From: Clostridiales bacterium
GTDB lineage: Bacteria > Bacillota > Dethiobacteria > Dethiobacterales > Dethiobacteraceae
NCBI GenBank assembly: GCA_018335855.1
Contig: JAGXRM010000030.1
Coordinates: forward strand, 1-64,000
DNA length: 64,000 bases
Direction: 5' to 3'
Part shown: positions 1 through 64,000 of the stretch, piece after piece
Position numbering within the stretch: the first letter of the stretch is position 1
Layout of the letters: each line of letters begins with the position of its first letter
Notes under the pieces: generated by a model
What the model saw: only the letters and a program-made list of their open reading frames with translations
The model's database searches: none
Told to the model about the DNA's origin: nothing
Position numbers and translations under genes: made by a program

Positions 1-317
1 CCGGTTAATTCTCAACGATCAACAGCTTGCTAAAGATAGCTCGAACGATTTCTAGTCCACCATAGGTTTGCCTGAGCAACATCGTCCGCTCCCAAGGGCC
101 CTTTCAGGGGGTGGAATTTAGGTCTGCAAAAATTTGCGCTTCTTGCCGCCCTCTGCTTAGTGTACCCTTTTTTCAATGACCCGGCTAATTTATGCCTATA
201 GTATATCATAAAAAAGCACTGGGCAGACGGCTTTTGTGTACTCCAGAAAGATTGTATGGAATTTAATCCTGCAAACTAGAAGTTACTTTTGCATTTGAGC
301 TTTTAAGGAGGGTTAAA
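1..317. other. Gene-free left edge
   Basis: No convincing gene. On the minus strand a short open stretch (about 5-110) ends in TAA at 6-8 and could be the last 30 or so codons of a lost gene, but I cannot name it. A good Shine-Dalgarno (AAGGAGGG) at 305-312 serves the gene that starts at 318. Confidence 0.4.
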
Positions 318-743
318 ATGAACGACATTACTTATCTTAAGACTCCAGAGGAGGAGATCTTACGAAGGATTCGCAGGTTGCAGGTCGGTTTACAAGCATA
401 CAACATAAAGGCTGCAATAATTGTACAAAAAGCAGATTTGTTTTATTTTAGCGGAACTTGCCAAAACGCTCATCTGTTTGTTCCTAAAGAAGGCGAACCA
501 TATCTCTTCGTTAAAAAGAGCTTCAGCAGGGCAGAGAAGGAAAGCACTATAAAAAACATAAACCCCTTAAGGAACCTCCATGAATTTTTTGGCTTCCTGA
601 ATTCTCACGTTAGAGACTCTGATATAATCGGCATGGAGTTAGATATTCTGCCGACAAATTTGTATTTAAAGTATAAAGAGATGGTGAGTCCTAACAAGAT
701 TGTTGATATTTCCAAAATTATTCGGGAAATACGAATACAGTAA
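318..743 (+). pseudogene. Truncated M24 (Xaa-Pro) peptidase, N-terminal domain only
   Basis: The 141-residue product matches the creatinase/prolidase N-terminal domain of M24 peptidases: an early segment rich in E, R and L, then an FSGT stretch near residues 48-51 and a GMELDILP stretch near 105-112. In full-length enzymes this non-catalytic domain is followed by a pita-bread metallopeptidase domain of about 220 residues. Here the frame stops just after REIR, the linker that normally leads into the catalytic domain, so none of the metal ligands are present. The start has a strong Shine-Dalgarno. Downstream sequence switches at once to a ferredoxin-like fragment, so the gene was probably cut by a deletion. 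It cannot be a peptidase as it stands. Confidence 0.75.
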
Positions 744-778
744 CACCATTTATTAAATCTGATATACTTACATATGAC

Positions 779-1378
779 ATGGCGACAACACTAATAAAAG
801 AGGCCGGGAGAGGCGGACTTACCGACTGTTACTGCCGTCAAGAAAGTCTACACTTAGGAAAGGAATGTGTTTATCCCTTAGACCTTTGTATAAGTCTTGG
901 TGCGGCATCGGACTTCTTAATAGAAAAAGGGTTTGCTCGCAGGGCTTCTATTGATGAACTTTTAGAGAAGTTGGATATTGCAAAAGAACTTGGATTGATG
1001 CATATCTGTGATAATGTTATGCATAATGCAGCATTTATCTGTAATTGTTGTGGTTGTTGTTGCTGTTTTTTAGCCGGTATCACAAAGCATCAATTACCGC
1101 ATGCAGTTTCCAGCACAAGTCACATTGCCTTGGTAGATCCGGAAACATGTACTCGTTGCGGTATATGTGCACGTAAATGTCAAATTGAAGCAATCACTCT
1201 ATTACCTGATAATAGAGCGGATATAGACACCGTAAAATGCTTGGGTTGCGGAGTGTGTGCCAGCTTTTGTAAGTCTGGAGCCATTACTTTTACAAAACGA
1301 GAAAGAATGGTTATTCCACCGGTAAGCTTTAGTGAACTGATGAAACGATTAAAAGAAGACAGAAAAAAGCAGAGATAG
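779..1378 (+). pseudogene. 4Fe-4S ferredoxin-domain protein, probably lacking its N-terminus
   Basis: The 199-residue product has a cysteine cluster near residues 18-37 (CYCRQ, then C and C further on), a run FICNCCGCCC near 86-95, then two ferredoxin CxxCxxCxxxC motifs (CTRCGICARKC near 123-133 and CLGCGVCASFC near 154-164) that would bind two 4Fe-4S clusters. This layout is the C-terminal part of a clostridial ferredoxin-type protein that usually carries 100-150 more residues in front. The ATG has no clear Shine-Dalgarno and sits 35 bases after the truncated peptidase, so I infer a deletion joined the two. The role in electron transfer is inferred from the cluster motifs only. Confidence 0.6.
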
Positions 1379-1512
1379 AGCAGACAGAGTTTGATAAAAA
1401 ATCAGTTTCCGCTGCTCTCCAGGCAGCGAGCGGGAGATTCCCTGTCAGTTAAGGTTATGTAGTGACGATAGATTAAGCATCTATGCTAAGAATAATAAGA
1501 GGGGGTAACGAA

Positions 1513-1704
1513 ATGCCGGCAGATAAGCAAATTAAACCAAATAGATCGGCAAAAGATCTGGACGCTTTGAAAGAGAGCTTGCAGGAACAGCTGCAGCGTC
1601 TCACGCTCATTAATAGGAGGAAAGTCAGTTGGACAACAACGGAAAAGATTTCTTCAGCCAACCCATCAGATTGTGGCACCTGCTCGCTGCGCTGGTCTAT
1701 ATAA
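1513..1704 (+). CDS. Small hydrophilic protein, unknown
   Basis: A 63-residue frame starts at the ATG at 1513 behind GAGGGGG (1500-1506). The first 39 residues are charged and look like an amphipathic or coiled-coil helix (LDALKESLQEQLQRLTL). The last part overlaps the next small gene by about 76 bases and reads poorly, so either the protein has a junk tail or a frameshift truncated it. I do not recognise the family. Its position directly before a small membrane protein suggests the two were once translated together. Confidence 0.4.
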   Translation: MPADKQIKPNRSAKDLDALKESLQEQLQRLTLINRRKVSWTTTEKISSANPSDCGTCSLRWSI

Positions 1705-1817
1705 CATTCCTTTTTGTTCAGTTGGAAATAACTATTGTAGTCGCAAGTGTAATTCTGTTATTATATATCGGGCAAACAAACAGTCCATATATTCACGGTA
1801 AAAAGCGAAAGGACTAA
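1629..1817 (+). CDS. Small two-helix membrane protein, unknown
   Basis: The 62-residue frame begins with TTG behind a perfect AGGAGG at 1616-1621. It has two hydrophobic stretches (about residues 15-30 and 32-47) separated by a single glutamate, then a basic tail (GKKRKD), the pattern of a small inner-membrane protein with a cytoplasmic positive end. It overlaps the preceding 63-residue frame. I cannot assign a function. Confidence 0.45.
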   Translation: MDNNGKDFFSQPIRLWHLLAALVYITFLFVQLEITIVVASVILLLYIGQTNSPYIHGKKRKD

Positions 1818-1835
1818 AAAGCACTTACTTTTGAT

Positions 1836-1944
1836 ATGCTCCCTTTGTGGTAGACAGTTTAAATAATAAAACTGTTATCATGAAGGGAGCATTTTTATGG
1901 GAAGAAAAAGTAAAGTCTCCCTGAGGGGCTCTTTAGGGCTATAA
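1836..1944 (+). mobile_element. IS relic: hairpin plus first 15 codons of a transposase
   Basis: A hairpin has outer arms ATGCTCCCTT (1836-1845) and AAGGGAGCAT (1883-1892) and inner arms ACAGTTT/AAACTGT. It lies just before an ATG at 1897 that opens a 15-codon frame (MGRKSKVSLRG...) ending in TAA. The peptide start resembles the first residues of IS3-type OrfA transposases. The rest of the element is gone. A second locus with the same architecture lies at 17332-17427. The IS3 assignment is an inference from a short peptide. Confidence 0.45.
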
Positions 1945-2009
1945 TAATTCTGGCCAAGCTTAATGGAAAGACCAGATAGAATATATACAGTCATTATCTT
2001 AGATAAGGC

Positions 2010-2050
2010 AACCCCGAACCCTTTATGTAATATGGGAGACGGGGTTTTTT
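2010..2050 (+). terminator. Rho-independent terminator
   Basis: AACCCCG and CGGGGTT arms with an internal CCC/GGG pairing are followed by six T. It would end transcripts from the small-gene pair upstream. The rest of 1945-2238 shows no gene. Confidence 0.7.
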
Positions 2051-2238
2051 GTTGGAATTTATTATAGATGTGTTGAAAGAATACTTAAACATTTGTCCAG
2101 CATTTTCTGGCCTTCCTTATTGGTACTGAATCTATCTGACCGAGTGTAGGCTTCTGCCGCTATGAAAGTCCTGCCCTATAAAGGGAATCAGAGAAACCTG
2201 TAGAATACAGGAGAAAAAAGTATTATTAAGGTGAACTA

Positions 2239-2808
2239 ATGACTAATCAAAACCTCTTTGACCATATCCCAGGAAATCTCTTTTCAATATTGGCCGGCCC
2301 CCTCAAAGAAGTACATGCCGGTCTTCTTATGCTTGTCTATGACCAGTACCGAAAGACAATCTATACTTTGAATAAAGACGTGTTGATTGATCTATTTTGT
2401 GAGTACCTGGAATCTTTAGATGAGGAAGCCTGGTTTGCTGTGGAGGAAGAAGAGGAGTATAAGGAGCTGGCCAGAAATGTTCGGGAGCGGTCAAATCAAC
2501 TACTTCGGAAGCTGGTGGATGCAGGCTGGCTTATGCAAGAACAGTCTTTCGATTACTCTTTTAAAATGACCGTGCCAGACTATGCCCTGGCCCTGTTGGA
2601 AACTTTTCATAAAACCAGTACCGGCTACCGGATGGAGTTTAAAGGTCGGGTATTTAGCATCTACCAGAATCTGACGGGAGACGAGGGCATGTCTTATATC
2701 GCCCTGCAGCAATCGGCAGAGGCTACTCTGGAACTAAAAAACGGCCTTACAAGTCTAAATCACAGCATTAGAAGATATACTGAGAAATTGCTGGAAGCAT
2801 GTGCCTGA
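2239..2808 (+). pseudogene. jetA: Truncated Wadjet protein JetA (DUF5716 type)
   Basis: The 189 residues match the start of the DUF5716-type JetA subunit of Wadjet anti-plasmid systems: the opening NLFDHIPGNLFSILAG, a helical region with an acidic stretch (EEEEEY near residues 70-75), a winged-helix-like part with TVPDYALALLE near 110-120, and LNHSIRRYTEKLL near the end. JetA is the kleisin-like partner of the SMC-type JetC in the JetABCD complex that cleaves plasmid DNA. Full-length proteins are about 450-500 residues; here a TGA ends the frame before the C-terminal half. No jetB or jetC follows. JetD fragments appear at 6.4 and 9.3 kb, so this is the head of a collapsed Wadjet operon. Family assignment is from memory of the domain; it was not searched. 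Confidence 0.7.
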
Positions 2809-2969
2809 ACTCAGGAACAGGATTGAAAGGAGATTAATTGTTGAGCCACCGTCCTTTCAGGGAGACGGCAGCAGGGTGAGGATTGAGAAGGCATAGAGAG
2901 TACATAGATAAAAATCGGGAATTGACATTAAAAATGATATTAAATATAATATCATTAGGAAGTGGTGAA

Positions 2970-3209
2970 ATGACAAAAAAAGAGAAGTTATTGGAAAAGA
3001 TACGAAACAATCCGAAAACTGTAAGGTTTGGTGAATTAGATCTGGTTTTAAGAGACGTAGGCTTTGAGTGCCGTCAGCCATCTGGAGGATCCAGTCATTA
3101 TACTTACATAATAAAAGATAAGACTCTTACCGTTCCTTTTAAAAGGCCATACGTAAAAGTAATTTACGTAAAGATGGCAATTAAGATACTTGATGAATTA
3201 GGCATATAG
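2970..3209 (+). CDS. hicA: HicA mRNA interferase toxin
   Basis: The 79-residue protein has the small double-stranded-RNA-binding-like fold of HicA. The family motif GGSSHY near residues 39-44 carries the catalytic histidine (H43). HicA toxins cut mRNA in the ribosome-independent manner and are held inactive by HicB. I chose the ATG at 2970 because AGGAAGTGG lies right before it and the family starts here; an in-frame upstream ATG at 2883 gives a non-homologous extension. hicB follows after 13 bases, so both are probably on one transcript. Confidence 0.9.
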   Translation: MTKKEKLLEKIRNNPKTVRFGELDLVLRDVGFECRQPSGGSSHYTYIIKDKTLTVPFKRPYVKVIYVKMAIKILDELGI

Positions 3210-3222
3210 AGGGAGGATTACT

Positions 3223-3594
3223 ATGGATAAGAAAGATCTGGACTATTATCTGTCCCAAGAATACCCATTCAAAATAGAGACATTACGTGAAGATGACGGT
3301 GGGGGCTATTTAATTACCTACCCTGACTTACCCGGTTGTGTCAGTGATGGGAAGACGGTTGACGAAACCATTGCTATGGGTCAAGATGCCAGGAAAGCTT
3401 GGATTGAGACCAGGCTTGAAGAGGGACTGACGATTCCGGAGCCTTATTCGCACAGTTATAAATATAGTGGAAGGATAGCCTTAAGAACACCTAAGAGCCT
3501 CCATAAGAGATTGGTTGCTAATGCAGAAAAAGAGGGTGTCAGTCTAAACCACTATCTGGTTTACCTGTTAAGTAAAGAGTCTGCCAAAAAATAA
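3223..3594 (+). CDS. hicB: HicB antitoxin
   Basis: The 123-residue protein has the HicB N-terminal half (YPFKIE...GGYLITYPDLPGC, residues 15-40) that plugs the HicA active site, and a C-terminal ribbon-helix-helix segment (ALRTPKSLHKRL, then NAEKEGVSLNHYL) that should bind its own promoter. It follows hicA by 13 bases behind GGAGGA. A 50-base piece of this gene occurs again at 6932-6981, with one mismatch. Confidence 0.92.
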   Translation: MDKKDLDYYLSQEYPFKIETLREDDGGGYLITYPDLPGCVSDGKTVDETIAMGQDARKAWIETRLEEGLTIPEPYSHSYKYSGRIALRTPKSLHKRLVANAEKEGVSLNHYLVYLLSKESAKK

Positions 3595-4000
3595 TAATCC
3601 AAGAAGCATCCCGGCATGGGGTATGATAATCTGCTGAAGCATTAACATGTATTGGAAATGGGGTTTATCACTTGACTATGCCGAGAATGGCCTATCATGA
3701 ATATGTGCCTTCACCAGGTTCGATGGCGATATCTTTTAGTTTTGCTGGAGTAATTGTCATTTAGAAGGTGACTTGAAAGTGTGGGGGGAACATTATGCAT
3801 AAGAAAGAGAGATGGTAGGCATGTGTAAAGCATTGGAGAACTATGATAACAGAATTGCAAACAATTTAGGAGTCACTGTTGTTATATTGAGGTAAGAGGG
3901 AGTTTATACGAAAACTAATAGCTAAGGTATAACCTTGTAGTTAGCAGTAAGTTTAAGTCTGTTTTTGGTGGGCACATTGACGTAAAGGAGTATTTTATCG
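3595..4000. other. Gene-poor stretch with decayed coding pieces
   Basis: No intact gene. A short frame near 3811-3894 (MVGMCKALENYDNR...) resembles the MCKALE segment of Rpn/PD-(D/E)XK transposase-like nucleases, but it is only about 27 codons and the match is weak. Confidence 0.3.
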
Positions 4001-4219
4001 GCAGCGTTGTTTTATGCCGGGAAACCTGGGGAAGCCATTGAAAAGGCTGCACTTAGCTCCCTGACAACACATGGGGCCAGGACAGCTGTTGATGCCTGCC
4101 GTTATTATGCAGGCTTAATTGTGGGAGCTGTAAACGGGGTGGATAAAGAAGAGCTGTTAGCGGAGCTTTACAGCCCTGTACAGGGATTGTGGGAAAAGGA
4201 GCCCCTGGCGGGGAAATAG
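4001..4219 (+). pseudogene. ADP-ribosylglycohydrolase fragment
   Basis: About 70 residues match the middle of DraG-type ADP-ribosylglycohydrolases: FYAGKPGEAIEKAALSS, then TTHGARTAVDACRYYAGLI and GAVNGVDKEELL. In the complete family (about 300 residues) this helical part follows the N-terminal metal-binding segment. The N-terminal GDALG-type and C-terminal D-D metal motifs are both missing and there is a stop in frame shortly upstream (3983), so it is a remnant. Confidence 0.65.
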
Positions 4220-4417
4220 AGGAAGTGGCGCGTGGTTCCTTTAAGCTCCGTAGTCCTCCTCAAATCAAGGGTAGCGGTTATGTGGTACAGATAATTAAAA
4301 GGGGTATGGCATAACGCAATGCCGACCATAAAACGCTGAAGATTGCCTCCAGAGCCTCGGCGGAGCCCTTATTCTTAAGAAGGAGAAACCTGTGAAGGCG
4401 CCGAAATACGAAAAAAG

Positions 4418-6364
4418 ATGGACGAAGGCAGGGCGTGTTGCATTGGACTTACAGAACTGGGTGAAAGCGGATTTGGCTGTGTTTGCAATAAGGTAGTAGT
4501 AATAGAAAACGGAAAGACGGGGATGGAGATGGAAAGGGAAGCAAGGGTTTTATTGAGTACTATGAAGCGGTATATTGCGCCCCATATTGTTGCAAGAGGA
4601 GAGGCTTATTATGAGTCGGGGTTGGTGGAAGATGTTAGCATTGACGGTAACTGGGCTTGTGCGGTTGTGCTGGGAAATTACGGAGACTATGAAGTCAGGG
4701 TAAACACCGTTGATTTTGGAGAAAGTAAATGTGACTGCCCATATGATACTTATTGCAAACATCTGGCTGCGGTCTGTTTTTTTGTTGCGCGGGAAAAGAG
4801 GAATGAGTTCAAGGTTGGAAAGTGTGTTGAGATTGAGGAGAAGCAGCCGCAAAGAGATAATGAAACAGCTGGTATTATGGGGCGGTTGGATAGTATGGAG
4901 AAAGAAGATTTATTGGATGTGCTGCGTATGCTAGTTGAGGACAATCCATTACTGTCAGGGAAAATAGCGTTGGTTTTAAATGAACGTCAGCATGTGGCTG
5001 AACTGCATAGTGACCGGGTCCGGCAGATGGGCCTGTACAGTTCATTAAAGTTTTACTCAGAAGCTATTCCCAGGGTGCTGAGTGAGTGTGAGGCTCTTTT
5101 TAGTGAGGTAGAAGGCTGTGATGATGACTGGGAAGATGGATATTACGATGAAGACGAAGTAACTGAGTGGGATTTTTCTGCCGGCCTGGAGCGTTTGCAC
5201 AGATATGGGCGTGAGCTGCTGGATATGGTAACACAGCAGCATTATATTTCAGGGACGGTTGGCCTGTTGGTGGGGTTGCTGGGACTTGAAGACTGGAAAG
5301 ATGAATATTTAGCTGAGTATGGTGACCAGGAGTTGGAAGAGGGATGTGACGAATTTCATTCCTATCTGTGTGAGGCGTTGGGCCGCGTTAAAGGGTACCG
5401 GCGTGCTGATGCCGCAGCCCAGGACTTTTTGTTTGAACTGATGGACTGGATGGTTCTGCAGTGTAATGAGCCGGGAGGCCTGGCGGACTGGGCATGGCTG
5501 TTGAGTGACTGTGTGGTTGACCTACAGGGTTTGCGGCACTTGGAAACTTCGATCAGGCGGCTTGATCAGGATTTTTTGCAAAGCAACCGTCTTGAAGATG
5601 AAAGGAAAAGAAGGCCTCTGGTATACTGGTGGGTTGATTTGTGCCTGCAGTATGACCGGGAGCAAGAGGCAATTGAGGCTGCAGGCGTTCTAAGGGACAC
5701 AGGCGACGATTCGGTGGAGCGGCTATTTGTCAGGTATTATGAGCGGAATGAACGCTGGCAGGAAGCTGTGGTGGTTCTGGGTGAACTGATTAAAGGTAAA
5801 GCGGGGCCGGCGGATTACAGGTGGATGGCTGATCTCTGTAAGCAGGCAGGAGATTTGACCAGGGAAAAAGAGTGGCTGCAAAAATGGTTTCTGTCTTTTC
5901 CCGATTTTGAATTATTCAAGAGAAATGTTGAATTGCTTACGGAAAGAGAGGAACGGGAAAAGACAATTGAGTTCTGGCTCGCTGCTTTAAAGAAAAAGGA
6001 ATATTTTGAACTGATAATCCAGATCTATTTGTTTCTTAATGACCCGGAAAGCGCCTGGAAAGAGTATACGCGGCATGGACAGCATGTTTTTGAAAATAAT
6101 CCGATTTTACTAAAGCTGTTTAAAGAAATGAAAAGACGGGATCCGTCAAAGCTGATCCCGCAGTACAAGTCTTTAATTATGCACAATATAGGCCGGCGTG
6201 ACCGTAGTTCATATGCCATAGCGGCCAGGTGGCTTAAAGATTTACAGGAAGTATGCTTTTTAGCCGGGGAAGAAGAAAAATGGACTGAGTTTTACCATGG
6301 TATCATGAGTGAATACAAAAGATTCCGCGCCTTGATGGAGGAAATCAGGAGGGTAATTAAGTGA
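4418..6364 (+). CDS. SWIM zinc-finger protein with helical repeats
   Basis: A protein of up to 648 residues. A SWIM zinc finger of the form CxCx(n)CxH is visible near residues 106-115 (CDCPYDTYCKH), preceded by the usual RGEAYYESG segment. The rest is helical, acidic and TPR-like, with Y/W/L-rich repeats. SWIM fingers bind DNA or protein, and in bacteria such proteins often sit beside SNF2 helicases; none is present here. The start is uncertain: the ATG at 4418 has no Shine-Dalgarno, and ATG 4523 or 4529 would keep the whole SWIM domain. It is the only long intact gene in the first 7 kb. The cellular role is unknown. Confidence 0.7.
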   Translation: MDEGRACCIGLTELGESGFGCVCNKVVVIENGKTGMEMEREARVLLSTMKRYIAPHIVARGEAYYESGLVEDVSIDGNWACAVVLGNYGDYEVRVNTVDFGESKCDCPYDTYCKHLAAVCFFVAREKRNEFKVGKCVEIEEKQPQRDNETAGIMGRLDSMEKEDLLDVLRMLVEDNPLLSGKIALVLNERQHVAELHSDRVRQMGLYSSLKFYSEAIPRVLSECEALFSEVEGCDDDWEDGYYDEDEVTEWDFSAGLERLHRYGRELLDMVTQQHYISGTVGLLVGLLGLEDWKDEYLAEYGDQELEEGCDEFHSYLCEALGRVKGYRRADAAAQDFLFELMDWMVLQCNEPGGLADWAWLLSDCVVDLQGLRHLETSIRRLDQDFLQSNRLEDERKRRPLVYWWVDLCLQYDREQEAIEAAGVLRDTGDDSVERLFVRYYERNERWQEAVVVLGELIKGKAGPADYRWMADLCKQAGDLTREKEWLQKWFLSFPDFELFKRNVELLTEREEREKTIEFWLAALKKKEYFELIIQIYLFLNDPESAWKEYTRHGQHVFENNPILLKLFKEMKRRDPSKLIPQYKSLIMHNIGRRDRSSYAIAARWLKDLQEVCFLAGEEEKWTEFYHGIMSEYKRFRALMEEIRRVIK

Positions 6365-6401
6365 CAGCTGCTGTAGCTGACGGAAGAGTATTAGAGGGTG
6401 A

Positions 6402-6605
6402 ATTAACAAGAAGGCAAGAAAAGTAAAGGCATCCCTGATAGCTGTTGTCAGATGCTTTTTTCTAACTGACAGTGAACTTTCCGATGAGGATATTCTATAC
6501 GAGCTTGGAATAATTAAGACCACAGAAGAGCTGCTTCTTTCCGGACCTGTGATTGTAGAATTACGGGGGGAGCGGATTGACCTGAGTCCCTTTGCCTTCG
6601 GCTGA
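6402..6605 (+). pseudogene. jetD: Probable JetD fragment (middle segment)
   Basis: A 67-codon open stretch between stops, without its own start, contains LGIIKTTEELLLSG and ERIDLSPFAFG. In DUF3322/DUF2220 (JetD) proteins as I recall them, a segment of this kind (strand, then DLSPF, then GLGL) comes immediately before the TOPRIM core. The JetD fragment at 9256 lacks exactly this stretch between its KKYCPP and its GLSPSM. I therefore read it as a piece of the same or a duplicate jetD. This is inference from pattern and needs an alignment. Confidence 0.4.
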
Positions 6606-7098
6606 TGCTGGAGTTAAGCATTAAGCTGGAACAGGAAGCCTTGCTGGCCGATAAAACCTGAAAATGAACGAAAATTCAGGCTGCTTAGGCAGGTGCGTTC
6701 ATGTAACGCACGTTTCACTAAAAGGATGTATTATTTTAGCTGTAACAATGTTAAAACGACGGAAGAGTTCATATCAAGGAAAGAATTACTGAGAGCCTTT
6801 GGGGAGGACTCTGTATCAGTACTTATTATGTTCGGGTTCAATACGAGATTAAGCAAAAGGAGCATTACTGTGGCTATTTAATTGAAAAAATGGGATAAAT
6901 CCTTTACTGATCAGCATTGTAACAAATAAAGTTGCTATGGGTCAAGATGCCAGGGAAGCTTGGATTGAGACCAGGCTTGAATCGGGAAGATAATACAGCT
7001 GGGTGGAGAAATGATAACTACGCTAGCGCCGCAGGAGCTGAGACAGCTGTTATTATAAAGAAGAGGGAACAATTAAGAGAGAAGAGGAGATTTAACTA
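6606..7098. other. Debris region
   Basis: There is no reliable gene. A 62-codon frame at 6693-6881 has no Shine-Dalgarno and no recognisable family. The hicB relic at 6932-6981 lies inside this stretch. A Shine-Dalgarno-like GAAGAGGAG before 7099 belongs to the next gene. Confidence 0.4.
6932..6981 (+). pseudogene. 50-bp relic of hicB
   Basis: Fifty bases match hicB (3371-3420) with a single mismatch (A to G). They correspond to AMGQDARKAWIETRLE of HicB. Sequence on both sides is unrelated, so a second hicAB copy was lost here or a small piece was copied in. Confidence 0.85.
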
Positions 7099-7497
7099 AT
7101 GTACAGAGTAAGTGAGAAGGACATTAGTGCTTCGGTCAATGATTTTACAGTGTTTTGTGACTTTGTGGAAGAAACGAAGCCTGTACTGTCCAAGCGAAGA
7201 GGTGTATTGGGGAAAAATGACCTGTTCGAAATAAATTCATTGCTGTATTACAAAAAGGAAGTTGATGCGCCAAATTATCAGCTGGAATCTTATCCGGTTA
7301 TAAATCTGATTTTTAATCTTGCACTGCTTGGAAGGCTATATGTGAAAGCGGCAGATGAAAAGGGAAATGTTTATTTTACCAAAACGATAAGGAAAGATGA
7401 ATTTGACGCTTTAAATATTTGTGAGAAATACGCGTTCCTTCTTGAAACATTTTGGACGAGATATGACATAGAGGAAACTATAAGGGGCTTTGAATAA
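7099..7497 (+). CDS. Unknown 132-residue protein before a pRiA4b-type ORF
   Basis: The protein is mixed alpha/beta with no signal peptide. It starts behind GAAGAGGAG. I do not recognise the N-terminal domain. The next frame (from 7490) starts 8 bases before this one ends and belongs to the pRiA4b ORF-3 family, whose larger members carry another domain in front. The two may thus be one gene split by a frameshift near 7490-7500, or two translationally coupled genes. Confidence 0.5.
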   Translation: MYRVSEKDISASVNDFTVFCDFVEETKPVLSKRRGVLGKNDLFEINSLLYYKKEVDAPNYQLESYPVINLIFNLALLGRLYVKAADEKGNVYFTKTIRKDEFDALNICEKYAFLLETFWTRYDIEETIRGFE

Positions 7498-7948
7498 GAC
7501 AGTTAATGTCGTACTAAATCAAGTTGTCAGAGGCAGCTATGTTTTTAAGGTATCTCTTGGCAGAAGTGTTTGGCGGAAGATCTTGCTTTCTTTCAGGCAT
7601 ACCCTTGAAGATTTGCATAAAGCTGTGCAGGATGCTTTTAATTTTGATGATGATCACCTATACTCATTCTTTATGGATGCCAAAAGATATTCCAAGCATG
7701 TTTATCATTCACCGATGGTTGATGAAGGGCCTTTTGTTCATGAGGTAACAATCGGTGAGCTTGGATTATATGAAGGGCAAAGAATTATGTACTTTTTCGA
7801 TTATGGTGATTCATGGGAGTTTGAAGTTCAACTTTTAAAAATTATTAAAGATGAAATTCCACCTAAGGTACCTAAGGTTATTGAAGAAAAAGGTGAAGCG
7901 CCAAGTCAGTACAGATACTATGATGACGATGGGGATGAGTACATATGA
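7490..7948 (+). CDS. Plasmid pRiA4b ORF-3-like protein
   Basis: The 152 residues carry the hallmark of the pRiA4b ORF-3 (IS1096 passenger-like) family: VFKVSLGRSVWRKI, then TLEDLHKAVQDAF and FDDDHLYSFFMD, then FFDYGDSWEFEV near residues 102-113. The family is common near mobile elements but has no established function. The TTG start lies in the last codons of the gene before it and has no good Shine-Dalgarno, which supports coupling or a frameshift. The C-terminal tail is acidic (YYDDDGDEYI). Confidence 0.7.
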   Translation: MNKTVNVVLNQVVRGSYVFKVSLGRSVWRKILLSFRHTLEDLHKAVQDAFNFDDDHLYSFFMDAKRYSKHVYHSPMVDEGPFVHEVTIGELGLYEGQRIMYFFDYGDSWEFEVQLLKIIKDEIPPKVPKVIEEKGEAPSQYRYYDDDGDEYI

Positions 7949-8010
7949 TTGCAGCCGTCCTGTTATAGAGGGTACCGGATTCGCTCATCGCGATGGCTAC
8001 CGACGCTCAT

Positions 8011-8044
8011 AAAAAAAAGAGACCACGAAAATGGTCTTTTTTTT
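8011..8044. terminator. Bidirectional terminator
   Basis: AGACCA and TGGTCT arms are flanked by A8 on the left and T8 on the right. It separates the plus-strand pRiA4b gene from the minus-strand hepT/mntA pair and can serve both. Confidence 0.75.
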
Positions 8045-8087
8045 GCTCCTTCCTTTTCATAGGGCTGGTCAATGACGCATTTGATTA

Positions 8088-8522
8088 TTACTGCCGGATT
8101 AAAACACTTACTCTGTTAATAAATACTTCAAAATCATTGAGTTTGGTAATTGAATATTCATAAACACGCTCATCTGAAATGTTTTGATAAAGATGGACCA
8201 TTCTGTTGCGAAATCCTACCATAGCTGAGAAAATTTTGAATTCATCATCATTAATAACCTTATTGTTTTTTAAAATACGGAAGGCGTCACGGGATTCTTC
8301 AGGAGCACAATGATACTTTTTTGCGGCTAGATGAAAAGCTATATCTATCATAGATTCGATTGCCGTTTGCAGAGAGTATTTCAACCCTTTTACCAGAATT
8401 TTATCATTTAATATTTCTGTGGGTTCTTTTGCATCTGTCAGTGATTTTATATCACCGAGCTGTTCTTTGATAAAAGCAATCTTTTGCATTACCCTTTCGG
8501 TATCGACGGTCATATCGTTCAC
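8088..8522 (-). CDS. hepT: HepT-type HEPN toxin (DUF86)
   Basis: The 144-residue, mainly helical protein has the RX4HXY active-site motif of HepT RNases at R105-H110-Y112 (RNRMVHLY). HepT toxins cleave RNA. In characterised pairs, MntA AMPylates the tyrosine of this motif and so neutralises the toxin. The gene overlaps its mntA partner by 4 bases (ATGA), so they are translationally coupled. Confidence 0.88.
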   Translation of the reverse strand: MNDMTVDTERVMQKIAFIKEQLGDIKSLTDAKEPTEILNDKILVKGLKYSLQTAIESMIDIAFHLAAKKYHCAPEESRDAFRILKNNKVINDDEFKIFSAMVGFRNRMVHLYQNISDERVYEYSITKLNDFEVFINRVSVLIRQ

Positions 8523-8941
8523 CCCCTGGCAATTAATTCTAAAGCCTGACGGAAACGGGGGTAGTTTTCAGCCCGCTGCCGGCTTATCTTTTCCATAAAA
8601 TCAGTTATTGCTTCGGCGTCGGCTGTATAAATCAGCCTACCCTGAGTAATTACACGATAAGCAAAAATTGCAGAAGAGCTATTAAGCACAATAATGTCAA
8701 AAGGATGACAATTTAAAGGCGGTAATTCCAGGCAAATTTCTTCCAGGATTATTTCTGCTTCTTTTTCCGAGTATGAATTATCCGGTGCCAGTAAAATGCC
8801 GACATCAATATCACTGTCTGGACGGCAGAGTTCTAAAATTGAACCGAAAAGGTAAGCTCCTGCAATTACTTTCCGGGACTCAAACACAGGAGTTAATTTT
8901 TCTACAATACTATCTATATGCACACTGATTAGCTTACTCAA
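8519..8941 (-). CDS. mntA: MntA nucleotidyltransferase antitoxin
   Basis: The 140-residue protein has the minimal nucleotidyltransferase signature GSx(9-10)DxD (LFGSILELCRPDSDIDVG, about residues 31-48) and a later acidic beta strand (HPFDIIVL). It is the first gene of the pair with hepT. By analogy it adds AMP to the HepT tyrosine. It starts behind AGGAGAGAG. Confidence 0.88.
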   Translation of the reverse strand: MSKLISVHIDSIVEKLTPVFESRKVIAGAYLFGSILELCRPDSDIDVGILLAPDNSYSEKEAEIILEEICLELPPLNCHPFDIIVLNSSSAIFAYRVITQGRLIYTADAEAITDFMEKISRQRAENYPRFRQALELIARG

Positions 8942-9255
8942 ATAACTCTCTCCTCTTATTAATTATGAAAACTGCCTGACCTTAAAGTGGCACCATTTTC
9001 ATTATACAGTATTTACCACAATATCACAAGCTGCTTGTAACCTGAGTGCCGGCGGCATTGACTCATCTACAAGTGGTTAAATGAATGAAAAACGATCACT
9101 ATAGTAAGTGGTCATTTTTCTTTTAAATGAGAGGAAATAGACGGTTTAGCTCGAAAAATAGAAAGAGGGAAAGAAAAAAAACGGTAGAGGAGAGCACTGA
9201 CAAGAGCTACGACTGTTTTAGTGAAACAAAAAAAAGAATCCATAAAACATGATCC
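8942..9255. other. Intergenic stretch
   Basis: No gene. It contains the mntA promoter region on the left and the hairpin at 9087-9120. The sequence just before the JetD fragment (9200-9255) is purine-rich and not visibly homologous to jetD. Confidence 0.5.
9087..9120 (+). terminator. Hairpin terminator
   Basis: GATCACT/AGTGGTC arms with A5 before and T5 after. It has no intact gene upstream on the plus strand, so it may be a leftover of a lost transcription unit. Confidence 0.5.
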
Positions 9256-9903
9256 ATGTCAGATGGAGTCTTATACAGTAATTCTAAACGCTGGGAAGAG
9301 TTAGAGAAAAGTATCCTTTGGGTCGTAAAAAAATATTGTCCACCTCAATCTCGCCGGGCCTCTGAAAGGGTGGATGTTTCTTCCTTTTACCCTGATTTGG
9401 GCTTGTCTCCTTCGATGATACAGGAGATGGTAGTTGAAGAGTGTAAAGCCGAGGCTGTAGTTACGATAGAAAATCTGACATCCTTTTACCAGTATGTTTA
9501 TGATGGTCCGGATAACCACTTGGTTATTTATCTGGGTGGGTATCATAACAGGCCACGGCGGTTGATTTTAACGAAGATCTGGGAATTTTTCAAAGCACAG
9601 AATTCGCCCACACCTTTTTATCACTGGGGGGATATGGATTTGGGTGGTTTTCGGATTTGGAACCACCTGTGTCAGAAGACGGGGATTTCTGTTAAGCCTC
9701 TGATGATGGATGAGGAGACTTACCTTGGCCATATTTCCCGGGGGCAGATCATGGATGATGGTTATTTAAAGAAATTGGCAGAGTTGCTAGAGAATCCTTC
9801 GTACGGACCTCTTCATCGACTTATTTACCTGATGTTAGAGAAGGGTATAAAAATTGAGCAGGAGACCGTTAACATCTATAATAACATCAATATACAAAAG
9901 TAA
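9256..9903 (+). pseudogene. jetD: Truncated JetD, TOPRIM part (Wadjet nuclease)
   Basis: The 215 residues match the C-terminal DUF2220 half of JetD, the nuclease subunit of Wadjet. The TOPRIM-like core is intact: TIENLTSFY with E72, then YLGGYHNRP, then HWGDMDLGGFRIW with D126 and D128. SKRWEELEKSILWVVKKY near residues 10-27 is the end of the preceding DUF3322 arm. Full JetD is around 400 residues, so the N-terminal DNA-arm domain is mostly gone, and a segment seems to be deleted between KKYCPP and GLSPSM. Without jetB/jetC it cannot act in Wadjet, although the nuclease fold itself could persist. Confidence 0.7.
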
Positions 9904-10108
9904 ATACCATACCCGCAACCACAAGTCAAAGACCCCGCAAACCAGTGATGCCTCAGCTTGTGGGGTCTATTCGTATATATTTTTGCTATCCGACGTGATT
10001 CTATAGTATAGTGTGGAATTATTAATATGAAATATGGTATAATATAGTAAATATCTTAAAATTGGATATTTAGATGATGATAAAACCCACTGTGAAAGAG
10101 GTATTATA

Positions 10109-10432
10109 ATGGAAAAAAGAATACAGGACGAGTTAAACACCATTAAAGATATTATAGTTAACACCATTCCTGTAGAGCAAATATTCCTGTTCGGTTCCTA
10201 TGTTAGTGGTACACCTCATGCTGACTCAGATTTGGACATTTATGTTGTAATGTCGGAAAATGCGAATATAAGGGAAATTGATGCGATGAGGTTAATACGG
10301 AAAGCCATTCGAGATAAAAAAACCATGTCTGTTGACGTGGTGGTCAGCAAAGAAAATAAATTTAATCAGCGTAAAGCTGCCCCTTCTTTAGAAAGGCAAG
10401 TAGTAAAGGAGGGGCTGGTACTGTATGGATAA
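10109..10432 (+). CDS. MNT-type nucleotidyltransferase antitoxin
   Basis: The 107-residue protein carries GSYVSGTPHADSDLDIYVVM near residues 29-48, the GSx10DxD signature of minimal nucleotidyltransferases. It overlaps the downstream HEPN gene by 8 bases. By analogy with MNT-HEPN pairs it is the antitoxin, modifying or binding the HEPN partner. It starts behind GAAAGAGG. Confidence 0.85.
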   Translation: MEKRIQDELNTIKDIIVNTIPVEQIFLFGSYVSGTPHADSDLDIYVVMSENANIREIDAMRLIRKAIRDKKTMSVDVVVSKENKFNQRKAAPSLERQVVKEGLVLYG

Positions 10433-10820
10433 CTTAACACAAGCAAAGGAATGGCAGAGACTAGCAGCAATGGATCTAGATAGTGCAGAGTATCTTCAGA
10501 ATATGTATCCTGTCCCAATAGAAATAATTTGTTTTCACTGTCAGCAATCTGCCGAGAAGTATCTTAAGGGCTACCTTGTTCTACACAACATTAATCCGCC
10601 AAAAACACATGACTTAGATGAGTTGTGCAAACTCTGCTTACATATGTCCGATGCCTTTATGAATATAGCTGACCAATGTTCTGACCTAACGGCTTACGGC
10701 ATTCAGCCAAGGTATCCAACGTCCCTAATGTTAGAGGAACAGGATATGAACCTAGCGCTTATAAGCGCGAAAGTGATTCGGGATTTTATTCTTGCCCAAG
10801 CACCTGAAATGAACCCTTAA
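10425..10820 (+). CDS. HEPN-domain protein
   Basis: The 131-residue helical protein has the classic HEPN core (FHCQQSAEKYLKGYLVL near residues 37-53, then KTHDLDELCKLC). HEPN proteins in MNT pairs are candidate RNases, but I do not see a clear RX4-6H motif here, so activity is uncertain. This is a different lineage from the HepT at 8088. Confidence 0.8.
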   Translation: MDNLTQAKEWQRLAAMDLDSAEYLQNMYPVPIEIICFHCQQSAEKYLKGYLVLHNINPPKTHDLDELCKLCLHMSDAFMNIADQCSDLTAYGIQPRYPTSLMLEEQDMNLALISAKVIRDFILAQAPEMNP

Positions 10821-10826
10821 AAGAGA

Positions 10827-10846
10827 TATTTCGATTTGGAGCCTAG
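10827..10846 (+). repeat. 20-bp direct repeat, copy 1
   Basis: TATTTCGATTTGGAGCCTAG is repeated exactly at 12559-12578. The two copies enclose the Phd/ParE, FMN-binding and 82-residue genes. Confidence 0.8.
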
Positions 10847-11000
10847 TTATCAGATTTTTATGCATAGATAAAATAGGTATATTAGGATCATGTTAACGAT
10901 CTTTGAAACGTCAGCAAGCTCAGATTATTTAGTAGAAACCGGACTGCCTTGACAGGCAGGTCTATATTTAGTACCATATATGTATAGAGGTGAAAGCATA

Positions 11001-11279
11001 ATGAATATAAAGAAAGATATTAGGTCTATCTCTTACATTAAAGCCAATGCTGCAGAGATCCTGGAGCAGGTGAACGAGACTCACAGGCCTATCTATGTTA
11101 CTCAAAACGGAGAGGCTAAGGCGGTTTTATTGGATACTGAATCTTACGAAAATATGAAGAAGGCTATTAGTTTACTAAAACTGTTCAGTCAAGGGGAACG
11201 TGATATAGTTAATGGCAAGTTTATGTCTCAAGAAGACTTTTTTTCGACAATGGATCATTTTGAAGATTATAAGTCATGA
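11001..11279 (+). CDS. Phd/YefM-type antitoxin
   Basis: The 92-residue protein has the Phd/YefM pattern: an N-terminal DNA-binding part (SYIKANAAEILEQVN, residues 9-23), PIYVTQNGEAKAVLLD, and an acidic tail that would wrap the toxin. I start it at ATG 11001 because AGAGGTG (10986-10992) is well spaced; an in-frame ATG at 10980 lacks a site. The stop overlaps the toxin start by 4 bases. Confidence 0.85.
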   Translation: MNIKKDIRSISYIKANAAEILEQVNETHRPIYVTQNGEAKAVLLDTESYENMKKAISLLKLFSQGERDIVNGKFMSQEDFFSTMDHFEDYKS

Positions 11280-11605
11280 GTAAAGGGACATATCAGATTT
11301 TTTGGACACAAACTGCACAGCATGATTTAAAGAAAATCATTGAATACATTAGAACTGATAGCGAGAATCAAGCAAAACAAGTTTATTTTGCTATTAAACA
11401 GAAAGCTGAGAATTTACGGCAAATGCCTCTTCAGGGAAGAATTGTTCCGGAATTACGATTTCATAATATCTTGACATACAGGGAATTAATTAGCCCTCCC
11501 TGGCGGGTGATATATAAGACTGAAGATAACAAAGTATGGGTGCTTGCTGTAATTGATGGAAGAAGAAATATGGAAGACATATTACTTGGTAGATTCATTG
11601 AGTAA
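11276..11605 (+). CDS. ParE/RelE-family toxin
   Basis: The 109 residues show the ParE/RelE fold: WTQTAQHDLKKIIEYI near residues 11-26, then LPLQG-like MPLQGRIVPEL, then ELISPPWRVIYKTE near 72-85 and a final strand VLAVIDGRRNMEDIL. The set of residues (YRELI...WRVIY) is of the ParE type that poisons gyrase, though RelE-like RNase activity cannot be excluded. It is translationally coupled (ATGA) to its antitoxin. Confidence 0.87.
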   Translation: MSKGTYQIFWTQTAQHDLKKIIEYIRTDSENQAKQVYFAIKQKAENLRQMPLQGRIVPELRFHNILTYRELISPPWRVIYKTEDNKVWVLAVIDGRRNMEDILLGRFIE

Positions 11606-11654
11606 GTTCATATAACCTTATTTCCAGCCCTACAGTAAAGAGGGGGGTAAAATA

Positions 11655-12056
11655 TTGAAAAAGAAAAAGATAGCCATTTCTGTCTTCATAGCGATTGTAG
11701 TTGCCGCAATTTTCATTACAACCATTATCTTGAAAAACATTGAGTCAAACATGGAGCAATTAACAGGTTTAGTCATACCAAATTTTGACCTTACAGGAAT
11801 GGAAGATGGCACATACACAGGTAAATACAGTGTATTTCCGGTTTCCGCCGAAGTAGAAGTCACTGTAGAGAACAATAGGATAAATGAAATTAGACTCATT
11901 AAGCATAGACACGGCCAGGGAGCGGCAGCTGAAATAATTCCAAGCAGGGTAGTCGAAACACAAACCTTTGAGATTGATTCGATCTCTGGTGCCACCTTTA
12001 GCAGTAAAGTAATCCTAAAGGCAATAGAGAACGCCCTGATTAGCGCCGGCAATTAG
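11655..12056 (+). CDS. Membrane-anchored FMN-binding domain protein
   Basis: The 133-residue protein starts at TTG behind AGGGGGG. It has one N-terminal membrane helix (about residues 6-27) and an FMN-binding domain. DSISGATFSS near residues 111-120 is the S(T)GAT signature whose threonine takes covalent FMN in RnfG/NqrC-type proteins. Other typical parts are DGTYTGKYSVF and VEVTVENNRINEI. It probably passes electrons on the outer face of the membrane. It stands alone between toxin-antitoxin genes. Confidence 0.82.
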   Translation: MKKKKIAISVFIAIVVAAIFITTIILKNIESNMEQLTGLVIPNFDLTGMEDGTYTGKYSVFPVSAEVEVTVENNRINEIRLIKHRHGQGAAAEIIPSRVVETQTFEIDSISGATFSSKVILKAIENALISAGN

Positions 12057-12218
12057 CAAAACTCTTGATTAATGTATTTCGGCATTATGTATATTAATGA
12101 ATTTTATGAGGGGTAGGCAACCGGTGATGCCTTGATTCAGGTTCCGGCACTTAGGCAGAGGGACGGAGATACGCTTGCAATAGGTTTCGATTAAAAAAAT
12201 AGGGGGTATGGAGACGAA

Positions 12219-12467
12219 ATGGCTACTATAGTTTTACACAAGGAAACCGGTAAACAGTTTGTTTTAATCGGGACAGGATATGGTGCTTTTAAGGCAAGCA
12301 GGCCGAGCTTCTTCGGAGGAAACCTGTTTCCTCATGATGAGGAAGGGCAGATGCCCTTAGCGGCTGTTTGTGATAAGGCCGGAACCATTTATTGGATTTA
12401 TACGGAAGAACTGAAGGTAATTGAAATTGATGGTGAAAGAATAGAAGATATCCATGGATTAGAATAG
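12219..12467 (+). CDS. Small conserved-looking protein, unknown
   Basis: The 82-residue frame begins behind AGGGGG with good spacing. It is beta-rich (IVLHKETGKQFVLIGTG, then TIYWIYTEELKVIEIDG) with no membrane segment. I do not recognise a family. The G+C-poor leader before it (12060-12218) has no named motif. Confidence 0.55.
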   Translation: MATIVLHKETGKQFVLIGTGYGAFKASRPSFFGGNLFPHDEEGQMPLAAVCDKAGTIYWIYTEELKVIEIDGERIEDIHGLE

Positions 12468-12558
12468 TAGTGAATTTATCTAAGACCATCTAATTGCCGT
12501 CTGTCCACTTTGAATCCTTTATAAGACCCACTGGTGGTAAGTGACAGGTCGATGGTGT

Positions 12559-12578
12559 TATTTCGATTTGGAGCCTAG
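12559..12578 (+). repeat. 20-bp direct repeat, copy 2
   Basis: Exact copy of 10827-10846. Both copies are in intergenic DNA, about 1.7 kb apart. Confidence 0.8.
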
Positions 12579-12642
12579 GTATGGGATTATAGTTTAACTA
12601 GATCACATAATATATATTCCTGCCCAAAGGATCATGAAATGA

Positions 12643-12684
12643 AAAACCCCACAAACCCTAATAGGACAGGGTCAGAGGGGTTTT
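12643..12684 (+). terminator. Terminator hairpin
   Basis: AAAACCCC and GGGGTTTT arms with extra pairing (ACCCT/AGGGT) inside, ending in four T. Confidence 0.65.
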
Positions 12685-12922
12685 ATTATGTTTCAGAAAA
12701 GTCATAATTGGACGAGGAGTATAAGGAACTCAGTTAAGCGTTGCCTTATTTAGCAACTCTAAGGTAGCTATCTGCAAACAATGTAGAAGGGTCAGCCGGA
12801 AGGAGATAGAAGCATGGAGCTGACCCCAAATTTAAGCCGGCTGCTGCTTTACACACAGATAAACATTGGCTATAATTAAGTTATAGTAGGAAAGACAATT
12901 GAGTGTAAAGGAGTGGCTTTGT

Positions 12923-13168
12923 GTGTCAAGAACGGTCAAGATCTCAAGCAAGGGGCAGATAACGCTGCCGGCTTCTGTGAGAAAAATGCTCAACGTTAAG
13001 CCGGGGGAATATGTCAGGCTGGTTGAAGATAGTGAGGGTATCCGCATTATGGTGGCCGAAAACGGAATTGAATATTTGAAGGGAAGCATTCGTGCCGATG
13101 GCCCTCAGGATATCGAGCAGGCGAGGCGTAAGGCTTTGCAGGAGCGAATCAATGAAAAGAATAATTGA
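12923..13168 (+). CDS. AbrB/MazE-type antitoxin
   Basis: The 81-residue protein is a SpoVT-AbrB domain: VKISSKGQITLPASVRKML near residues 5-23, then VKPGEYVRL. The C-terminal half would bind the PIN toxin. I take the GTG at 12923, nine bases after AAAGGAG (12907-12913), over the TTG at 12899. It overlaps the PIN gene by 17 bases. Confidence 0.85.
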   Translation: MSRTVKISSKGQITLPASVRKMLNVKPGEYVRLVEDSEGIRIMVAENGIEYLKGSIRADGPQDIEQARRKALQERINEKNN

Positions 13169-13556
13169 TGCAAATATTATTCTGAGGTTTTTGCTTAACG
13201 ACCTTTCGGAACAAGCTGATCAATGTACACTATTGCTGAAACGTTTGGAAAGAAATATTGAACAAGCCTTTCTGCCGGATATTTTGCTTGGTGACATTGT
13301 CTGGACACTAGAAAAATTCTATCGTACTCCTAAGAGGAAAATTGGAGAATTACTAATCCCAATAATAAATCTTCGCGGCCTGCGTTGCTCTAGTAAGGAG
13401 ACGATAAGGACTGCGATGCGGATTTATGCTGAAAAAAACATTGACTGGAGCGATGCATTTGTCGGTGCCCAAATGCTAGCCAGCCGGCAATATACTATTT
13501 ACTCATATGACCACGACTTTGACAAAATTGACGGTATTAAGAGAATTGTGCCATAG
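13152..13556 (+). CDS. PIN-domain ribonuclease toxin
   Basis: The 134-residue protein starts MKRIIDANIILRFLL, with the first PIN aspartate at D6. It has the DI.W.LEKFY segment, and WSDAFVGAQM and YSYDHDFDKI near the end with the further acidic metal ligands. VapC-like PIN toxins are Mg-dependent RNases. The start at 13152 follows CAGGAGCG inside the antitoxin gene. Confidence 0.87.
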   Translation: MKRIIDANIILRFLLNDLSEQADQCTLLLKRLERNIEQAFLPDILLGDIVWTLEKFYRTPKRKIGELLIPIINLRGLRCSSKETIRTAMRIYAEKNIDWSDAFVGAQMLASRQYTIYSYDHDFDKIDGIKRIVP

Positions 13557-13667
13557 TTTCCAGATTCCATCCAACGACAGGAGCTATCCGAAGGCAGAGG
13601 GGGCTATCATGGCCATGAGAACATCGATCCGCAGTAGCATCCCTTGACTGGAAGATCTATATGAAAA

Positions 13668-13711
13668 AAACCCTGCATGCCTTATACAAATACAAAGGTA
13701 GTGCAGGGTTT
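13668..13711 (-). terminator. Terminator of the interrupted hydrolase gene
   Basis: AAACCCTGCA/TGCAGGGTTT arms; read on the minus strand the hairpin is followed by seven T. Confidence 0.75.
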
Positions 13712-13726
13712 AATGCTGTTTTAGGA

Positions 13727-14842
13727 TTAGTTATCTGTCAGCCATTCTGCTATGTCTTCAATCACATCCTTTAATACATTGCCAGGCTGATTATATTCGG
13801 CTGGTTTGCCTGGTCCTTCTCCGGCGAGGAGCAGATGGTTCAAAGCCGGGTAGAGTTTAAAGGTGACATCGCTGCGTCCCCCAAGTACTCTCTGCCAACG
13901 GTCAAAGTCTTTCTTAGTAACCTCATAGTCTCGTTCTCCCTGAATAATAAGCATGGGAACCTTCAGATTTTTTGCCGCTTCTGCCGGTCGGTATCCGTGG
14001 AGATCTAGCCAGTAGCCGGCAGGAATACCAAAGGGCAGCTCAGTCGAAGGTGTAGAGGGAGAGAGGTTCGGACTTTTCACAAGTTCCACCCTGCCCTTCA
14101 TAACTGACAGTGCGGCCGCTTCTTTGCTGGTTATGGTGTCATCCAATTTGGCCAGATAGTATCTCTGTTCGAGAATGACATCCTCCAGGGGACGGGTGGG
14201 ACCGGATAGAAGGATCAGGCCGGCTGTATTGACTTCAGCCGCAATACGGGGGGCCAGCATTGCCCCGAGGCTGAACCCCGTAATAAAGATTTTTTCCGAA
14301 TCGATTTCAGGCATGTTTTCCAGCAGCTTGACTGCAGCAACAGCATCATCAATTGTTTCAGTATAGGGAGTGAGCGTCTCATAAGTCTCATCCATGATAT
14401 CACTATATACCAGGGTGCGTTTGTCGTAGCGCAGCACAGCAATGCCCCTCGATGCCAGGCCCTAGGCTAAATCACGAAACGGTTTATTCGGTCCATAGCT
14501 TTGGTCACGATCACTGGGACCAGGGCCATGGACAAGAATAACGGCAGCGAACGGGCCTGCTGTTGTGGGAAGCGTAAGTGTGCCGGGCAATTCCCATTCC
14601 CCATCACCCACTGTCACCTCACGCTCAATAAAGAGGTGGGGATCCGCATAAGCAGGTGGTGTATAGACGGCCGCTGGTTTCACTGGCTGTTGAATAACAC
14701 CAGGTGTACTATTTTCAGATACAGGACGGACTGGTGCAGCCGGTTGCCCGTTACTGCAGGAAATGGCTGTAACGGCTAACATCAATAAAACAAAGATAAT
14801 ATAATTGCAACGTATTTTTGCATATGTCTCCCCAATCTTCAC
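13727..14842 (-). pseudogene. Alpha/beta hydrolase lipoprotein interrupted by an amber codon
   Basis: One frame of about 371 codons is broken only by TAG (complement of 14462-14464). The first 126 codons give a lipoprotein signal peptide (lipobox AISC), a P-rich linker and the start of the hydrolase domain with the oxyanion motif VHGPGPSDRDQ. The remaining part, still in the same frame, has VLRYDKRT, then FITGFSLGAMLAPR with the nucleophile GFSLG, and ERDYEV and LNHLLL carrying the acid and histidine. A single TGG-to-TAG change explains the stop. Several genes in the window end in TAG, so amber recoding (pyrrolysine) is unlikely. It is probably a recent pseudogene of an exported esterase/dienelactone-hydrolase-like enzyme. 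Confidence 0.8.
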
Positions 14843-14898
14843 TAATTCTCAACTGTATTGTACCATTTTTCACTGTAGTAATGAATACCGACCCATTA

Positions 14899-15285
14899 TT
14901 ATTTCTTTCGTTTCCAAAGTGAAATGAAAGAGTCGTCCATATGCTCTAATTTAATTGAGATAAGGTCACTCACTCTGACAGCAGTTGGAAGCAATGCTTC
15001 AAGAATAGCTCTATCTCTTAAATTTCCTGCAGCTTCTTCCTTAATATAGAAAAGTTCATTTTTACTTAAAGATACTGGTTCTCTTTCAATTAATTTTGGT
15101 AGTTTCATACTAAATGAAATGGGTCTATCAATAATATTTTTAGATGAACAAAATTTAATTAATGATGTTAAAGCATACATTTTCTGAATAGTTGCTACTT
15201 CTTCATAATTATCAAGCAGATAGTTTCTCCATATTAGAATGTCATCATTAGTTAAGTCACATATTTTTTTTAGGAACTAGCTCCA
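14899..15285 (-). pseudogene. Tyrosine recombinase fragment, N-terminal half
   Basis: An open stretch of about 125 codons (the ATG at 15180 is internal) gives the core-binding domain of a phage-type integrase (DDILIWRNYLLDNY, ALTSLIKFC) and the start of the catalytic domain with RDRAILEALLPTAVRVSDL, where TAVRVSDL holds the first catalytic arginine. The HxxR and tyrosine parts are missing. A stop precedes the open stretch and one follows WKRKK. Confidence 0.75.
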
Positions 15286-15431
15286 CCGCAACCTGTAGGT
15301 CATGTTAAGGGGATTTTATATACCTAAAAGTTATCTGTAGAATTTAACATTTCAGCATTCGAGCTAAAGTGACAACATTTTTGTGGAAAGTGTGATAAAA
15401 TTTTCCATAATGACAGATTAGGGAGGCTCGT

Positions 15432-15944
15432 ATGCCAATAAAAATATCTGAGAGTGAACAGGTTTTGTTTGAGGCAAATTATCCCCGTGTTTTTCGGGTG
15501 GTTTTTCTATACTGTGGTTCATACAACTTGGCTGAAGAGGCTACGCAAGAGGCATTTTTTCGGGCCTGTAAAAACTTACACCAGCTTCGTGATAAAGCGT
15601 CTTTTTCAGCTTGGGTTACCACGATTGCAATTAATATTATAAAGACAGACTATAACAAACAAGCAAAGATTAGATTTGTAGACTTTGAAAAAGTCGCTCA
15701 TGAGTTGGCCTGCAACAGGAATGACTATGAAATTATAGAACTTAAAGAAGAAGTGCGATATATGCTTAATTCATTAGATGATGATCACAAAGAAGTTTTA
15801 ATTCTGCGATATATGTTTGATCTCTCTTTAAATCAGATTTCCGAAATGAAAAAACTAAGTAATGGGGCTGTAAAATCTAGGCTATTTCGTGCTAGGGAGA
15901 AGTTACGGAATTTGCAGTGGAAGGATGGGCTGGCAGATGAATAA
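15432..15944 (+). CDS. ECF RNA polymerase sigma factor
   Basis: The 170-residue protein has region 2 (EEATQEAFFRACKNLHQL, residues 36-53, with FSAWVTTIAINI) and region 4 (LDDDHKEVLILRYMFDLSLNQISEM, then SNGAVKSRLFRAREKL) of group 4 sigma factors. It starts behind GGGAGG and its end overlaps the next gene by 8 bases, the usual arrangement of sigma factor with its anti-sigma factor. A TGACAA-17-TGATAA promoter-like pair lies upstream around 15369-15400. Confidence 0.92.
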   Translation: MPIKISESEQVLFEANYPRVFRVVFLYCGSYNLAEEATQEAFFRACKNLHQLRDKASFSAWVTTIAINIIKTDYNKQAKIRFVDFEKVAHELACNRNDYEIIELKEEVRYMLNSLDDDHKEVLILRYMFDLSLNQISEMKKLSNGAVKSRLFRAREKLRNLQWKDGLADE

Positions 15945-16635
15945 TTACAACAATGGTATATACGATAAGAAAATGAAGCAAGGGCTAGAAGAACTGGCTG
16001 CAGAAGTTTCCGTTCCGGATGTAACCCAGGCTTTTAAAAGATATAAGCGCCAAAAACAAAAAAGCAGGATTCGAAGTGTAGCTGTGGCCGCAGCGATACT
16101 ATTGTTAATTCTCCCGGCGATTGTAGGTCCCGCCCAAGCTTTTACAGGATTTATCCGAATCGCAATCACCCGAATGATTACTGAAACATCTCAACTTTTT
16201 CAGCGTTCTGATGAGGGAGCCATAGGAGATATCGAAACTCTTCAAATTAAACAATTTGATAGTTTGTCAGAGCTAAAACAAGAACAGGCCGCAGGTATGT
16301 TTTTACCTAGCGGCCTGGATGAAGAGGGCTTTATTTTTGCTGAAATTGTATACAACAACGATAAAGTGAGAAGATTTGAAGTAGAGTTATTGCATTTGGA
16401 AGAACTGTTGCGCTTCATGGTTATTAATGCCGTAACTTCCGCACGAGCTATTGATATAGAAGACTTTATCGTTCAATCACTAATAGTTAATAATATAGAA
16501 GTAACATCTTTTTCTGATGACCAGGGTTTTACTTTGCTTGAGTGGGATGTAGGTCAGCATAGATTTGAGCTTTCCGGATATATGTCGGCAGAAGAATTGC
16601 TGAAAAGTGGATTGGTTCTAGGCTTATTTAATTGA
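15937..16635 (+). CDS. Probable membrane anti-sigma factor (DUF4367-like)
   Basis: The 232-residue protein has a cytoplasmic part of about 45 residues, one membrane helix (VAVAAAILLLILPAIVGPA, near residues 50-68) and an extracytoplasmic domain resembling DUF4367 (FDSLSELKQEQ... and VTSFSDDQGFTLLEWDVG). I begin it at ATG 15937, within the sigma-factor stop, rather than at the earlier in-frame ATG at 15889. Its coupling to the ECF sigma gene is the main reason to call it an anti-sigma factor. Confidence 0.75.
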   Translation: MNNYNNGIYDKKMKQGLEELAAEVSVPDVTQAFKRYKRQKQKSRIRSVAVAAAILLLILPAIVGPAQAFTGFIRIAITRMITETSQLFQRSDEGAIGDIETLQIKQFDSLSELKQEQAAGMFLPSGLDEEGFIFAEIVYNNDKVRRFEVELLHLEELLRFMVINAVTSARAIDIEDFIVQSLIVNNIEVTSFSDDQGFTLLEWDVGQHRFELSGYMSAEELLKSGLVLGLFN

Positions 16636-17044
16636 CATACCATGAACCAGTAAGCGTGTAGGTTGTTTCAGATACATTATTATGAGTAACATTGTGTATG
16701 CCATAGAGCCTATATTGATAGCCCCCCTGAACAGAAACCATTTTTTCAGCAGTGGCACTAGTAGCTTCGTGTCGTACTACACGATCTGACCAGTAATCTA
16801 CCCAAGCTCCATTTTTATATTGTTGCAGAATTATTGTAACCTCTACCCGATTAACCACTTGCTTGGCCAGTGTATTTCCATATACATAGATAGAACCGTT
16901 ACTTCCCGGCCCAATATCAGTGGTACCGCTTCTAAGATACTGAAAGGCCATTGGTTCAAACTCAAGCGCCATAGCAGTTCCGAACGACAACGACAACGAC
17001 AACGACAACATCACAACTACAAAAACAACAACTTTGCTTTTCAA
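16628..17044 (-). CDS. Exported protein with signal peptide (DUF6147-like)
   Basis: The 138-residue protein has a signal peptide (KSKVVVFVVVMLSLSLSLS, cleavage probably after AMA near residue 26). The mature domain is beta-rich (SGTTDIGPGSNGSIYVYG, TYTLTGSWYV). SLSLSLS is encoded by a perfect 6-base tandem repeat (GACAAC on the plus strand, about 16985-17008). It converges with the anti-sigma gene, overlapping its last bases. Function unknown; placement suggests the ECF regulon. Confidence 0.65.
   Translation of the reverse strand: MKSKVVVFVVVMLSLSLSLSFGTAMALEFEPMAFQYLRSGTTDIGPGSNGSIYVYGNTLAKQVVNRVEVTIILQQYKNGAWVDYWSDRVVRHEATSATAEKMVSVQGGYQYRLYGIHNVTHNNVSETTYTLTGSWYVN
16985..17008. repeat. 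6-bp tandem repeat (GACAAC, four copies)
   Basis: The repeat lies inside the signal-peptide hydrophobic core of the exported protein at 16628-17044 and encodes Leu-Ser pairs. Copy-number change would keep the frame but alter core length. Confidence 0.85.
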
Positions 17045-17950
17045 TGAGATTCCTCCTTTGATTTGTTATGTAAGGTAGAGTGTAGTTCAGATAAAAAAGT
17101 TTCGATACTAAGGTAAAATTTTTTATTACGTAAAAATGATTTGGCAGTAGTGAATAAATCCTAGTACGATAATACAGACACTCAAGGTTAGCTAGCATCT
17201 TAGATCTTACAATTGTTTGAAGTTCACCATATGACAGGTCGAGCCAGCCTATGCCTGAGGACTGTCTAATCCCTGCATAATAAACTCCTGGGACTGTTTG
17301 AACAGTACCTCGAAAACGGACAGTGAAATAGAATACCCCTTATGGTAGCATTAAACAGCTATCATTGGGGGTATTTTGTATGGGCACAAGAAAGGGTAGA
17401 AAGTATTTCGGCGAACCAATCATCTAAAAAGCTGAAAGTCAATTCTAAGTGACATAAAACCGCAGGAAATTAATTAGTAGAAACTATGACCTAAAATGTT
17501 AAGAAATGTTAATAATATAGAATCGTAACTTTTCTGTTACAATATTACTCATTTATTAAAAGGTAAGCGATATTGTTCGAGTTTCTGACGGGCTGTTAAT
17601 TAATCACGAACCAAAGTCCTGAGTTTAGACAATGATATCACAAACAATTATGTTTCCATACATTTGTGCACATAGAGTTGAAAGTGTTTAAGTCTCAGGA
17701 ATTGGACAGAACGAATGAGTAATCCGTGTTAAGAGTAAGAGCGTTAGTAGAAAAGCTTATGGTTAGATATTCTGTTTGTATACTTCAAACTGTTTACCAT
17801 TCATTCAAAAGGAGGGATGTGATAATTTAACTAAATAGATTTATAAACCTTAGAGTTGGGAGGTGTTTACAGGCGCTTAGGGACGATTACCATCTGTAAA
17901 TTATAGCCGTATTAGAGTTTACCAAATCAATAACTTAAGGAGGAAACACT
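17045..17950. other. 900-bp stretch without an intact gene
   Basis: It contains the IS relic at 17332-17427. 17430-17940 is A+T-rich with several GGAGG-like sites (17811-17817, 17860-17865) that precede no open frame. It may be the leader of the secreted-protein gene at 17951 or further debris. Confidence 0.5.
17332..17427 (+). mobile_element. Second IS relic: hairpin plus 15 transposase codons
   Basis: AATACCCC (17332-17339) and GGGGTATT (17368-17375) arms with an inner TAGC/GCTA pair sit just before an ATG at 17380 (MGTRKGRKYFGEP...) that stops after 15 codons. The spacer TTATGGTAG resembles the first relic's TTGTGGTAG. About 45 bases upstream, AACAGTACCTCGAAAACGGACAG looks like an IS terminal sequence. 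The relic is the 5' end of an element of the same type as at 1836. Confidence 0.45.
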
Positions 17951-18493
17951 ATGAAGAAGCTACGACTCATTATCATAACAATATTGTTAATCAGCCTTAC
18001 TATGTGTTATACGCAATTCACATATGCAGCCAGTTCAGGCACCAATTATAGCGTTAATATTTGGTTGAATACGCATGATGGGCAATTCAAGTGCGTTCGG
18101 ATGACACATTTTGTTGGTTATGATTATACGCTCGGACAAACAATCACTGCAACAACACATTACAATAATGGGTTAAAAAAAGATTATAAGCAATATGGTC
18201 AATATTATGGGTTTACTTGGGATGTACGACCTAGGTCGACGAAATGGATTCAGGAGGATAAAAGCACAGGGGCACAAACTATTAAGGCCAATTTTACATC
18301 TTTTACATCTCCTCCAAGTGGATATATAAATAACGATTCTATGTGGGGTGGGTATGCAACAGGTAATGTTACATATTCTTCAACTGTACCAAGCCATTTA
18401 AAGCTGTATATAGATGATGAATGTTTGTATGGTTCACTCTGGACAGACCCTGGAAGTCTAATTATCACGAATAGGCACACTATTTGGAATTAG
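17951..18493 (+). CDS. Exported protein, unknown
   Basis: The 180-residue protein has a clear signal peptide (KKLRLIIITILLISLTMC, cleavage after TYA near residue 26). The mature part is rich in Y, T, S, N and W and reads as beta-strand (YSVNIWLNTHDGQFKCV, ATGNVTYSSTVPSHLKLYI). I do not recognise the family. It starts behind AAGGAGG. The next gene follows 12 bases after its stop. Confidence 0.65.
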   Translation: MKKLRLIIITILLISLTMCYTQFTYAASSGTNYSVNIWLNTHDGQFKCVRMTHFVGYDYTLGQTITATTHYNNGLKKDYKQYGQYYGFTWDVRPRSTKWIQEDKSTGAQTIKANFTSFTSPPSGYINNDSMWGGYATGNVTYSSTVPSHLKLYIDDECLYGSLWTDPGSLIITNRHTIWN

Positions 18494-18505
18494 GAGGCGA
18501 AATAT

Positions 18506-19147
18506 ATGTTGAGAAATGGCAAGATCAGGCAACTATTAATAATTGTAATTTTGCTGATGCTCTTTTCCCTTGGAACTGCTTTTAGTCAGCAATATTTAAT
18601 CTCAGATAACCATACTCAGATAACTTCCCCGCAGACCGAATTTGTTCAAAGTAACAGGTCGCAAATCCTGAAAAAAATTAATGAACATGGCAAAAATAGT
18701 CCAGTTATTACTGTTAATGGTAAGTCCGTCTTGAACAAAAAACAACTTGCCTATATAATGGAAACTAAATTCGAATCAATAGATAATGAAGCGTTAAATA
18801 CACTAGTAGATGATTTAATTACAAAAGAAATTTTATTTGAAGAAGCAGTTGCAAACAATTTATTAGTAAGCTTAGAAGACGCTAAGGCTTACAGAGATTA
18901 TGTTCGAAAGGAGGTACAAGCATTTCACATTAGTTATCCTAACATGAAATTCTTTCATGAATTTTATTTAGAGGCTTTCGATTTAACAGAGGAAGAGTTT
19001 TGGGAAAACTCAATTATACTCTATCAAAAAGATTTGACAATTGAGAAACTATTTGAAGAACAATCTGAAAATGAGATTACAAAAAATGTTAATGAACGTA
19101 AGAAACTAGTTAACATATCAATTGACGATCAAGTAATCGCCAGATAA
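18506..19147 (+). CDS. Exported SurA-N-like chaperone/foldase
   Basis: The 213-residue protein has an N-terminal membrane helix or signal (residues 9-27), then PVITVNGKSVLNKKQLAYIME and LNTLVDDLITKEILFEEAV, the pattern of the SurA/PrsA-type N-terminal chaperone domain. There is no parvulin (PPIase) domain. It is co-transcribed with the exported protein before it and may help that protein fold outside the membrane; this partnership is inferred from position only. It starts behind AGGAGG. Confidence 0.65.
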   Translation: MLRNGKIRQLLIIVILLMLFSLGTAFSQQYLISDNHTQITSPQTEFVQSNRSQILKKINEHGKNSPVITVNGKSVLNKKQLAYIMETKFESIDNEALNTLVDDLITKEILFEEAVANNLLVSLEDAKAYRDYVRKEVQAFHISYPNMKFFHEFYLEAFDLTEEEFWENSIILYQKDLTIEKLFEEQSENEITKNVNERKKLVNISIDDQVIAR

Positions 19148-19172
19148 CTTTAATCGGCAATATAGCTAGTCT

Positions 19173-19212
19173 AATAGCGTATCAATAAAATATTAATTGA
19201 TACGCTATTTTT
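19173..19212 (+). terminator. Terminator of the exported-protein/foldase unit
   Basis: A perfect 14-bp stem (AATAGCGTATCAAT with ATTGATACGCTATT) with T5 at its end, about 25 bases after the stop at 19147. Confidence 0.88.
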
Positions 19213-19480
19213 GTAAGGTATTTATTTTTATATTATGAAACTGAAATTCCACATACGCTAGATAAGAAAGTTATGCAAATTATACAATCATACGATGAAA
19301 TTCCATCAGATTTGAAAGCCCAATAGAGCATTAAAACGCTTAAGGCTTAGAAAAAATGAAGAAGGTCTATATAAAAGTTAAATATTATGTAGGGATACTC
19401 ATGGTAGCAATAACTACTTACTCTAAATCGATTTTATTTGTTGCCAGAGCAACGATTCTGGTAATAAGTGAGCCACATCG
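19213..19480. other. Debris before a small membrane protein
   Basis: A 30-codon stretch without a start (about 19233-19325, ETEIPHTLDKKVMQ...) reads like the end of a lost gene that I cannot name. Confidence 0.3.
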
Positions 19481-19516
19481 GTGTTTCGGATTATCCACTT
19501 AAAATGCGAAGAAGGA

Positions 19517-19852
19517 GTGAAAGTCATTCTAAATTTCATTTTGAATTATCTCTTATTGAATTATTTGTCAATTTTTTTACTGTTTGTAAAAGGTTTCCTA
19601 GCAGCATTGGGAATGTATTTAAGCTACAAAGGCCTGGCTAGTGGTCATAATCCAATTTATCGCTACACTTTTTGGACATTCTTATTAATGCTTCTGACGC
19701 AGGTTATTCCCATACTACAAACTTTGATTTCTTACTACTATCCGAAGGTTTGGATGTTTATGGTTTATCCAAGTATACTAGCGAGTATTTTTGCTATTGC
19801 TGTACTTGTGCTGGGATGCTATGTTGCTTTAAAAAAAGATAATAATGTTTAA
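19517..19852 (+). CDS. Small membrane protein, unknown
   Basis: A 111-residue protein with three hydrophobic segments, roughly residues 3-32, 47-68 and 78-100, and a basic C-terminus (KKDNNV). The GTG at 19517 sits within AAGAAGGAG, which is close for a Shine-Dalgarno; the GTG at 19481 is the alternative start but has no site. No family recognised. Confidence 0.5.
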   Translation: MKVILNFILNYLLLNYLSIFLLFVKGFLAALGMYLSYKGLASGHNPIYRYTFWTFLLMLLTQVIPILQTLISYYYPKVWMFMVYPSILASIFAIAVLVLGCYVALKKDNNV

Positions 19853-20224
19853 CTAGCTGGGTAAATTACCCCAGCTAATTAATGAGTTAAGGCCAAGTAT
19901 CAGTAGTTGTCTTAGGCTGTGTGAAAATTGGACATATTCTATCGGGCTTCATCCAGATATTGTATAATAGAAACATAATGCAAAGCTTGGATGTGAGCTT
20001 GTTGGCCAGATATGTGCATGGGGAACCCAGGGTTTACAGCTGTTATCCCCGGAATTACTACAGAAATTGAATACTCCCTTGTTAATTGTACAATAATATA
20101 TAAATATCATATCTTGCACAAAGTCATGCTGATGGGGCAGTGTATATGGGTTTAAGTCTGCGGTTATTTACAATTTTTAGATTCTATAAGGAGTCCGTAC
20201 GCTTGGTACATAATTTCCTTTATT
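19853..20224. other. Intergenic stretch
   Basis: A hairpin TAGCTGG...CCAGCTA (about 19853-19876) follows the small membrane protein gene and may act as a weak terminator. Nothing coding is supported. Confidence 0.4.
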
Positions 20225-20527
20225 TCATCTGCATGGATCATCTATAATCCTTTTAACTTCAGCAAAGACATTCATTTTGAATTTACTCATCCTATTCCCA
20301 TGCCAGTCTATCCGCAGCAATCTGTAGATATATTCCGTAGCCTTTGTATATCTGGCTGTCGTCTGCAGATTGCTGTGGCCGGCCAGGCTTGCAACCCGAT
20401 CTAGGCGGCTTACACCAGCGTCCACCAACCCTTTACAGAACGTATGGCGTAGAGTGTGAGGTGTAACATTCTCCACAAAGAAAGTGCTGCTCTTCTTACA
20501 GCCCTTTAAGTACCAGATTTGGGGCGC
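20225..20527 (-). pseudogene. Tyrosine recombinase fragment, C-terminal half
   Basis: The reading frame (about 100 codons after a stop at 20528) carries the C-terminal catalytic part of an XerC/D-type integrase: TPHTLRHTFCKGLVDAG with the HxxR pair, VASLAGHSNLQTTARYT with the second histidine and the nucleophilic tyrosine. The N-terminal domain is missing. It is on the same strand as the N-terminal fragment at 14899, but the order is wrong for a simple interruption of one gene. The short tail has more residues than the family usually shows. Confidence 0.75.
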
Positions 20528-20902
20528 TAACTAGCGTCCTTTTTCCGTTTTTATACATCTCGTTACCAAATGGAATGATGATGAATGTATTGGCATACAG
20601 ATATGTTTTTACATATGAAAATACTTATCTGACATTTTTATTTATCAGTATACCCCGGAAAAGCCTTCCTTATCAGACGCTTTTCGAGGAATAATATCGG
20701 ATAAGATCATTTATATGAGTATATGTAACTGGTTTATTAATCTTAGGTGCACACGTATTAAACTTTAAAAAGGTAGGATTGGAAGGAATTAGCAGGAAGT
20801 TAGTGGAATAAGTCGAAACATAGTATTGATTGGAATAATGAACCTAATGTCTACGCTGAGTGCTCTATGGCAACAATTTGTGGTTTAAGCAGGAAGCCTT
20901 AG
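20528..20902. other. Gene-poor stretch
   Basis: No gene or clear signal was found. Confidence 0.4.
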
Positions 20903-21265
20903 TCAGTCTATAATTCCGGGCTCATAGCGCCAAGACATTCCGACCTTATGCCGTAGCAAAAGAATGCCACATAGACAAGGAGTTTTCATTACTTTTGCAT
21001 GTTGATACACCTCACTGATAGTGCTTCGCGAGCTGCGGACACTGGCAGCAACTTGACGCTGACTGTAGTCCAAGCTACGCAACCTGAGAATTTCTCGGTA
21101 ATTCAACATAATTACCAACCTCCATAATAGTTTTTTGCACAACTATTGTGCATGAACTCATTATAGAGACTAAAGTAATGATGGTACAGTAAAACGTGAG
21201 AGTGGTACTCGTTTTCCGTGAAGGTGGTCCTAATTTTCCGTCACAGCGGTCTTTTTAGACTGAAA
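20903..21265 (-). mobile_element. IS21-family relic: start of istA and its end repeats
   Basis: On the minus strand, ATG 21109 behind TGGAGG opens MLNYREILRLRSLDYSQRQVAASV..., the helix-turn-helix start of IS21-type IstA transposases. Homology ends after about 38 residues. The sequence beyond the start (21143-21265) has the repeated GTGGT...TTTTCCGT blocks (GGTACTCGTTTTCCGTGAAGG, GGTCCTAATTTTCCGTCAC) that I associate with IS21 termini. The rest of the element and istB are gone. Confidence 0.6.
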
Positions 21266-21299
21266 TATTCAGTTGCTCTGGAGCTTTACTGAAGTACTA

Positions 21300-21983
21300 A
21301 TGGAAGTTGCAGATAATAGAATTCCAATTACCAAGCTTGTATTGACTGTAGTTTTAATTGCTCTTGTAGTTATCTCATATACTGCACTGTTAAAGTATAG
21401 ATCTTTTACTCCGGAAGCTCTTAAAGATGAAAGCGAATTAGTAAAATATATTTTTAGGAAACAAAAATGTGGTTGGCAATATGCTCTTGCATGTCAGATG
21501 ATGTCTGATAGGATAGAGGATATCGAGTTAACGTTGAATAGAATTACAAACGGTATAGATTTTATAGAGCCAAGAAAAATCCCACTTGAAGAGTATTTTA
21601 AATGGTTAGTATTGCGCCCAGAAACACTAAGGCGATTGGGTAAGTCTGTTGCTATACAATGCACCGAAGAATTTCCGAAATTTATTGGAAAATTCAAGTC
21701 CGAGGAACAATTAACTGAATTAAAAAGCAGAGTTTTAACTTTTGTTAGACTATATGATTACGCCAAGAACTTTGAGGTAGAGTGTCATCAGATCATTCCG
21801 CCAGAGCCTTATGTTCAGGTGCATGAAATGACATATGGATGGACTGAACCAATCCGGGACGGTATTAGTACTTTTATGAATATAATGCTAGAATTATCAT
21901 CGATAGATAAGAAATCTCTTAAAGCCGGTACTGTTAATCCACCTAGCTTCAACATAGTATTTAGTGCTCCTAATAATATTTAA
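21300..21983 (+). CDS. Unknown protein with one membrane helix
   Basis: The 227-residue protein has a hydrophobic helix near residues 11-31 (LVLTVVLIALVVISYTALL) and a cytoplasmic, charged, helical remainder (CGWQYALACQMMSDRIEDIELTLNRI, CTEEFPKFIGKF). It starts right next to the IS21 terminal repeats. The ATG at 21300 has no strong Shine-Dalgarno and the in-frame start at 21273 is inside the presumed IS end. I do not recognise it. Confidence 0.5.
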   Translation: MEVADNRIPITKLVLTVVLIALVVISYTALLKYRSFTPEALKDESELVKYIFRKQKCGWQYALACQMMSDRIEDIELTLNRITNGIDFIEPRKIPLEEYFKWLVLRPETLRRLGKSVAIQCTEEFPKFIGKFKSEEQLTELKSRVLTFVRLYDYAKNFEVECHQIIPPEPYVQVHEMTYGWTEPIRDGISTFMNIMLELSSIDKKSLKAGTVNPPSFNIVFSAPNNI

Positions 21984-22151
21984 GAATTCAGCAAAAGACT
22001 TGCTGCCAATAGCATTTATGATTAGGGATTAGTTTCTATAAATTTGATACCCAACTAGCAAGTTCACATAATATATATTATCGGACGTTTTACTATGTTT
22101 GGAATTACTCTTAAGTTTATGGTTATAAGATATACATCCTCTCTGTCGTGC

Positions 22152-22180
22152 AAAAGCCGGCTATATGCCGGCTTTTTTTT
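22152..22180. terminator. Bidirectional terminator
   Basis: AAAAGCCGGC/GCCGGCTTTT with T8 on the plus strand and T4 on the minus strand, between two converging genes. Confidence 0.85.
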
Positions 22181-22183
22181 GGT

Positions 22184-24433
22184 TTAAGATTGTTTGTTGC
22201 GAATTTCTTCGAAGCAATGTGAACTTGAAATGATGTTTATAAATATCTCTACCAAACGTGGTTCAAATTGTTTGCCTGAAGCATCTTTGAGTTGTCTCAC
22301 CGCTTCTTCACAACTTAGAGCTTTTCGGTAAGGTCTGTCGCTGGTCATCGCATCGTATGCATCTGCTATCGACAATATTCGACATAGCAGTGGGATTTCC
22401 TCACCTGACAGGCCAAGCGGGTATCCTTGCCCGTCCCACCATTCATGGTGATGAAGGATATACTGGGAAATATGCGTTAGATCAGGGGATGACTGTGCTA
22501 TTCTGAAGCCTATTTCCGAGTGTCGTTTCATTTCCTCTTTCTCGTTAGAAGATAAACGGCCTGGCTTAAACAGGAGTTTGTCTGAGATTCCGACTTTACC
22601 GATATCATGGAACTTTGCCAAGAGTATAAGGTCCGATTTGTCTGCCGATGCCAAGCCCACTGCATCTGCCATGATACCAGCCATAGTTTCCAGACGCTCA
22701 GCATGACCTTCAGTAATAAAGTCCCGTTCTGCCAGCATTGCCATCAAAGTGGCAATAAAATGGCTTTTGGCACTGCTGCTGCGGTGGAGTTTATCTTTGT
22801 TTAAGTTGTTATCGGCTTCAATAACTATGTCTCGTACCGGAAGTGAGCCGGTGGCCAGACCCATGGATAGACTTAAAGGGAACTCTGGATTGCTACTGTT
22901 ATAGGAGTTTACACCATTTTGTATTCGTAAACAAACACTCTCTGCTTCCAGGGCATTTGTTTTCGGTAGAATAAAGGCGAATTCATCTCCTCCCACTCTT
23001 GCCAAAACATCAGAAGCTCGTAAACAGGATCTTATCACGTTAGCTGCGGCGATTAAAAGCTGGTCGCCTTTATGGTGGCCCATGGAGTCGTTGATTAGTT
23101 TTAATCCGTCTACGTCGCACATGATTACCGAGACTGGAGTAAATCGTAAGTTGTTGAGCCTTAGCAGTTCTTCTTCAAAATAGATGCGGTTGTACAGGCC
23201 AGTGAGCACATCATGCATGCTTAAAAATTTTAACTGTTCCTGTGTTTCTTTATATTCTGTAAAGTCTTTTATTGTGTTAATTGCGCCGACAATGGTCCCG
23301 TCGTTGTCACGAATAAGTGAAGCTGAACCCCATAAGTGAGCTCCCTTTCCTTCACGCAAGCAAGGGGCATACGCTTCTGCCACCAGTGTGTCTCCCTCAC
23401 GCTTGAGATAACCGTATTGTTCGGCTGGAATATTTTTTCCGTCGAGGACGTAATCAATAAGTATTTTTCTTCTGTCGCAATATAACGCCAGAGAATATTC
23501 ATAGTTTCCCTTCCCTACCATTTCTTCAGCTGGTACGCCGGTGAGCTGTTCAATTGCCTTGTTCCAGGCGATTACTTTGCCTGAACAATCAATGGCGAAG
23601 GTAGGATCGGGCAGATAGTTGACAATATTTTTAAAATGTTGCCTGGAAGCCTTTAATTCCCTTTCAGCGTGCTTAATATTGGTTATGTCCACTACGGAAT
23701 TCTCATAGAAGAGGATTTTTCCCTGCTTATTTCTAACAACTCTGCCGCTGGCATGAACTACAATAGGTGTGCCGTCTTTCTTTTTCCAATCTAATTCTAC
23801 ATCGGTGTGTGAATCATGGTTGTTTACAGCAAACAATAACTGGGCCCTTTCTTTTTCACTTTGATAGATGTCATTTCCGACGTTTAGTGCCAATACTTCA
23901 TCCAGTGTACTGTAGCCTAACATGGTGATAAAAGCGGGATTTGCAAGAATAATTTTCCCAGAGGGTGTACTTTGAAAGATACCTTCCTGCGAGTTCTCAA
24001 AGAGTAAGCGGAATTTTTCTTCGCTTTCAATGACTTTTTGTTCCAGTAGCCTGGTCTCTGAAATATCTGTTAAAGAAGCCACAGCCATTGTGGTATCAGG
24101 AATAAGGCGTATCTTAATTAAAACTTCTTTTTCAGTTTTGTTCCGATCTACGAAGGTAAATGTATATGAGCTTGGGGGATCGCCTTCTGACGTCCGGCGT
24201 TGACGGTGATATGTAAGCATTCTGTCTAAATCGCTGGGATGAATGAATTTAGTCATGCTGAGAATGCCTTCAATTTCATTCCTTGGAAACCCAGAGAGGC
24301 GTTCCATCTCCTGGTTTAGAAGAATGATAGTAGTTTGTTCATTAATGACTATCATGGCAGTGCCGGCTACTTCAAATACGTCTCTGTACTTTGCTGCAGT
24401 ATTAAGAAAGAGTTTGTGGTTGATCTGTTCCAA
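22184..24433 (-). CDS. PAS-PAS-PAS-GGDEF-HD-GYP cyclic-di-GMP enzyme
   Basis: The 749-residue protein has three PAS sensor domains (about 15-125, 137-255, 265-395), a GGDEF diguanylate cyclase domain (about 400-555; GGDEF at 481-485, with the product-inhibition RxxD site RASD at 472-475) and an HD-GYP phosphodiesterase domain (about 560-745; HD at 609-610, HHHEWWDGQGYP at 661-672). The conserved residues for c-di-GMP synthesis and hydrolysis are both present, so it may be bifunctional. No membrane helix is seen, so it should sense a cytoplasmic signal. It stands alone. Confidence 0.93.
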   Translation of the reverse strand: MEQINHKLFLNTAAKYRDVFEVAGTAMIVINEQTTIILLNQEMERLSGFPRNEIEGILSMTKFIHPSDLDRMLTYHRQRRTSEGDPPSSYTFTFVDRNKTEKEVLIKIRLIPDTTMAVASLTDISETRLLEQKVIESEEKFRLLFENSQEGIFQSTPSGKIILANPAFITMLGYSTLDEVLALNVGNDIYQSEKERAQLLFAVNNHDSHTDVELDWKKKDGTPIVVHASGRVVRNKQGKILFYENSVVDITNIKHAERELKASRQHFKNIVNYLPDPTFAIDCSGKVIAWNKAIEQLTGVPAEEMVGKGNYEYSLALYCDRRKILIDYVLDGKNIPAEQYGYLKREGDTLVAEAYAPCLREGKGAHLWGSASLIRDNDGTIVGAINTIKDFTEYKETQEQLKFLSMHDVLTGLYNRIYFEEELLRLNNLRFTPVSVIMCDVDGLKLINDSMGHHKGDQLLIAAANVIRSCLRASDVLARVGGDEFAFILPKTNALEAESVCLRIQNGVNSYNSSNPEFPLSLSMGLATGSLPVRDIVIEADNNLNKDKLHRSSSAKSHFIATLMAMLAERDFITEGHAERLETMAGIMADAVGLASADKSDLILLAKFHDIGKVGISDKLLFKPGRLSSNEKEEMKRHSEIGFRIAQSSPDLTHISQYILHHHEWWDGQGYPLGLSGEEIPLLCRILSIADAYDAMTSDRPYRKALSCEEAVRQLKDASGKQFEPRLVEIFINIISSSHCFEEIRNKQS

Positions 24434-24572
24434 TTGAGCACCTCTTTATCTTCGACATAATTATCTAATAAGTCCAAATATTCGGTAAATTTATGCAATA
24501 TCCTTTAAATCAGACAGGTTTTTTATCCACAAAGTAAATGCAAAAAGATACCGGTGTCATAGCCAGTATTTT

Positions 24573-25406
24573 CTATAAGTACTTTTCTAACTTTTCTTTA
24601 ATTGCAGGGCGGTTTTTTAAGAAGACGCCCCGGGTGGCTTTGATCCAATCCTCCAGATGACGTTTTCGGTGTTTTGGCGTCCAGAAAGAATCGTTTAAGA
24701 TTTCTTCTGGAATATGTATCGCTCCCTGACTGTCCATAATGCCTTCAACAAGGCAGAAAGGGCACTGAATCCGGTTATTGCCTAACAGGCGGAAAGAGCG
24801 GCTATAGCAGCTGGGGCACTGGTTTGGCTCCGGAATTCTGGCAGGTTTTTTATCTTCGATAAAATCTACCAGGTCGTGACCCAGATTGTGGGCTTTTTCG
24901 ATGGTGTCGTCCTGGAGGAGGATTTCACCGGGGCCGGGTGCATAGGTTTCCAGATAGTTGAAAATGGGAAAGCCGTAGGATAAGGCCATTTGGTTCAGGA
25001 CTTCCATGCCGATCGGGTTCCAGTCGGCTTTACCGGCTACTGAAATTGATAGTGCGCCCCGTCTTCGTTGGGACAGCTCATCGACGTAAAGAGCCATCAT
25101 TAATGCCCGGTCCATCACTTTTTTTACCACAGAGGCTGGGCTTAAGAGGTAGATGGGAGCAGAAACAATTAAGCCATCTGCCGCCAGAAACTTTTCTACC
25201 AGCATATCCATATCATCCTGTTCCGCACATTTGCCGCGGAAAACGCAGCCAAGGCATCCTTCACAGGGTGATATGTTTAGTTTAGCGATATTTAGCAATT
25301 CTACATGGGCTCCGGCCTGCTCTGCGCCGGCAGAAGCCTCCCGGGCCAGTAACTCACTGTTGCCTGGGCTTCTGCGAGAAGCAACCAGTGTAAGGATCTT
25401 TGTCAT
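24573..25406 (-). CDS. Flavodoxin-family NADPH-dependent FMN reductase with C-terminal zinc ribbon
   Basis: The 277-residue protein has the flavodoxin-like start TLVASRRSPGNSELLAREA (residues 5-23) and CEGCLGCVFRGKC near 46-58, as in iron-sulfur flavoproteins. The C-terminal half has CPSCYSRSFRL and CPFC (residues near 196-221), a zinc-ribbon. The start at 25406 follows GAGGGGGGATGAG; an upstream ATG at 25430 would be inside that site. Substrate unknown; probably redox stress or metal/sulfur chemistry. Confidence 0.8.
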   Translation of the reverse strand: MTKILTLVASRRSPGNSELLAREASAGAEQAGAHVELLNIAKLNISPCEGCLGCVFRGKCAEQDDMDMLVEKFLAADGLIVSAPIYLLSPASVVKKVMDRALMMALYVDELSQRRRGALSISVAGKADWNPIGMEVLNQMALSYGFPIFNYLETYAPGPGEILLQDDTIEKAHNLGHDLVDFIEDKKPARIPEPNQCPSCYSRSFRLLGNNRIQCPFCLVEGIMDSQGAIHIPEEILNDSFWTPKHRKRHLEDWIKATRGVFLKNRPAIKEKLEKYL

Positions 25407-25470
25407 AATCTCATCCCCCCTCTCTTCCATATTCGCGCCTGAATGGAAAAACCCTGCGGAAAAAGAGATA

Positions 25471-25494
25471 AAAAAAACAGGCTAATCGCCTGTT
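25471..25494 (-). terminator. Terminator of the 133-residue gene
   Basis: AACAGGC/GCCTGTT arms and, on the minus strand, T8 after them. The stop codon of the gene overlaps it. Confidence 0.85.
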
Positions 25495-25894
25495 ATGGTT
25501 CATTTACTTCTACTTCGTGGGTTTCTGTGTCGGCACCGTGTTTTTTTAAGATGTCTACGGCGAAGTGGGGTTGTTTACTGTCGGTAACGTTCACCACGAC
25601 TGCGTAGGCATTATCTATACGGGTCTGACCTCCCATAATCTTTTCAGCGTCCTTCTGACTGTAGAGGTCGGAACTGGAGCGACCTTCCACGGCGATATCG
25701 CTGCCCATTACTCCCCGAGCATAAAAAGGCAAATTGCCGCCGTAAGGATTGTTCATTGGGTCTACCCCTTCTACATGTGCTTCCCCGATTTGATGAAAAG
25801 ACACTTTAAGGTAGCCTTGTTCGCCTAGCTCCCAGATAGCCAGGCGTGCGTTATCTTTGGATACAAATTTGCCAAACACCAGGTTTACTTTCAT
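25493..25894 (-). CDS. Unknown 133-residue cytoplasmic protein
   Basis: It has an FGKFVSKDNARLAIWELGEQGY start that resembles the beta-alpha-beta of YflT-like general-stress proteins, an acidic C-terminus (HGADTETHEVEVNEP) and repeated beta-type segments. I do not assign a function. It follows ade by about 70 bases, on the same strand, with its own terminator, so it could share the ade transcript. Confidence 0.55.
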   Translation of the reverse strand: MKVNLVFGKFVSKDNARLAIWELGEQGYLKVSFHQIGEAHVEGVDPMNNPYGGNLPFYARGVMGSDIAVEGRSSSDLYSQKDAEKIMGGQTRIDNAYAVVVNVTDSKQPHFAVDILKKHGADTETHEVEVNEP

Positions 25895-25966
25895 GTAATC
25901 CCGCCTTTTTAAAGGTACTTTGCTTTAGTATCCCCAAAAGGAGAGAATTTACCGTTGGTCACATAT

Positions 25967-27769
25967 TCAAAGGGTCTCCTCCTCTGCGAAGAGTTCGGTA
26001 AATGAAAACGTTGTTACATCAACCAGCCCCCGGTTTGTCAGGCGCAGCTCTGGAATTACCGGCAATGACAGCAGCGCCATGGTCATAAATGGTGAAACCA
26101 AGGTAGAGCCCAGTTTGCGCCATGCCGCGCTCAGTGCGGCTACTGCTGCTGCAACCTCTTCTACGGGACGGTCTGACATCAAGCCGGCAATGGGTAGTTC
26201 GACCAGGGCTAACACTTCTCCGTCTTTGACGGCCACCATACCGCCGCCGTGTTCGGCTAAAATATTGCCGGCTACAGCCATGTCGGCGTCATTGGTGCCG
26301 ACGATTAAGAGGTTGTGGCTGTCGTGGGCCACTGTGGACGCTACCGCACCGGCGTTTAAGCCCAGGCCATTGACAAAGCCAAGGGCATGACTACCTTGGC
26401 CACTGTGCCTTTCAAAGACGGCAATTTTGGCGATATCCTGGGCGGGATCAGCCTGGAGACAGCTCTTAGTCACACGCATTTTTGTAAGCAGTTGTTTTGT
26501 TACGGTCTGTGCTTCTTCAACCTGTATCACTCTGACGGTGATCTGGTCTTTGCTGGCTGGGGCAGGGATTTGAAAGTCGCGTTCCTCCAGGACTTTTGCC
26601 AGGTGGACGGATTGGCGAACGGCATCTGGATATTTAAGGTCAGGAAGGTCAACGAGGATTTGGCCGTTTTCAGCGACCGGTATACCGGCAATAAATACTT
26701 GTTCTACGGTAACCCGGGCCAAATCTGAGAGGAGCAGCATATCAGCATATTTGCCGGGAGCAATACTGCCCAGATCGGTATCAACGCCAAAATAACGGGC
26801 TGTGTTAATAGTTGCCATTTGAATGGCCCGGATTGGGTTCACCCCTTCCTGGATGGCGCGAAGAATTACGTGATTGAGGTGGCCTCTTTCCAGCAGGGTG
26901 TCGGGGTGGGTATCGTCAGAGCAGAGAATACACAGGCTTGTGTCAATATTCGTTTCTGTCACGGAACGAATGGTTTCCTTTACGTCATGCCAGGCGGACC
27001 CTTCTCTTAGCATCGCGTACATGCCGAGACGCATTTTAGCCAAAGCGTCTTCTGCCCGGACTGATTCGTGACAGGAAGATACGCCAGATGCTATATAGGC
27101 TTGCAGCCCTTTGGCTATTTCAGGCATAGCGTAATGGCCGGTAACCACTTTGCCGGCGGTCAGTGTTTCCCTGGTCATTTCATGTACGCCTTCGTCATTG
27201 GAAAGGACGCCGGGGAAGTTCATCATTTCGCCTAAACCGGTGACTCCCTCCCACTTCATCGCTTCCCGCACTTCTGCCGGGCCGATAGACGCGCCTGTAT
27301 CTTCAAAACCAGGGGCTGCTGGTACACAGGACGGGATAGTGGTAAAGACACGCAGAGGTACACTCTTGCCTTCCTCATGCATTAGTCGGACACCTTCAAG
27401 GCCAAGGACATTGGCGATTTCGTGGGGATCCATAAAAATAGAGGTGGTTCCGTTGGGGAGTACCGCCCGGGCAAAGCCGGTGACGGTAACCATACTGCTT
27501 TCCACGTGAAGATGGCCGTCCATAAAGCCTGGGGTCAGGTAGAGGCCGGCAGCATCAATAATTATTGTCTCCGGGCCGATGGTATGTGTGGCATCCCCTA
27601 CTAAAGCGATACGTCCGGAGACGACAGCAACATCAGTATCTGGAATAATTTCTGCTGTATGTACATTGATAAGTTTAGCTTTCGTAATAACCAGGTCTGC
27701 ATATTTTTTGCCCTGAGCTACGCTGACTAATTCTTTGGACACATCCCATAAACGGTTCTCGTAGTTCAA
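25967..27769 (-). CDS. ade: Adenine deaminase
   Basis: The 600-residue protein converts adenine to hypoxanthine and ammonia. It has the amidohydrolase metal motif DGHLHVESSM (about residues 84-93), an IHMG-like later part SSCHESVRAEDAL, LCSDDTHPDTL with further metal ligands, and the extra C-terminal domain of the Ade family. The length (about 590-600) fits. It begins with TTG at 27769 behind AGGAGGAG. The gene just upstream on this strand is a remnant (see the 27783-27920 entry). Confidence 0.93.
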   Translation of the reverse strand: MNYENRLWDVSKELVSVAQGKKYADLVITKAKLINVHTAEIIPDTDVAVVSGRIALVGDATHTIGPETIIIDAAGLYLTPGFMDGHLHVESSMVTVTGFARAVLPNGTTSIFMDPHEIANVLGLEGVRLMHEEGKSVPLRVFTTIPSCVPAAPGFEDTGASIGPAEVREAMKWEGVTGLGEMMNFPGVLSNDEGVHEMTRETLTAGKVVTGHYAMPEIAKGLQAYIASGVSSCHESVRAEDALAKMRLGMYAMLREGSAWHDVKETIRSVTETNIDTSLCILCSDDTHPDTLLERGHLNHVILRAIQEGVNPIRAIQMATINTARYFGVDTDLGSIAPGKYADMLLLSDLARVTVEQVFIAGIPVAENGQILVDLPDLKYPDAVRQSVHLAKVLEERDFQIPAPASKDQITVRVIQVEEAQTVTKQLLTKMRVTKSCLQADPAQDIAKIAVFERHSGQGSHALGFVNGLGLNAGAVASTVAHDSHNLLIVGTNDADMAVAGNILAEHGGGMVAVKDGEVLALVELPIAGLMSDRPVEEVAAAVAALSAAWRKLGSTLVSPFMTMALLSLPVIPELRLTNRGLVDVTTFSFTELFAEEETL

Positions 27770-27782
27770 ATATAATCTCCTC

Positions 27783-27920
27783 CTAGAGTTGATGCTCTTT
27801 CAGTTTAACCAGAAAAGGAGCCACTTCTTCTGTTGCCCCGGAGAAGTCCGGGGATACGTTTAATCAAAACGTCACCTACTTTCTTCAAGGCAACATTTCT
27901 ACATCCAAATATCTTTTTCC
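27783..27920 (-). pseudogene. Frameshifted remnant of a gene tail
   Basis: On the minus strand one frame reads VALKKVGDVLIKRIPG, and about 20 bases later another frame reads DFSGATEEVAPFLVKLKEHQL and ends in TAG. Together they look like the last 40 codons of a lost gene with one frameshift. I cannot name it; the call is weak. Confidence 0.3.
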
Positions 27921-27983
27921 TTTTAAGGCAGGACTTTTAAAGCTTTCGTCAAAATATTATGACAATGCGGAGGTGAATAAAAA

Positions 27984-28811
27984 GTGCCATCTGTTAAATT
28001 AGTACAAGCAGAAGAAGCGCTAATGCTGGTTAAAGACGGAATCCGTTTGGGTTTAGGCGGCAGTCCTTTAACGATGAACCCGGTTTCGTTGGTTGCGCAC
28101 GTTATTGAGAAAGGCATTAAGGATTTGGACGTAGTTGTGGCACCTATTGGCGGTTTTGCTGCTGACATGTTAATCGGTGCCGGTGCAGTAAGATCTGTGG
28201 AGTTTGCCCAACTTGGTTTTGAGGAAATGGGTATGGCTCCGAATTTCCGCAAGCGCTCCCAGGATGGAATGCTGCGGACGCTGGATCATACGTGACCGGG
28301 CTTGCTTGCAGCGCTCCAGGCTGGAGCGATGGGTCTGCCTTTCATGCCTGTTCGCGGTGTAATCGGGACAGACTACACCCGTGTACGACCGGACTTTATT
28401 ACTATTCCCAACCCTTACGGTGATGATGAGATTCTGGTTGTCCCGGCAGTAAATCCGGATGTTTCACTGATTCACGCTTTTAAAGCCGACCGGTTTGGTA
28501 ATTGCTTAGTGAATAGCAGTATCGATGATGCCCTCTTAGCCAGAGCTTCGGGGAAGGTTATTGTTTCTGCTGAGGAAATTGTGGAGACCGATGATTTAAA
28601 AGCTTCGCACCGGGGGAATTTTATCAGCCGTGTTCATGTGGATGCGGTTGTCCACTTGCCAGGCGGTGCATTTCCCACAGCTTGCGGTAGCTTGTACCGG
28701 ACTGGTGTTTCCATGCTGACAGAATATCTTGCCGCTGCAAAAGACGACACAACGTTTGCCGGCTATCTGGCTGACTTTTGTCGGCGTGTGAAAGACGGAG
28801 GTGAATTTTAA
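27984..28811 (+). CDS. CoA-transferase family I subunit A with in-frame UGA (candidate selenoprotein)
   Basis: The frame of 275 codons matches the alpha subunit of family I CoA-transferases (GctA/IpdA-like): LGLGGSPLTMNPVSLV near residues 33-48, then GAGAVRSVEFAQLGFEE, then LQAGAMGLPFMPVRG and FITIPNPYGDDEILVVPA. It is interrupted only at codon 104 by TGA (28293-28295); the same frame continues intact to the stop that overlaps subunit B. The residue follows DHT and precedes PGLLAAL. A hairpin (CGCTCCA-GGC-TGGAGCG, 28312-28328) has its loop 23 nt after the UGA, as in bacterial SECIS. Either Sec is inserted here or the gene has a nonsense mutation. It starts at GTG 27984 behind GCGGAGGTG. Confidence 0.7.
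28312..28328 (+). promoter_or_regulatory. Candidate bacterial SECIS hairpin
   Basis: A perfect 7-bp stem (CGCTCCA with TGGAGCG) closes a GGC loop; opening the A-U pair gives loop AGGCU, similar to the AGGUCU loop of E. coli fdhF. The distance from UGA to the loop (23 nt) is within the usual range. Because it also encodes the conserved LQAGA, the fold could be accidental. Confidence 0.45.
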
Positions 28812-29536
28812 TGCAATATACAATGGAAGAGTTAATGGCCGCCCGGATTGCCCGGGAAGTGGTAAACGGGGAAACCGTGGCTGTCGGTACCTTCTCCCCT
28901 ATACCAGCATGTGCCGGACTTCTGGCGAAGTATAGCCACGCGCCGGACAGTGAGCTTTTTATAATGGGCAGCCGGGACTGGTGGCCTTTTTCTGAAGGAA
29001 GTCAGGAATTTTTTAATCTTGCTCAGCGCGGCCGTTTTGATTACTTTTTTCTTAGCGGTGCACAAATAGACCGGATGGGCAATATTAATTTGCATGCCAT
29101 CGGCGATTATACCCGGCCCAAAGTTCGTCTGCCGGGTGGGGCCGGCTCGTCTATGTTATACTATATGGTAAAGAAAGTGATACTTTTTAAAACGGATCAC
29201 ACGGAGAAGTCTTTTGTTGAAAAGGTCGACTTTATCACCAGTGCGGGTTCTTCCCCTCCCTCTGTTCTGCGGCCTGGAGGTCTTCACTTTGTGATTACAC
29301 CGCTGGCTCTGATGGTTAGAAATCAGCAAAGCGGCTTCTTAGAACTGGCTTCGGTACATCCCGGCTCCAGCAGTGATGATGTGCAGAAAAATACAGGATT
29401 TGAGTTGCCTTTGTCCAGTCATTATGTCGGTGAGACCTTGCCTCCGACCGATGAGGAGTTAACACTGTTGCGTGGTCCCGTCAGGGAAGAACTGGCAAAA
29501 ATATATCCGGCCTTCGCCAAGAAGGCTTTCGGGTAA
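28811..29536 (+). CDS. CoA-transferase family I subunit B (IpdB-like)
   Basis: The 241-residue protein is the beta partner of the alpha subunit and overlaps its stop by one base. It has the beta-subunit pattern ELMAARIAREVVNGETVAVGTF at the start, FFLSGAQIDRMGNINLHAIGDY near residues 74-95 and GGAGSSMLYYMVKKVILF. In true CoA-transferases a catalytic glutamate stands in the strand before the GSR-like turn; here that strand reads ELFIMGSRDWW, with no glutamate at the expected position. That resembles IpdB-type enzymes, which hydrolyse or open CoA esters instead of transferring CoA. The substrate is not clear. Confidence 0.8.
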   Translation: MQYTMEELMAARIAREVVNGETVAVGTFSPIPACAGLLAKYSHAPDSELFIMGSRDWWPFSEGSQEFFNLAQRGRFDYFFLSGAQIDRMGNINLHAIGDYTRPKVRLPGGAGSSMLYYMVKKVILFKTDHTEKSFVEKVDFITSAGSSPPSVLRPGGLHFVITPLALMVRNQQSGFLELASVHPGSSSDDVQKNTGFELPLSSHYVGETLPPTDEELTLLRGPVREELAKIYPAFAKKAFG

Positions 29537-29550
29537 GGAGGAGTACCTCG

Positions 29551-30339
29551 TTGACAATCTCTGAAATTTGGTTAAAGGGAAAAGCGGTCGTTACAAAAAA
29601 TCGTATTCTATTTCTGTTGCCCTTCCTACTCGATTTGGTTCTTTACGGTCCGCTCGCCTTCATTTCTGCCAGAGTCATAAACTTTAAACTGACTGTACCT
29701 TCGTCTTTGCCTACCATTCAAAATCTGCTGCCTGAAGCAGCCATGTTTAGCGGAGCTCAGTCTGGCGTGAATTTTAATATGGGTTACCCGGGTACGCTCA
29801 CAGTCGGTTTTGCCGGCACGATTATCGCCTTTACACTCGTTCCATATTTAACCGGGGGCTACCTGGGAACAATCGTGCAGGAACTTCGTGGCGACGAAGA
29901 ACGTATGCCTTTTATGGCTTTGGCTTCTAAATATTTCGTGAGATTATTTATCATGCGGATTCTGGTAATGGTTGCTTTTATGGGATTGGTTCTAATCCTG
30001 ACGATTGTCCCTTTTCTTGCCTTTATTATGGTTCCCGTGCTGATTGCCGTCACAGTCCTTTTGCTCTTCTGGGATTTTAGCATTGTGTATGATGATATGG
30101 ATTTAATCCCTGCCATATCTAAAGCATACGCCGTAATGAAGGGAAATCTGCCTCCGGTCATCAATAATTTACTGCCGGTTATCATTCTTCTTATGCCGCT
30201 GACGTTAGGGGCATCCCTTTTAGTGGGTTCTCCACTGTTTTTACTTGTGATTGCAGTCTATGCATACATTGGCGCAGTAATTATTAGTGGCCTTGTTTAT
30301 TTGTATAGTTCGCTGGTTACTGGCGAGTACCAAGAATAG
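29551..30339 (+). CDS. Integral membrane protein, unknown
   Basis: The 262-residue protein has about six hydrophobic segments (approximately 20-40, 82-106, 129-150, 154-174, 206-225, 230-250). It starts at TTG behind AAGGAGGAG and follows the CoA-transferase genes by 14 bases, so it may be co-transcribed with them. I recognise no transporter motif. A strong terminator follows. Confidence 0.6.
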   Translation: MTISEIWLKGKAVVTKNRILFLLPFLLDLVLYGPLAFISARVINFKLTVPSSLPTIQNLLPEAAMFSGAQSGVNFNMGYPGTLTVGFAGTIIAFTLVPYLTGGYLGTIVQELRGDEERMPFMALASKYFVRLFIMRILVMVAFMGLVLILTIVPFLAFIMVPVLIAVTVLLLFWDFSIVYDDMDLIPAISKAYAVMKGNLPPVINNLLPVIILLMPLTLGASLLVGSPLFLLVIAVYAYIGAVIISGLVYLYSSLVTGEYQE

Positions 30340-30340
30340 T

Positions 30341-30381
30341 AAAGTTCCTTCCCGGTTTTTCCGGGAAGGAACTTTTTTTTT
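30341..30381. terminator. Bidirectional terminator
   Basis: A 15-bp perfect stem (AAAGTTCCTTCCCGG/CCGGGAAGGAACTTT) with a T-run on the plus strand, lying between converging genes. Confidence 0.9.
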
Positions 30382-30394
30382 GGGAAAGCTATAA

Positions 30395-32374
30395 TTATTC
30401 CAGACTACACAACCAGGTGGATTCCGGTGTTTTATCGAGAACATCCTGTTCATAGGATCTCAGTAATTCAGCGACGCTCCAGGCTTGAAACGGACAACCC
30501 CGCGGTGTATGGGGATGTTCCCCGTCGCAGATTTCTGCAATGGAAGCAAGACCGAAATCAAAGAGATGATGAAAGAACGGAGAAAGGATTCTGGATGCAA
30601 CCTGACGGGAGGCGCGTGAACGTTTGTGAACTTTTCTGTACGCAGTAACATAAGGTCCAATTAACCATGCCCAGACCGTTCCCTGGTGATAGGCGCCGTC
30701 CCGACGTGTGCGGTCACCTTCATACCGGGCACGATAGTCCGTTTCATAGGGGGCCAGGCTTCGTAAGCCGTAAGGAGTATACAAATGGCGGCCGACGGCG
30801 TCCAGGACCTGCTTTTCCTGCCGAGTGGATAGCAGTTTATACGGCAGGCTGAGGGCTAGAATCTGGTTTGGCCGCAGCCGTTCATCCCGTTCTCCGCGAT
30901 AGACCACGTCGGCCAGGAAATCCCGGCGGACACACCAGAATGTGGCGGGGAATTTTTCCTGTACTCGTAGCGCCAATTCGCCGTATAGTTTTCGGGGTGT
31001 GGGGTCATTGCTGCACCCTGCCAGCAGTGTCATAAAATACAGGGCATTATACCAGAGCGCGTTAATTTCCACGACCTTTCCATAACGGGGAGTTACGACC
31101 CAGTCTCCTACTTTAGCATCCATCCAGGTTAGCTGAGTCCCTTTCTCCCCGGCGGTAATCAGGCCGTCTGCGTCCATAACAATGCCGTAATCCGTGCCGA
31201 TACGATAGTTATGAATAATATTTTTAAGTACAGGGTAAATCTCTTCTTTAATAAAATTAAAATCGCCGGTGTAATCCAGATAGCTTTTAACCGCCTGGAA
31301 AAACCACAGGGAGGCATCGACTGTATTGTAAAGAGGTTCACCTTCCCCGGGAATCATGTTGGGCAGTAAACCGTTTCGTTCATAGCGGGCATATTTGGCA
31401 AGAATTTTTTTTGCTTCTGTGAAGCGTCCGGTGACCAAAAGCAGGCCCGGCAGAGAAATCATAGTGTCTCTACCCCACTCGTCAAACCACGGGTATCCCG
31501 CTATGATGCCTGGTTCACCGTTTTTTTCAATAACGAACATATCGGCCGCTCTGTTTAATTCGCGGCAGAGCGGCTTTGTTGTTTTCACGTGGGAGAGCAG
31601 GTTTTTATGCCTTTCCTTTTCCAACTGGTGCAGCTCTTTATAATTGGCTACCCGTGAACCGTGGAGGGACAAGGAAATGGCGAACTCTCCGCCCGATTCA
31701 AATTCCATATCCCAAAATCCGGGAATAAAGTGATGCTCCAGATGCTCTTCTCCCCGCTCTTTTTCATGCTCATAGCTCATGTTGTAAAACCAGGCGAATA
31801 GCTCGCTGAATTCGCCCTGTGTAGAGTCTAGCGTTAACATAGACCCGTTAGGCGGGATTACTTCTACCATATTACCGGTGAGTTTTTTCTCATATGGCCA
31901 GGACGGGCTGTTGTTGACAGCATGGTGGTTCCTATCGTTCACCAATGGGTAAATCCGTAATTTGCAGGTACGGTTGCTTTCCAGCTTATAACGAACAATC
32001 GTGGTGGCTTCACCATGAACCATAAAAAGTTCTTTGATGAGATAGATGTCTTCACATCGGTATATAAACGTGGGATGGGGCTCCATGGAAAACTCCACTA
32101 GGTGCATATGCCCGTTCTGTTGCTGACAGTCACCCAGTTCATTGGAAGCCAGGAAATACGTATGACTACCTACAGTAAGCTCTTCGTGCAGCTTAGATAC
32201 GTATAAGTGCCTCTCGCCTCCTTGCGGCGGACTACTGATGAGCAGGCCGTGATAACGTCTGGTGTTGGCGCCGGAAATGGTTCCCCCTGCATAGCCTCCC
32301 CTGCCGTTTGTTAACAACCATTCTTTTTCTGCTGCTTTTTCCCAGGATCCGGCTACATTCGGTCCAAATCTCAT
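30395..32374 (-). CDS. Glycogen debranching enzyme (amylo-1,6-glucosidase)
   Basis: The 659-residue protein has the bacterial GDE N-terminal domain (EWLLTNGRGGYAGGTISG, TRRYHGLLI) and the GH133-type catalytic (alpha/alpha) domain with PWFDEWGRDTMISLPGLLL, QLTWMDAKVGDWVVTPR and YHQGTVWAWLIGPY. It removes alpha-1,6 branches from glycogen. The start at ATG 32374 follows AGAGGAGG; it is the last gene of the glucan operon and starts one base after the ROK stop. Confidence 0.92.
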   Translation of the reverse strand: MRFGPNVAGSWEKAAEKEWLLTNGRGGYAGGTISGANTRRYHGLLISSPPQGGERHLYVSKLHEELTVGSHTYFLASNELGDCQQQNGHMHLVEFSMEPHPTFIYRCEDIYLIKELFMVHGEATTIVRYKLESNRTCKLRIYPLVNDRNHHAVNNSPSWPYEKKLTGNMVEVIPPNGSMLTLDSTQGEFSELFAWFYNMSYEHEKERGEEHLEHHFIPGFWDMEFESGGEFAISLSLHGSRVANYKELHQLEKERHKNLLSHVKTTKPLCRELNRAADMFVIEKNGEPGIIAGYPWFDEWGRDTMISLPGLLLVTGRFTEAKKILAKYARYERNGLLPNMIPGEGEPLYNTVDASLWFFQAVKSYLDYTGDFNFIKEEIYPVLKNIIHNYRIGTDYGIVMDADGLITAGEKGTQLTWMDAKVGDWVVTPRYGKVVEINALWYNALYFMTLLAGCSNDPTPRKLYGELALRVQEKFPATFWCVRRDFLADVVYRGERDERLRPNQILALSLPYKLLSTRQEKQVLDAVGRHLYTPYGLRSLAPYETDYRARYEGDRTRRDGAYHQGTVWAWLIGPYVTAYRKVHKRSRASRQVASRILSPFFHHLFDFGLASIAEICDGEHPHTPRGCPFQAWSVAELLRSYEQDVLDKTPESTWLCSLE

Positions 32375-32375
32375 A

Positions 32376-33356
32376 CTATTCCTCCTCTGAAGCACAAACG
32401 TCTGAAAGTGCGCACAGCATTCCTGTTACACCGGCTTCCACGCCAAGTTCCGCCTTTTTGAGTGTAATAACAGCGGCCGAGGGTGGTATGGCATTATGGA
32501 CAATCATTTCGCGTAATGGGTGTAAGAAAACTTCACCTGCCTCGGCGACACCGCCTCCGATGATAATCATTTCCGGGTTGAGCAGGTTAACCAGGTTAAC
32601 GAGGCCAATACCCAGATAATGAATAGCCTCAGCAAGGATATCTTTGGCAACCGTGTCTCCAAGTTGTGCGGCCTGAAAAACGTGGGGCGTTGTTAATTTT
32701 CCTTCTCTGGCCAATGTTGCCGACAGTGAAGTTCTTATTTTGCCATCGCTTACTGCGTTATGTGCTGCCCGGGCAATGGCTGTTCCCGAAGAAATAGTCT
32801 CCAGGCAACCCCGCCTGCCGCAACCGCAAACAGGACCATCAGGTTTGACGACCATATGCCCCGCTTCACCGGCAAAACCTTTTGAACCCCTGTATATATT
32901 CCCGTCAATAATCAGTCCTGCACCGATACCGGTACTTACAGTAATAAAAATTTGATCGTTAGCCCCTCGGCCCGCACCGAACCGTGCTTCACCCAGCGCC
33001 TGGGCATTGGCATCGTTTTCCACAATGACCGGGACTCCGAACTGTTCTTCTAATTCCCTTTCCAATGGGACCATGTCCCAGCCGGGAAGGTTCGGAGAGT
33101 GAATCATAATTTTTTTCTGCCAATCAAAAAAGCCGGCGGCACAGACTCCTACAGCGGAAAGCCGTGACGTACTTTGGCCGGCCTGTTCGAATACTGTATG
33201 GACTGTGGATGCCATTTGTCTGATGATAGCGTCAGACCCCTGCGTTGATTTCGTTTCCTCCCTGGTAAACGCCAGGATTTTCCCCTGAACATCTGCCAGC
33301 ACTGTATAAATTTTTGTTCCGCCCAGGTCAATGGCTGCAATCAGGTTGTTATTCAT
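32376..33356 (-). CDS. ROK-family glucokinase
   Basis: The 326-residue kinase has AAIDLGGTKIYTVLAD near residues 7-22 (ATP loop), VIVENDANAQALGEARFGAG near 113-132, and the zinc/ROK signature CGCGRRGCLETISSG near 176-190. It would phosphorylate glucose released by the glucoamylase and debranching enzyme. It is embedded in the glucan operon. Confidence 0.9.
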   Translation of the reverse strand: MNNNLIAAIDLGGTKIYTVLADVQGKILAFTREETKSTQGSDAIIRQMASTVHTVFEQAGQSTSRLSAVGVCAAGFFDWQKKIMIHSPNLPGWDMVPLERELEEQFGVPVIVENDANAQALGEARFGAGRGANDQIFITVSTGIGAGLIIDGNIYRGSKGFAGEAGHMVVKPDGPVCGCGRRGCLETISSGTAIARAAHNAVSDGKIRTSLSATLAREGKLTTPHVFQAAQLGDTVAKDILAEAIHYLGIGLVNLVNLLNPEMIIIGGGVAEAGEVFLHPLREMIVHNAIPPSAAVITLKKAELGVEAGVTGMLCALSDVCASEEE

Positions 33357-33383
33357 GTTTATATACTCCGTTGATGTATTTAC

Positions 33384-35369
33384 TTACCACTGGCAGGTAA
33401 TCTCTGTCAGTTCCTTATATTTTTTCACATATTCGTTCACTGTAGCCACATATGTGGCATGGGACCAGGTTAAGGGTGCAACTGAGATTGGCTCTCCTGT
33501 GTACGGGTGCAATTGTTCAGAGAGGACACCGGTTCCTAAACAGTAGCGCTCTGCCCAGAGAATCAATTCCAACGCCCTTTCCAGCTCTTCCACGGCAGAC
33601 GCTTTGGCGATATGCCACTGGGCAAGCCACAGAGTGCAGATAAGCCAGGGATTGCCGGGAATAAGGTCTATATCCTTGGATTTCTGAAAATAGTAATCAT
33701 CGGTATAGCGGGCTATACCGCCAACTTTGGTTTTTACCCATAAGCCTTCCTCAATGGCGCGCATGGTACGGACAATCCGTTCATCATTGGCCGGCAGGAC
33801 ACCAAACGCAAACAGTGCCCAGCAGGAGCTTTCCAGGGTTGTATCCCGTTCGTAACTTCCGTCTGGCTTAACAATTAAACCTCTGATGAACCGGCCGAGT
33901 TTTTCATCGTAGAGATGTGTCACTATACCGCTCTGAATAGCTTTGGCTGCCTCTGCATACGCTTGAAATTTATCATTTTCTCCAAGAATTTCGGCAAAAC
34001 GGGAAGCCGCCTTGAGAGCATAATAAATGGTGGATGAAGTATAAGTAAAGATGCCGCGGCGTTCTTCCCAAAGGTCATAGCTGGGTAAGGGCAGATTTAA
34101 ATCATCATCAATATAATTCACCATAAAATCTGCAGCAGGTTTAACAAATCCGCGGTAACAGAACTGAATAAATGTCAAATCACTTTGGTATTCGTAATAA
34201 TCCCACAGCGCACAGATAACCAGGGCTGTTTCATCTTCCTGAATAGGAAGCTGAGGACGACCGTGTTCTACCCAAGGGTGCCAGGAAGATCCCACAGAAC
34301 CATCGGGATTATACTTGTGTAAGAGAAAACCTTTATCTGTAATGGAATTTTCACAGAAATAGAAGAATTGTTTTATCATTTCATGGTAGCCGGCATGGAT
34401 GGCCGCCATGGCCACCAGCGCTCCGTCTCGGGGCCACATGTAGCTGTAATGGTCCCGGTTATAATGCAGAATCTCTGAATCGTTGGCCGCGATGATGGCA
34501 CCCATGTTACGGTCAATCTGTGTACGCATAATCAGCAGACTACGTTTGTATAAATCCACTGCGTTTTGCGGCAGATTGGCAAAACTATGGTCATCCCTCT
34601 TGTTAACCCAGGTACGCCAAAAGGTATCAATCCGATCAATTAACTGCCCCGGTGTGCGGTCAACCACATAGCCGTCCAAATCCAGCATTTCCTGATAATT
34701 TTTGCCGACAACGATCCAATAGTACAGGGTTTTTTCTTCCCCGGCACCCAGATGAAGCCGGAAAGAAATTGTACTGTCCACAGAACCCTGAGCAATTGGG
34801 TTGTTTGCTAATCTACCGTCTTCGGCATCGCGCCAGGTTCCCTCCGCTCCACCGAAGCGTTTTACGCCAGTGGTAAATTCAAAGATTCTTTCACCGTCAG
34901 CACGACCGTTTGCAAGGAAATAACGGTTTCTTTTATAGTGGTATACAGCGGAGATTTCAGGATTATAAACGGCGGTGTCCGCGACTTCACTTTCATCAAT
35001 TGAAAAATCATGGGTAAAAAATACCCGAACCTCTCTTTGATGACGAGCCAGGTTTTTAATTTGCATCTTTTTTAAATAAATGTTATCAGTAAAGTGTACT
35101 GCATCGTTAATTAAGAGTTCCAGTTGCATTCCCTGGTGACGGGCATGAACCTCACTGACAAGAGTTTCTTTCACATAGGCTAGTTTCTTTTCCCACTGGG
35201 AGTCATAGCACCAGGAAAATTGGTTGTCGGTCCAGATTCCAAAGGAGCAATAGTGTCCACCAATATGGTTTAGCTGCCCGACATAGGGAAAATATAGGTC
35301 ACGGATATTGAGAGACGCGTCAAAGTTAACTAACAGCTGGCCGTTTCCCAGCACGAGTGGCCTTGCCAT
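33384..35369 (-). CDS. GH15 glucoamylase-family glucan hydrolase
   Basis: The 661-residue protein carries a beta-sandwich N-terminal domain and a (alpha/alpha)6 barrel typical of GH15: NRDHYSYMWPRDGALVAMAAIHAGY near residues 304-328, SVGSSWHPWVEHGRP, EDETALVICALWDYYEY and later DYYFQKSKDIDLIPGNPWLICTLWLA with an acidic residue expected for catalysis. It should release glucose from alpha-glucan ends. There is no signal peptide, so it acts inside the cell on storage glucan. It starts behind AAGGAGG. Confidence 0.9.
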   Translation of the reverse strand: MARPLVLGNGQLLVNFDASLNIRDLYFPYVGQLNHIGGHYCSFGIWTDNQFSWCYDSQWEKKLAYVKETLVSEVHARHQGMQLELLINDAVHFTDNIYLKKMQIKNLARHQREVRVFFTHDFSIDESEVADTAVYNPEISAVYHYKRNRYFLANGRADGERIFEFTTGVKRFGGAEGTWRDAEDGRLANNPIAQGSVDSTISFRLHLGAGEEKTLYYWIVVGKNYQEMLDLDGYVVDRTPGQLIDRIDTFWRTWVNKRDDHSFANLPQNAVDLYKRSLLIMRTQIDRNMGAIIAANDSEILHYNRDHYSYMWPRDGALVAMAAIHAGYHEMIKQFFYFCENSITDKGFLLHKYNPDGSVGSSWHPWVEHGRPQLPIQEDETALVICALWDYYEYQSDLTFIQFCYRGFVKPAADFMVNYIDDDLNLPLPSYDLWEERRGIFTYTSSTIYYALKAASRFAEILGENDKFQAYAEAAKAIQSGIVTHLYDEKLGRFIRGLIVKPDGSYERDTTLESSCWALFAFGVLPANDERIVRTMRAIEEGLWVKTKVGGIARYTDDYYFQKSKDIDLIPGNPWLICTLWLAQWHIAKASAVEELERALELILWAERYCLGTGVLSEQLHPYTGEPISVAPLTWSHATYVATVNEYVKKYKELTEITCQW

Positions 35370-35390
35370 GTTTTCTGCCTCCTTGCATCA

Positions 35391-38189
35391 TTATTTCCTG
35401 GTATGCTCTTCCCAGACCTTGTGGTAAATATCGGATGTCATACCGGCGGCCGCGTTCCAGGAATACACAGTAGCCGCCTTCAGGCGGCCCTCTTTCTTTA
35501 GACGTTCCCGTAGCGCCCTGTCAGACAGAAGACTCTTAACTGCTTCGGCCAACTCTTTAGCATTGCCGGGATGAACTTTTAATCCGTCCTTTTCGTGTTC
35601 TACCACTTCCCCCATTCCCCCCACGTCAGAGACAACCACAGGGACTCCCGCTGCCATCGCCTCCAGGGCTACAATGCCAAAAGGTTCATATAAACTGGGG
35701 AACACTGCCACATCTGCCGTGGCAAAAAGCCTGTTACGCTCGAAATCCGTGATAAAGCCTGTAAATACAACTCTGTCTGCGATGCCCCTTTGTCTGGCTT
35801 GTGCGGCTAATTCTTCAAGCATGGGACCTTTTCCGCTGATAATTGCTTTAGTATTGGGATAGACCTCAAAAACATAGGGCAGAGCATCAAGGAGAACTTC
35901 TACTCCCTTTTCTTTGACCAGCCGTCCAACAAAGAAAACAATGAATTCATCATCGCTGGCATAGTGCTGTCTCTGTAATCCTTTAATGGGTTGGGCGAGA
36001 ATGTTTTCAGGGACAACTCCGTTTTGAATAACATGTACTTTTTGGGCAGGGATGCCAAAAAGTTGTATTATTTCATTTGCCATATAGTTACTGCAGCATA
36101 TTACCCGGTCAGCCTGTTCCACCAAATATTTCTCCTGACGGTGAATTTTGTGCTGTAACGGTGAGAAAATCCCTCCGTTTCTGCCGTGCTCCGTGGCATG
36201 TATGGTAGCCACCAGCGGCAGGTGCCAGGCACGTCGCATGGCCAATGCGGCTGCACCTACCAGCCAGTCATGGGCATGCAAGACTGTATGCTGGTTATTA
36301 GGAATAATCTTCTGAGCCAGATTGAAGAACACCAGATTTAACTGGACAACCCAGTCGTGGAAATCAATTTCCTCACCTGCTTTTTGGTACGGTGCTACCC
36401 GATAGACACATATGTTTCCGTTCATTTCAAAAGCAGGGGTAGAAACGGGCTGTGATGTGAGAATGCTTACCGCTTGCCCACGGTTGGCCAAAGACTGGCT
36501 TAAATCGTCTACATGACGGGCTAAACCGCCCATAATTTGTGGCGGGTACTCCCAGGAAAGCATCAGAATAGAGGGGCCGTTTCTGTGATCTGTCACAGTA
36601 CAGTGTTGTTTTGGAGCATATTCCGAAGGATTTATATCGGGGAAAAGACAAAGAGTTGCCTCTTCCATAGCAAGCAATTCAACTTGGTCAACCAATCCTT
36701 TGTTAAGCATCGTCTCTAACCGCAGAAAATTTCTCAAGTGACCGTCGACACGGTTTTTTGCATACTCCACCGTCGTCCCCGCGTTAATCATAAACGCCCA
36801 GTCTGAACTCTGTGCCAAGAGTAATTCCCTCACTAATTGGTTAAGTACCCGTCTTTCCGGAGTCCCGTTGGCAGGGATGGCAGCGGCGTGGGAAAGCAGT
36901 CGTTCCTCCGCACTGTGGTATTCTGGGTAAAGCCAGTCGTTTGACGGATTCAGCCATGCCCGGCTATAACCTCCCTCACCCCAACTGGAGTGATAGAGCT
37001 CTACTGTCTCTGCACAGCCGAAATTATCCAGGTAGCGGGAAGGTGTACTAAGCTGAAAAACATCGGTGCACTGCGAAGCTTTGCGAACGACTTCTTCTAA
37101 AAACTCCGGTCCCTCAAACCACCAATGCCCGAATAGTTCAGCGTCATAGGGAGCAGTGATAACAGGAGGATGGTTCGTTATGCGTGCCCAATGCTCGATT
37201 TGTTTTTCCCTGTTAAAATGAAAGTTCCCGGCATGCTGTGTCGTCTTGGCATAGGCAATTTCGGGATGATACATTTCTTTCTGACGATTTTCTCCGGTAA
37301 CGCGATAGTATTTCAGTCCGGTGTTAACAGGAATATTATATGGCAAGAATTTTCGGATATAGTCTTCTGGCAAATCAAAGCCGATGTCACGGTAGTACTC
37401 CCTGTAATCGTAGTCACCTGGATAGCCGCTACCAATGCTCCAAACCTGGGCCGATGTTTCCGGATCCCGGGCAAAAAAGGCTACTCCTGATTTTGTCTGC
37501 ACTGGAGCGTAAACATCGTCTTGTGGTGTAGGAACAGCATGACGCACTCCATGGGTATCAAGGAAAACATATCTGACGTTTTTCTCGGCCAGGATTGTGT
37601 CCAGGCCGTGAAAATAACCGCACTCAGGTAACCACATACCTTGGGGCTTAAAGCCAAATCGGGCAGCAAAACAATCAAGCCCGACACCGATTTGTGCTTT
37701 AACTGCTTCTTTTGTCTTCATCAGAGGCAGAAAACCGTGGGTCGCACAGGTGGTGATTAGCTCCAACTGACCTCTCTGCGCAGCTGTAGCAAAGGCAGAC
37801 GGTAAATCTCCGTGGTATTGTCCGGTATACGCTTCATAGAGTCGGTTGTGCCTTGCAAGGTAAAATAAAGCTAAATCATTGTATTCCTGTTGTCCCTTAG
37901 TGCGGGCAACCTCACTTTCCGACAGTTGAATTAACCGTTTTAGGTAATCGGCATACCTTTTTGATAAGATGGGATGATCCAACATTGTCAGTAATGTCGG
38001 TGAAAGTGATACGGTCAGAGTTCCCGGAACTTGCTCCGCGTGGAGGCGGTCAAGCATAATCAGCAACGGCAAATAAGAGTCTGTAACAGCCTCAAAAAAC
38101 CAACGTTCTTCCAGATAATGCGGGTCATTGGTATTATACACAAAAGGAAGATGGGCGTGCAGAACCAGGTTAAGATATCCTGATGCCAT
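35391..38189 (-). CDS. GH57 branching enzyme fused to GT4 glycosyltransferase
   Basis: One 932-residue polypeptide (start at ATG 38189; a further ATG at 38198 is possible). Residues about 4-520 are a GH57 1,4-alpha-glucan branching domain: HAHLPF near 14-19, MWLPECGY with the glutamate nucleophile near 189, YDAELFGHWW with the catalytic aspartate near 349, and SWGEGGYSRAW. Residues about 540-932 are a GT-B glycosyltransferase of family 4: LSWEYPPQIMGGLARH, HAHDWLVGAAAL, and EPFGIVALEAMAAGVPVV as donor-site motif. It probably makes and branches alpha-glucan with one enzyme. The DUF4912 gene ends 1 base before the chosen start. Confidence 0.93.
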   Translation of the reverse strand: MASGYLNLVLHAHLPFVYNTNDPHYLEERWFFEAVTDSYLPLLIMLDRLHAEQVPGTLTVSLSPTLLTMLDHPILSKRYADYLKRLIQLSESEVARTKGQQEYNDLALFYLARHNRLYEAYTGQYHGDLPSAFATAAQRGQLELITTCATHGFLPLMKTKEAVKAQIGVGLDCFAARFGFKPQGMWLPECGYFHGLDTILAEKNVRYVFLDTHGVRHAVPTPQDDVYAPVQTKSGVAFFARDPETSAQVWSIGSGYPGDYDYREYYRDIGFDLPEDYIRKFLPYNIPVNTGLKYYRVTGENRQKEMYHPEIAYAKTTQHAGNFHFNREKQIEHWARITNHPPVITAPYDAELFGHWWFEGPEFLEEVVRKASQCTDVFQLSTPSRYLDNFGCAETVELYHSSWGEGGYSRAWLNPSNDWLYPEYHSAEERLLSHAAAIPANGTPERRVLNQLVRELLLAQSSDWAFMINAGTTVEYAKNRVDGHLRNFLRLETMLNKGLVDQVELLAMEEATLCLFPDINPSEYAPKQHCTVTDHRNGPSILMLSWEYPPQIMGGLARHVDDLSQSLANRGQAVSILTSQPVSTPAFEMNGNICVYRVAPYQKAGEEIDFHDWVVQLNLVFFNLAQKIIPNNQHTVLHAHDWLVGAAALAMRRAWHLPLVATIHATEHGRNGGIFSPLQHKIHRQEKYLVEQADRVICCSNYMANEIIQLFGIPAQKVHVIQNGVVPENILAQPIKGLQRQHYASDDEFIVFFVGRLVKEKGVEVLLDALPYVFEVYPNTKAIISGKGPMLEELAAQARQRGIADRVVFTGFITDFERNRLFATADVAVFPSLYEPFGIVALEAMAAGVPVVVSDVGGMGEVVEHEKDGLKVHPGNAKELAEAVKSLLSDRALRERLKKEGRLKAATVYSWNAAAGMTSDIYHKVWEEHTRK

Positions 38190-38190
38190 A

Positions 38191-38643
38191 CTACACATCC
38201 CTTTTTTGTTTTATTTCTTCCGGAGAGTATGTAAATGGCACCATTGGTGGTACCGTGTCCGGAAAAGCATGCGTTACAACATAATCACCTGCAATTTTTT
38301 CGGCGGGCGGAGCAATCACATGTTTTGAGCGAATCAACGTGAAGTTGCCTCCCTGATAAGCAAGGCTAATTTCCGTGAAATATGTCGTATACGGCATCAG
38401 TCCATAAAAGTATGTGCTTCCCGTAAGTGAGCCATCCGAAATATTTAGCCGGGCCACCTCCTCGGGCGGTCTGCCAGTCAGGTGACGGAATAGTCGAAGC
38501 ACTAAGCTGTCTGATGTGTCCTGAATTTGTGATTTTGCCATTTCTATGTAGTCGGGGTATAACTTCCAGTAAACAAACACGATCTTTGGCGTCTGCACCA
38601 TTAGATACAGATTATTTTCTCTTGACTTTGCCCAGGCGCGCAT
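38191..38643 (-). CDS. DUF4912 protein
   Basis: The 150-residue protein matches DUF4912 with YLMVQTPKIVFVYWKLYPD near the start, LRLFRHLTG, and YFYGLMPYTTYFTEISL. Such proteins sit before glucan branching genes and are thought to be starch/glycogen-binding; the function is not established. It is first in the glucan operon and is preceded by GGGGAGGG. Confidence 0.8.
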   Translation of the reverse strand: MRAWAKSRENNLYLMVQTPKIVFVYWKLYPDYIEMAKSQIQDTSDSLVLRLFRHLTGRPPEEVARLNISDGSLTGSTYFYGLMPYTTYFTEISLAYQGGNFTLIRSKHVIAPPAEKIAGDYVVTHAFPDTVPPMVPFTYSPEEIKQKRDV

Positions 38644-38812
38644 CGTTACCCTCCCCAGATTTATACGACTGTCTGTTCTAAACTAAATTCGCTTTATTAT
38701 GAATACTTTCCTTCCTGATACTATTATTTAATTAGGAATGAAATGCTTTATTAATATTTCAAAGAGCCTCTAATAAAAAAACTAATAAAAAAACCAAAAT
38801 AAAAAAAAGTGT

Positions 38813-38841
38813 TTGACAGTAATTTTTTAATTTGTTATGAT
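38813..38841 (+). promoter_or_regulatory. Sigma-A promoter of leuA
   Basis: TTGACA (38813-38818) and TATGAT (38836-38841) with 17 bases between, a near-consensus promoter just upstream of the T-box leader. 38644-38812 holds no gene, only A+T-rich sequence. Confidence 0.9.
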
Positions 38842-38854
38842 AAGGATTAAATTA

Positions 38855-39075
38855 TATAAAAAGCTGTGATAGGGAAAGTACGTTTGGTGATAAGGATACA
38901 GAGAGCCGTCGATAGGTGCGAGACGGATCCTAAGCTAAATGGAAACTCACCCTGGAGTGCCAGCCGAAAGGTAACGAGTAGACCTGGCCGTTCCCCACGT
39001 TACGGGTTTAAGCTGGGCAACAGCCAAGTAGAGTGGTACCGCGGAACATCCTTTCGTCTCTAGGAACGGAAGGTT
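38855..39075 (+). promoter_or_regulatory. T-box leader of leuA
   Basis: The T-box sequence AGAGTGGTACCGCGG is at 39030-39044. Upstream are the stem I features: AGTA (38877-38880), GGTGCGA near 38915, and TGGAAACTCACCCTGGAG. After the T-box, CCTTTCGT and ACGGAAGG arms with T7 form the terminator hairpin (39050-39079). Uncharged tRNA would stabilise the antiterminator. The specifier may be CTA (Leu, 38935-38937), before AATGGAA, which suits leuA, or ATC (Ile, 38927-38929); I cannot decide without folding. Confidence 0.88.
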
Positions 39076-39116
39076 TTTTTATTTCTAAAAAAATTCAGTC
39101 TTGGGAGGCAATTGCT

Positions 39117-40667
39117 ATGACAGAAAAAGTAATGATTTTTGATTCAACGCTGCGTGACGGAGAACAAACGCCTGGTGCCAGGCTTAATCTAGAAGAAAAA
39201 CTAAAAATCGCCAAGCAATTGGCGAAACTAAATGTGGACATAATTGAATGCGGCTTCCCCGTTTCTTCTCCCGGAGAATTTAAAGCCGTTCAGACCATTG
39301 CCAAAGAGGTTAAAGGCCCGATTATCGTTGGTTTGGCCCGGACATTGCAGGGAGATATTGACGCTGTCTGGGAAGCGATTAAGTATTCTGAACGGCCGAG
39401 GATTCACACCTTTCTTGGTTCATCCAGTATTCACATGCAGTATAAGCTGCGAAAAGATCCAGAGACTCTGCTGGAAATGGGTGTTGAAGCTGTTAAATAT
39501 GCAAAGCGCTATACAGAGGATGTACAGTATTCCCTCGAAGACGCAACACGCAGCGATGAAGACTACATGTGCAGAGTCATTGAAGCTGTTATTAAAGCGG
39601 GTGCCACCGTTATCAATATTCCTGATACTGTGGGATATGCAGTGCCCGAACAATTTGCCACGCTGATTCGCAATATCAAAAACCGTGTGCCAAATATTGA
39701 CAAAGCTGTTCTCAGCGTCCACTGCCACAATGATTTAGGCTTAGCTGTGGCTAACTCACTCATTGCCGTACAGAATGGTGCCCGACAGGTTGAGTGTAAC
39801 ATTAACGGTATCGGTGAGCGCGCTGGTAATGCGGCACTTGAGGAAATCGTTACCGGCCTTTTAATCCGTCAGGATTACTTTGAGCAGTATTACACCGATG
39901 TTAATCTCAGGGAAATCTATAAAACCAGCCGCCTTGTTTCCAGCCTGACGGGGATACCTGTTCCTGTAAATAAAGCAGTCATTGGTATAAACGCCTTTGC
40001 TCATTCATCCGGTATCCATCAGGACGGCATCTTAAAAAATCTGTCCACATATGAGATTATTAACGCCGAACTCATCGGCGGCAAAGCGGCACAAATGGTA
40101 CTTACAGCCCGTTCCGGCCGTCATGCCGTAAAAAACGAACTGCTTGAAATAGGTTCCCAGTTGGATGAAGCTGAGTTTGAAGAGTTTTATAATGCCTTTC
40201 TCGAGTTGGCGGATAAGAAAAAAGAGGTATTCAGAGAAGACCTGGAAGCACTGATTGCTGACCGTTTGGCATTCGCTATCCCGCCTACGTTTACACTGGA
40301 ATATCTGCAAACCGTGAGCGGTTCACGTAGTATTCCGGCCGCAGTTGTAAAACTTAAAAAAGATGATACCACATTTGTAGAAACCGATTGTGGTGCCGGT
40401 CCCATTGATGCTGCATACAACGCCATTGATAAGATTACCGGCATAAATCCGCGACTGGAAAACTACAACCTGCGCGGTGTCACAGAAGGTCGTAAAGCGC
40501 TTGGTGAAGTTTCAATCAAGCTGACATTCAATGAAAAAACAATAATTGGCCGTGGTACATCTACCGATATTATTGAAGCCTCTGTAATGGCCTATCTCAA
40601 CGGAATTAATAAATTAATTCTCCTTTCCAAAGTTAACGGTAACGGAGGAAACGACGCAATACCCTAG
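39117..40667 (+). CDS. leuA: 2-isopropylmalate synthase
   Basis: The 516-residue protein begins the leucine branch by joining acetyl-CoA with 2-oxoisovalerate. It has FDSTLRDGEQTPGARL (residues 8-23), the metal HCHNDLG near 201-207 and NINGIGERAGNAALEE, then the C-terminal LeuA regulatory (feedback) domain from about 395 on. I take ATG 39117 behind GGGAGG, not an upstream frame inside the leader. It is expected to be T-box controlled. leuCDB do not follow; a terminator follows directly. Confidence 0.93.
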   Translation: MTEKVMIFDSTLRDGEQTPGARLNLEEKLKIAKQLAKLNVDIIECGFPVSSPGEFKAVQTIAKEVKGPIIVGLARTLQGDIDAVWEAIKYSERPRIHTFLGSSSIHMQYKLRKDPETLLEMGVEAVKYAKRYTEDVQYSLEDATRSDEDYMCRVIEAVIKAGATVINIPDTVGYAVPEQFATLIRNIKNRVPNIDKAVLSVHCHNDLGLAVANSLIAVQNGARQVECNINGIGERAGNAALEEIVTGLLIRQDYFEQYYTDVNLREIYKTSRLVSSLTGIPVPVNKAVIGINAFAHSSGIHQDGILKNLSTYEIINAELIGGKAAQMVLTARSGRHAVKNELLEIGSQLDEAEFEEFYNAFLELADKKKEVFREDLEALIADRLAFAIPPTFTLEYLQTVSGSRSIPAAVVKLKKDDTTFVETDCGAGPIDAAYNAIDKITGINPRLENYNLRGVTEGRKALGEVSIKLTFNEKTIIGRGTSTDIIEASVMAYLNGINKLILLSKVNGNGGNDAIP

Positions 40668-40696
40668 CTTAAATAAAAAAGACGCTACGCAATAAT

Positions 40697-40740
40697 AAAA
40701 ACACAAACGGGCAGCTCTACCGCTGTCCGTTTGTGTTTTT
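40697..40740. terminator. Bidirectional terminator after leuA
   Basis: AAAAACACAAACGG (40697-40710) and CCGTTTGTGTTTTT (40727-40740) pair perfectly, with inner CAGC/GCTG. It also covers the end of the minus-strand 51-residue ORF. Confidence 0.92.
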
Positions 40741-40872
40741 ATCAGTGAATTCTGGAGTTTCTATTTCTGAACCTGAGATATCATCGGAGGGAAAATAATC
40801 TTCCAACGGAAAGTCCGCAGGATTATCGTGGAAAATGTCCCTTTTATCCCACGGGATTCTTTCACCGTTCAT
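40717..40872 (-). CDS. Small acidic protein, 51 residues
   Basis: Starting from ATG 40872 behind GGGGTGG, the frame reads MNGERIPWDKRDIFHDNPAD... and ends in TAG inside the terminator hairpin. It is acidic, rich in D, E and P, and has no membrane segment. Composition and Shine-Dalgarno support translation, but I recognise no family. Confidence 0.45.
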   Translation of the reverse strand: MNGERIPWDKRDIFHDNPADFPLEDYFPSDDISGSEIETPEFTDKNTNGQR

Positions 40873-40931
40873 CCTGTCCACCCCTGATATATATTTATCT
40901 TTAGTTTTACCAGGGATGACAACGTTTATAA

Positions 40932-41201
40932 TTAAGGAAGCTGTATAACCTGCCCCGGATAAACAATAGGGCTCTCCAAGTTGTTTTCGTTAAGCATAAG
41001 ATCAACATATTCGCGAATATCCATTCCCCGCGGTGCATGCTCTCTTGCCAGGGACCAGAGTGTATCGCCGCTGATTACGGTAATTTCTGCTTTAAACTGA
41101 TTTTGGCCCGAAACCACATTTCCCTGAAACACTGTCAGGCTCATGATGAAAATACAAACCAAAAGTAGAACAACCATACGTGTAATCTTAAGACGGCGCA
41201 T
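40932..41201 (-). CDS. YneA-like LysM cell-division inhibitor
   Basis: The 89-residue protein (ATG 41201 behind CAGGAGAA) has a basic start, a membrane helix (RMVVLLLVCIFIMSLTVFQ, about residues 8-26) and a C-terminal LysM domain with ISGDTLWSLARE and YPGQVIQL. It is divergent from lexA and shares the SOS boxes, the same arrangement as B. subtilis yneA, whose product delays septation during the SOS response. The longer in-frame upstream start at 41306 gives no matching sequence. Confidence 0.85.
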   Translation of the reverse strand: MRRLKITRMVVLLLVCIFIMSLTVFQGNVVSGQNQFKAEITVISGDTLWSLAREHAPRGMDIREYVDLMLNENNLESPIVYPGQVIQLP

Positions 41202-41258
41202 TCTTCTCCTGTTTTTCCGGTATGCCAAACTACATAAGGTTCTCACTGAATATACCCC

Positions 41259-41272
41259 CAAACATCTGTTTG
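41259..41272. promoter_or_regulatory. LexA (SOS) box 1
   Basis: CAAACATCTGTTTG is a palindromic variant of the Gram-positive box CGAACN4GTTCG. Confidence 0.75.
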
Positions 41273-41286
41273 TATTTACTTTAACA

Positions 41287-41300
41287 CGAACAAATGTACG
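41287..41300. promoter_or_regulatory. LexA (SOS) box 2
   Basis: CGAACAAATGTACG lies between lexA and the YneA-like gene. Confidence 0.8.
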
Positions 41301-41325
41301 TGTCAACTATATTTAAAAATAAATA

Positions 41326-41339
41326 CGAACGAATGTTTG
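41326..41339. promoter_or_regulatory. LexA (SOS) box 3
   Basis: CGAACGAATGTTTG is the box closest to lexA. Confidence 0.9.
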
Positions 41340-41387
41340 ATTTTTTGGCAAATTATGATATAATACCATAAAGTGAGGTGTTGACAA

Positions 41388-42002
41388 GTGGATAACCTGA
41401 CACCAAGGCAGATGCAAATCCTTGAATTTATCCGCAGGGAAGTAAAAAATAAAAACTATCCACCATCGGTCCGTGAGATCGGTGAAGCGGTCGGACTTTC
41501 TTCCAGTTCCACCGTGCATGCCCATTTAGCCAAATTGGAGAGCAAAGGATATATCCGTCGCGATCCCTCAAAACCAAGGGCTATCGAGCTTTTAAATGAA
41601 GAAATACCCGCTGCTTTTATCCCTGACATCGTCAGCGTTCCCATGGTCGGTCATGTTACCGCCGGTGAACCGATTTTGGCCGAGCAGAATATAGAAGACT
41701 ATTTTCCTCTGCCGAAATCAATGATTCACAATGACACTGTATTTTTGCTCCGCGTCCACGGAGACAGTATGGTTAAAGCAGGCATCGTCGACGGTGACTT
41801 TGTTATCGTACGTCAGCAGTCCACTGCGAACAACGCTGAAATTGTGGTCGCTATGCTGGATGGGGAAGCAACGGTAAAACGTTTCTATAAAGAAAGATCT
41901 CAAATCCGGCTGCAACCGGAAAATGACTTCTATGAGCCGATATACTCTCCAGACATATCTGTAATCGGTAAAGTAATTGGTGTGTTCCGCCAAATCCACT
42001 AA
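41388..42002 (+). CDS. lexA: LexA SOS repressor
   Basis: The 204-residue repressor has a winged HTH ([27 protein letters not shown], residues 25-51) and the S24-type latent protease domain with cleavage site A92-G93 in VTAGEP, the nucleophile S127 in GDSM and K164 in TVKRFY. When RecA is activated it cleaves itself and derepresses DNA repair. It starts with GTG behind GTGAGGTG. Three boxes precede it, so it is autoregulated. Confidence 0.95.
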
Positions 42003-42018
42003 ATAAAGAATCCCAAAA

Positions 42019-42048
42019 AATCAGGGCTGTATGCCCTGATTTTTTTTT
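42019..42048 (+). terminator. lexA terminator
   Basis: AATCAGGGC/GCCCTGATT stem and T8, 17 bases after the lexA stop. Confidence 0.9.
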
Positions 42049-42181
42049 GCAACCCGGGGACGGTTCTGTGTCGCAAAGAAGCTTTTTATATATACAATAC
42101 AGTTCAAATCTTACGCTTTGGTAAATATGATCTTTTTCTAGATGTGAATTGTTTTGCGACACAGAACCGTCCCCGGGTTGC
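42049..42181. repeat. Long palindrome element (GGGACGGTTCT family), copy A
   Basis: Two perfect 29-base inverted arms (42049-42077 and 42153-42181) built around CGGGGACGGTTCTGTGTCGCAAA surround 75 bases. A partial third arm (AGGAACCGTCCCTGGGTTGC) follows at about 42195-42214, just past the murE stop. Similar elements are at 47472 and, more diverged, at 59590-59750. Confidence 0.85.
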
Positions 42182-42192
42182 AAAGTTGCCAC

Positions 42193-43644
42193 TTAGGAAC
42201 CGTCCCTGGGTTGCAAAGAATTGGAGACAGACTGGATATCTGAATATGGGGTGGCGATATTGCCGATGATTTGGTAGTTTTCACGGCCTTTGCCTGTGAT
42301 GAGGACGATATCGCCGGGACAGGCAATTTGTAATGCATAACGGACGGCCTGTTCCCTGTCTGGGATTACAGAAGGTTTGGTTTCCATCTCCCGGGCAATA
42401 TCTGCTGCGATTTGGCAGGGGTCTTCATTGGCTGGATTATCAGAGGTAAGAATCACGTTATCTGCCAGCTTTTCTGCTACTTTTCCCATTTGCGGCCGTT
42501 TTCCTTTATCGCGGTTGCCACGACAGCCAAATACGTGAATAATACGACGGTGGGGATACTCGTTTACGGCCTGGAGTACCTTTTCCAGGCCGTCAGGGGT
42601 ATGAGCATAGTCAAGGAAAACTCTGACCCCGGGCGGAGAAGGCAGTTGTTCCAGACGTCCCGGCACATGATGCAAAGCCTCTATCCCTGCTGCCACATCT
42701 CTGGGCTCCACTCCTTGCGCCAATGCAGCAGCAGCCGCACCCAGAGCATTTGATACATTATAGATACCGTGTAGACGAACAACAAAAGAAAGTTCACCGT
42801 AGGGGCTCTTCATTCGCACAAAAGATCCACCGCTGGTGAGAGAAACGATTTCGGCCGCTTTGATGTCTGCCTGCCGAAACAGCCCGTAGGTTATTAATTT
42901 CTGTTTGACTGAATTTTTTAATGCCTCTGCCCGTCTGTCATCACTGTTAATCACAGCCACAGCCTCTCTGTCACCCGTTAACAGTTCAAATAGATGGGTT
43001 TTTGTCTGAAAATATTGGTCCATATTGCCGTGATAATCCAAGTGCTCCCGGGTTAGGTTGGTAAATACGGCGGCTGAAAACCGGCAGTGCTCTACCCTCT
43101 TTTGGTGCAGAGCGTGTGATGAAACCTCCATGGCCACAGCTTCCACACCTCTCCTCTCTAACTGCCAGAGAGTTTTATGAAGTTCCTCGGCAACAGGAGT
43201 GGTCAGCGATTGTTTGCTGTATCTTTCCCTTACTTTTAAACCCACTGTGCCCATAAGCGCTGCCTTTATTCCTGCCGTACGGTATATTTGGTGGAGGAAA
43301 TGCGCAGTTGTCGTTTTACCGTTTGTTCCTGTGATTCCGGTAATACGCAGTTTGCTGCTTGGCTTGCCATAATACCGGTCAGAGAAATATGAGATAAAAT
43401 GGCGTGTATCTGCAACATAAAGAACGGGAACCGGCAAAATAACCGGCCGTTCGGCCACTACAATAAAAGCACCTTTTCTTACGGCATCTTTAGCAAAATT
43501 ATGTCCGTCTTCCTGCTCTCCATGAATACAGATATATAGATATCCGGGCTTAACACGTCCTGTATGTGCAGTAAACCCGGTTATGGATGCGGGTAATTCC
43601 CCTGTTTTTCCCATAAACGGATAGTTTCCCAGAAGTTTATGCAT
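42193..43644 (-). CDS. murE: UDP-N-acetylmuramyl-tripeptide synthetase, MurE-type
   Basis: The 483-residue Mur ligase has the ATP-binding loop GITGTNGKTTTAHFL near residues 98-112, SSHALHQKRVEH, FTNLTREHLDYHGNM, and GKGRENYQI near the end. MurE adds the third residue to UDP-MurNAc-L-Ala-D-Glu. The substrate motif here is SDNPANEDP; meso-DAP enzymes have DNPR, so alanine in place of the arginine argues for another amino acid (such as L-lysine) or a paralogue with a different job. The start is at 43644 behind AGGAGGA. It is not in a dcw cluster; lexA and a DUF502 gene flank it. Confidence 0.87.
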   Translation of the reverse strand: MHKLLGNYPFMGKTGELPASITGFTAHTGRVKPGYLYICIHGEQEDGHNFAKDAVRKGAFIVVAERPVILPVPVLYVADTRHFISYFSDRYYGKPSSKLRITGITGTNGKTTTAHFLHQIYRTAGIKAALMGTVGLKVRERYSKQSLTTPVAEELHKTLWQLERRGVEAVAMEVSSHALHQKRVEHCRFSAAVFTNLTREHLDYHGNMDQYFQTKTHLFELLTGDREAVAVINSDDRRAEALKNSVKQKLITYGLFRQADIKAAEIVSLTSGGSFVRMKSPYGELSFVVRLHGIYNVSNALGAAAAALAQGVEPRDVAAGIEALHHVPGRLEQLPSPPGVRVFLDYAHTPDGLEKVLQAVNEYPHRRIIHVFGCRGNRDKGKRPQMGKVAEKLADNVILTSDNPANEDPCQIAADIAREMETKPSVIPDREQAVRYALQIACPGDIVLITGKGRENYQIIGNIATPYSDIQSVSNSLQPRDGS

Positions 43645-43664
43645 GTAGATCCTCCTGTTGGTCA

Positions 43665-44273
43665 TTACAACAGTGATAGTTTTTTGGATTGCCATTCCGG
43701 GACAACGACTCCACCGGAAATAATCAGTTTTAAACCTTCTTCCACCGACATATCAAGCGGTGTAATTTCATCTCGCGGTACCAGCAACAAAAAACCTGAC
43801 GTCGGGTTGGGGGTGGTTGGTAAAAAAAGCGTAACCACGTCTTTCGCAGTTCTGTGTTGCACTTCTCCCGTTCCGTTGCCGGTAATAAAGCCGATGGCAT
43901 AAATCCCTTTTCGGGGGTACTCAATCATGGCAACTGATTCAAAAACATTGCGTCGTTGCCCGGAAAACGCGTCTATAATCTGACGGATGGCATTATAGAT
44001 TGGTTTGACCAGCGGTAGATTGGCAAAACTGTTTTCCACCAGTCTCAGCACACGATGTCCTAAAACGTTGGTAGCTACCAGGCCTACCAAAAATATTAAC
44101 GCAATGGTTACCAGGAAACCGAAGCCCGGTATGTTTAAACCCAGGTAGATACGAAAAAAATTACCTAGCAAAGAGTCTACGGCGTTAAATGTTAAGCCTA
44201 ATATGTAGACAGTAACAAGTGCCGGAAGTAAGATTACTAGCCCGGTTAGAAATATTCTGCGCAAAATCCTCAT
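43665..44273 (-). CDS. DUF502 membrane protein
   Basis: The 202-residue protein has two N-terminal membrane helices (about 7-26 and 50-72; LGLNIPGFGFLVTIALIFLVGLV), followed by the DUF502 domain (RLVENSFANLPLVKPIYNAIRQI, LLLVPRDEITPLDMSVEEGLKLIISGG). Function unknown; the family is common in bacteria and plants. The ATGA overlap with nth suggests one operon: nth, this gene, murE. Confidence 0.85.
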   Translation of the reverse strand: MRILRRIFLTGLVILLPALVTVYILGLTFNAVDSLLGNFFRIYLGLNIPGFGFLVTIALIFLVGLVATNVLGHRVLRLVENSFANLPLVKPIYNAIRQIIDAFSGQRRNVFESVAMIEYPRKGIYAIGFITGNGTGEVQHRTAKDVVTLFLPTTPNPTSGFLLLVPRDEITPLDMSVEEGLKLIISGGVVVPEWQSKKLSLL

Positions 44274-44923
44274 TTAAACCCTCCTTTTCTCAATTTCTCA
44301 AAATACAGACAATGATCATTTACCGGACATATGGTACACTTTGGCTTGCGCGCAACACAGGTGTATCTACCGTGCAGAATTAGCCAATGGTGGGCGTCTG
44401 ACCATAGTGCCCGGGGGATCGCCCAGGTTAACTGCTGTTCCGTTCCCTCCGGTGTTTTTGCTTTTGCGAGGCCCAAACGGTTGGCTACACGGAAAACATG
44501 GGTGTCCACTGCCAGTGCCGGTATGCCGAACGCAACGCTTTGCACTACATTCGCTGTTTTCCTCCCCACTCCAGGGAGTGATGCTAATTCTGTGAATGTT
44601 TGCGGCACATCACCATTGTGTTGTTCCATAATTGCCCGGGCAGCGGCCACCAGATGTTTGCTTTTATTTCTAAATAGCCCGACATTACGGACTTCCTGTG
44701 CCAATTCGTCCGGAGTAAGGGCGGCGATGTCTGCCGGGTTGGGATACTTTGCGAATAACGATGCGGTAACTTTATTTACCTGTTTATCTGTGGATTGCGC
44801 GGAAAGAACCGCGGCAACTAATAGTTGCCACGGTGTCTCAAAGTTTAGCTCTGTTTGTGGTTGCGGGTTCAGCTTGGCCAGTTCGGCCAAAACTATATCC
44901 GCCCTGTCTTTCCTTTTTGCCAT
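44270..44923 (-). CDS. nth: Endonuclease III
   Basis: The 217-residue glycosylase/AP lyase removes oxidised pyrimidines. It has the helix-hairpin-helix with the catalytic lysine (LASLPGVGRKTANVVQSVAFG), the catalytic aspartate in VDTHVFRVANRLGL, and the 4Fe-4S ligands Cx6Cx2Cx5C (CVARKPKCTICPVNDHC). It is followed by the DUF502 gene with a 4-base overlap. Confidence 0.94.
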   Translation of the reverse strand: MAKRKDRADIVLAELAKLNPQPQTELNFETPWQLLVAAVLSAQSTDKQVNKVTASLFAKYPNPADIAALTPDELAQEVRNVGLFRNKSKHLVAAARAIMEQHNGDVPQTFTELASLPGVGRKTANVVQSVAFGIPALAVDTHVFRVANRLGLAKAKTPEGTEQQLTWAIPRALWSDAHHWLILHGRYTCVARKPKCTICPVNDHCLYFEKLRKGGFK

Positions 44924-44937
44924 AAGTGTACCCCAAA

Positions 44938-47355
44938 CTAAAGTTTATAACGTCGCAAGCGCAGGGAGTTTAGCAGGACTGACACGGATGACATGGCCAT
45001 GGCCAGTGCTGCCAGAGCAGGACTTAAGCGTCCTGACGCTGCGATGGGTATTGCCAGTACATTGTAGCCGAAAGCCCAAAACAGGTTTTGACGAATAATC
45101 TTAAACGTGTTTTTAGACAGGTTCAGTGCTGTTACCACAGATGACAGATCCCCCCGTATCAGGGTGACATCCGATGCTTCAATGGCGATATCGGTACCGG
45201 TGCCGATTGCGATACCCACATTGGCCTGGGCCAGGGCAGGGGCATCGTTTATGCCGTCTCCGACCATGGTGACGATTAAGCCCTCTTCCTGCAGCCTGCG
45301 GACTTCCGCTTCCTTTTGTTCAGGTAATACCTGGGCCAGAATCCGTGTAATGCCAACCTGCTCGGCAATGGCTTTGGCGGTGCGTTCGTTGTCCCCGGTC
45401 AGCATTACTGTGGTAATGCCCGCTTTATTTAACGCGGCGATAGCACGTTTGCTGTCTTCTTTTACCGTGTCTGCCACGGCAATGACCCCGGCCAATTGCC
45501 CGTCCACTGCGACAAGCATGGCCGTTTTACCCTGGGTCTCCAGCGCAGACAGGGATTCTTCCACTACATCCAGACCTAAACCCTGTTCCGTCATCAGCTT
45601 TCTGTTACCAAGAAGGACGCTCTGTCCGTCTATGATGGCACGGATACCTTTACCGGGAACAGCTTCAAACTCAGTTGCCTTTAATAGTTTAAGATCTTTA
45701 TTCTCTGCTGCTTTAACAATGGACTGTCCCAGTGGGTGCTCAGAACCTGTTTCGCCACTGGCTGCCAGTTGAAGAAGGCGTTCCTCTGTAGAATTGTTTA
45801 ACGTTATGATGTCAGTAACGGACGGTTCACCTTTTGTAATTGTTCCCGTTTTGTCAAATATTACAGTATCAACCTTTAGCATGGTCTGTAAACTTGCTGC
45901 GTCTTTAATCAATATACCGTTTTCAGCGCCCATACCGGTACCAACCATGATCGCCGTAGGAGTTGCCAGACCAAGGGCGCAGGGGCAGGCTATAACCAAC
46001 ACAGCGATGGCAGCGAATACTGCACGGCTTACATCACCGGTTGTGCCAAAGATCAACCAACCTATGAACGTGGATACTGAGATGGTGAGAACAATAGGTA
46101 CGAACACGCTGGTCACACGGTCAGCCAATTCCTGTATGGGTGCTTTGGAGCCCTGTGCTTCCTCCACCATCCGAACAATTTGAGCAAGAAACGTATCTTT
46201 GCCCACTTTGGTTGCCTTAAACTGAATGGATCCGTTCTTGTTAATGGTGGCTCCAACTACTTGGTCACCCACTGTTTTCTCAGCAGGGATACTTTCTCCT
46301 GTAACCATAGATTCATCAATTGTGGTATATCCTTCTAGGATTTCTCCGTCAACAGGTATTTTTTCGCCGGGGCGAACGATCAGAATGTCACCTACGGTTA
46401 CCTGCTCGACAGGTACTTCCATTTCTTTTCCGTCCACAATAACCCGAGCTGTTTTTGCACCCAGTTCCAGCAGTTTTTTAATGGCGCTTGATGTTTTGCT
46501 TTTTGCAATGGCCTCAAGAAAGCGGCCAAGCAAATGGAAAGACATAATCATACCGGAGATTCCCATGAAAGACACGGCATGTGGAATGAAAAAGGCGGCT
46601 ATTCCCCATGTGTACGCCGCAAGTGTTCCCAGTGAAATTAATACATCCATATTGGCACTGCCGTGGCGGATAGATCTCCAGGCACCGCGATGGGTCGGCA
46701 TCCCTGCCCAGAATACAATGGGAGTGGCTGCAAAGAGCATAATCCAGTTATGATAAGGAAGGTGTAATATTTGTCGTATTTCAAGAATCATCAGTGTTTC
46801 TGTAATGATTGTAACCGCCATAACAAAAATCAGTACTCGTTTGCGTGCGGCCAATTCCGCCCGATCCCTTGCATCTTGGTCCACATCCGAACGGGCTACG
46901 GACAGTTCCCCTTCAAGGACACCGTACCCTAAGTCCGTGATAACATCAACGATGGCAGTACGATTAACCTTCTCAGAGTCGAATCGCACGCTAACCTTTT
47001 CAGCGGCAAAGTTTACAACCGTTTCATGGATGCCATCCATTTTGTTTAACGCTTTTTCAATGCTGTTGGCGCAGGCGGCGCAGGTCATACCGGTTACAGG
47101 TAAGACAAGGCGTGTTTCTACTTCCGCCTTCTCCCGTACCTCATACCCCAGGTCCTCAATAATATTGCGAAACTCTTCCGGTTGGATAACAGAAGGATCG
47201 TATGATACGGTTACTTTTTCTGCAGCAAAATTAACGACCGCTTCCTGTACGCCGTCTTTTTTGTTTAAAGCTTTCTCTATACTGTTGGCGCAGGCGGCAC
47301 ACGTCATGCCACCTACTGCAATGGTATCTTTCTTTAATGCTTCTTGTTCACTCAT
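44938..47355 (-). CDS. copA: Copper-exporting P1B ATPase
   Basis: The 805-residue pump has two N-terminal heavy-metal domains with [10 protein letters not shown] (C19/C22 and C92/C95), a transmembrane metal site CPC in [15 protein letters not shown], the phosphorylation motif DKTGT, and [12 protein letters not shown]. It would move Cu(I) out of the cell. A GC-rich palindrome lies in its promoter region. No chaperone (copZ) or csoR gene is next to it. Confidence 0.94.
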
Positions 47356-47376
47356 TCTGATTCCTCCCAGCTTTAT

Positions 47377-47403
47377 ATACCCCCCACCGGTAGGGGCGGG
47401 TAT
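47377..47403. promoter_or_regulatory. CsoR-type operator-like palindrome before copA
   Basis: ATACCCCCC...GGGGCGGGTAT is a G-tract/C-tract palindrome between the copA Shine-Dalgarno and upstream sequence. It resembles CsoR operators; a CsoR gene is not in the window. Confidence 0.5.
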
Positions 47404-47471
47404 GATTACACAATAACAGCTAAAAGGACGTAAGTCAACTATTTTTTATATTGATACAGATTATTTTGTGA

Positions 47472-47567
47472 TTTGCAAACCGGGGACGGTTCTCGAGTTG
47501 CAAAACTACAGATACTCATCTAACGAAGCATTATTATGCAACTCGAGAACCGTCCCCGGTTTGCAAA
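47472..47567. repeat. Long palindrome element, copy B
   Basis: Perfect 31-base inverted arms (47472-47502 and 47537-47567) with the shared core CCGGGGACGGTTCT, but CGAGTTGCA instead of GTGTCGCAA at the inner end, flank 34 bases. It sits between copA and glnA. Confidence 0.85.
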
Positions 47568-47596
47568 AGTAATGAGATAATAACGATATTATATGT

Positions 47597-47625
47597 AATA
47601 GCCCGCATATAAAATGCGGGCTATT
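47597..47625 (-). terminator. Terminator-like hairpin after glnA
   Basis: AATAGCCCGCAT/ATGCGGGCTATT, 12 bp, ends just after the glnA stop (47630). The following minus-strand sequence has few T, so its efficiency is uncertain. Confidence 0.6.
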
Positions 47626-47629
47626 ATCA

Positions 47630-48958
47630 CTAAAATACAGTCAGATAATTATCTAATTCCCATTGGTGAACTTGTGTGCGGTATCTGGTCCACTCTATGG
47701 TTTTTGCTTCCACGAACCGGTCGTAAATATGCTTGCCCAGTGCTTTCCGGACAATATCGTCTTTTGACAATAAGTGTAAAGCATCGCCAAGAGTCTGCGG
47801 AAGTTGGCCGATATTAAGCTCCTGCCGCTCTTCATAACTCATATCATAAATATTCTGGTCTACAGAAGCTGGCGGTAAGATTTTATTGCGGATACCATCC
47901 AGACCGGCGCTAAGTGTTACCGCCAGAGCTAAATAAGGATTGCAGGACGGATCCGGGTTGCGCAACTCTATACGTGTTCCTATGCCACGACGGGCTGGGA
48001 TGCGGATTAGCGGGCTGCGGTTGTGTTCACTCCAGGCAATATAGACTGGCGCCTCATAGCCGGGCACAAGCCGCTTATAAGAGTTGACCAACGGGTTGGT
48101 GATGGCAGCGAAGCCATTGGCGTGAGCAAGCAACCCCCCGATATAGTATAAAGCCGTATCTGAAAGCTGCGACGGTTTGCTTTCGTCATAAAAGGCGTTT
48201 TTACCATCTTTAAATAATGATTGGTGTGTATGCATGCCGGAACCTGCGATGCCAAAAACCGGTTTCGGCATAAATGTGGCGTGCAGATTGTGCTGCAGTG
48301 CAATAATACGTACCACCAGTTTGAACGTGGCAATATTATCAGCCGTTGTCAACGCGTCGGCATATTTAAAGGCAATCTCATGCTGTCCCGGTGCTACTTC
48401 ATGGTGAGAAGCCTCTACTTCAAAACCCATTTCCTGTAGTGTCAGCACCATATCCCGACGGGCGCTTTCTCCTAAATCAACGGGCATCAGGTCGAAGTAC
48501 CCGCCACGGTCATGGGTAACTGTCGTTGCTCTTCCCTGATCATCCTTTAGGAATAGGAAGAATTCCGCCTCCGGTCCCGCGTTCATCTCATAACCTAAGG
48601 AAGCGGCGTCGGCGATGGCACGGCGTAACGTGTTGCGGGGGCAACCCTCAAATGGTGTGCCATCAGGGTTGTAGATATCACAAATCAGCCTTGCCGTGGC
48701 TCCTTCCTTGGTATTCCAGGGAAAGACAGTAAAGGTATTTGGGTCAGGTCGTAAATACATATCCGATTCTTCAATCCGCACGAATCCCTCAATCGATGAA
48801 CCGTCAAACATTAATTCACCGTCTAACGCTTTCTCCAACTGCTGCACAGGGATTGCCACATTTTTTGAGACTCCCAGTACATCGGAAAACTGCAGACGTA
48901 TAAATTTGATCTTCAGTTCTTTGACAAAATGCAGAATATCCTCCCGATTATAGGCCAT
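47630..48958 (-). CDS. glnA: Glutamine synthetase, type I
   Basis: The 442-residue enzyme makes glutamine from glutamate and ammonia. It has [17 protein letters not shown] (residues 51-67), [11 protein letters not shown], the ATP part [14 protein letters not shown] and [10 protein letters not shown]. At 442 residues without the adenylylation-loop insert it looks like the GSI-alpha form of Gram-positives, which is regulated by feedback and GlnR rather than adenylylation. It begins behind AGAGGAT. No glnR is adjacent. Confidence 0.95.
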
Positions 48959-49019
48959 GGTTATCCTCTTTTCTTTCTATATTTTCTTTTCCACCATTTA
49001 AAATTATATGGTCTCTGCC

Positions 49020-50264
49020 CTACTGTGTCAAGAAATCAAATTGCTCGTCCAGTTGGGCTATCACTGCGGCCAGGGCCAGTTTTATATGTTCGTACGTTAA
49101 ACCACCTTGCATATACACACTAAATGGATGTCTCAGAGGCGCGTCGGCTGAGAATTCACTGCTGGCCCCCTGCACAAATGTTCCGGCGGCCATAATGATT
49201 TCGTCCTCGTAACCCACCATCGGAGCCGGATTTGGCTCCACATGGCTGTCTACGGGGGATGCGGCCTGAACGGCGCGGCAAAAGGAGCGCAGTTTTTCCG
49301 CACTTCCCAACCGAACTGCCTGCACCACATCTCCCCGTTTCTCATCCCAACGGGGGCTGACACTGTAGCCAATCGCCGCAAAGAGTGATGCTGCCAGGAT
49401 CATTCCTTTTAAGGATTGACCAACCTGATGCGGTGCGAGAAAAAGTCCCTGATAATAAAGACGTTTTACGCCTGCCATACAACCTATCCCGCTCCCCAGA
49501 CCCGGCGCAGTCAATTGCCATGCTGCCCGCTCAACCAAGTCAGACCGGCCCACCACATATCCACCGCTTGATGCAAGGCCAGCACCGGGGTTTTTAATCA
49601 GAGAGCCGGCAACAAGATCCGCACCCACATGACACGGCTCCTGCTCCTCTGTAAATTCTCCGTAGCAGTTATCCACAATTACCACGGCATCCGGTCGACG
49701 TTGCCTGACGGCTGTAATCAGTATACGAATGTCGTCTACTGTAAGTGTTCGTCGCTCTGCATAGCCCCGGGAGCGTTGAATGAACACAATGGACGTGTCA
49801 GGAGTCAGCACCCTGTCCAGCTCAATTTCAGATAATCCATTACTCATGTCAGTTTCATCATATAGCACGACATTGCTTCCGACCGTAAGGCCCAACGCCT
49901 TTTGCAACGTATCGTATGGACGCCCGGTCAGGGAAACCAACCGCTCTCCCGGTTTTAAAACGCCGTATATCGCAGACGCAATGGCATGGGTTCCGGAAAC
50001 ATATTGCGGACGAACCAGACCGGCTTCGCCGCCAAATACAGTTGCGTAAAGAGAGTCCAGTTTCTCCCGGCCAAAGTCATTATATCCATATCCAGAGGAG
50101 TCATAAAAGCAGGTCTCATCCACCTGCAACTCCTGAAACGCAGCTAAAACCCTCCCCTGGTTGGACAACACAGTGTTATCCACTATGTGGCATATCTCTT
50201 TTATCTGTTCTTCCGCAGCTTCAAAAAGATGACTGTAACGCTTTAGAGCGTCAAGAGTTTTCAC
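49020..50264 (-). CDS. YnbB/aluminium-resistance-type PLP lyase
   Basis: The 414-residue PLP enzyme resembles B. subtilis YnbB (cystathionine beta-lyase/methionine gamma-lyase fold). It has [17 protein letters not shown] near residues 53-70, [10 protein letters not shown] near 197-206 and the Schiff-base lysine in [17 protein letters not shown]. It starts at GTG, overlapping the hflX stop by 4 bases (GTGA). The gene order hflX, this gene, glnA is like B. subtilis. Confidence 0.87.
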
Positions 50265-51517
50265 TGCGATGTACCTCCATGCTCTAAAGTGTGTTTGATT
50301 TTTTCAAGCCATGCCTCAGGTAGCACAGCTTTTACAGCAATCCCTTCAGGCAAATATTCTTCATGCTCTATTCTTCCATGGCGATGAATCATCGCCAGTA
50401 CATCCTCCCGCCCAAAGGGCAAGAGGACATCCAGTCGGTTTTGATCTTTTCGGAGGAAATCGTCAATTTTCGTCAGCAGTTTTTCCATACCAAGCGCTTT
50501 TACTGCGGAAACAGCCACATACTCAGAAAAACCCCGGGATAGAACCTGAAGTGCCAGACTGGCTTCAGGCAGATCTAATTTATTAAAGACAACAAGAGTT
50601 TGCCTCTCTTCTGCCCCGATTGATGTAAGAATGGAACTTACTGCACTCATCTGCCTCTCAGCCTGGGGGTGCGACGTGTCTACTACATGCAATAACAGAT
50701 CTGCCTCCAGCACCTCCTCCAGTGTGGCACGAAATGCAGCTACCAGGTGATGCGGAAGCTTTTGAATAAAACCAACTGTATCTGTCAGTAAAAAGCTGCT
50801 GCCACCGGGTATTATGACTTCCCGTGTCGTCGGGTCCAACGTGGCAAAAAGCTTGTCCTCAGCGAAGACTCCGGCGTCAGTCAAAGCGTTCATGAGTGTT
50901 GATTTGCCAGCATTCGTATATCCTACCAATGTCACCACCGGCAACGGTATTGACTGGCGCGCCTGACGGTGCAGGCTACGGTGTTTTTTGATGTCCTCTA
51001 TTTCTTCTTTTAAGTCACTGATACGTTTGCGAATACGCCTTCTGTCCACTTCCAGCTTCGTCTCGCCCGGTCCCCGGGTGCCAATTCCACCGCCAAGTTT
51101 TGATAATTCAGTACCAATCCCGGAAAGGCGCGGCAGTAAATAATTTAACTGGGCCAGTTCGACCTGCAGCTTTCCCTCTTTCGTACGAGCACGGAGTGCA
51201 AAGATATCAAGAATAAGCGCCGTGCGGTCAACGACACGGATGCCAATAGCTTCCTCAAGGTTTCTCTTCTGGCTAGGGGACAATTCATCGTCGAAGATCA
51301 CAAGATCTGCTTCTGTTTCTTCCACGATAATGCGAATTTCTTCCGCTTTGCCTTTACCTACATATAATCTGGAATCGGGTCTGGGACGACGCTGGATGAC
51401 TTCGGCCACCGCTTCTGCGCCGGCTGTGTCTGCCAGCTCCGCCAATTCCCGTAGCGTTTCTGCCACATCCCATGCTGAGTTGTTGGTTTCCAGCCCTACT
51501 AGTACCGCTTTTTCCAT
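50261..51517 (-). CDS. hflX: GTPase HflX
   Basis: The 418-residue ribosome-associated GTPase has an N-terminal HflX domain ([35 protein letters not shown]) and a GTPase domain with [26 protein letters not shown] and NKLD. HflX splits stalled or hibernating ribosomes. The ATG at 51517 follows AGGCAGGG and begins a matching MEKAVLVGL; a longer frame from 51571 is not homologous. Confidence 0.93.
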
Positions 51518-51571
51518 TGTTTTCCCTGCCTCTCTCCGCTCTATTCTACCAGAAAGCTCGTTCGGAGGCAA

Positions 51572-52549
51572 TTAAACAGGTGATTCCCATGAATTACTGT
51601 CATCGCCCCAGGGAGCCAAATCCTCCCGGGTAATTTTCATTAGCTCTTCCCTGCTGTAAACCTGACGGCCCACAAGACGCAGGGCCTGACGCCTGATGGC
51701 CCGTTCCAGCAGGTTTCGGACAAGGCGGGCATTACTGAAGTTGGCGTTTCCGCTGCTGATTTGGCTTTTCAGATATTGGCTCAAACAATCTTCAGCTCCC
51801 ACTGAAAGACAATACTGCCGTTCACGGAGCATCACACCGGCAATCTCTATAAGTTCCTCATTGGTATAATCGGGAAAATCGAGATGGATGGGAAAGCGGG
51901 AACGCAATCCCGGATTACTTCGTAAAAATTTCTCCATTTCCTTTTCGTATCCGGCCAGAATCAGTACGAATTCATTTTTATGGTCTTCCATTGCTTTTAC
52001 CAATGTATCGATAGCTTCTTTGCCGAAATCTTTTTCACCACCCCGGGCCAAAGAATACGCTTCGTCAATGAATAGGATGCCGCCCATTGCTTTATTTACC
52101 TGATCCCGTGTTTTTTTTGCAGTGTGACCGATATATTCACCGACCAGGTCTGCCCGCTCAACTTCCACTAAGTGGCCTTTCGGCAAGACCTGAAGTGCCG
52201 TGAACATTCTGCCAAAAATCCGGGCAACCGTAGTTTTCCCGGTGCCCGGGTTCCCTTTGAAAACCATATGTAAGACCATACTGTCATTTTTTAGCTGAAA
52301 CTGCTGCCTACGCCGGCAAATTTCCACGTATGCTTTCATCTCTCGAACCAGGTTCTTCACTTTACTCAGGCCGATTAACTGGTCTAATTCCCCGAAAAGT
52401 GCCTGCAGATTTTCATGATTTACAGTAACCTCTGGGCGGACACGTTTCTGCTCAGTCTTTTCGGCCAAAGGCATACTTTCTTTCCGGTAATGCTTGAGTT
52501 CATTGTTTTCACGTTTATAGACATAGCTGAATCGGGCTGTCCGCTTCAT
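51572..52549 (-). CDS. spoVK: Stage V sporulation protein K-like AAA ATPase
   Basis: The 325-residue protein has a CbxX/CfqX-type AAA domain: GLSKVKNLVREMKAYV, Walker A GNPGTGKTT, Walker B GGILFIDEAY and GYEKEMEKFLRSNPGLRSRF. SpoVK is required late in spore formation in Bacillus. The start at ATG 52549 follows GGGAGGGAG; the in-frame ATG at 52564 overlaps that site. It lies between hfq and hflX. Confidence 0.85.
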   Translation of the reverse strand: MKRTARFSYVYKRENNELKHYRKESMPLAEKTEQKRVRPEVTVNHENLQALFGELDQLIGLSKVKNLVREMKAYVEICRRRQQFQLKNDSMVLHMVFKGNPGTGKTTVARIFGRMFTALQVLPKGHLVEVERADLVGEYIGHTAKKTRDQVNKAMGGILFIDEAYSLARGGEKDFGKEAIDTLVKAMEDHKNEFVLILAGYEKEMEKFLRSNPGLRSRFPIHLDFPDYTNEELIEIAGVMLRERQYCLSVGAEDCLSQYLKSQISSGNANFSNARLVRNLLERAIRRQALRLVGRQVYSREELMKITREDLAPWGDDSNSWESPV

Positions 52550-52613
52550 AAACTCCCTCCCCATAAAAGTATTATATGTCTCTTTCGGTATATTGGTTTA
52601 CTCAAAAAGAAAA

Positions 52614-52658
52614 GGGACAGTCCTTATCCTTCTTAAAATAGAAAGATAAGGGCTGCCC
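52614..52658 (-). terminator. Terminator after hfq
   Basis: CCTTATC/GATAAGG extended by GGGACAG/CTGCCC, with a T-rich stretch on the minus strand. It would separate hfq from spoVK. Confidence 0.75.
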
Positions 52659-52692
52659 CCCCTCGCAGGGTTTGCATCAGAATGATATATGA

Positions 52693-52926
52693 CTACTCTG
52701 TCGTTTGATTTAGATTGATGTTCCGGAAGGGAATAATCGTAGAAACCGCATGCTTATAGACCAGCTGCTGTTTATTATCTACATTGAGCAAAACAGTAAA
52801 GTTGTCAAAACTACGAACCGTCCCCTTAATCTGGTATCCGTTTACCAGAAAAACCGTAAGCATCATGTCCTCTTTTCTGGCAATGTTAAGAAAATTATCC
52901 TGTAGATTGACAGGACCCTTGTTCAT
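52693..52926 (-). CDS. hfq: RNA chaperone Hfq
   Basis: The 77-residue Sm-like protein has [28 protein letters not shown] (Sm1) and [10 protein letters not shown] (Sm2). Hfq rings bind sRNAs and A- or U-rich RNA. It follows miaA in the common miaA-hfq order and starts behind GGAGGG. Confidence 0.95.
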
Positions 52927-52992
52927 CCCAATCCCTCCATAACTTTTTTATATGCTAATTGTTGTAGCTATTAAACTATTATTCTAGTTTGG

Positions 52993-53922
52993 TTAATATT
53001 TTCCTGCCAATTGAAAGTAAATATTTTCCGCTGCCGCGGCAATTCCGTCAAAGTTAGAACAATCAACCCAGGTAATTTCCTGTTCACGTCGAAGCCAGGT
53101 TAACTGTCTTTTGGCGAATCGCCGGGTATCCCGTTTAATGAGTGAAACCGCTTCTTCCAGTGTCAAATCTCCCTGCAGGCAGGCGACCAGTTGGCGGTAC
53201 CCTAAGCTCTGCATTGATTTCGCATCAGCAGACACCCCTTTCTTTAACAGCCCTTCCACCTCTTCCAGCAGGCCCTGGGCCATCATCTTGTCTACCCGCT
53301 CTTCAATCCTCTGATATAGCTTTTCCCGGGGCATCGTCAATGCAAACATAGCCGTGTCGTACCTGCTCTCTCCTGAGGTTTTCGCAGCCTGTTCCGAGAT
53401 AGAACAATTGCTTTGTTCAAATACTTCCAGGGCTCTGATGACCCGGCGCAAATCATTAGGGTGGATCTTTTTTGCCGTTACGGGGTCGACTGTAACCAGT
53501 TTCGCATGCAGGTGAGCGGGACCCTTTTTTTCTGCCTCTTCCCAGAGACGTTCCCGCATTATTTCATTCATTCCGCTTTCACTAAAAGTAAACTCCTGGA
53601 TAACCGCCCTGGTGTATAAACCCGTTCCGCCAACCAGAATCGGCAGTTTTCCCCTGCTATGAATCTGATGAATCACAGCCAGAGCATCCCGCTGGAAATC
53701 AGCCACCGTGTAATATACATCAGGTTCAACGATATCAATAAGATGATGAGGAACTTCGGCCCTTTCTTTCGGAGTGGGCTTGGCTGCCCCGATATCCATA
53801 CCCCGGTATACCTGTACGGAATCGGCGGAAACGATTTCTCCGCCCAAACATTTTGCCAAAGAGAGCGCCACATGAGATTTGCCCACCGCTGTCGGTCCGA
53901 CAATTGCTAATAGCTTATCCAT
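52993..53922 (-). CDS. miaA: tRNA dimethylallyltransferase
   Basis: The 309-residue enzyme adds an isopentenyl group to A37 of tRNAs. It has GPTAVGKS near residues 9-16, DSVQVYRGMDIGAAKP, LVGGTGLYTRAVI and HPNDLRRVIRALE. Its product is the substrate for MiaB, whose gene is at the other end of the same block. Confidence 0.95.
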   Translation of the reverse strand: MDKLLAIVGPTAVGKSHVALSLAKCLGGEIVSADSVQVYRGMDIGAAKPTPKERAEVPHHLIDIVEPDVYYTVADFQRDALAVIHQIHSRGKLPILVGGTGLYTRAVIQEFTFSESGMNEIMRERLWEEAEKKGPAHLHAKLVTVDPVTAKKIHPNDLRRVIRALEVFEQSNCSISEQAAKTSGESRYDTAMFALTMPREKLYQRIEERVDKMMAQGLLEEVEGLLKKGVSADAKSMQSLGYRQLVACLQGDLTLEEAVSLIKRDTRRFAKRQLTWLRREQEITWVDCSNFDGIAAAAENIYFQLAGKY

Positions 53923-55662
53923 CTACTGCCTCCGAAAATTTCTGGCCAGCAGATCTTTGCTAAAGACCAGGACGGTAGGTCTGCCGTGGGGACAGGTATT
54001 AGGCTGGTCAGTTTCGGCCAGATTACGCAATAAAGCGGCCATTTCTTCTTTGCTCATCGCGTGATTTGCTTTAACGGCAGCCTTACAGGCCATCATCTGC
54101 AGTGCTTTTTCAAAGAGGGCTGTCGTTTCACCCTGGTGAACAGCTGCGGTCACAAACTCCATAATATCGTCCTGATTTAGGCACTGACGGAAAAATAAGG
54201 GTACTGTCCGCAGGATAAACGTATTATTACCAAAGGGCTCAAAAGTTAATCCTAATTGTGCGAATAATTTGAGAGAATTGGTTAAGCCTACGGCTTCTGC
54301 AGCGTCTAATTCGAAGTTTTGAGGTAACACTTCCTGTACAGGTATATCACCGGCAGCCAGATCCCGCTTAAATGTGTCGTATAAGATTCTTTCATGGGCG
54401 GCGTGCTGATCGACAATATATAATTCCCCTGAATCTGCCTGGGCAAGAATATAGGAAGCGAGATGCTGTCCAATAGGCCTCAGATACGGGAAAACACATT
54501 TGACAGCCTGTGACGATGCCGGTTCGCTATTTTGGCTGACAACTTCCTGCTCCATAGCAGAATCTAAGGTAAAAGCTGTGCCGGGTAGCTTCTGAGCATA
54601 TTCACCAAAAGAAATAGTCGCAGCAGTTTCCCTGACAGTTGAAACTGCCGCTGAATAAACATCGCCAATCAGGGATGATTCCCTCAGTGCCGACTTAACT
54701 CCGGTAAGAAACTGTCTGTAAACATCCCTTTCCTGGGAAAAGCGGATTTCCCTTTTGGCGGGGTGCACATTCACATCGACGTCTCCGGGATTCACGTGTA
54801 TGAACACGACGGCTGCCGGAAAACGATTCCGAGGCAGTAGCGTATGATATGCAGTTTGCAGTGCGTCGCTAAGCAACGGTGAACGAACGGGGCGTTTATT
54901 GACAAAGAAGAACTGCAGATTCCGGTTCGCCCGGGCCAAAGAAGGTTTGCTGACAAAGCCCTCCACAGCAAGCAGCGATCCCTTCCATGCAAGAGGCACC
55001 ATCTGCCGCGCCGATATTTTACCCAGGACCTGGTGAACCACATCTTCGAGAACACCGCTACCGGTTGTAACCAGTTGTTCCTTGCCGTTAACAGTATATG
55101 AAAAAGAAATTTCCGGCCATGCCAGCACCAGACGCTGGACCGTGTCGGTCACGCGGGCCGTCTCCGCACCTTCACTCTTTAAAAACTTCAATCGGGCCGG
55201 TGTATTATAAAAAAGATTTTCCACCCGCACTTCCGTTCCCACCGGGCAGCCGGCTTCCCCAAGATTCAACAACTTGCCGCTGTGAATATCGGCCACCGTC
55301 CCTGCCAGATCTTCGGCCCGTCTGGTTACAATACGCAAACGGCTGACAGAAGCAATACTTGGCAGTGCTTCGCCCCGGAATCCCAGGGTAATAATGGCCG
55401 CTAAATCAGACGCGTCCCTGATTTTACTGGTTGCGTGCCGCTGCAGGGCCAGGGGCACATCTTCCTGGGCCATACCGCTGCCGTTATCCACCACGCGCAT
55501 AATTTCCAGGCCGCCGCCCGCAATACTGATATCAATCCGGGTTGCGCCGGCATCAATAGCGTTCTCAACCAGTTCCTTAATAACTGCCGCCGGCCTCTCC
55601 ACCACTTCGCCAGCAGCAATTTTATTCGCAAGGATCTCATCCAGTACAAATATTTTCCCCAT
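53923..55662 (-). CDS. mutL: DNA mismatch repair protein MutL
   Basis: The 579-residue protein has the GHKL ATPase (VENAIDAGATRIDI, DNGSGM, GFRGEALPSIASV) and the C-terminal endonuclease motif DQHAAHERILYD near 432-443, MACKAAVKANHAM and CPHGRPT. The endonuclease motif is that of MutL from species without MutH. Its stop abuts the miaA start and its ATG follows the mutS stop, so mutS-mutL-miaA are probably one operon. Confidence 0.95.
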   Translation of the reverse strand: MGKIFVLDEILANKIAAGEVVERPAAVIKELVENAIDAGATRIDISIAGGGLEIMRVVDNGSGMAQEDVPLALQRHATSKIRDASDLAAIITLGFRGEALPSIASVSRLRIVTRRAEDLAGTVADIHSGKLLNLGEAGCPVGTEVRVENLFYNTPARLKFLKSEGAETARVTDTVQRLVLAWPEISFSYTVNGKEQLVTTGSGVLEDVVHQVLGKISARQMVPLAWKGSLLAVEGFVSKPSLARANRNLQFFFVNKRPVRSPLLSDALQTAYHTLLPRNRFPAAVVFIHVNPGDVDVNVHPAKREIRFSQERDVYRQFLTGVKSALRESSLIGDVYSAAVSTVRETAATISFGEYAQKLPGTAFTLDSAMEQEVVSQNSEPASSQAVKCVFPYLRPIGQHLASYILAQADSGELYIVDQHAAHERILYDTFKRDLAAGDIPVQEVLPQNFELDAAEAVGLTNSLKLFAQLGLTFEPFGNNTFILRTVPLFFRQCLNQDDIMEFVTAAVHQGETTALFEKALQMMACKAAVKANHAMSKEEMAALLRNLAETDQPNTCPHGRPTVLVFSKDLLARNFRRQ

Positions 55663-58257
55663 CTATTTCCCTTCTTTCAGCGCCTGCTGCAGTTTATACA
55701 GCAGTTGCATCGCTTCCAAAGGTGTAGTCGTCATCAAATCAACAGCATCCATCTGGTCTAAGATTTGCAACAATTCAGGTGAAGGAATAAACAACTGCAT
55801 CTGTTCATTCGTCACTGTAGCCGCCACTTCTTGGGCGGAGCTGCAAGGCGACTCCAGCGTTGCCAGGATTTCCCAGGACCGCTCTATCACCCGACGGGGT
55901 AGCCCAGCCAACCGTGCCACCTGAATACCGTAGCTATGATCAACACTGCCCGGTATCACTTTATGTAAAAAAACAATATCTTCCCCCCGCTCCTTTACAG
56001 CGGTAGCCAGATTCATCACAGCGGGGTACCGGGAAGCCATATCTGTCAGTTCATGATAATGGGTGGCGAACATGGTCAACGCTCCTACTCTGTCATATAA
56101 ATGCTCTACCACCGAGCGGGCAATGCTGATTCCGTCAAAGGTGCTCGTTCCCCGCCCTACTTCGTCAAGGAGTACCAGACTCTTCCCGGTGGCACCGTTT
56201 AATATTCCGGCCACCTCACTCATTTCAATCATAAACGTACTTTGACCGCCCACCAAATCATCGGCAGCACCAATCCGGGTAAATATCCGATCAACCACGC
56301 CGATACGGGCTTCTGCAGCAGGAACAAAACTGCCGATTTGCGCCATCAGCACAATCAGCGCCACTTGCCGCATATACGTGGATTTACCCGCCATATTTGG
56401 GCCGGTAATCATTAAAATCCGCCGGCTTTCGCGATCAAGAGAGACATCATTGGGAACAAACAGTTCATTCCGTAAAACTCTCTCAACAACAGCATGCCGT
56501 CCATCCCGGACTTCAATGCCGCAACTGTCCTCCACCCGGGGTCTGACATACCGGTTATCTCTGGCCACCTTAGCCAAAGACTGAAAAACATCGAGCGCAG
56601 CCAGTGTAGATGCTGTTTTTTGGATCTGCACCGTGTGCTGAGCTACGTGTTGCCGCACTTCAAGAAACACGTCATATTCCAAAGCGCAGATTTTTTCATC
56701 CGCCCCCAGAATCTGTGACTCATATTCCTTTAAATCGGGAGTAATAAATCGTTCAGCATTTGCCAACGTCTGTTTGCGTATAAAATCTTCAGGAACAAGA
56801 TGCTGATTCATTCGAGTCACTTCAATGTAATATCCGAACACCTTATTAAAGCCAATTTTTAAAGACTTAATCCCCGTCCGCGTCCGTTCTTTCCGTTCCA
56901 ACTCCAAAATATAATCTTTGCCGTGGCGGCGGGTATAACGCAACTGGTCTACTTCCCCGTGAAACCCGTCTCGTAAAAGGCCCCCATCTTTAATGGTAAG
57001 AGGGGGATCATCGGCCAATGCTTGACTGAGAAATATCGTCAAATCGGAGAGGTCAGGCAATTCTTGCGCCAATTTCCCCAGGGATGAGCCGCCCTTTTTC
57101 TCAAGCAGGAATCGAATCTGCGGGAGCATGGAAAGCGTCTTACGTAGTGCTACTAAATCCCTGGCATTAGCACTTTCACAGTGAACGCGGCCCATTAACC
57201 TCTCCAGGTCATAAACCTGGTCGAGCAGTTCCAAGAGTTCATCCCCCAGCACAACACTGTTAAACAATTCTTCAACCGTATTCAGGCGATCGTTAATGGC
57301 TTCCCTATCCAAAAGAGGCTGTTCTATCCAGCGCCTTAACAGGCGGGCACCCATGGCTGTCTGTGTTTTATCCAGTACCCAAAGGAGTGAACCGTATTTT
57401 TTTTCATCCCGAATCGTCCGGGTTAGCTCCAAATTGCGCCGCGTCGCGCCATCAAGGAGCATATATCCTTCAGGAAAGTACACAGCAGGCTTATGTAAGT
57501 GTTGCAGATCGTTTTGACTGTTATCCCTTAAATAACGGAGTGCCGCCCCTGCCGCAGGCACTCCCAGTGCAAAATCATTGCAGCCCAGCCCGTCCAGACT
57601 GGCCAACCTAAACTGCGACAGCAAAGTATTTTCTGCCTGCCGAAACGTAAAATGCTTGTCCGGGAATATATTGACAGAAGGTTGCCTGTCCATTCTGGCT
57701 ATGGTTTGCAAAAAGAAAGCATCATCCCGGGCACTCTCATTTATGAGGACTTCGGCCGGTTGCAAACGGGTTAATTCATCAGAGAGAATTTTCTCCGCCT
57801 GTTTTCCTTTGCCCTGGGTGACTACAAAATCACCGGTGGATACATCAACGGCGGCCAGTCCGTAGCCACCTTTGCCCGCATACACGGCAACTAGATAATT
57901 ATTGCTCTTCTCGTCCAACAAGGAAGACTCGATCACGGAACCCGGAGTAATCACCCGGATAATTTCCCGTTTAACAATACCCTTGGCCAGCTTCGGGTCT
58001 TCTACCTGTTCACAAATAGCGACCTTATAGCCCCGCTCAATTAGCCTGCCCAGGTAGTTATTCAGTGCATGATAAGGAAACCCGGCCAGCGGCACAGTGT
58101 CCCGGGCTGTCAGCGTAATTTCCAGCTCTTTGGCCCCGGTTTTAGCGTCGTCAAAAAACATCTCATAAAAGTCGCCTACCCGGAACAACAGAATCTTATC
58201 CTGGTTCTGTTCTTTAATTTCATTGAACTGCCGTATCATTGGTGTCTCAGCTTTCAA
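55663..58257 (-). CDS. mutS: DNA mismatch repair protein MutS
   Basis: The 864-residue protein carries the mismatch-binding FYEMF near the start, then connector, lever and clamp domains and the ATPase (GPNMAGKSTYMRQVAL, LLDEVGRGTSTFDG, FATHYHEL). I start it at TTG 58257 with GGGAGG eight bases ahead, which leaves the usual TPMIRQFNEIK N-terminus; a longer frame from 58335 adds unrelated residues. It overlaps the miaB end by 11 bases. Confidence 0.94.
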   Translation of the reverse strand: MKAETPMIRQFNEIKEQNQDKILLFRVGDFYEMFFDDAKTGAKELEITLTARDTVPLAGFPYHALNNYLGRLIERGYKVAICEQVEDPKLAKGIVKREIIRVITPGSVIESSLLDEKSNNYLVAVYAGKGGYGLAAVDVSTGDFVVTQGKGKQAEKILSDELTRLQPAEVLINESARDDAFFLQTIARMDRQPSVNIFPDKHFTFRQAENTLLSQFRLASLDGLGCNDFALGVPAAGAALRYLRDNSQNDLQHLHKPAVYFPEGYMLLDGATRRNLELTRTIRDEKKYGSLLWVLDKTQTAMGARLLRRWIEQPLLDREAINDRLNTVEELFNSVVLGDELLELLDQVYDLERLMGRVHCESANARDLVALRKTLSMLPQIRFLLEKKGGSSLGKLAQELPDLSDLTIFLSQALADDPPLTIKDGGLLRDGFHGEVDQLRYTRRHGKDYILELERKERTRTGIKSLKIGFNKVFGYYIEVTRMNQHLVPEDFIRKQTLANAERFITPDLKEYESQILGADEKICALEYDVFLEVRQHVAQHTVQIQKTASTLAALDVFQSLAKVARDNRYVRPRVEDSCGIEVRDGRHAVVERVLRNELFVPNDVSLDRESRRILMITGPNMAGKSTYMRQVALIVLMAQIGSFVPAAEARIGVVDRIFTRIGAADDLVGGQSTFMIEMSEVAGILNGATGKSLVLLDEVGRGTSTFDGISIARSVVEHLYDRVGALTMFATHYHELTDMASRYPAVMNLATAVKERGEDIVFLHKVIPGSVDHSYGIQVARLAGLPRRVIERSWEILATLESPCSSAQEVAATVTNEQMQLFIPSPELLQILDQMDAVDLMTTTPLEAMQLLYKLQQALKEGK

Positions 58258-59578
58258 GCCAGATCCTCCCCACCAGGCTCCATGTTCTAGCCTCCACAAT
58301 CTCCACCCGGACAATGTCTCCCGCCCGGATATCATCCCCTGAAAAATTCACTGTTTTACTACTCCGTGTCCTGCCGGTTAAGGTACGGGCATCTGTTTTA
58401 CTGGGCCCCTCTACCAGAACCTCTTCAATCTTTCCAATCAACGCTTCACTTCGTTGCAGGCTCCAACGGTTCTGCACCTCCAACAGCCTGCCGAAACGTT
58501 CTTTCTTAACTCCACTCGGCACCTGTCCAGGCAACTCAGCCGCAGGTGTTCCCTGTCGCGGCGAATATAAGAAAGTAAAAGCGGCGTCAAAGCCAACTTT
58601 TTCAACGATATCCAAAGTCTGGTTAAAATCTTCCTCAGTTTCTCCGGGAAAACCTACAATCAGGTCTGTGGACAACGCACAATCCGGCACATGCCGTTGC
58701 AGTATTTCCACCAAACCGAGGTAATGCTCCCGGCTATACCCCCGGTTCATCAATTCAAGAATACGGTTGCTGCCGGACTGAATCGGCAAATGAATATGCT
58801 CACAAATACTTTCACCGGCCGCAATCACCTTCGCCAGCTTTTCATTAAAATCACGGGGATGGGATGTCATAAAACGAACCCGGGCAATCCCAGTCTCCCG
58901 ATCAACACGCCCCAGCAAGTCCGCAAAATCAATATCATCTTCCAAATCTTTCCCGTATGAATTCACGTTCTGCCCCAGAAGTGTTACTTCTTTATATCCC
59001 CTGTCAGCCAGACCCTTAATTTCTGTTATAATATCACCGGGTAGCCGGCTCCGCTCCCTGCCCCGCACATAAGGTACAATACAATACGAGCAAAAGTTAT
59101 TACAGCCGTAGGTAATATTCACCCAGGCTTTAATCCCGTCTTTCCTCGTGGCAGGTAACCCTTCCACCACTTCCCCCGCATCTTCCCACAGATCCAGAAC
59201 GGTTTCCCCGCTCTCTTTTGCCCGCTGCAAAAGCTCGGGAAACGCAGCAATATTATGGGTACCAAAAATCAAATTCACGAACGGATAATTCTTTTTAATC
59301 TTCTTTGCCACTTCTCCCTGCTGTACCATACATCCCGAGATAGCAATCATCATCTCAGGCCTGTCCACTTTCATCTTTCCCAACCGGCCAATCCGCCCAA
59401 ACACCTTCTCCTCCGCCTTCTGGCGTACAGCACAAGTATTCATAATCACCAAATCAGCATCTGCAGCCTTTTCCACTTCCTCATACCCCAACTCATCCAA
59501 AAAACCCCGCAACGTCTCCGCATCCCGCTCATTCATCTGACACCCAAACACCTGCATCGTATATGTCTTCTTCAGCAA
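58247..59578 (-). CDS. miaB: tRNA-2-methylthio-N6-dimethylallyladenosine synthase
   Basis: The approximately 443-residue radical-SAM enzyme methylthiolates i6A37 after MiaA. It has the N-terminal cluster cysteines (FGCQMNERD, NTCAVR, SGCM), the radical SAM motif CNNFCSYC and a C-terminal TRAM domain. I prefer TTG 59578, eight bases after AGGAG; GTG 59587 is too close to it. Confidence 0.93.
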   Translation of the reverse strand: MLKKTYTMQVFGCQMNERDAETLRGFLDELGYEEVEKAADADLVIMNTCAVRQKAEEKVFGRIGRLGKMKVDRPEMMIAISGCMVQQGEVAKKIKKNYPFVNLIFGTHNIAAFPELLQRAKESGETVLDLWEDAGEVVEGLPATRKDGIKAWVNITYGCNNFCSYCIVPYVRGRERSRLPGDIITEIKGLADRGYKEVTLLGQNVNSYGKDLEDDIDFADLLGRVDRETGIARVRFMTSHPRDFNEKLAKVIAAGESICEHIHLPIQSGSNRILELMNRGYSREHYLGLVEILQRHVPDCALSTDLIVGFPGETEEDFNQTLDIVEKVGFDAAFTFLYSPRQGTPAAELPGQVPSGVKKERFGRLLEVQNRWSLQRSEALIGKIEEVLVEGPSKTDARTLTGRTRSSKTVNFSGDDIRAGDIVRVEIVEARTWSLVGRIWLES

Positions 59579-59589
59579 TATATCCACTC

Positions 59590-59750
59590 CTGGGACATGG
59601 GGACAGATTTTCGTCCCATTCCAAGTTTTTATGTATCGTTACCATTGTAATATAATTTACCCAAAAAGCAAAGCGGGGTTACCCCCGCTTTGCAACATCT
59701 TTATCCTTCAACTGTTATATATGGGCGAAATAACCTGTCCCCGTGTGCCG
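59590..59750. repeat. Diverged long-palindrome element, copy C
   Basis: TGGGACATGGGGACAGATTTTCGTCCCA at the left and ATAACCTGTCCCCGTGTGCC at the right echo the GGGGACGG core of copies A and B, inverted. The arms are much less perfect, and the sspH terminator lies between them. Confidence 0.5.
59663..59693 (-). terminator. Terminator after sspH
   Basis: GCAAAGCGGG/CCCGCTTTGC perfect 10-bp stem and T5 on the minus strand. Confidence 0.88.
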
Positions 59751-59933
59751 TTATCCTCTTGCACCGGGTTCGTGGAGTTCTGTGAATGGGACGTCCATAG
59801 TTGTGCATGTGCCCATTACTGTGACATTGGCAGTGTTTTCGTTGACACCTTCGATCCAGACTGGTTTGTCTTTGTAGATTACTTCAAATTTTTCATCGGA
59901 AGCCATGATTTGTATTGCTCTGCGTTTTTCCAA
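59751..59933 (-). CDS. sspH: H-type small acid-soluble spore protein
   Basis: The 60-residue protein reads MEKRRAIQIMASDEKFEVIY and later KPVWIEGVNENTANVTV, with the VPFTELHE end, matching SASP-H of Bacillus and Clostridia. It is packed into spores in the forespore. This is direct support for endospore formation. Confidence 0.9.
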   Translation of the reverse strand: MEKRRAIQIMASDEKFEVIYKDKPVWIEGVNENTANVTVMGTCTTMDVPFTELHEPGARG

Positions 59934-60002
59934 CTCGTCAGCCCCTTTGCATGTTTGTCTTTAGTATCAGCTGACTCCGTGACGATATGCATCAAAAGAA
60001 TA

Positions 60003-60020
60003 AAGGCGCCGAAGCGCCTT
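60003..60020 (-). terminator. Hairpin after the 151-residue surface protein
   Basis: AAGGCGC-CGAA-GCGCCTT; on the minus strand the loop is UUCG and T-rich sequence follows. Confidence 0.7.
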
Positions 60021-60036
60021 CTTATTAATTAATTAA

Positions 60037-60492
60037 TTATTTGGCAGTGACTGGTTGCAGTTTTTTCCGTCTGGTCGTGAACACGGCCAAACCAAGAATT
60101 CCGAGACCCGCAATAATAAGATACTTGGTATAGTCGTTAGCAGTGGCACCTGTGGCTGTAGTTTCTGCTTCGATACCAGTGGCTGTGACTTCTCCATCTC
60201 CTTCAATACCGATGGCTGTGGTACTCATAAGTTCCTCTGCAACGGGGTCTACTTCATTGTCCAAATACGGTTCAATTGGCTCCAGTTCTTCTAAATCAAT
60301 GGCAGTGATGACAACTTCTCCTTCAATGCCGACACCAACGATATTCTCCACCGGTTCGTCCATGATGGCAGTGATACCCATCATTCCTTCTTCCAACACC
60401 AATGGCTCTTCAAGAACCACCGCACCGGCCATGCCGGCAAAAAGCAATAGTACGGACATTGCAACAACGATCAACGGTAACATTTTCTTCAT
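60037..60492 (-). CDS. Secreted, membrane-anchored acidic protein
   Basis: The 151-residue protein has an N-terminal signal peptide (LPLIVVAMSVLLLFAGMAGA), an acidic central region with GIEGEVVITAI and GIEGDGEVTATGIE pseudo-repeats, and a C-terminal membrane helix (YLIIAGLGILGLAVF) followed by TRRKK, the arrangement of cell-wall-anchored or exported surface proteins. It has no LPxTG. It starts behind AAAGGGGG. Function unknown. Confidence 0.65.
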   Translation of the reverse strand: MKKMLPLIVVAMSVLLLFAGMAGAVVLEEPLVLEEGMMGITAIMDEPVENIVGVGIEGEVVITAIDLEELEPIEPYLDNEVDPVAEELMSTTAIGIEGDGEVTATGIEAETTATGATANDYTKYLIIAGLGILGLAVFTTRRKKLQPVTAK

Positions 60493-60569
60493 TTATGAAC
60501 CCCCTTTGTTATTGTAGTTCTTTTGACGCGAAAAAGTTTCAGGGGTTCCATTATTTTATATAGACTCCG

Positions 60570-61727
60570 TTAATTCTCACGAATTATTTCGCTTAGAGCA
60601 CTAAGGATGTGTTCTACATCGCTGGAAGTATTGGTCCATCCTAACGAGAAACGGAGAGTTCCCTGAGGAAATGTACCGATGGTCCGGTGAGCAAGTGGTG
60701 AGCAGTGTAGCCCGGAGCGAGTCATAATGCCAAAGCCTTGTTCGAGCATAAAACTGAGGTCACCGTTATCCATGCCTTTTACATTGATGGAAACGGTGGC
60801 AGCGGTGGTATGCGGGTTTTTTGTGCCGTAGACCTCGATTTCCGGCATCTCTGCCAGACCCAGAAGCAAGGCTGCTGTCAGTTCCCGTTTATGTTTTTGC
60901 AAGGTCTCCAGCCCCAGTTCATTAACCAGTTTTACACCTGCAGCCAGTCCGGCTATACCGGGAACATTCAGTGTGCCACTTTCAAATTTATCGGGAAGAA
61001 AGCCGGGCTGGTTCTCATCTTCTGATCGGCTGCCGGTTCCTCCCTCTACCAGAGACTCGGTAGCTTCCGCCGCTCTTTCGCTGATGCAGAGGCCGCCGAT
61101 GCCCGGAGGGCCCAGTAATCCTTTGTGACCGGTGAACGCCAGGTAGTCACAGTTCATGGCGCCAAAACCTAAGCTTTCACTGCCGGCAGTCTGGGCGACA
61201 TCTATGGCATAGAAAATATCTTTACCCTTCAGGATTTCGCCGACTTCATGAACGGGCAGAAATGTCCCGGTGACATTGGAAGCATGGGTAAGAACAACTA
61301 GTTTTGTCTGATTATTGATGGCATTTTTTACTTGTAGTGGGTCTAATGTCCCGTCTGTGTTGCACTGTACAACGTCCAATGTAACAGCCCGCTCCCGTAC
61401 GAGGCGGGTCAGAGGGCGAACAACTGAATTGTGTTCCATGGAAGAGATAATCACATGATCACCCTGTTGCAGGAGGCCTTTAATCAGGAGATTTAACGAA
61501 TACGTCACACTGGGGGTAAAGACCACTTGTTCCGGTTGAGGTACTTTGAAGAATTCGGCCATTAAAGCTCTTGAGTCATAAACTAACCGGGATGCATCTA
61601 ATGATCTGCGATAGCCGCCCCGTCCCGGGCTGCAACCAATATCCAGAAGAAAAGACGACATAGCTTCCGGCACCTGAGGATGTCTTGGAAATGTTGTGGC
61701 GGCGTGATCTGCATATACTTCCCTCAT
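60570..61727 (-). CDS. Cysteine desulfurase-like enzyme of the selenium module
   Basis: The 385-residue PLP enzyme of aminotransferase class V has YADHAATTFPRHPQV, SSMEHNSVVRPL and THASNVTGTFLPVHEV, the lysine in FTGHKGLLGPPG, and RSGLHCSPLAHR with a late cysteine. Such family members are found beside yedE/yedF/sel genes and probably mobilise selenium or sulfur. The gene overlaps the LysR gene by 4 bases, so the two form one transcript. Confidence 0.87.
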   Translation of the reverse strand: MREVYADHAATTFPRHPQVPEAMSSFLLDIGCSPGRGGYRRSLDASRLVYDSRALMAEFFKVPQPEQVVFTPSVTYSLNLLIKGLLQQGDHVIISSMEHNSVVRPLTRLVRERAVTLDVVQCNTDGTLDPLQVKNAINNQTKLVVLTHASNVTGTFLPVHEVGEILKGKDIFYAIDVAQTAGSESLGFGAMNCDYLAFTGHKGLLGPPGIGGLCISERAAEATESLVEGGTGSRSEDENQPGFLPDKFESGTLNVPGIAGLAAGVKLVNELGLETLQKHKRELTAALLLGLAEMPEIEVYGTKNPHTTAATVSINVKGMDNGDLSFMLEQGFGIMTRSGLHCSPLAHRTIGTFPQGTLRFSLGWTNTSSDVEHILSALSEIIREN

Positions 61728-62638
61728 TTTCTATCCTCCTGGTAATATGTTTTCATAATGAAATCCCTGAGAGCTTTAGCCGCAGGTGAAAGAATCCGTT
61801 TGTCGTGGTGGACAAGATAGAATTCTCGCTTTAAGTCCAGATCCTGTAGTGAACGGACAGCCACCAGTCCAAATTCCTGATAGTCTTCCATGACCAGCCT
61901 GGAGATAATAGTAATACCCAGCCCACGTCTTACGACTTGCTTGATTGTTTCCTGACTATTGTACACTGTAAAATGAATATCGTTTAGAGTAATTCCGTTT
62001 TTAAGCAGTTCCGCTTCAAAAAAGGAACGGGTACCGGAGCCTGGTTCCCTCATCAAAAGTTTATAGCCAATGATATCAGCAACCGTTAGGTTGTTTTTAT
62101 GTAATAATTCCTGGTATTCTTCCCTGTTTGGTACAGCCAAAACGAGTTCGTCGTTTAGAAGAGCGGTATATGTAAGTCTGGGCAAAAAATGTTTTTCGCC
62201 AACAATACCATATGGGTAATGATAGTTATGTACATCCTCGCATACCTGGCGGGAGTTTTCCTGTTTTAATGCAACCGAAACCATGGGAAACTGCAACTCA
62301 AAAGCGGCCACTATCTGGGGAAGCAAATACTGGCACGGTACAGAACTTGCCGCAATGGTAAGAGTTTCCTCACTGACTATATTACTGCTTCTGATGTCAG
62401 CCAGAGCGTTTGCCCGGATATCGAGGAGATCTCTGGCATAACGATACAGCGTTTCACCGGCTGAGGTTAAGATTATTTCATTTTTACCCCGGTCTAAAAG
62501 GGGCATGGCCAGTTCAGTCTCCAGGCTCTTCACATGGGCACTGACGGTTGGCTGACTTAAAAATAATTGCTGTGCAGCTTTAGAAAAGGAACGTTGCGCA
62601 ACAACGGCAACAAATGCTTCCAGTTGGTAGAACTCCAT
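61724..62638 (-). CDS. Selenium-associated LysR regulator
   Basis: The 304-residue LysR protein has an HTH (FVAVVAQRSFSKAAQQLFLSQPTVSAHVKSLE, residues 9-40) and the co-inducer domain (MREPGSGTRSFFEAELLKNGI). It is divergent from yedE with a 194-bp gap, the usual arrangement for autoregulation. The ligand is unknown. Confidence 0.87.
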   Translation of the reverse strand: MEFYQLEAFVAVVAQRSFSKAAQQLFLSQPTVSAHVKSLETELAMPLLDRGKNEIILTSAGETLYRYARDLLDIRANALADIRSSNIVSEETLTIAASSVPCQYLLPQIVAAFELQFPMVSVALKQENSRQVCEDVHNYHYPYGIVGEKHFLPRLTYTALLNDELVLAVPNREEYQELLHKNNLTVADIIGYKLLMREPGSGTRSFFEAELLKNGITLNDIHFTVYNSQETIKQVVRRGLGITIISRLVMEDYQEFGLVAVRSLQDLDLKREFYLVHHDKRILSPAAKALRDFIMKTYYQEDRK

Positions 62639-62832
62639 ATATTCACCGTCCTTGCGTTAGTATTTTCGCAAACAGAATGATAATTCCTGCCGCTGTCTGT
62701 GTGCAAAGTCATTTTTTGTATTCTTGTGTCATCAGTATTTTCTATAACAGCAAAAATGTAATAGTTAAAACCTATTTGTTAGTAGGATTTGCAGTAAGTA
62801 TAATGAATGTGGTTACTAATTATTGGAGGTGA
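62639..62832. promoter_or_regulatory. Divergent promoter region between the LysR gene and yedE
   Basis: No gene. It should hold the LysR operator; I see no certain TN11A box. AGGAGGTG-like TTGGAGGTG at 62824-62831 is the yedE ribosome-binding site. Confidence 0.4.
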
Positions 62833-63918
62833 ATGATGAATAAACGTTTAATTATTGTTAGCGGGATTATAGCGGGATTTTTTGGAGTGCTGCTTGTCCG
62901 GTTCGGCAACCCGGCCAATATGGGTGTTTGTGTTGCCTGTTTTGTACGGGACATATCAGGGGGGCTGGGCTTGCACAGGGCGGCAGCTGTCCAGTACATA
63001 CGGCCTGAAATATCCGGATTTATTCTTGGCTCATTTATTATTGCCTTGTTTGTAGGAGAGTTTCGCGCCCGCGGAGGCTCTTCCCCCATTATCCGCTTCT
63101 TTATTGGAATGGCTGTAATGATTGGAGCATTAGTTTTTTTGGGCTGTCCGCTGCGCATGGTTTTACGGCTTTCTGCGGGTGACCTGAATGCATTGGTTGG
63201 TCTGTTCGGATTTATTTTTGGTATCTATATTGGTGTACTTTTCCTGCGGCGCGGTTTTTCTCTGGGGCGTTCCTATAATCTGAGCTCCGGTAACGGTATG
63301 GCAATCCCTGTACTCGCTATTATATTGGTTATTCTTTTGATGACGGCACCTATATTTATCTTTTTCAGTGAAAGCGGTCCCGGCGCTGCCCGTGCTCCGT
63401 TTCTTATTTCCCTGGCGGCAGGTTTGATTATCGGCATGGTCGTTCAACGCAGTCGTTTATGTCAGGCTGGTTGTTTCCGTGACCTGATGCTGATTAAAGA
63501 CCCACACCTGCTTTACGGCTCTCTGGCGATCTTTGTCGCTGCTTTTATCGGTAATATGGCGCTTGGTTACTTCAAATTCGGCTTTGCCGGTCAGCCTGTC
63601 GCCCATACAGACGGTGTTTGGAATTTCCTTGGCCTTGCCGTTGTTGGCTTGGGTGCCACCCTTCTTGGCGGTTGCCCTCTGCGTCAGACGGTAATGGCCG
63701 GTGAAGGTGACTCGGATGCGGCCATGGTTTTTCTGGGATTGTTATTTGGCGCTGCTTTCTCCCATAACTTCGGGTTGGCCGCAAGTCCAGCCGGTGTCGG
63801 CGCAGCTGGTCAATGGGGCGCTGTGATTGCCGGGGCTTTCCTCCTCCTCGTCGGCTTTACATTTACACTGCCAAAGGTTAAAATCCCAGTTAAAGGGGGC
63901 GTCACCCATGAGCGGTAA
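62833..63918 (+). CDS. yedE: YedE-family selenium transporter
   Basis: The 361-residue membrane protein has about ten helices and the paired cysteine signatures of YeeE/YedE: GCPLRMVLRLSAGD (about residue 104) and GCPLRQTVMAGEGDSD (about 279), plus RLCQAGCFRDLML. These proteins are proposed to import selenium compounds. The yedF gene follows with an 11-base overlap. It starts behind GGAGGTG. Confidence 0.92.
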   Translation: MMNKRLIIVSGIIAGFFGVLLVRFGNPANMGVCVACFVRDISGGLGLHRAAAVQYIRPEISGFILGSFIIALFVGEFRARGGSSPIIRFFIGMAVMIGALVFLGCPLRMVLRLSAGDLNALVGLFGFIFGIYIGVLFLRRGFSLGRSYNLSSGNGMAIPVLAIILVILLMTAPIFIFFSESGPGAARAPFLISLAAGLIIGMVVQRSRLCQAGCFRDLMLIKDPHLLYGSLAIFVAAFIGNMALGYFKFGFAGQPVAHTDGVWNFLGLAVVGLGATLLGGCPLRQTVMAGEGDSDAAMVFLGLLFGAAFSHNFGLAASPAGVGAAGQWGAVIAGAFLLLVGFTFTLPKVKIPVKGGVTHER

Positions 63919-64000
63919 TATTGATGTGAGAGGCCTTTCCTGTCCCGAGCCGGTCATACGAACGAAACAAGCATTAGATCAGGGGTTAACCAATATCACT
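63908..64000 (+). CDS. yedF: YedF/TusA-like selenium metabolism protein (cut by window end)
   Basis: The first 31 residues read MSGNIDVRGLSCPEPVIRT, with the CPxP motif of SirA/TusA-fold proteins; the Cys is the sulfur or selenium carrier residue. The rest lies beyond the window. Sharing with yedE and the cysteine desulfurase is the standard selenium-trait arrangement; selD, selA and selB are expected further right. Confidence 0.82.
   Translation, partial: MSGNIDVRGLSCPEPVIRTKQALDQGLTNIT

Follow-up and report, generated by a model that had tools for sequence, protein, structure and literature searches.

In this study, we revisited a gene that is seemingly broken by a stop codon and lies in a 64,000-nucleotide stretch of DNA (referred to here as the window), and our sequence comparisons indicate that the gene is almost certainly intact, its in-frame UGA codon being read as selenocysteine (Sec). 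The best reading of the data is that the gene belongs to a selenoprotein family with a CoA-transferase fold, which is absent from the published lists checked and is shared by dozens of distant anaerobes. Taking together what we infer about the insertion of Sec, its catalytic role and the acyl-CoA chemistry, it is very probable that this unlisted family represents an IpdAB-like acyl-CoA enzyme in which Sec is the catalytic residue. An earlier sequence-only reading of the window had proposed that the subunit may be read through with Sec, and this proposal is supported by the presence of TGA or Cys codons in homologues, by a covarying hairpin and by the Sec machinery of the organism.

The features of the locus are listed in Table 1. 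Translation of positions 27984–28811 gives a single internal stop, the TGA at codon 104, and all downstream codons are in frame, which bears out the previous statement that the frame is interrupted solely at this codon. The alpha gene starts with a GTG codon, with GGAGGTG upstream of it, and the following gene overlaps normally, as had also been described: the TAA stop of the alpha gene and the ATG of the beta gene share one base (28811). Both subunits match the Pfam family CoA_trans (PF01144). Among homologues, substitutions follow an equal coding pattern on either side of the TGA, with third codon positions varying most; the changes per site at the first, second and third positions are 0.236, 0.163 and 0.591 downstream of the UGA versus 0.326, 0.188 and 0.604 upstream of it. 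Elsewhere in the window TGA is an ordinary stop, which ends 6 of the 32 ORFs of more than 200 amino acids, and for this reason an alternative genetic code, in which TGA would be a sense codon throughout, was rejected.

Table 1. Features of the alpha–beta gene pair, with positions in the window
Feature	Position	Strand	Remarks
Likely ribosome-binding site (GGAGGTG) for alpha	27969..27975	+	From sequence
Alpha-subunit gene, CoA-transferase-fold enzyme	27984..28811	+	275 residues with UGA as Sec; PF01144 5.3e-18
In-frame UGA, Sec104 (predicted)	28293..28295	+	Opens helix 104-116; aligned to IpdA Glu105
SECIS hairpin (predicted)	28312..28328	+	7-bp stem, GGC loop 28319-28321; fits bacterial SECIS model in PMC13188914
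Beta-subunit gene	28811..29536	+	Without CoA-transferase catalytic Glu; Met52 at GctB Glu54

After removal of duplicates, we counted 41 distinct UGA-bearing homologue genes (33 in a main clade, four in the group of locus L153 and four in the group L186–L189), and in the alignment the UGA falls on the identical codon in all of them. Their hosts belong to the organism's own class, to a deltaproteobacterial phylum and to other Bacillota. A first search of relatives had returned six more close homologues with one in-frame TGA each, and a class-wide search of 98 genomes gave 11 close homologues, all 11 with exactly one TGA; searches around L041, which comes from a deltaproteobacterial MAG, and in the class of genome G764 gave one-TGA matches in 22 genomes and in eight, respectively. 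More distant family members, which are of the Asn type, are nearly all stop-free. The sequence-only reading had suggested that close homologues be aligned in search of Cys or TGA, and one or the other is indeed present at codon 104: in the nearest relatives that have no UGA, position 104 is either Cys, encoded by TGC or TGT (L042, L143, L154, L156 and L185), or Glu (L144, L152, L155 and L158–L160), and distant homologues have mostly Asn or His. With regard to single loci, the contig of the UGA gene L120 covers part of the gene, the profile match L197 (G133) was reported with one TGA and one TAA, and in genome G372 the Sec pair has, at a distance of about 2 kb, a second alpha–beta-like pair (L171:4022-5888), which clustered with alpha and beta subunits.

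The main Sec clade received support values of 100/99 in a phylogeny of 57 rows. A second well-supported group mixes Sec sequences (L153, L182–L184 and L186–L189) with Cys sequences (L156 and L185), the latter being nested among the former. The distribution of Sec on this tree requires three changes, and since two of these are forced by well-supported branches, Sec has been gained or lost at codon 104 more than once, that is at least twice, with either direction being possible.

In the structural model of the alpha subunit (pLDDT 94.7), residue 104 is the first residue of a helix. The best fold match is to the IpdA entries of IpdAB, the hydrolase that opens a cholesterol ring in Rhodococcus and Mycobacterium (PDB 6co6, 6coj and 6con; Z 35.8 over 273 residues, rmsd 1.8 Å, 27% identity), followed by AibA of the AibA/AibB decarboxylase (PDB 5mzw; Z 33.8 for alpha and 24.7 for beta) and by GctA of glutaconate CoA-transferase, a family I enzyme (PDB 1poi; Z 33.1 for alpha and 25.0 for beta). 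The alpha-subunit values of these three leading families are close, so that the fold alone selects no single family and the residues have to decide. Family I CoA-transferases use glutamyl-CoA chemistry (PMC12400318). The window pair resembles glutaconate CoA-transferase in the fold of both subunits and in the two-gene alpha–beta order; however, the catalytic Glu54 of GctB corresponds to Met52 in the window, and the other aligned beta subunits of the Sec clade likewise have no Glu in this stretch. In a beta subunit that lacks the catalytic Glu, glutamyl-CoA chemistry as it is known cannot run. The sequence-only reading had called the protein a CoA-transferase; while the homology to family I stands, the activity label is probably wrong, and judging from its residues the enzyme probably does not act as a genuine CoA-transferase.

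The beta subunit of the AibA/AibB decarboxylase is also devoid of the catalytic Glu, but the AibB variant structures replace beta Cys56, whereas the putative reactive residue of the window pair is in the alpha subunit; the window beta subunit has no Cys in the stretch aligned to AibB Cys56, with Ile or Met found there. IpdAB, which does not carry out CoA transfer, is without the CoA-transferase Glu as well (Gly57 in IpdB; PMC5380842). Codon 104 aligns to the site that is E in the sequence of 6co6 and A in that of 6coj, and the title of 6coj describes an E105A variant in complex with a substrate-CoA; our statements on Glu105 are based on the PDB titles, on this sequence difference and on PMC5380842. 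The two systems differ in that IpdA has Glu105 where the window protein would have Sec104 at the aligned active-site position of alpha, and in that no steroid genes were seen near the window pair. As both the CoA-transferase Glu and the AibB Cys are missing from the beta subunit, Sec104 is the natural candidate for, and most likely is, the catalytic residue. R124, an Arg that follows the active site, is not retained in all Sec members. A search of the gene neighbourhoods revealed no conserved pathway, and the contexts differ between groups: adenine deaminase and HAD genes are neighbours in the window's own family only, an acyl-CoA synthetase (AMP-binding) gene adjoins a few members (L172 and L180), and L094 and L179 have a leuA-like gene and an ADP-ribosylglycohydrolase gene as neighbours.

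According to the mechanism we propose, the TGA is a Sec codon to which SelB would deliver Sec-tRNA(Sec), aided by a hairpin beginning 16 nt past the UGA; the resulting 275-residue alpha subunit would associate with the product of the adjacent beta gene. Sec104 would open a helix at its N terminus, in the position of IpdA Glu105, and its selenolate would replace the carboxylate as the nucleophile or base in an IpdAB-like acyl-CoA enzyme, for which hydrolysis, retro-aldol type cleavage, decarboxylation or acyl transfer are candidate reactions. A more specific version, towards which we are tentative and lean slightly to the doubtful side, is that Sec104 acts as the attacking group on the acyl-CoA and itself becomes the carrier of an acyl-selenoester (or CoA-bound) intermediate; this would be covalent, non-redox chemistry in a CoA-transferase fold in which the beta Glu is gone and the alpha catalytic residue has been swapped among Glu, Cys and Sec. 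It is unlikely that Sec is inserted but serves redox chemistry or metal binding instead of acyl-CoA catalysis. Although prokaryotic selenoproteins are mostly thought to be redox enzymes (PMC13188914), no UxxC or CxxU motif was found around residue 104, and the relatives carry Glu, and not Cys alone, at what is the position of IpdA Glu105.

The insertion of Sec at codon 104 would require a dedicated machinery, for which a search had been recommended earlier, and selA, selB, selD and a tRNA-Sec were all found in the genome. The genes selD, selB and selA lie side by side, with NCBIfam scores of 365, 385 and 578 bits, respectively, all above the cut-offs, and the tRNA-Sec has the anticodon TCA (UCA in the RNA; 72.9 bits). 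In the selD gene itself (L089:4860-5927, minus strand), the known UxxK motif contains a TGA in frame; the plain ORF call for this gene begins after the TGA and hence shortens it. In the window, a cysteine desulfurase, a selenium-metabolism LysR protein and the YedE selenium transporter are encoded together at 60570-63918 (NCBIfam), in keeping with three of the selenium genes listed by the sequence-only reading; the fourth, yedF, was not seen up to the window end. SelB scored above the curated cut-off in the organism's own genome and in 28 of the 33 other UGA-bearing genomes tested, and was absent at E 1e-60 in the remaining five (G023, G061, G079, G133 and G193). G023 is 75% complete, G061 has a tRNA-Sec and G079 is rated 97% complete, and incomplete assemblies account for only part of these absences. 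In genome G012, two selB matches (C15:38582-40456 and C34:5109-6983) have identical scores and perhaps represent a duplicated assembly stretch.

It has been reported that in some Desulfobacterales UGA is decoded as Cys by a selC*-type tRNA-Cys with a UCA anticodon together with SelB* (PMC7609411). Such decoding is very improbable here, although the genome carries, besides tRNA-Sec, a selC*-like tRNA-Cys (94 nt, with a long variable arm) and relatives with Cys at codon 104 exist. In each of the three genomes examined, the selC*-like tRNA has the anticodon GCA, which would leave UGA unread; the tRNA found to match this codon is tRNA-Sec (TCA), a single SelB lies above the cut-off in the own genome, and selD, a known Sec gene, uses TGA in the same genome. 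The 94-nt long-arm tRNA-Cys resembles the selC* tRNA-Cys class of PMC7609411; it was found at G000:C32:16609-16698 (L111) and also at L110 (G010) and L112 (G001), scoring 53–58 bits against the tRNA-Sec model.

The sequence-only reading had described a perfect 7-bp hairpin with a GGC loop 23 nt past the UGA, the fit of which to bacterial SECIS elements was to be checked, and we could confirm its coordinates and pairing (28312-28318 with 28322-28328, loop 28319-28321). The bacterial SECIS model in PMC13188914 has a loop of 3–9 nt with a G in the first two positions, a stem of 4–16 bp, a distance of 16–37 nt from the UGA and an MFE of ≤ −7.5. The window hairpin, which begins 16 nt downstream of the UGA, has a UGA-to-loop spacing of 23 nt and a regional energy of −12.1 kcal/mol (29 nt), agrees with this model on every count. 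As the stem sits inside coding sequence, a synonymous-codon randomisation was performed: the Sec genes have 6.41 of 7 stem pairs observed versus 3.81 expected, and the non-Sec homologues 3.52 observed versus 3.82 expected. The covariation score was 0.363 versus 0.145 for shuffled alignments (0 of 500), with slid registers at ≤ 0.099, and in the stem alignment of 34 sequences 91.6% of the cells are paired and five of the seven pairs have changes on both sides; RNAalifold independently recovered the same stem. The hairpin is hence maintained by paired, compensatory substitutions among Sec genes, and it is not formed in Cys, Glu or Asn homologues, including the Cys relatives L156 and L185. A second Sec lineage has rebuilt the stem with different letters (GGACTGCGGGCCGCAGTC), and a third has a stem with the five-base loop CGTGC. 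As a whole, the region does not stand out in folding energy (z −0.4 to −1.3), and the evidence therefore lies in the specific pairing seen in the synonymous-codon and covariation tests and not in stability. An Rfam search of the region gave a chance match only.

UGA recoding competes with termination, and PMC4513850 gives 30–40% recoding in vivo, which might suggest that the UGA and hairpin form a regulatory switch whose usual product is a truncated alpha subunit of 103 residues, read-through being incidental. We consider this hardly credible, since such a product would comprise under half of the fold and end before the helix starting at residue 104, and since stop-free relatives have Cys or Glu in place of this codon. 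The sequence-only reading had thought a nonsense mutation possible, the window being said to have real pseudogenes, and a lone TGA in one genome would look alike. The chance that the alpha gene is such a pseudogene is practically negligible, being refuted by forty other distinct genes in which this codon is likewise TGA and further opposed by the protein-level constraint past the TGA and the covarying hairpin.

With known prokaryotic selenoprotein families, the Sec-containing alpha subunit predicted here shares a UGA with a bacterial SECIS close downstream, Cys homologues, and SelA, SelB, SelD and tRNA-Sec; it differs from them in that its surroundings hold no thiol-redox motif and in that a 2026 review, which tabulates 119 such families, includes no CoA-transferase or CoA-transferase-fold family among them (PMC13188914). 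A claim linking selenocysteine with a CoA-transferase was not found in the open-licence papers searched, so that a report elsewhere may exist, and none of the NCBIfam models among the matches names a Sec-containing family with this fold. The statement of the sequence-only reading that no described Sec CoA-transferase is known thus held within this table and literature. Genes of this kind are probably mis-annotated as truncated genes or pseudogenes, and their role in anaerobic metabolism may have been overlooked. If our reading is correct, Sec would occupy the catalytic position of a widespread acyl-CoA enzyme family, which would extend its use beyond redox-type chemistry, and the natural series of Glu, Cys and Sec at one position would provide a test of the benefit of selenium.
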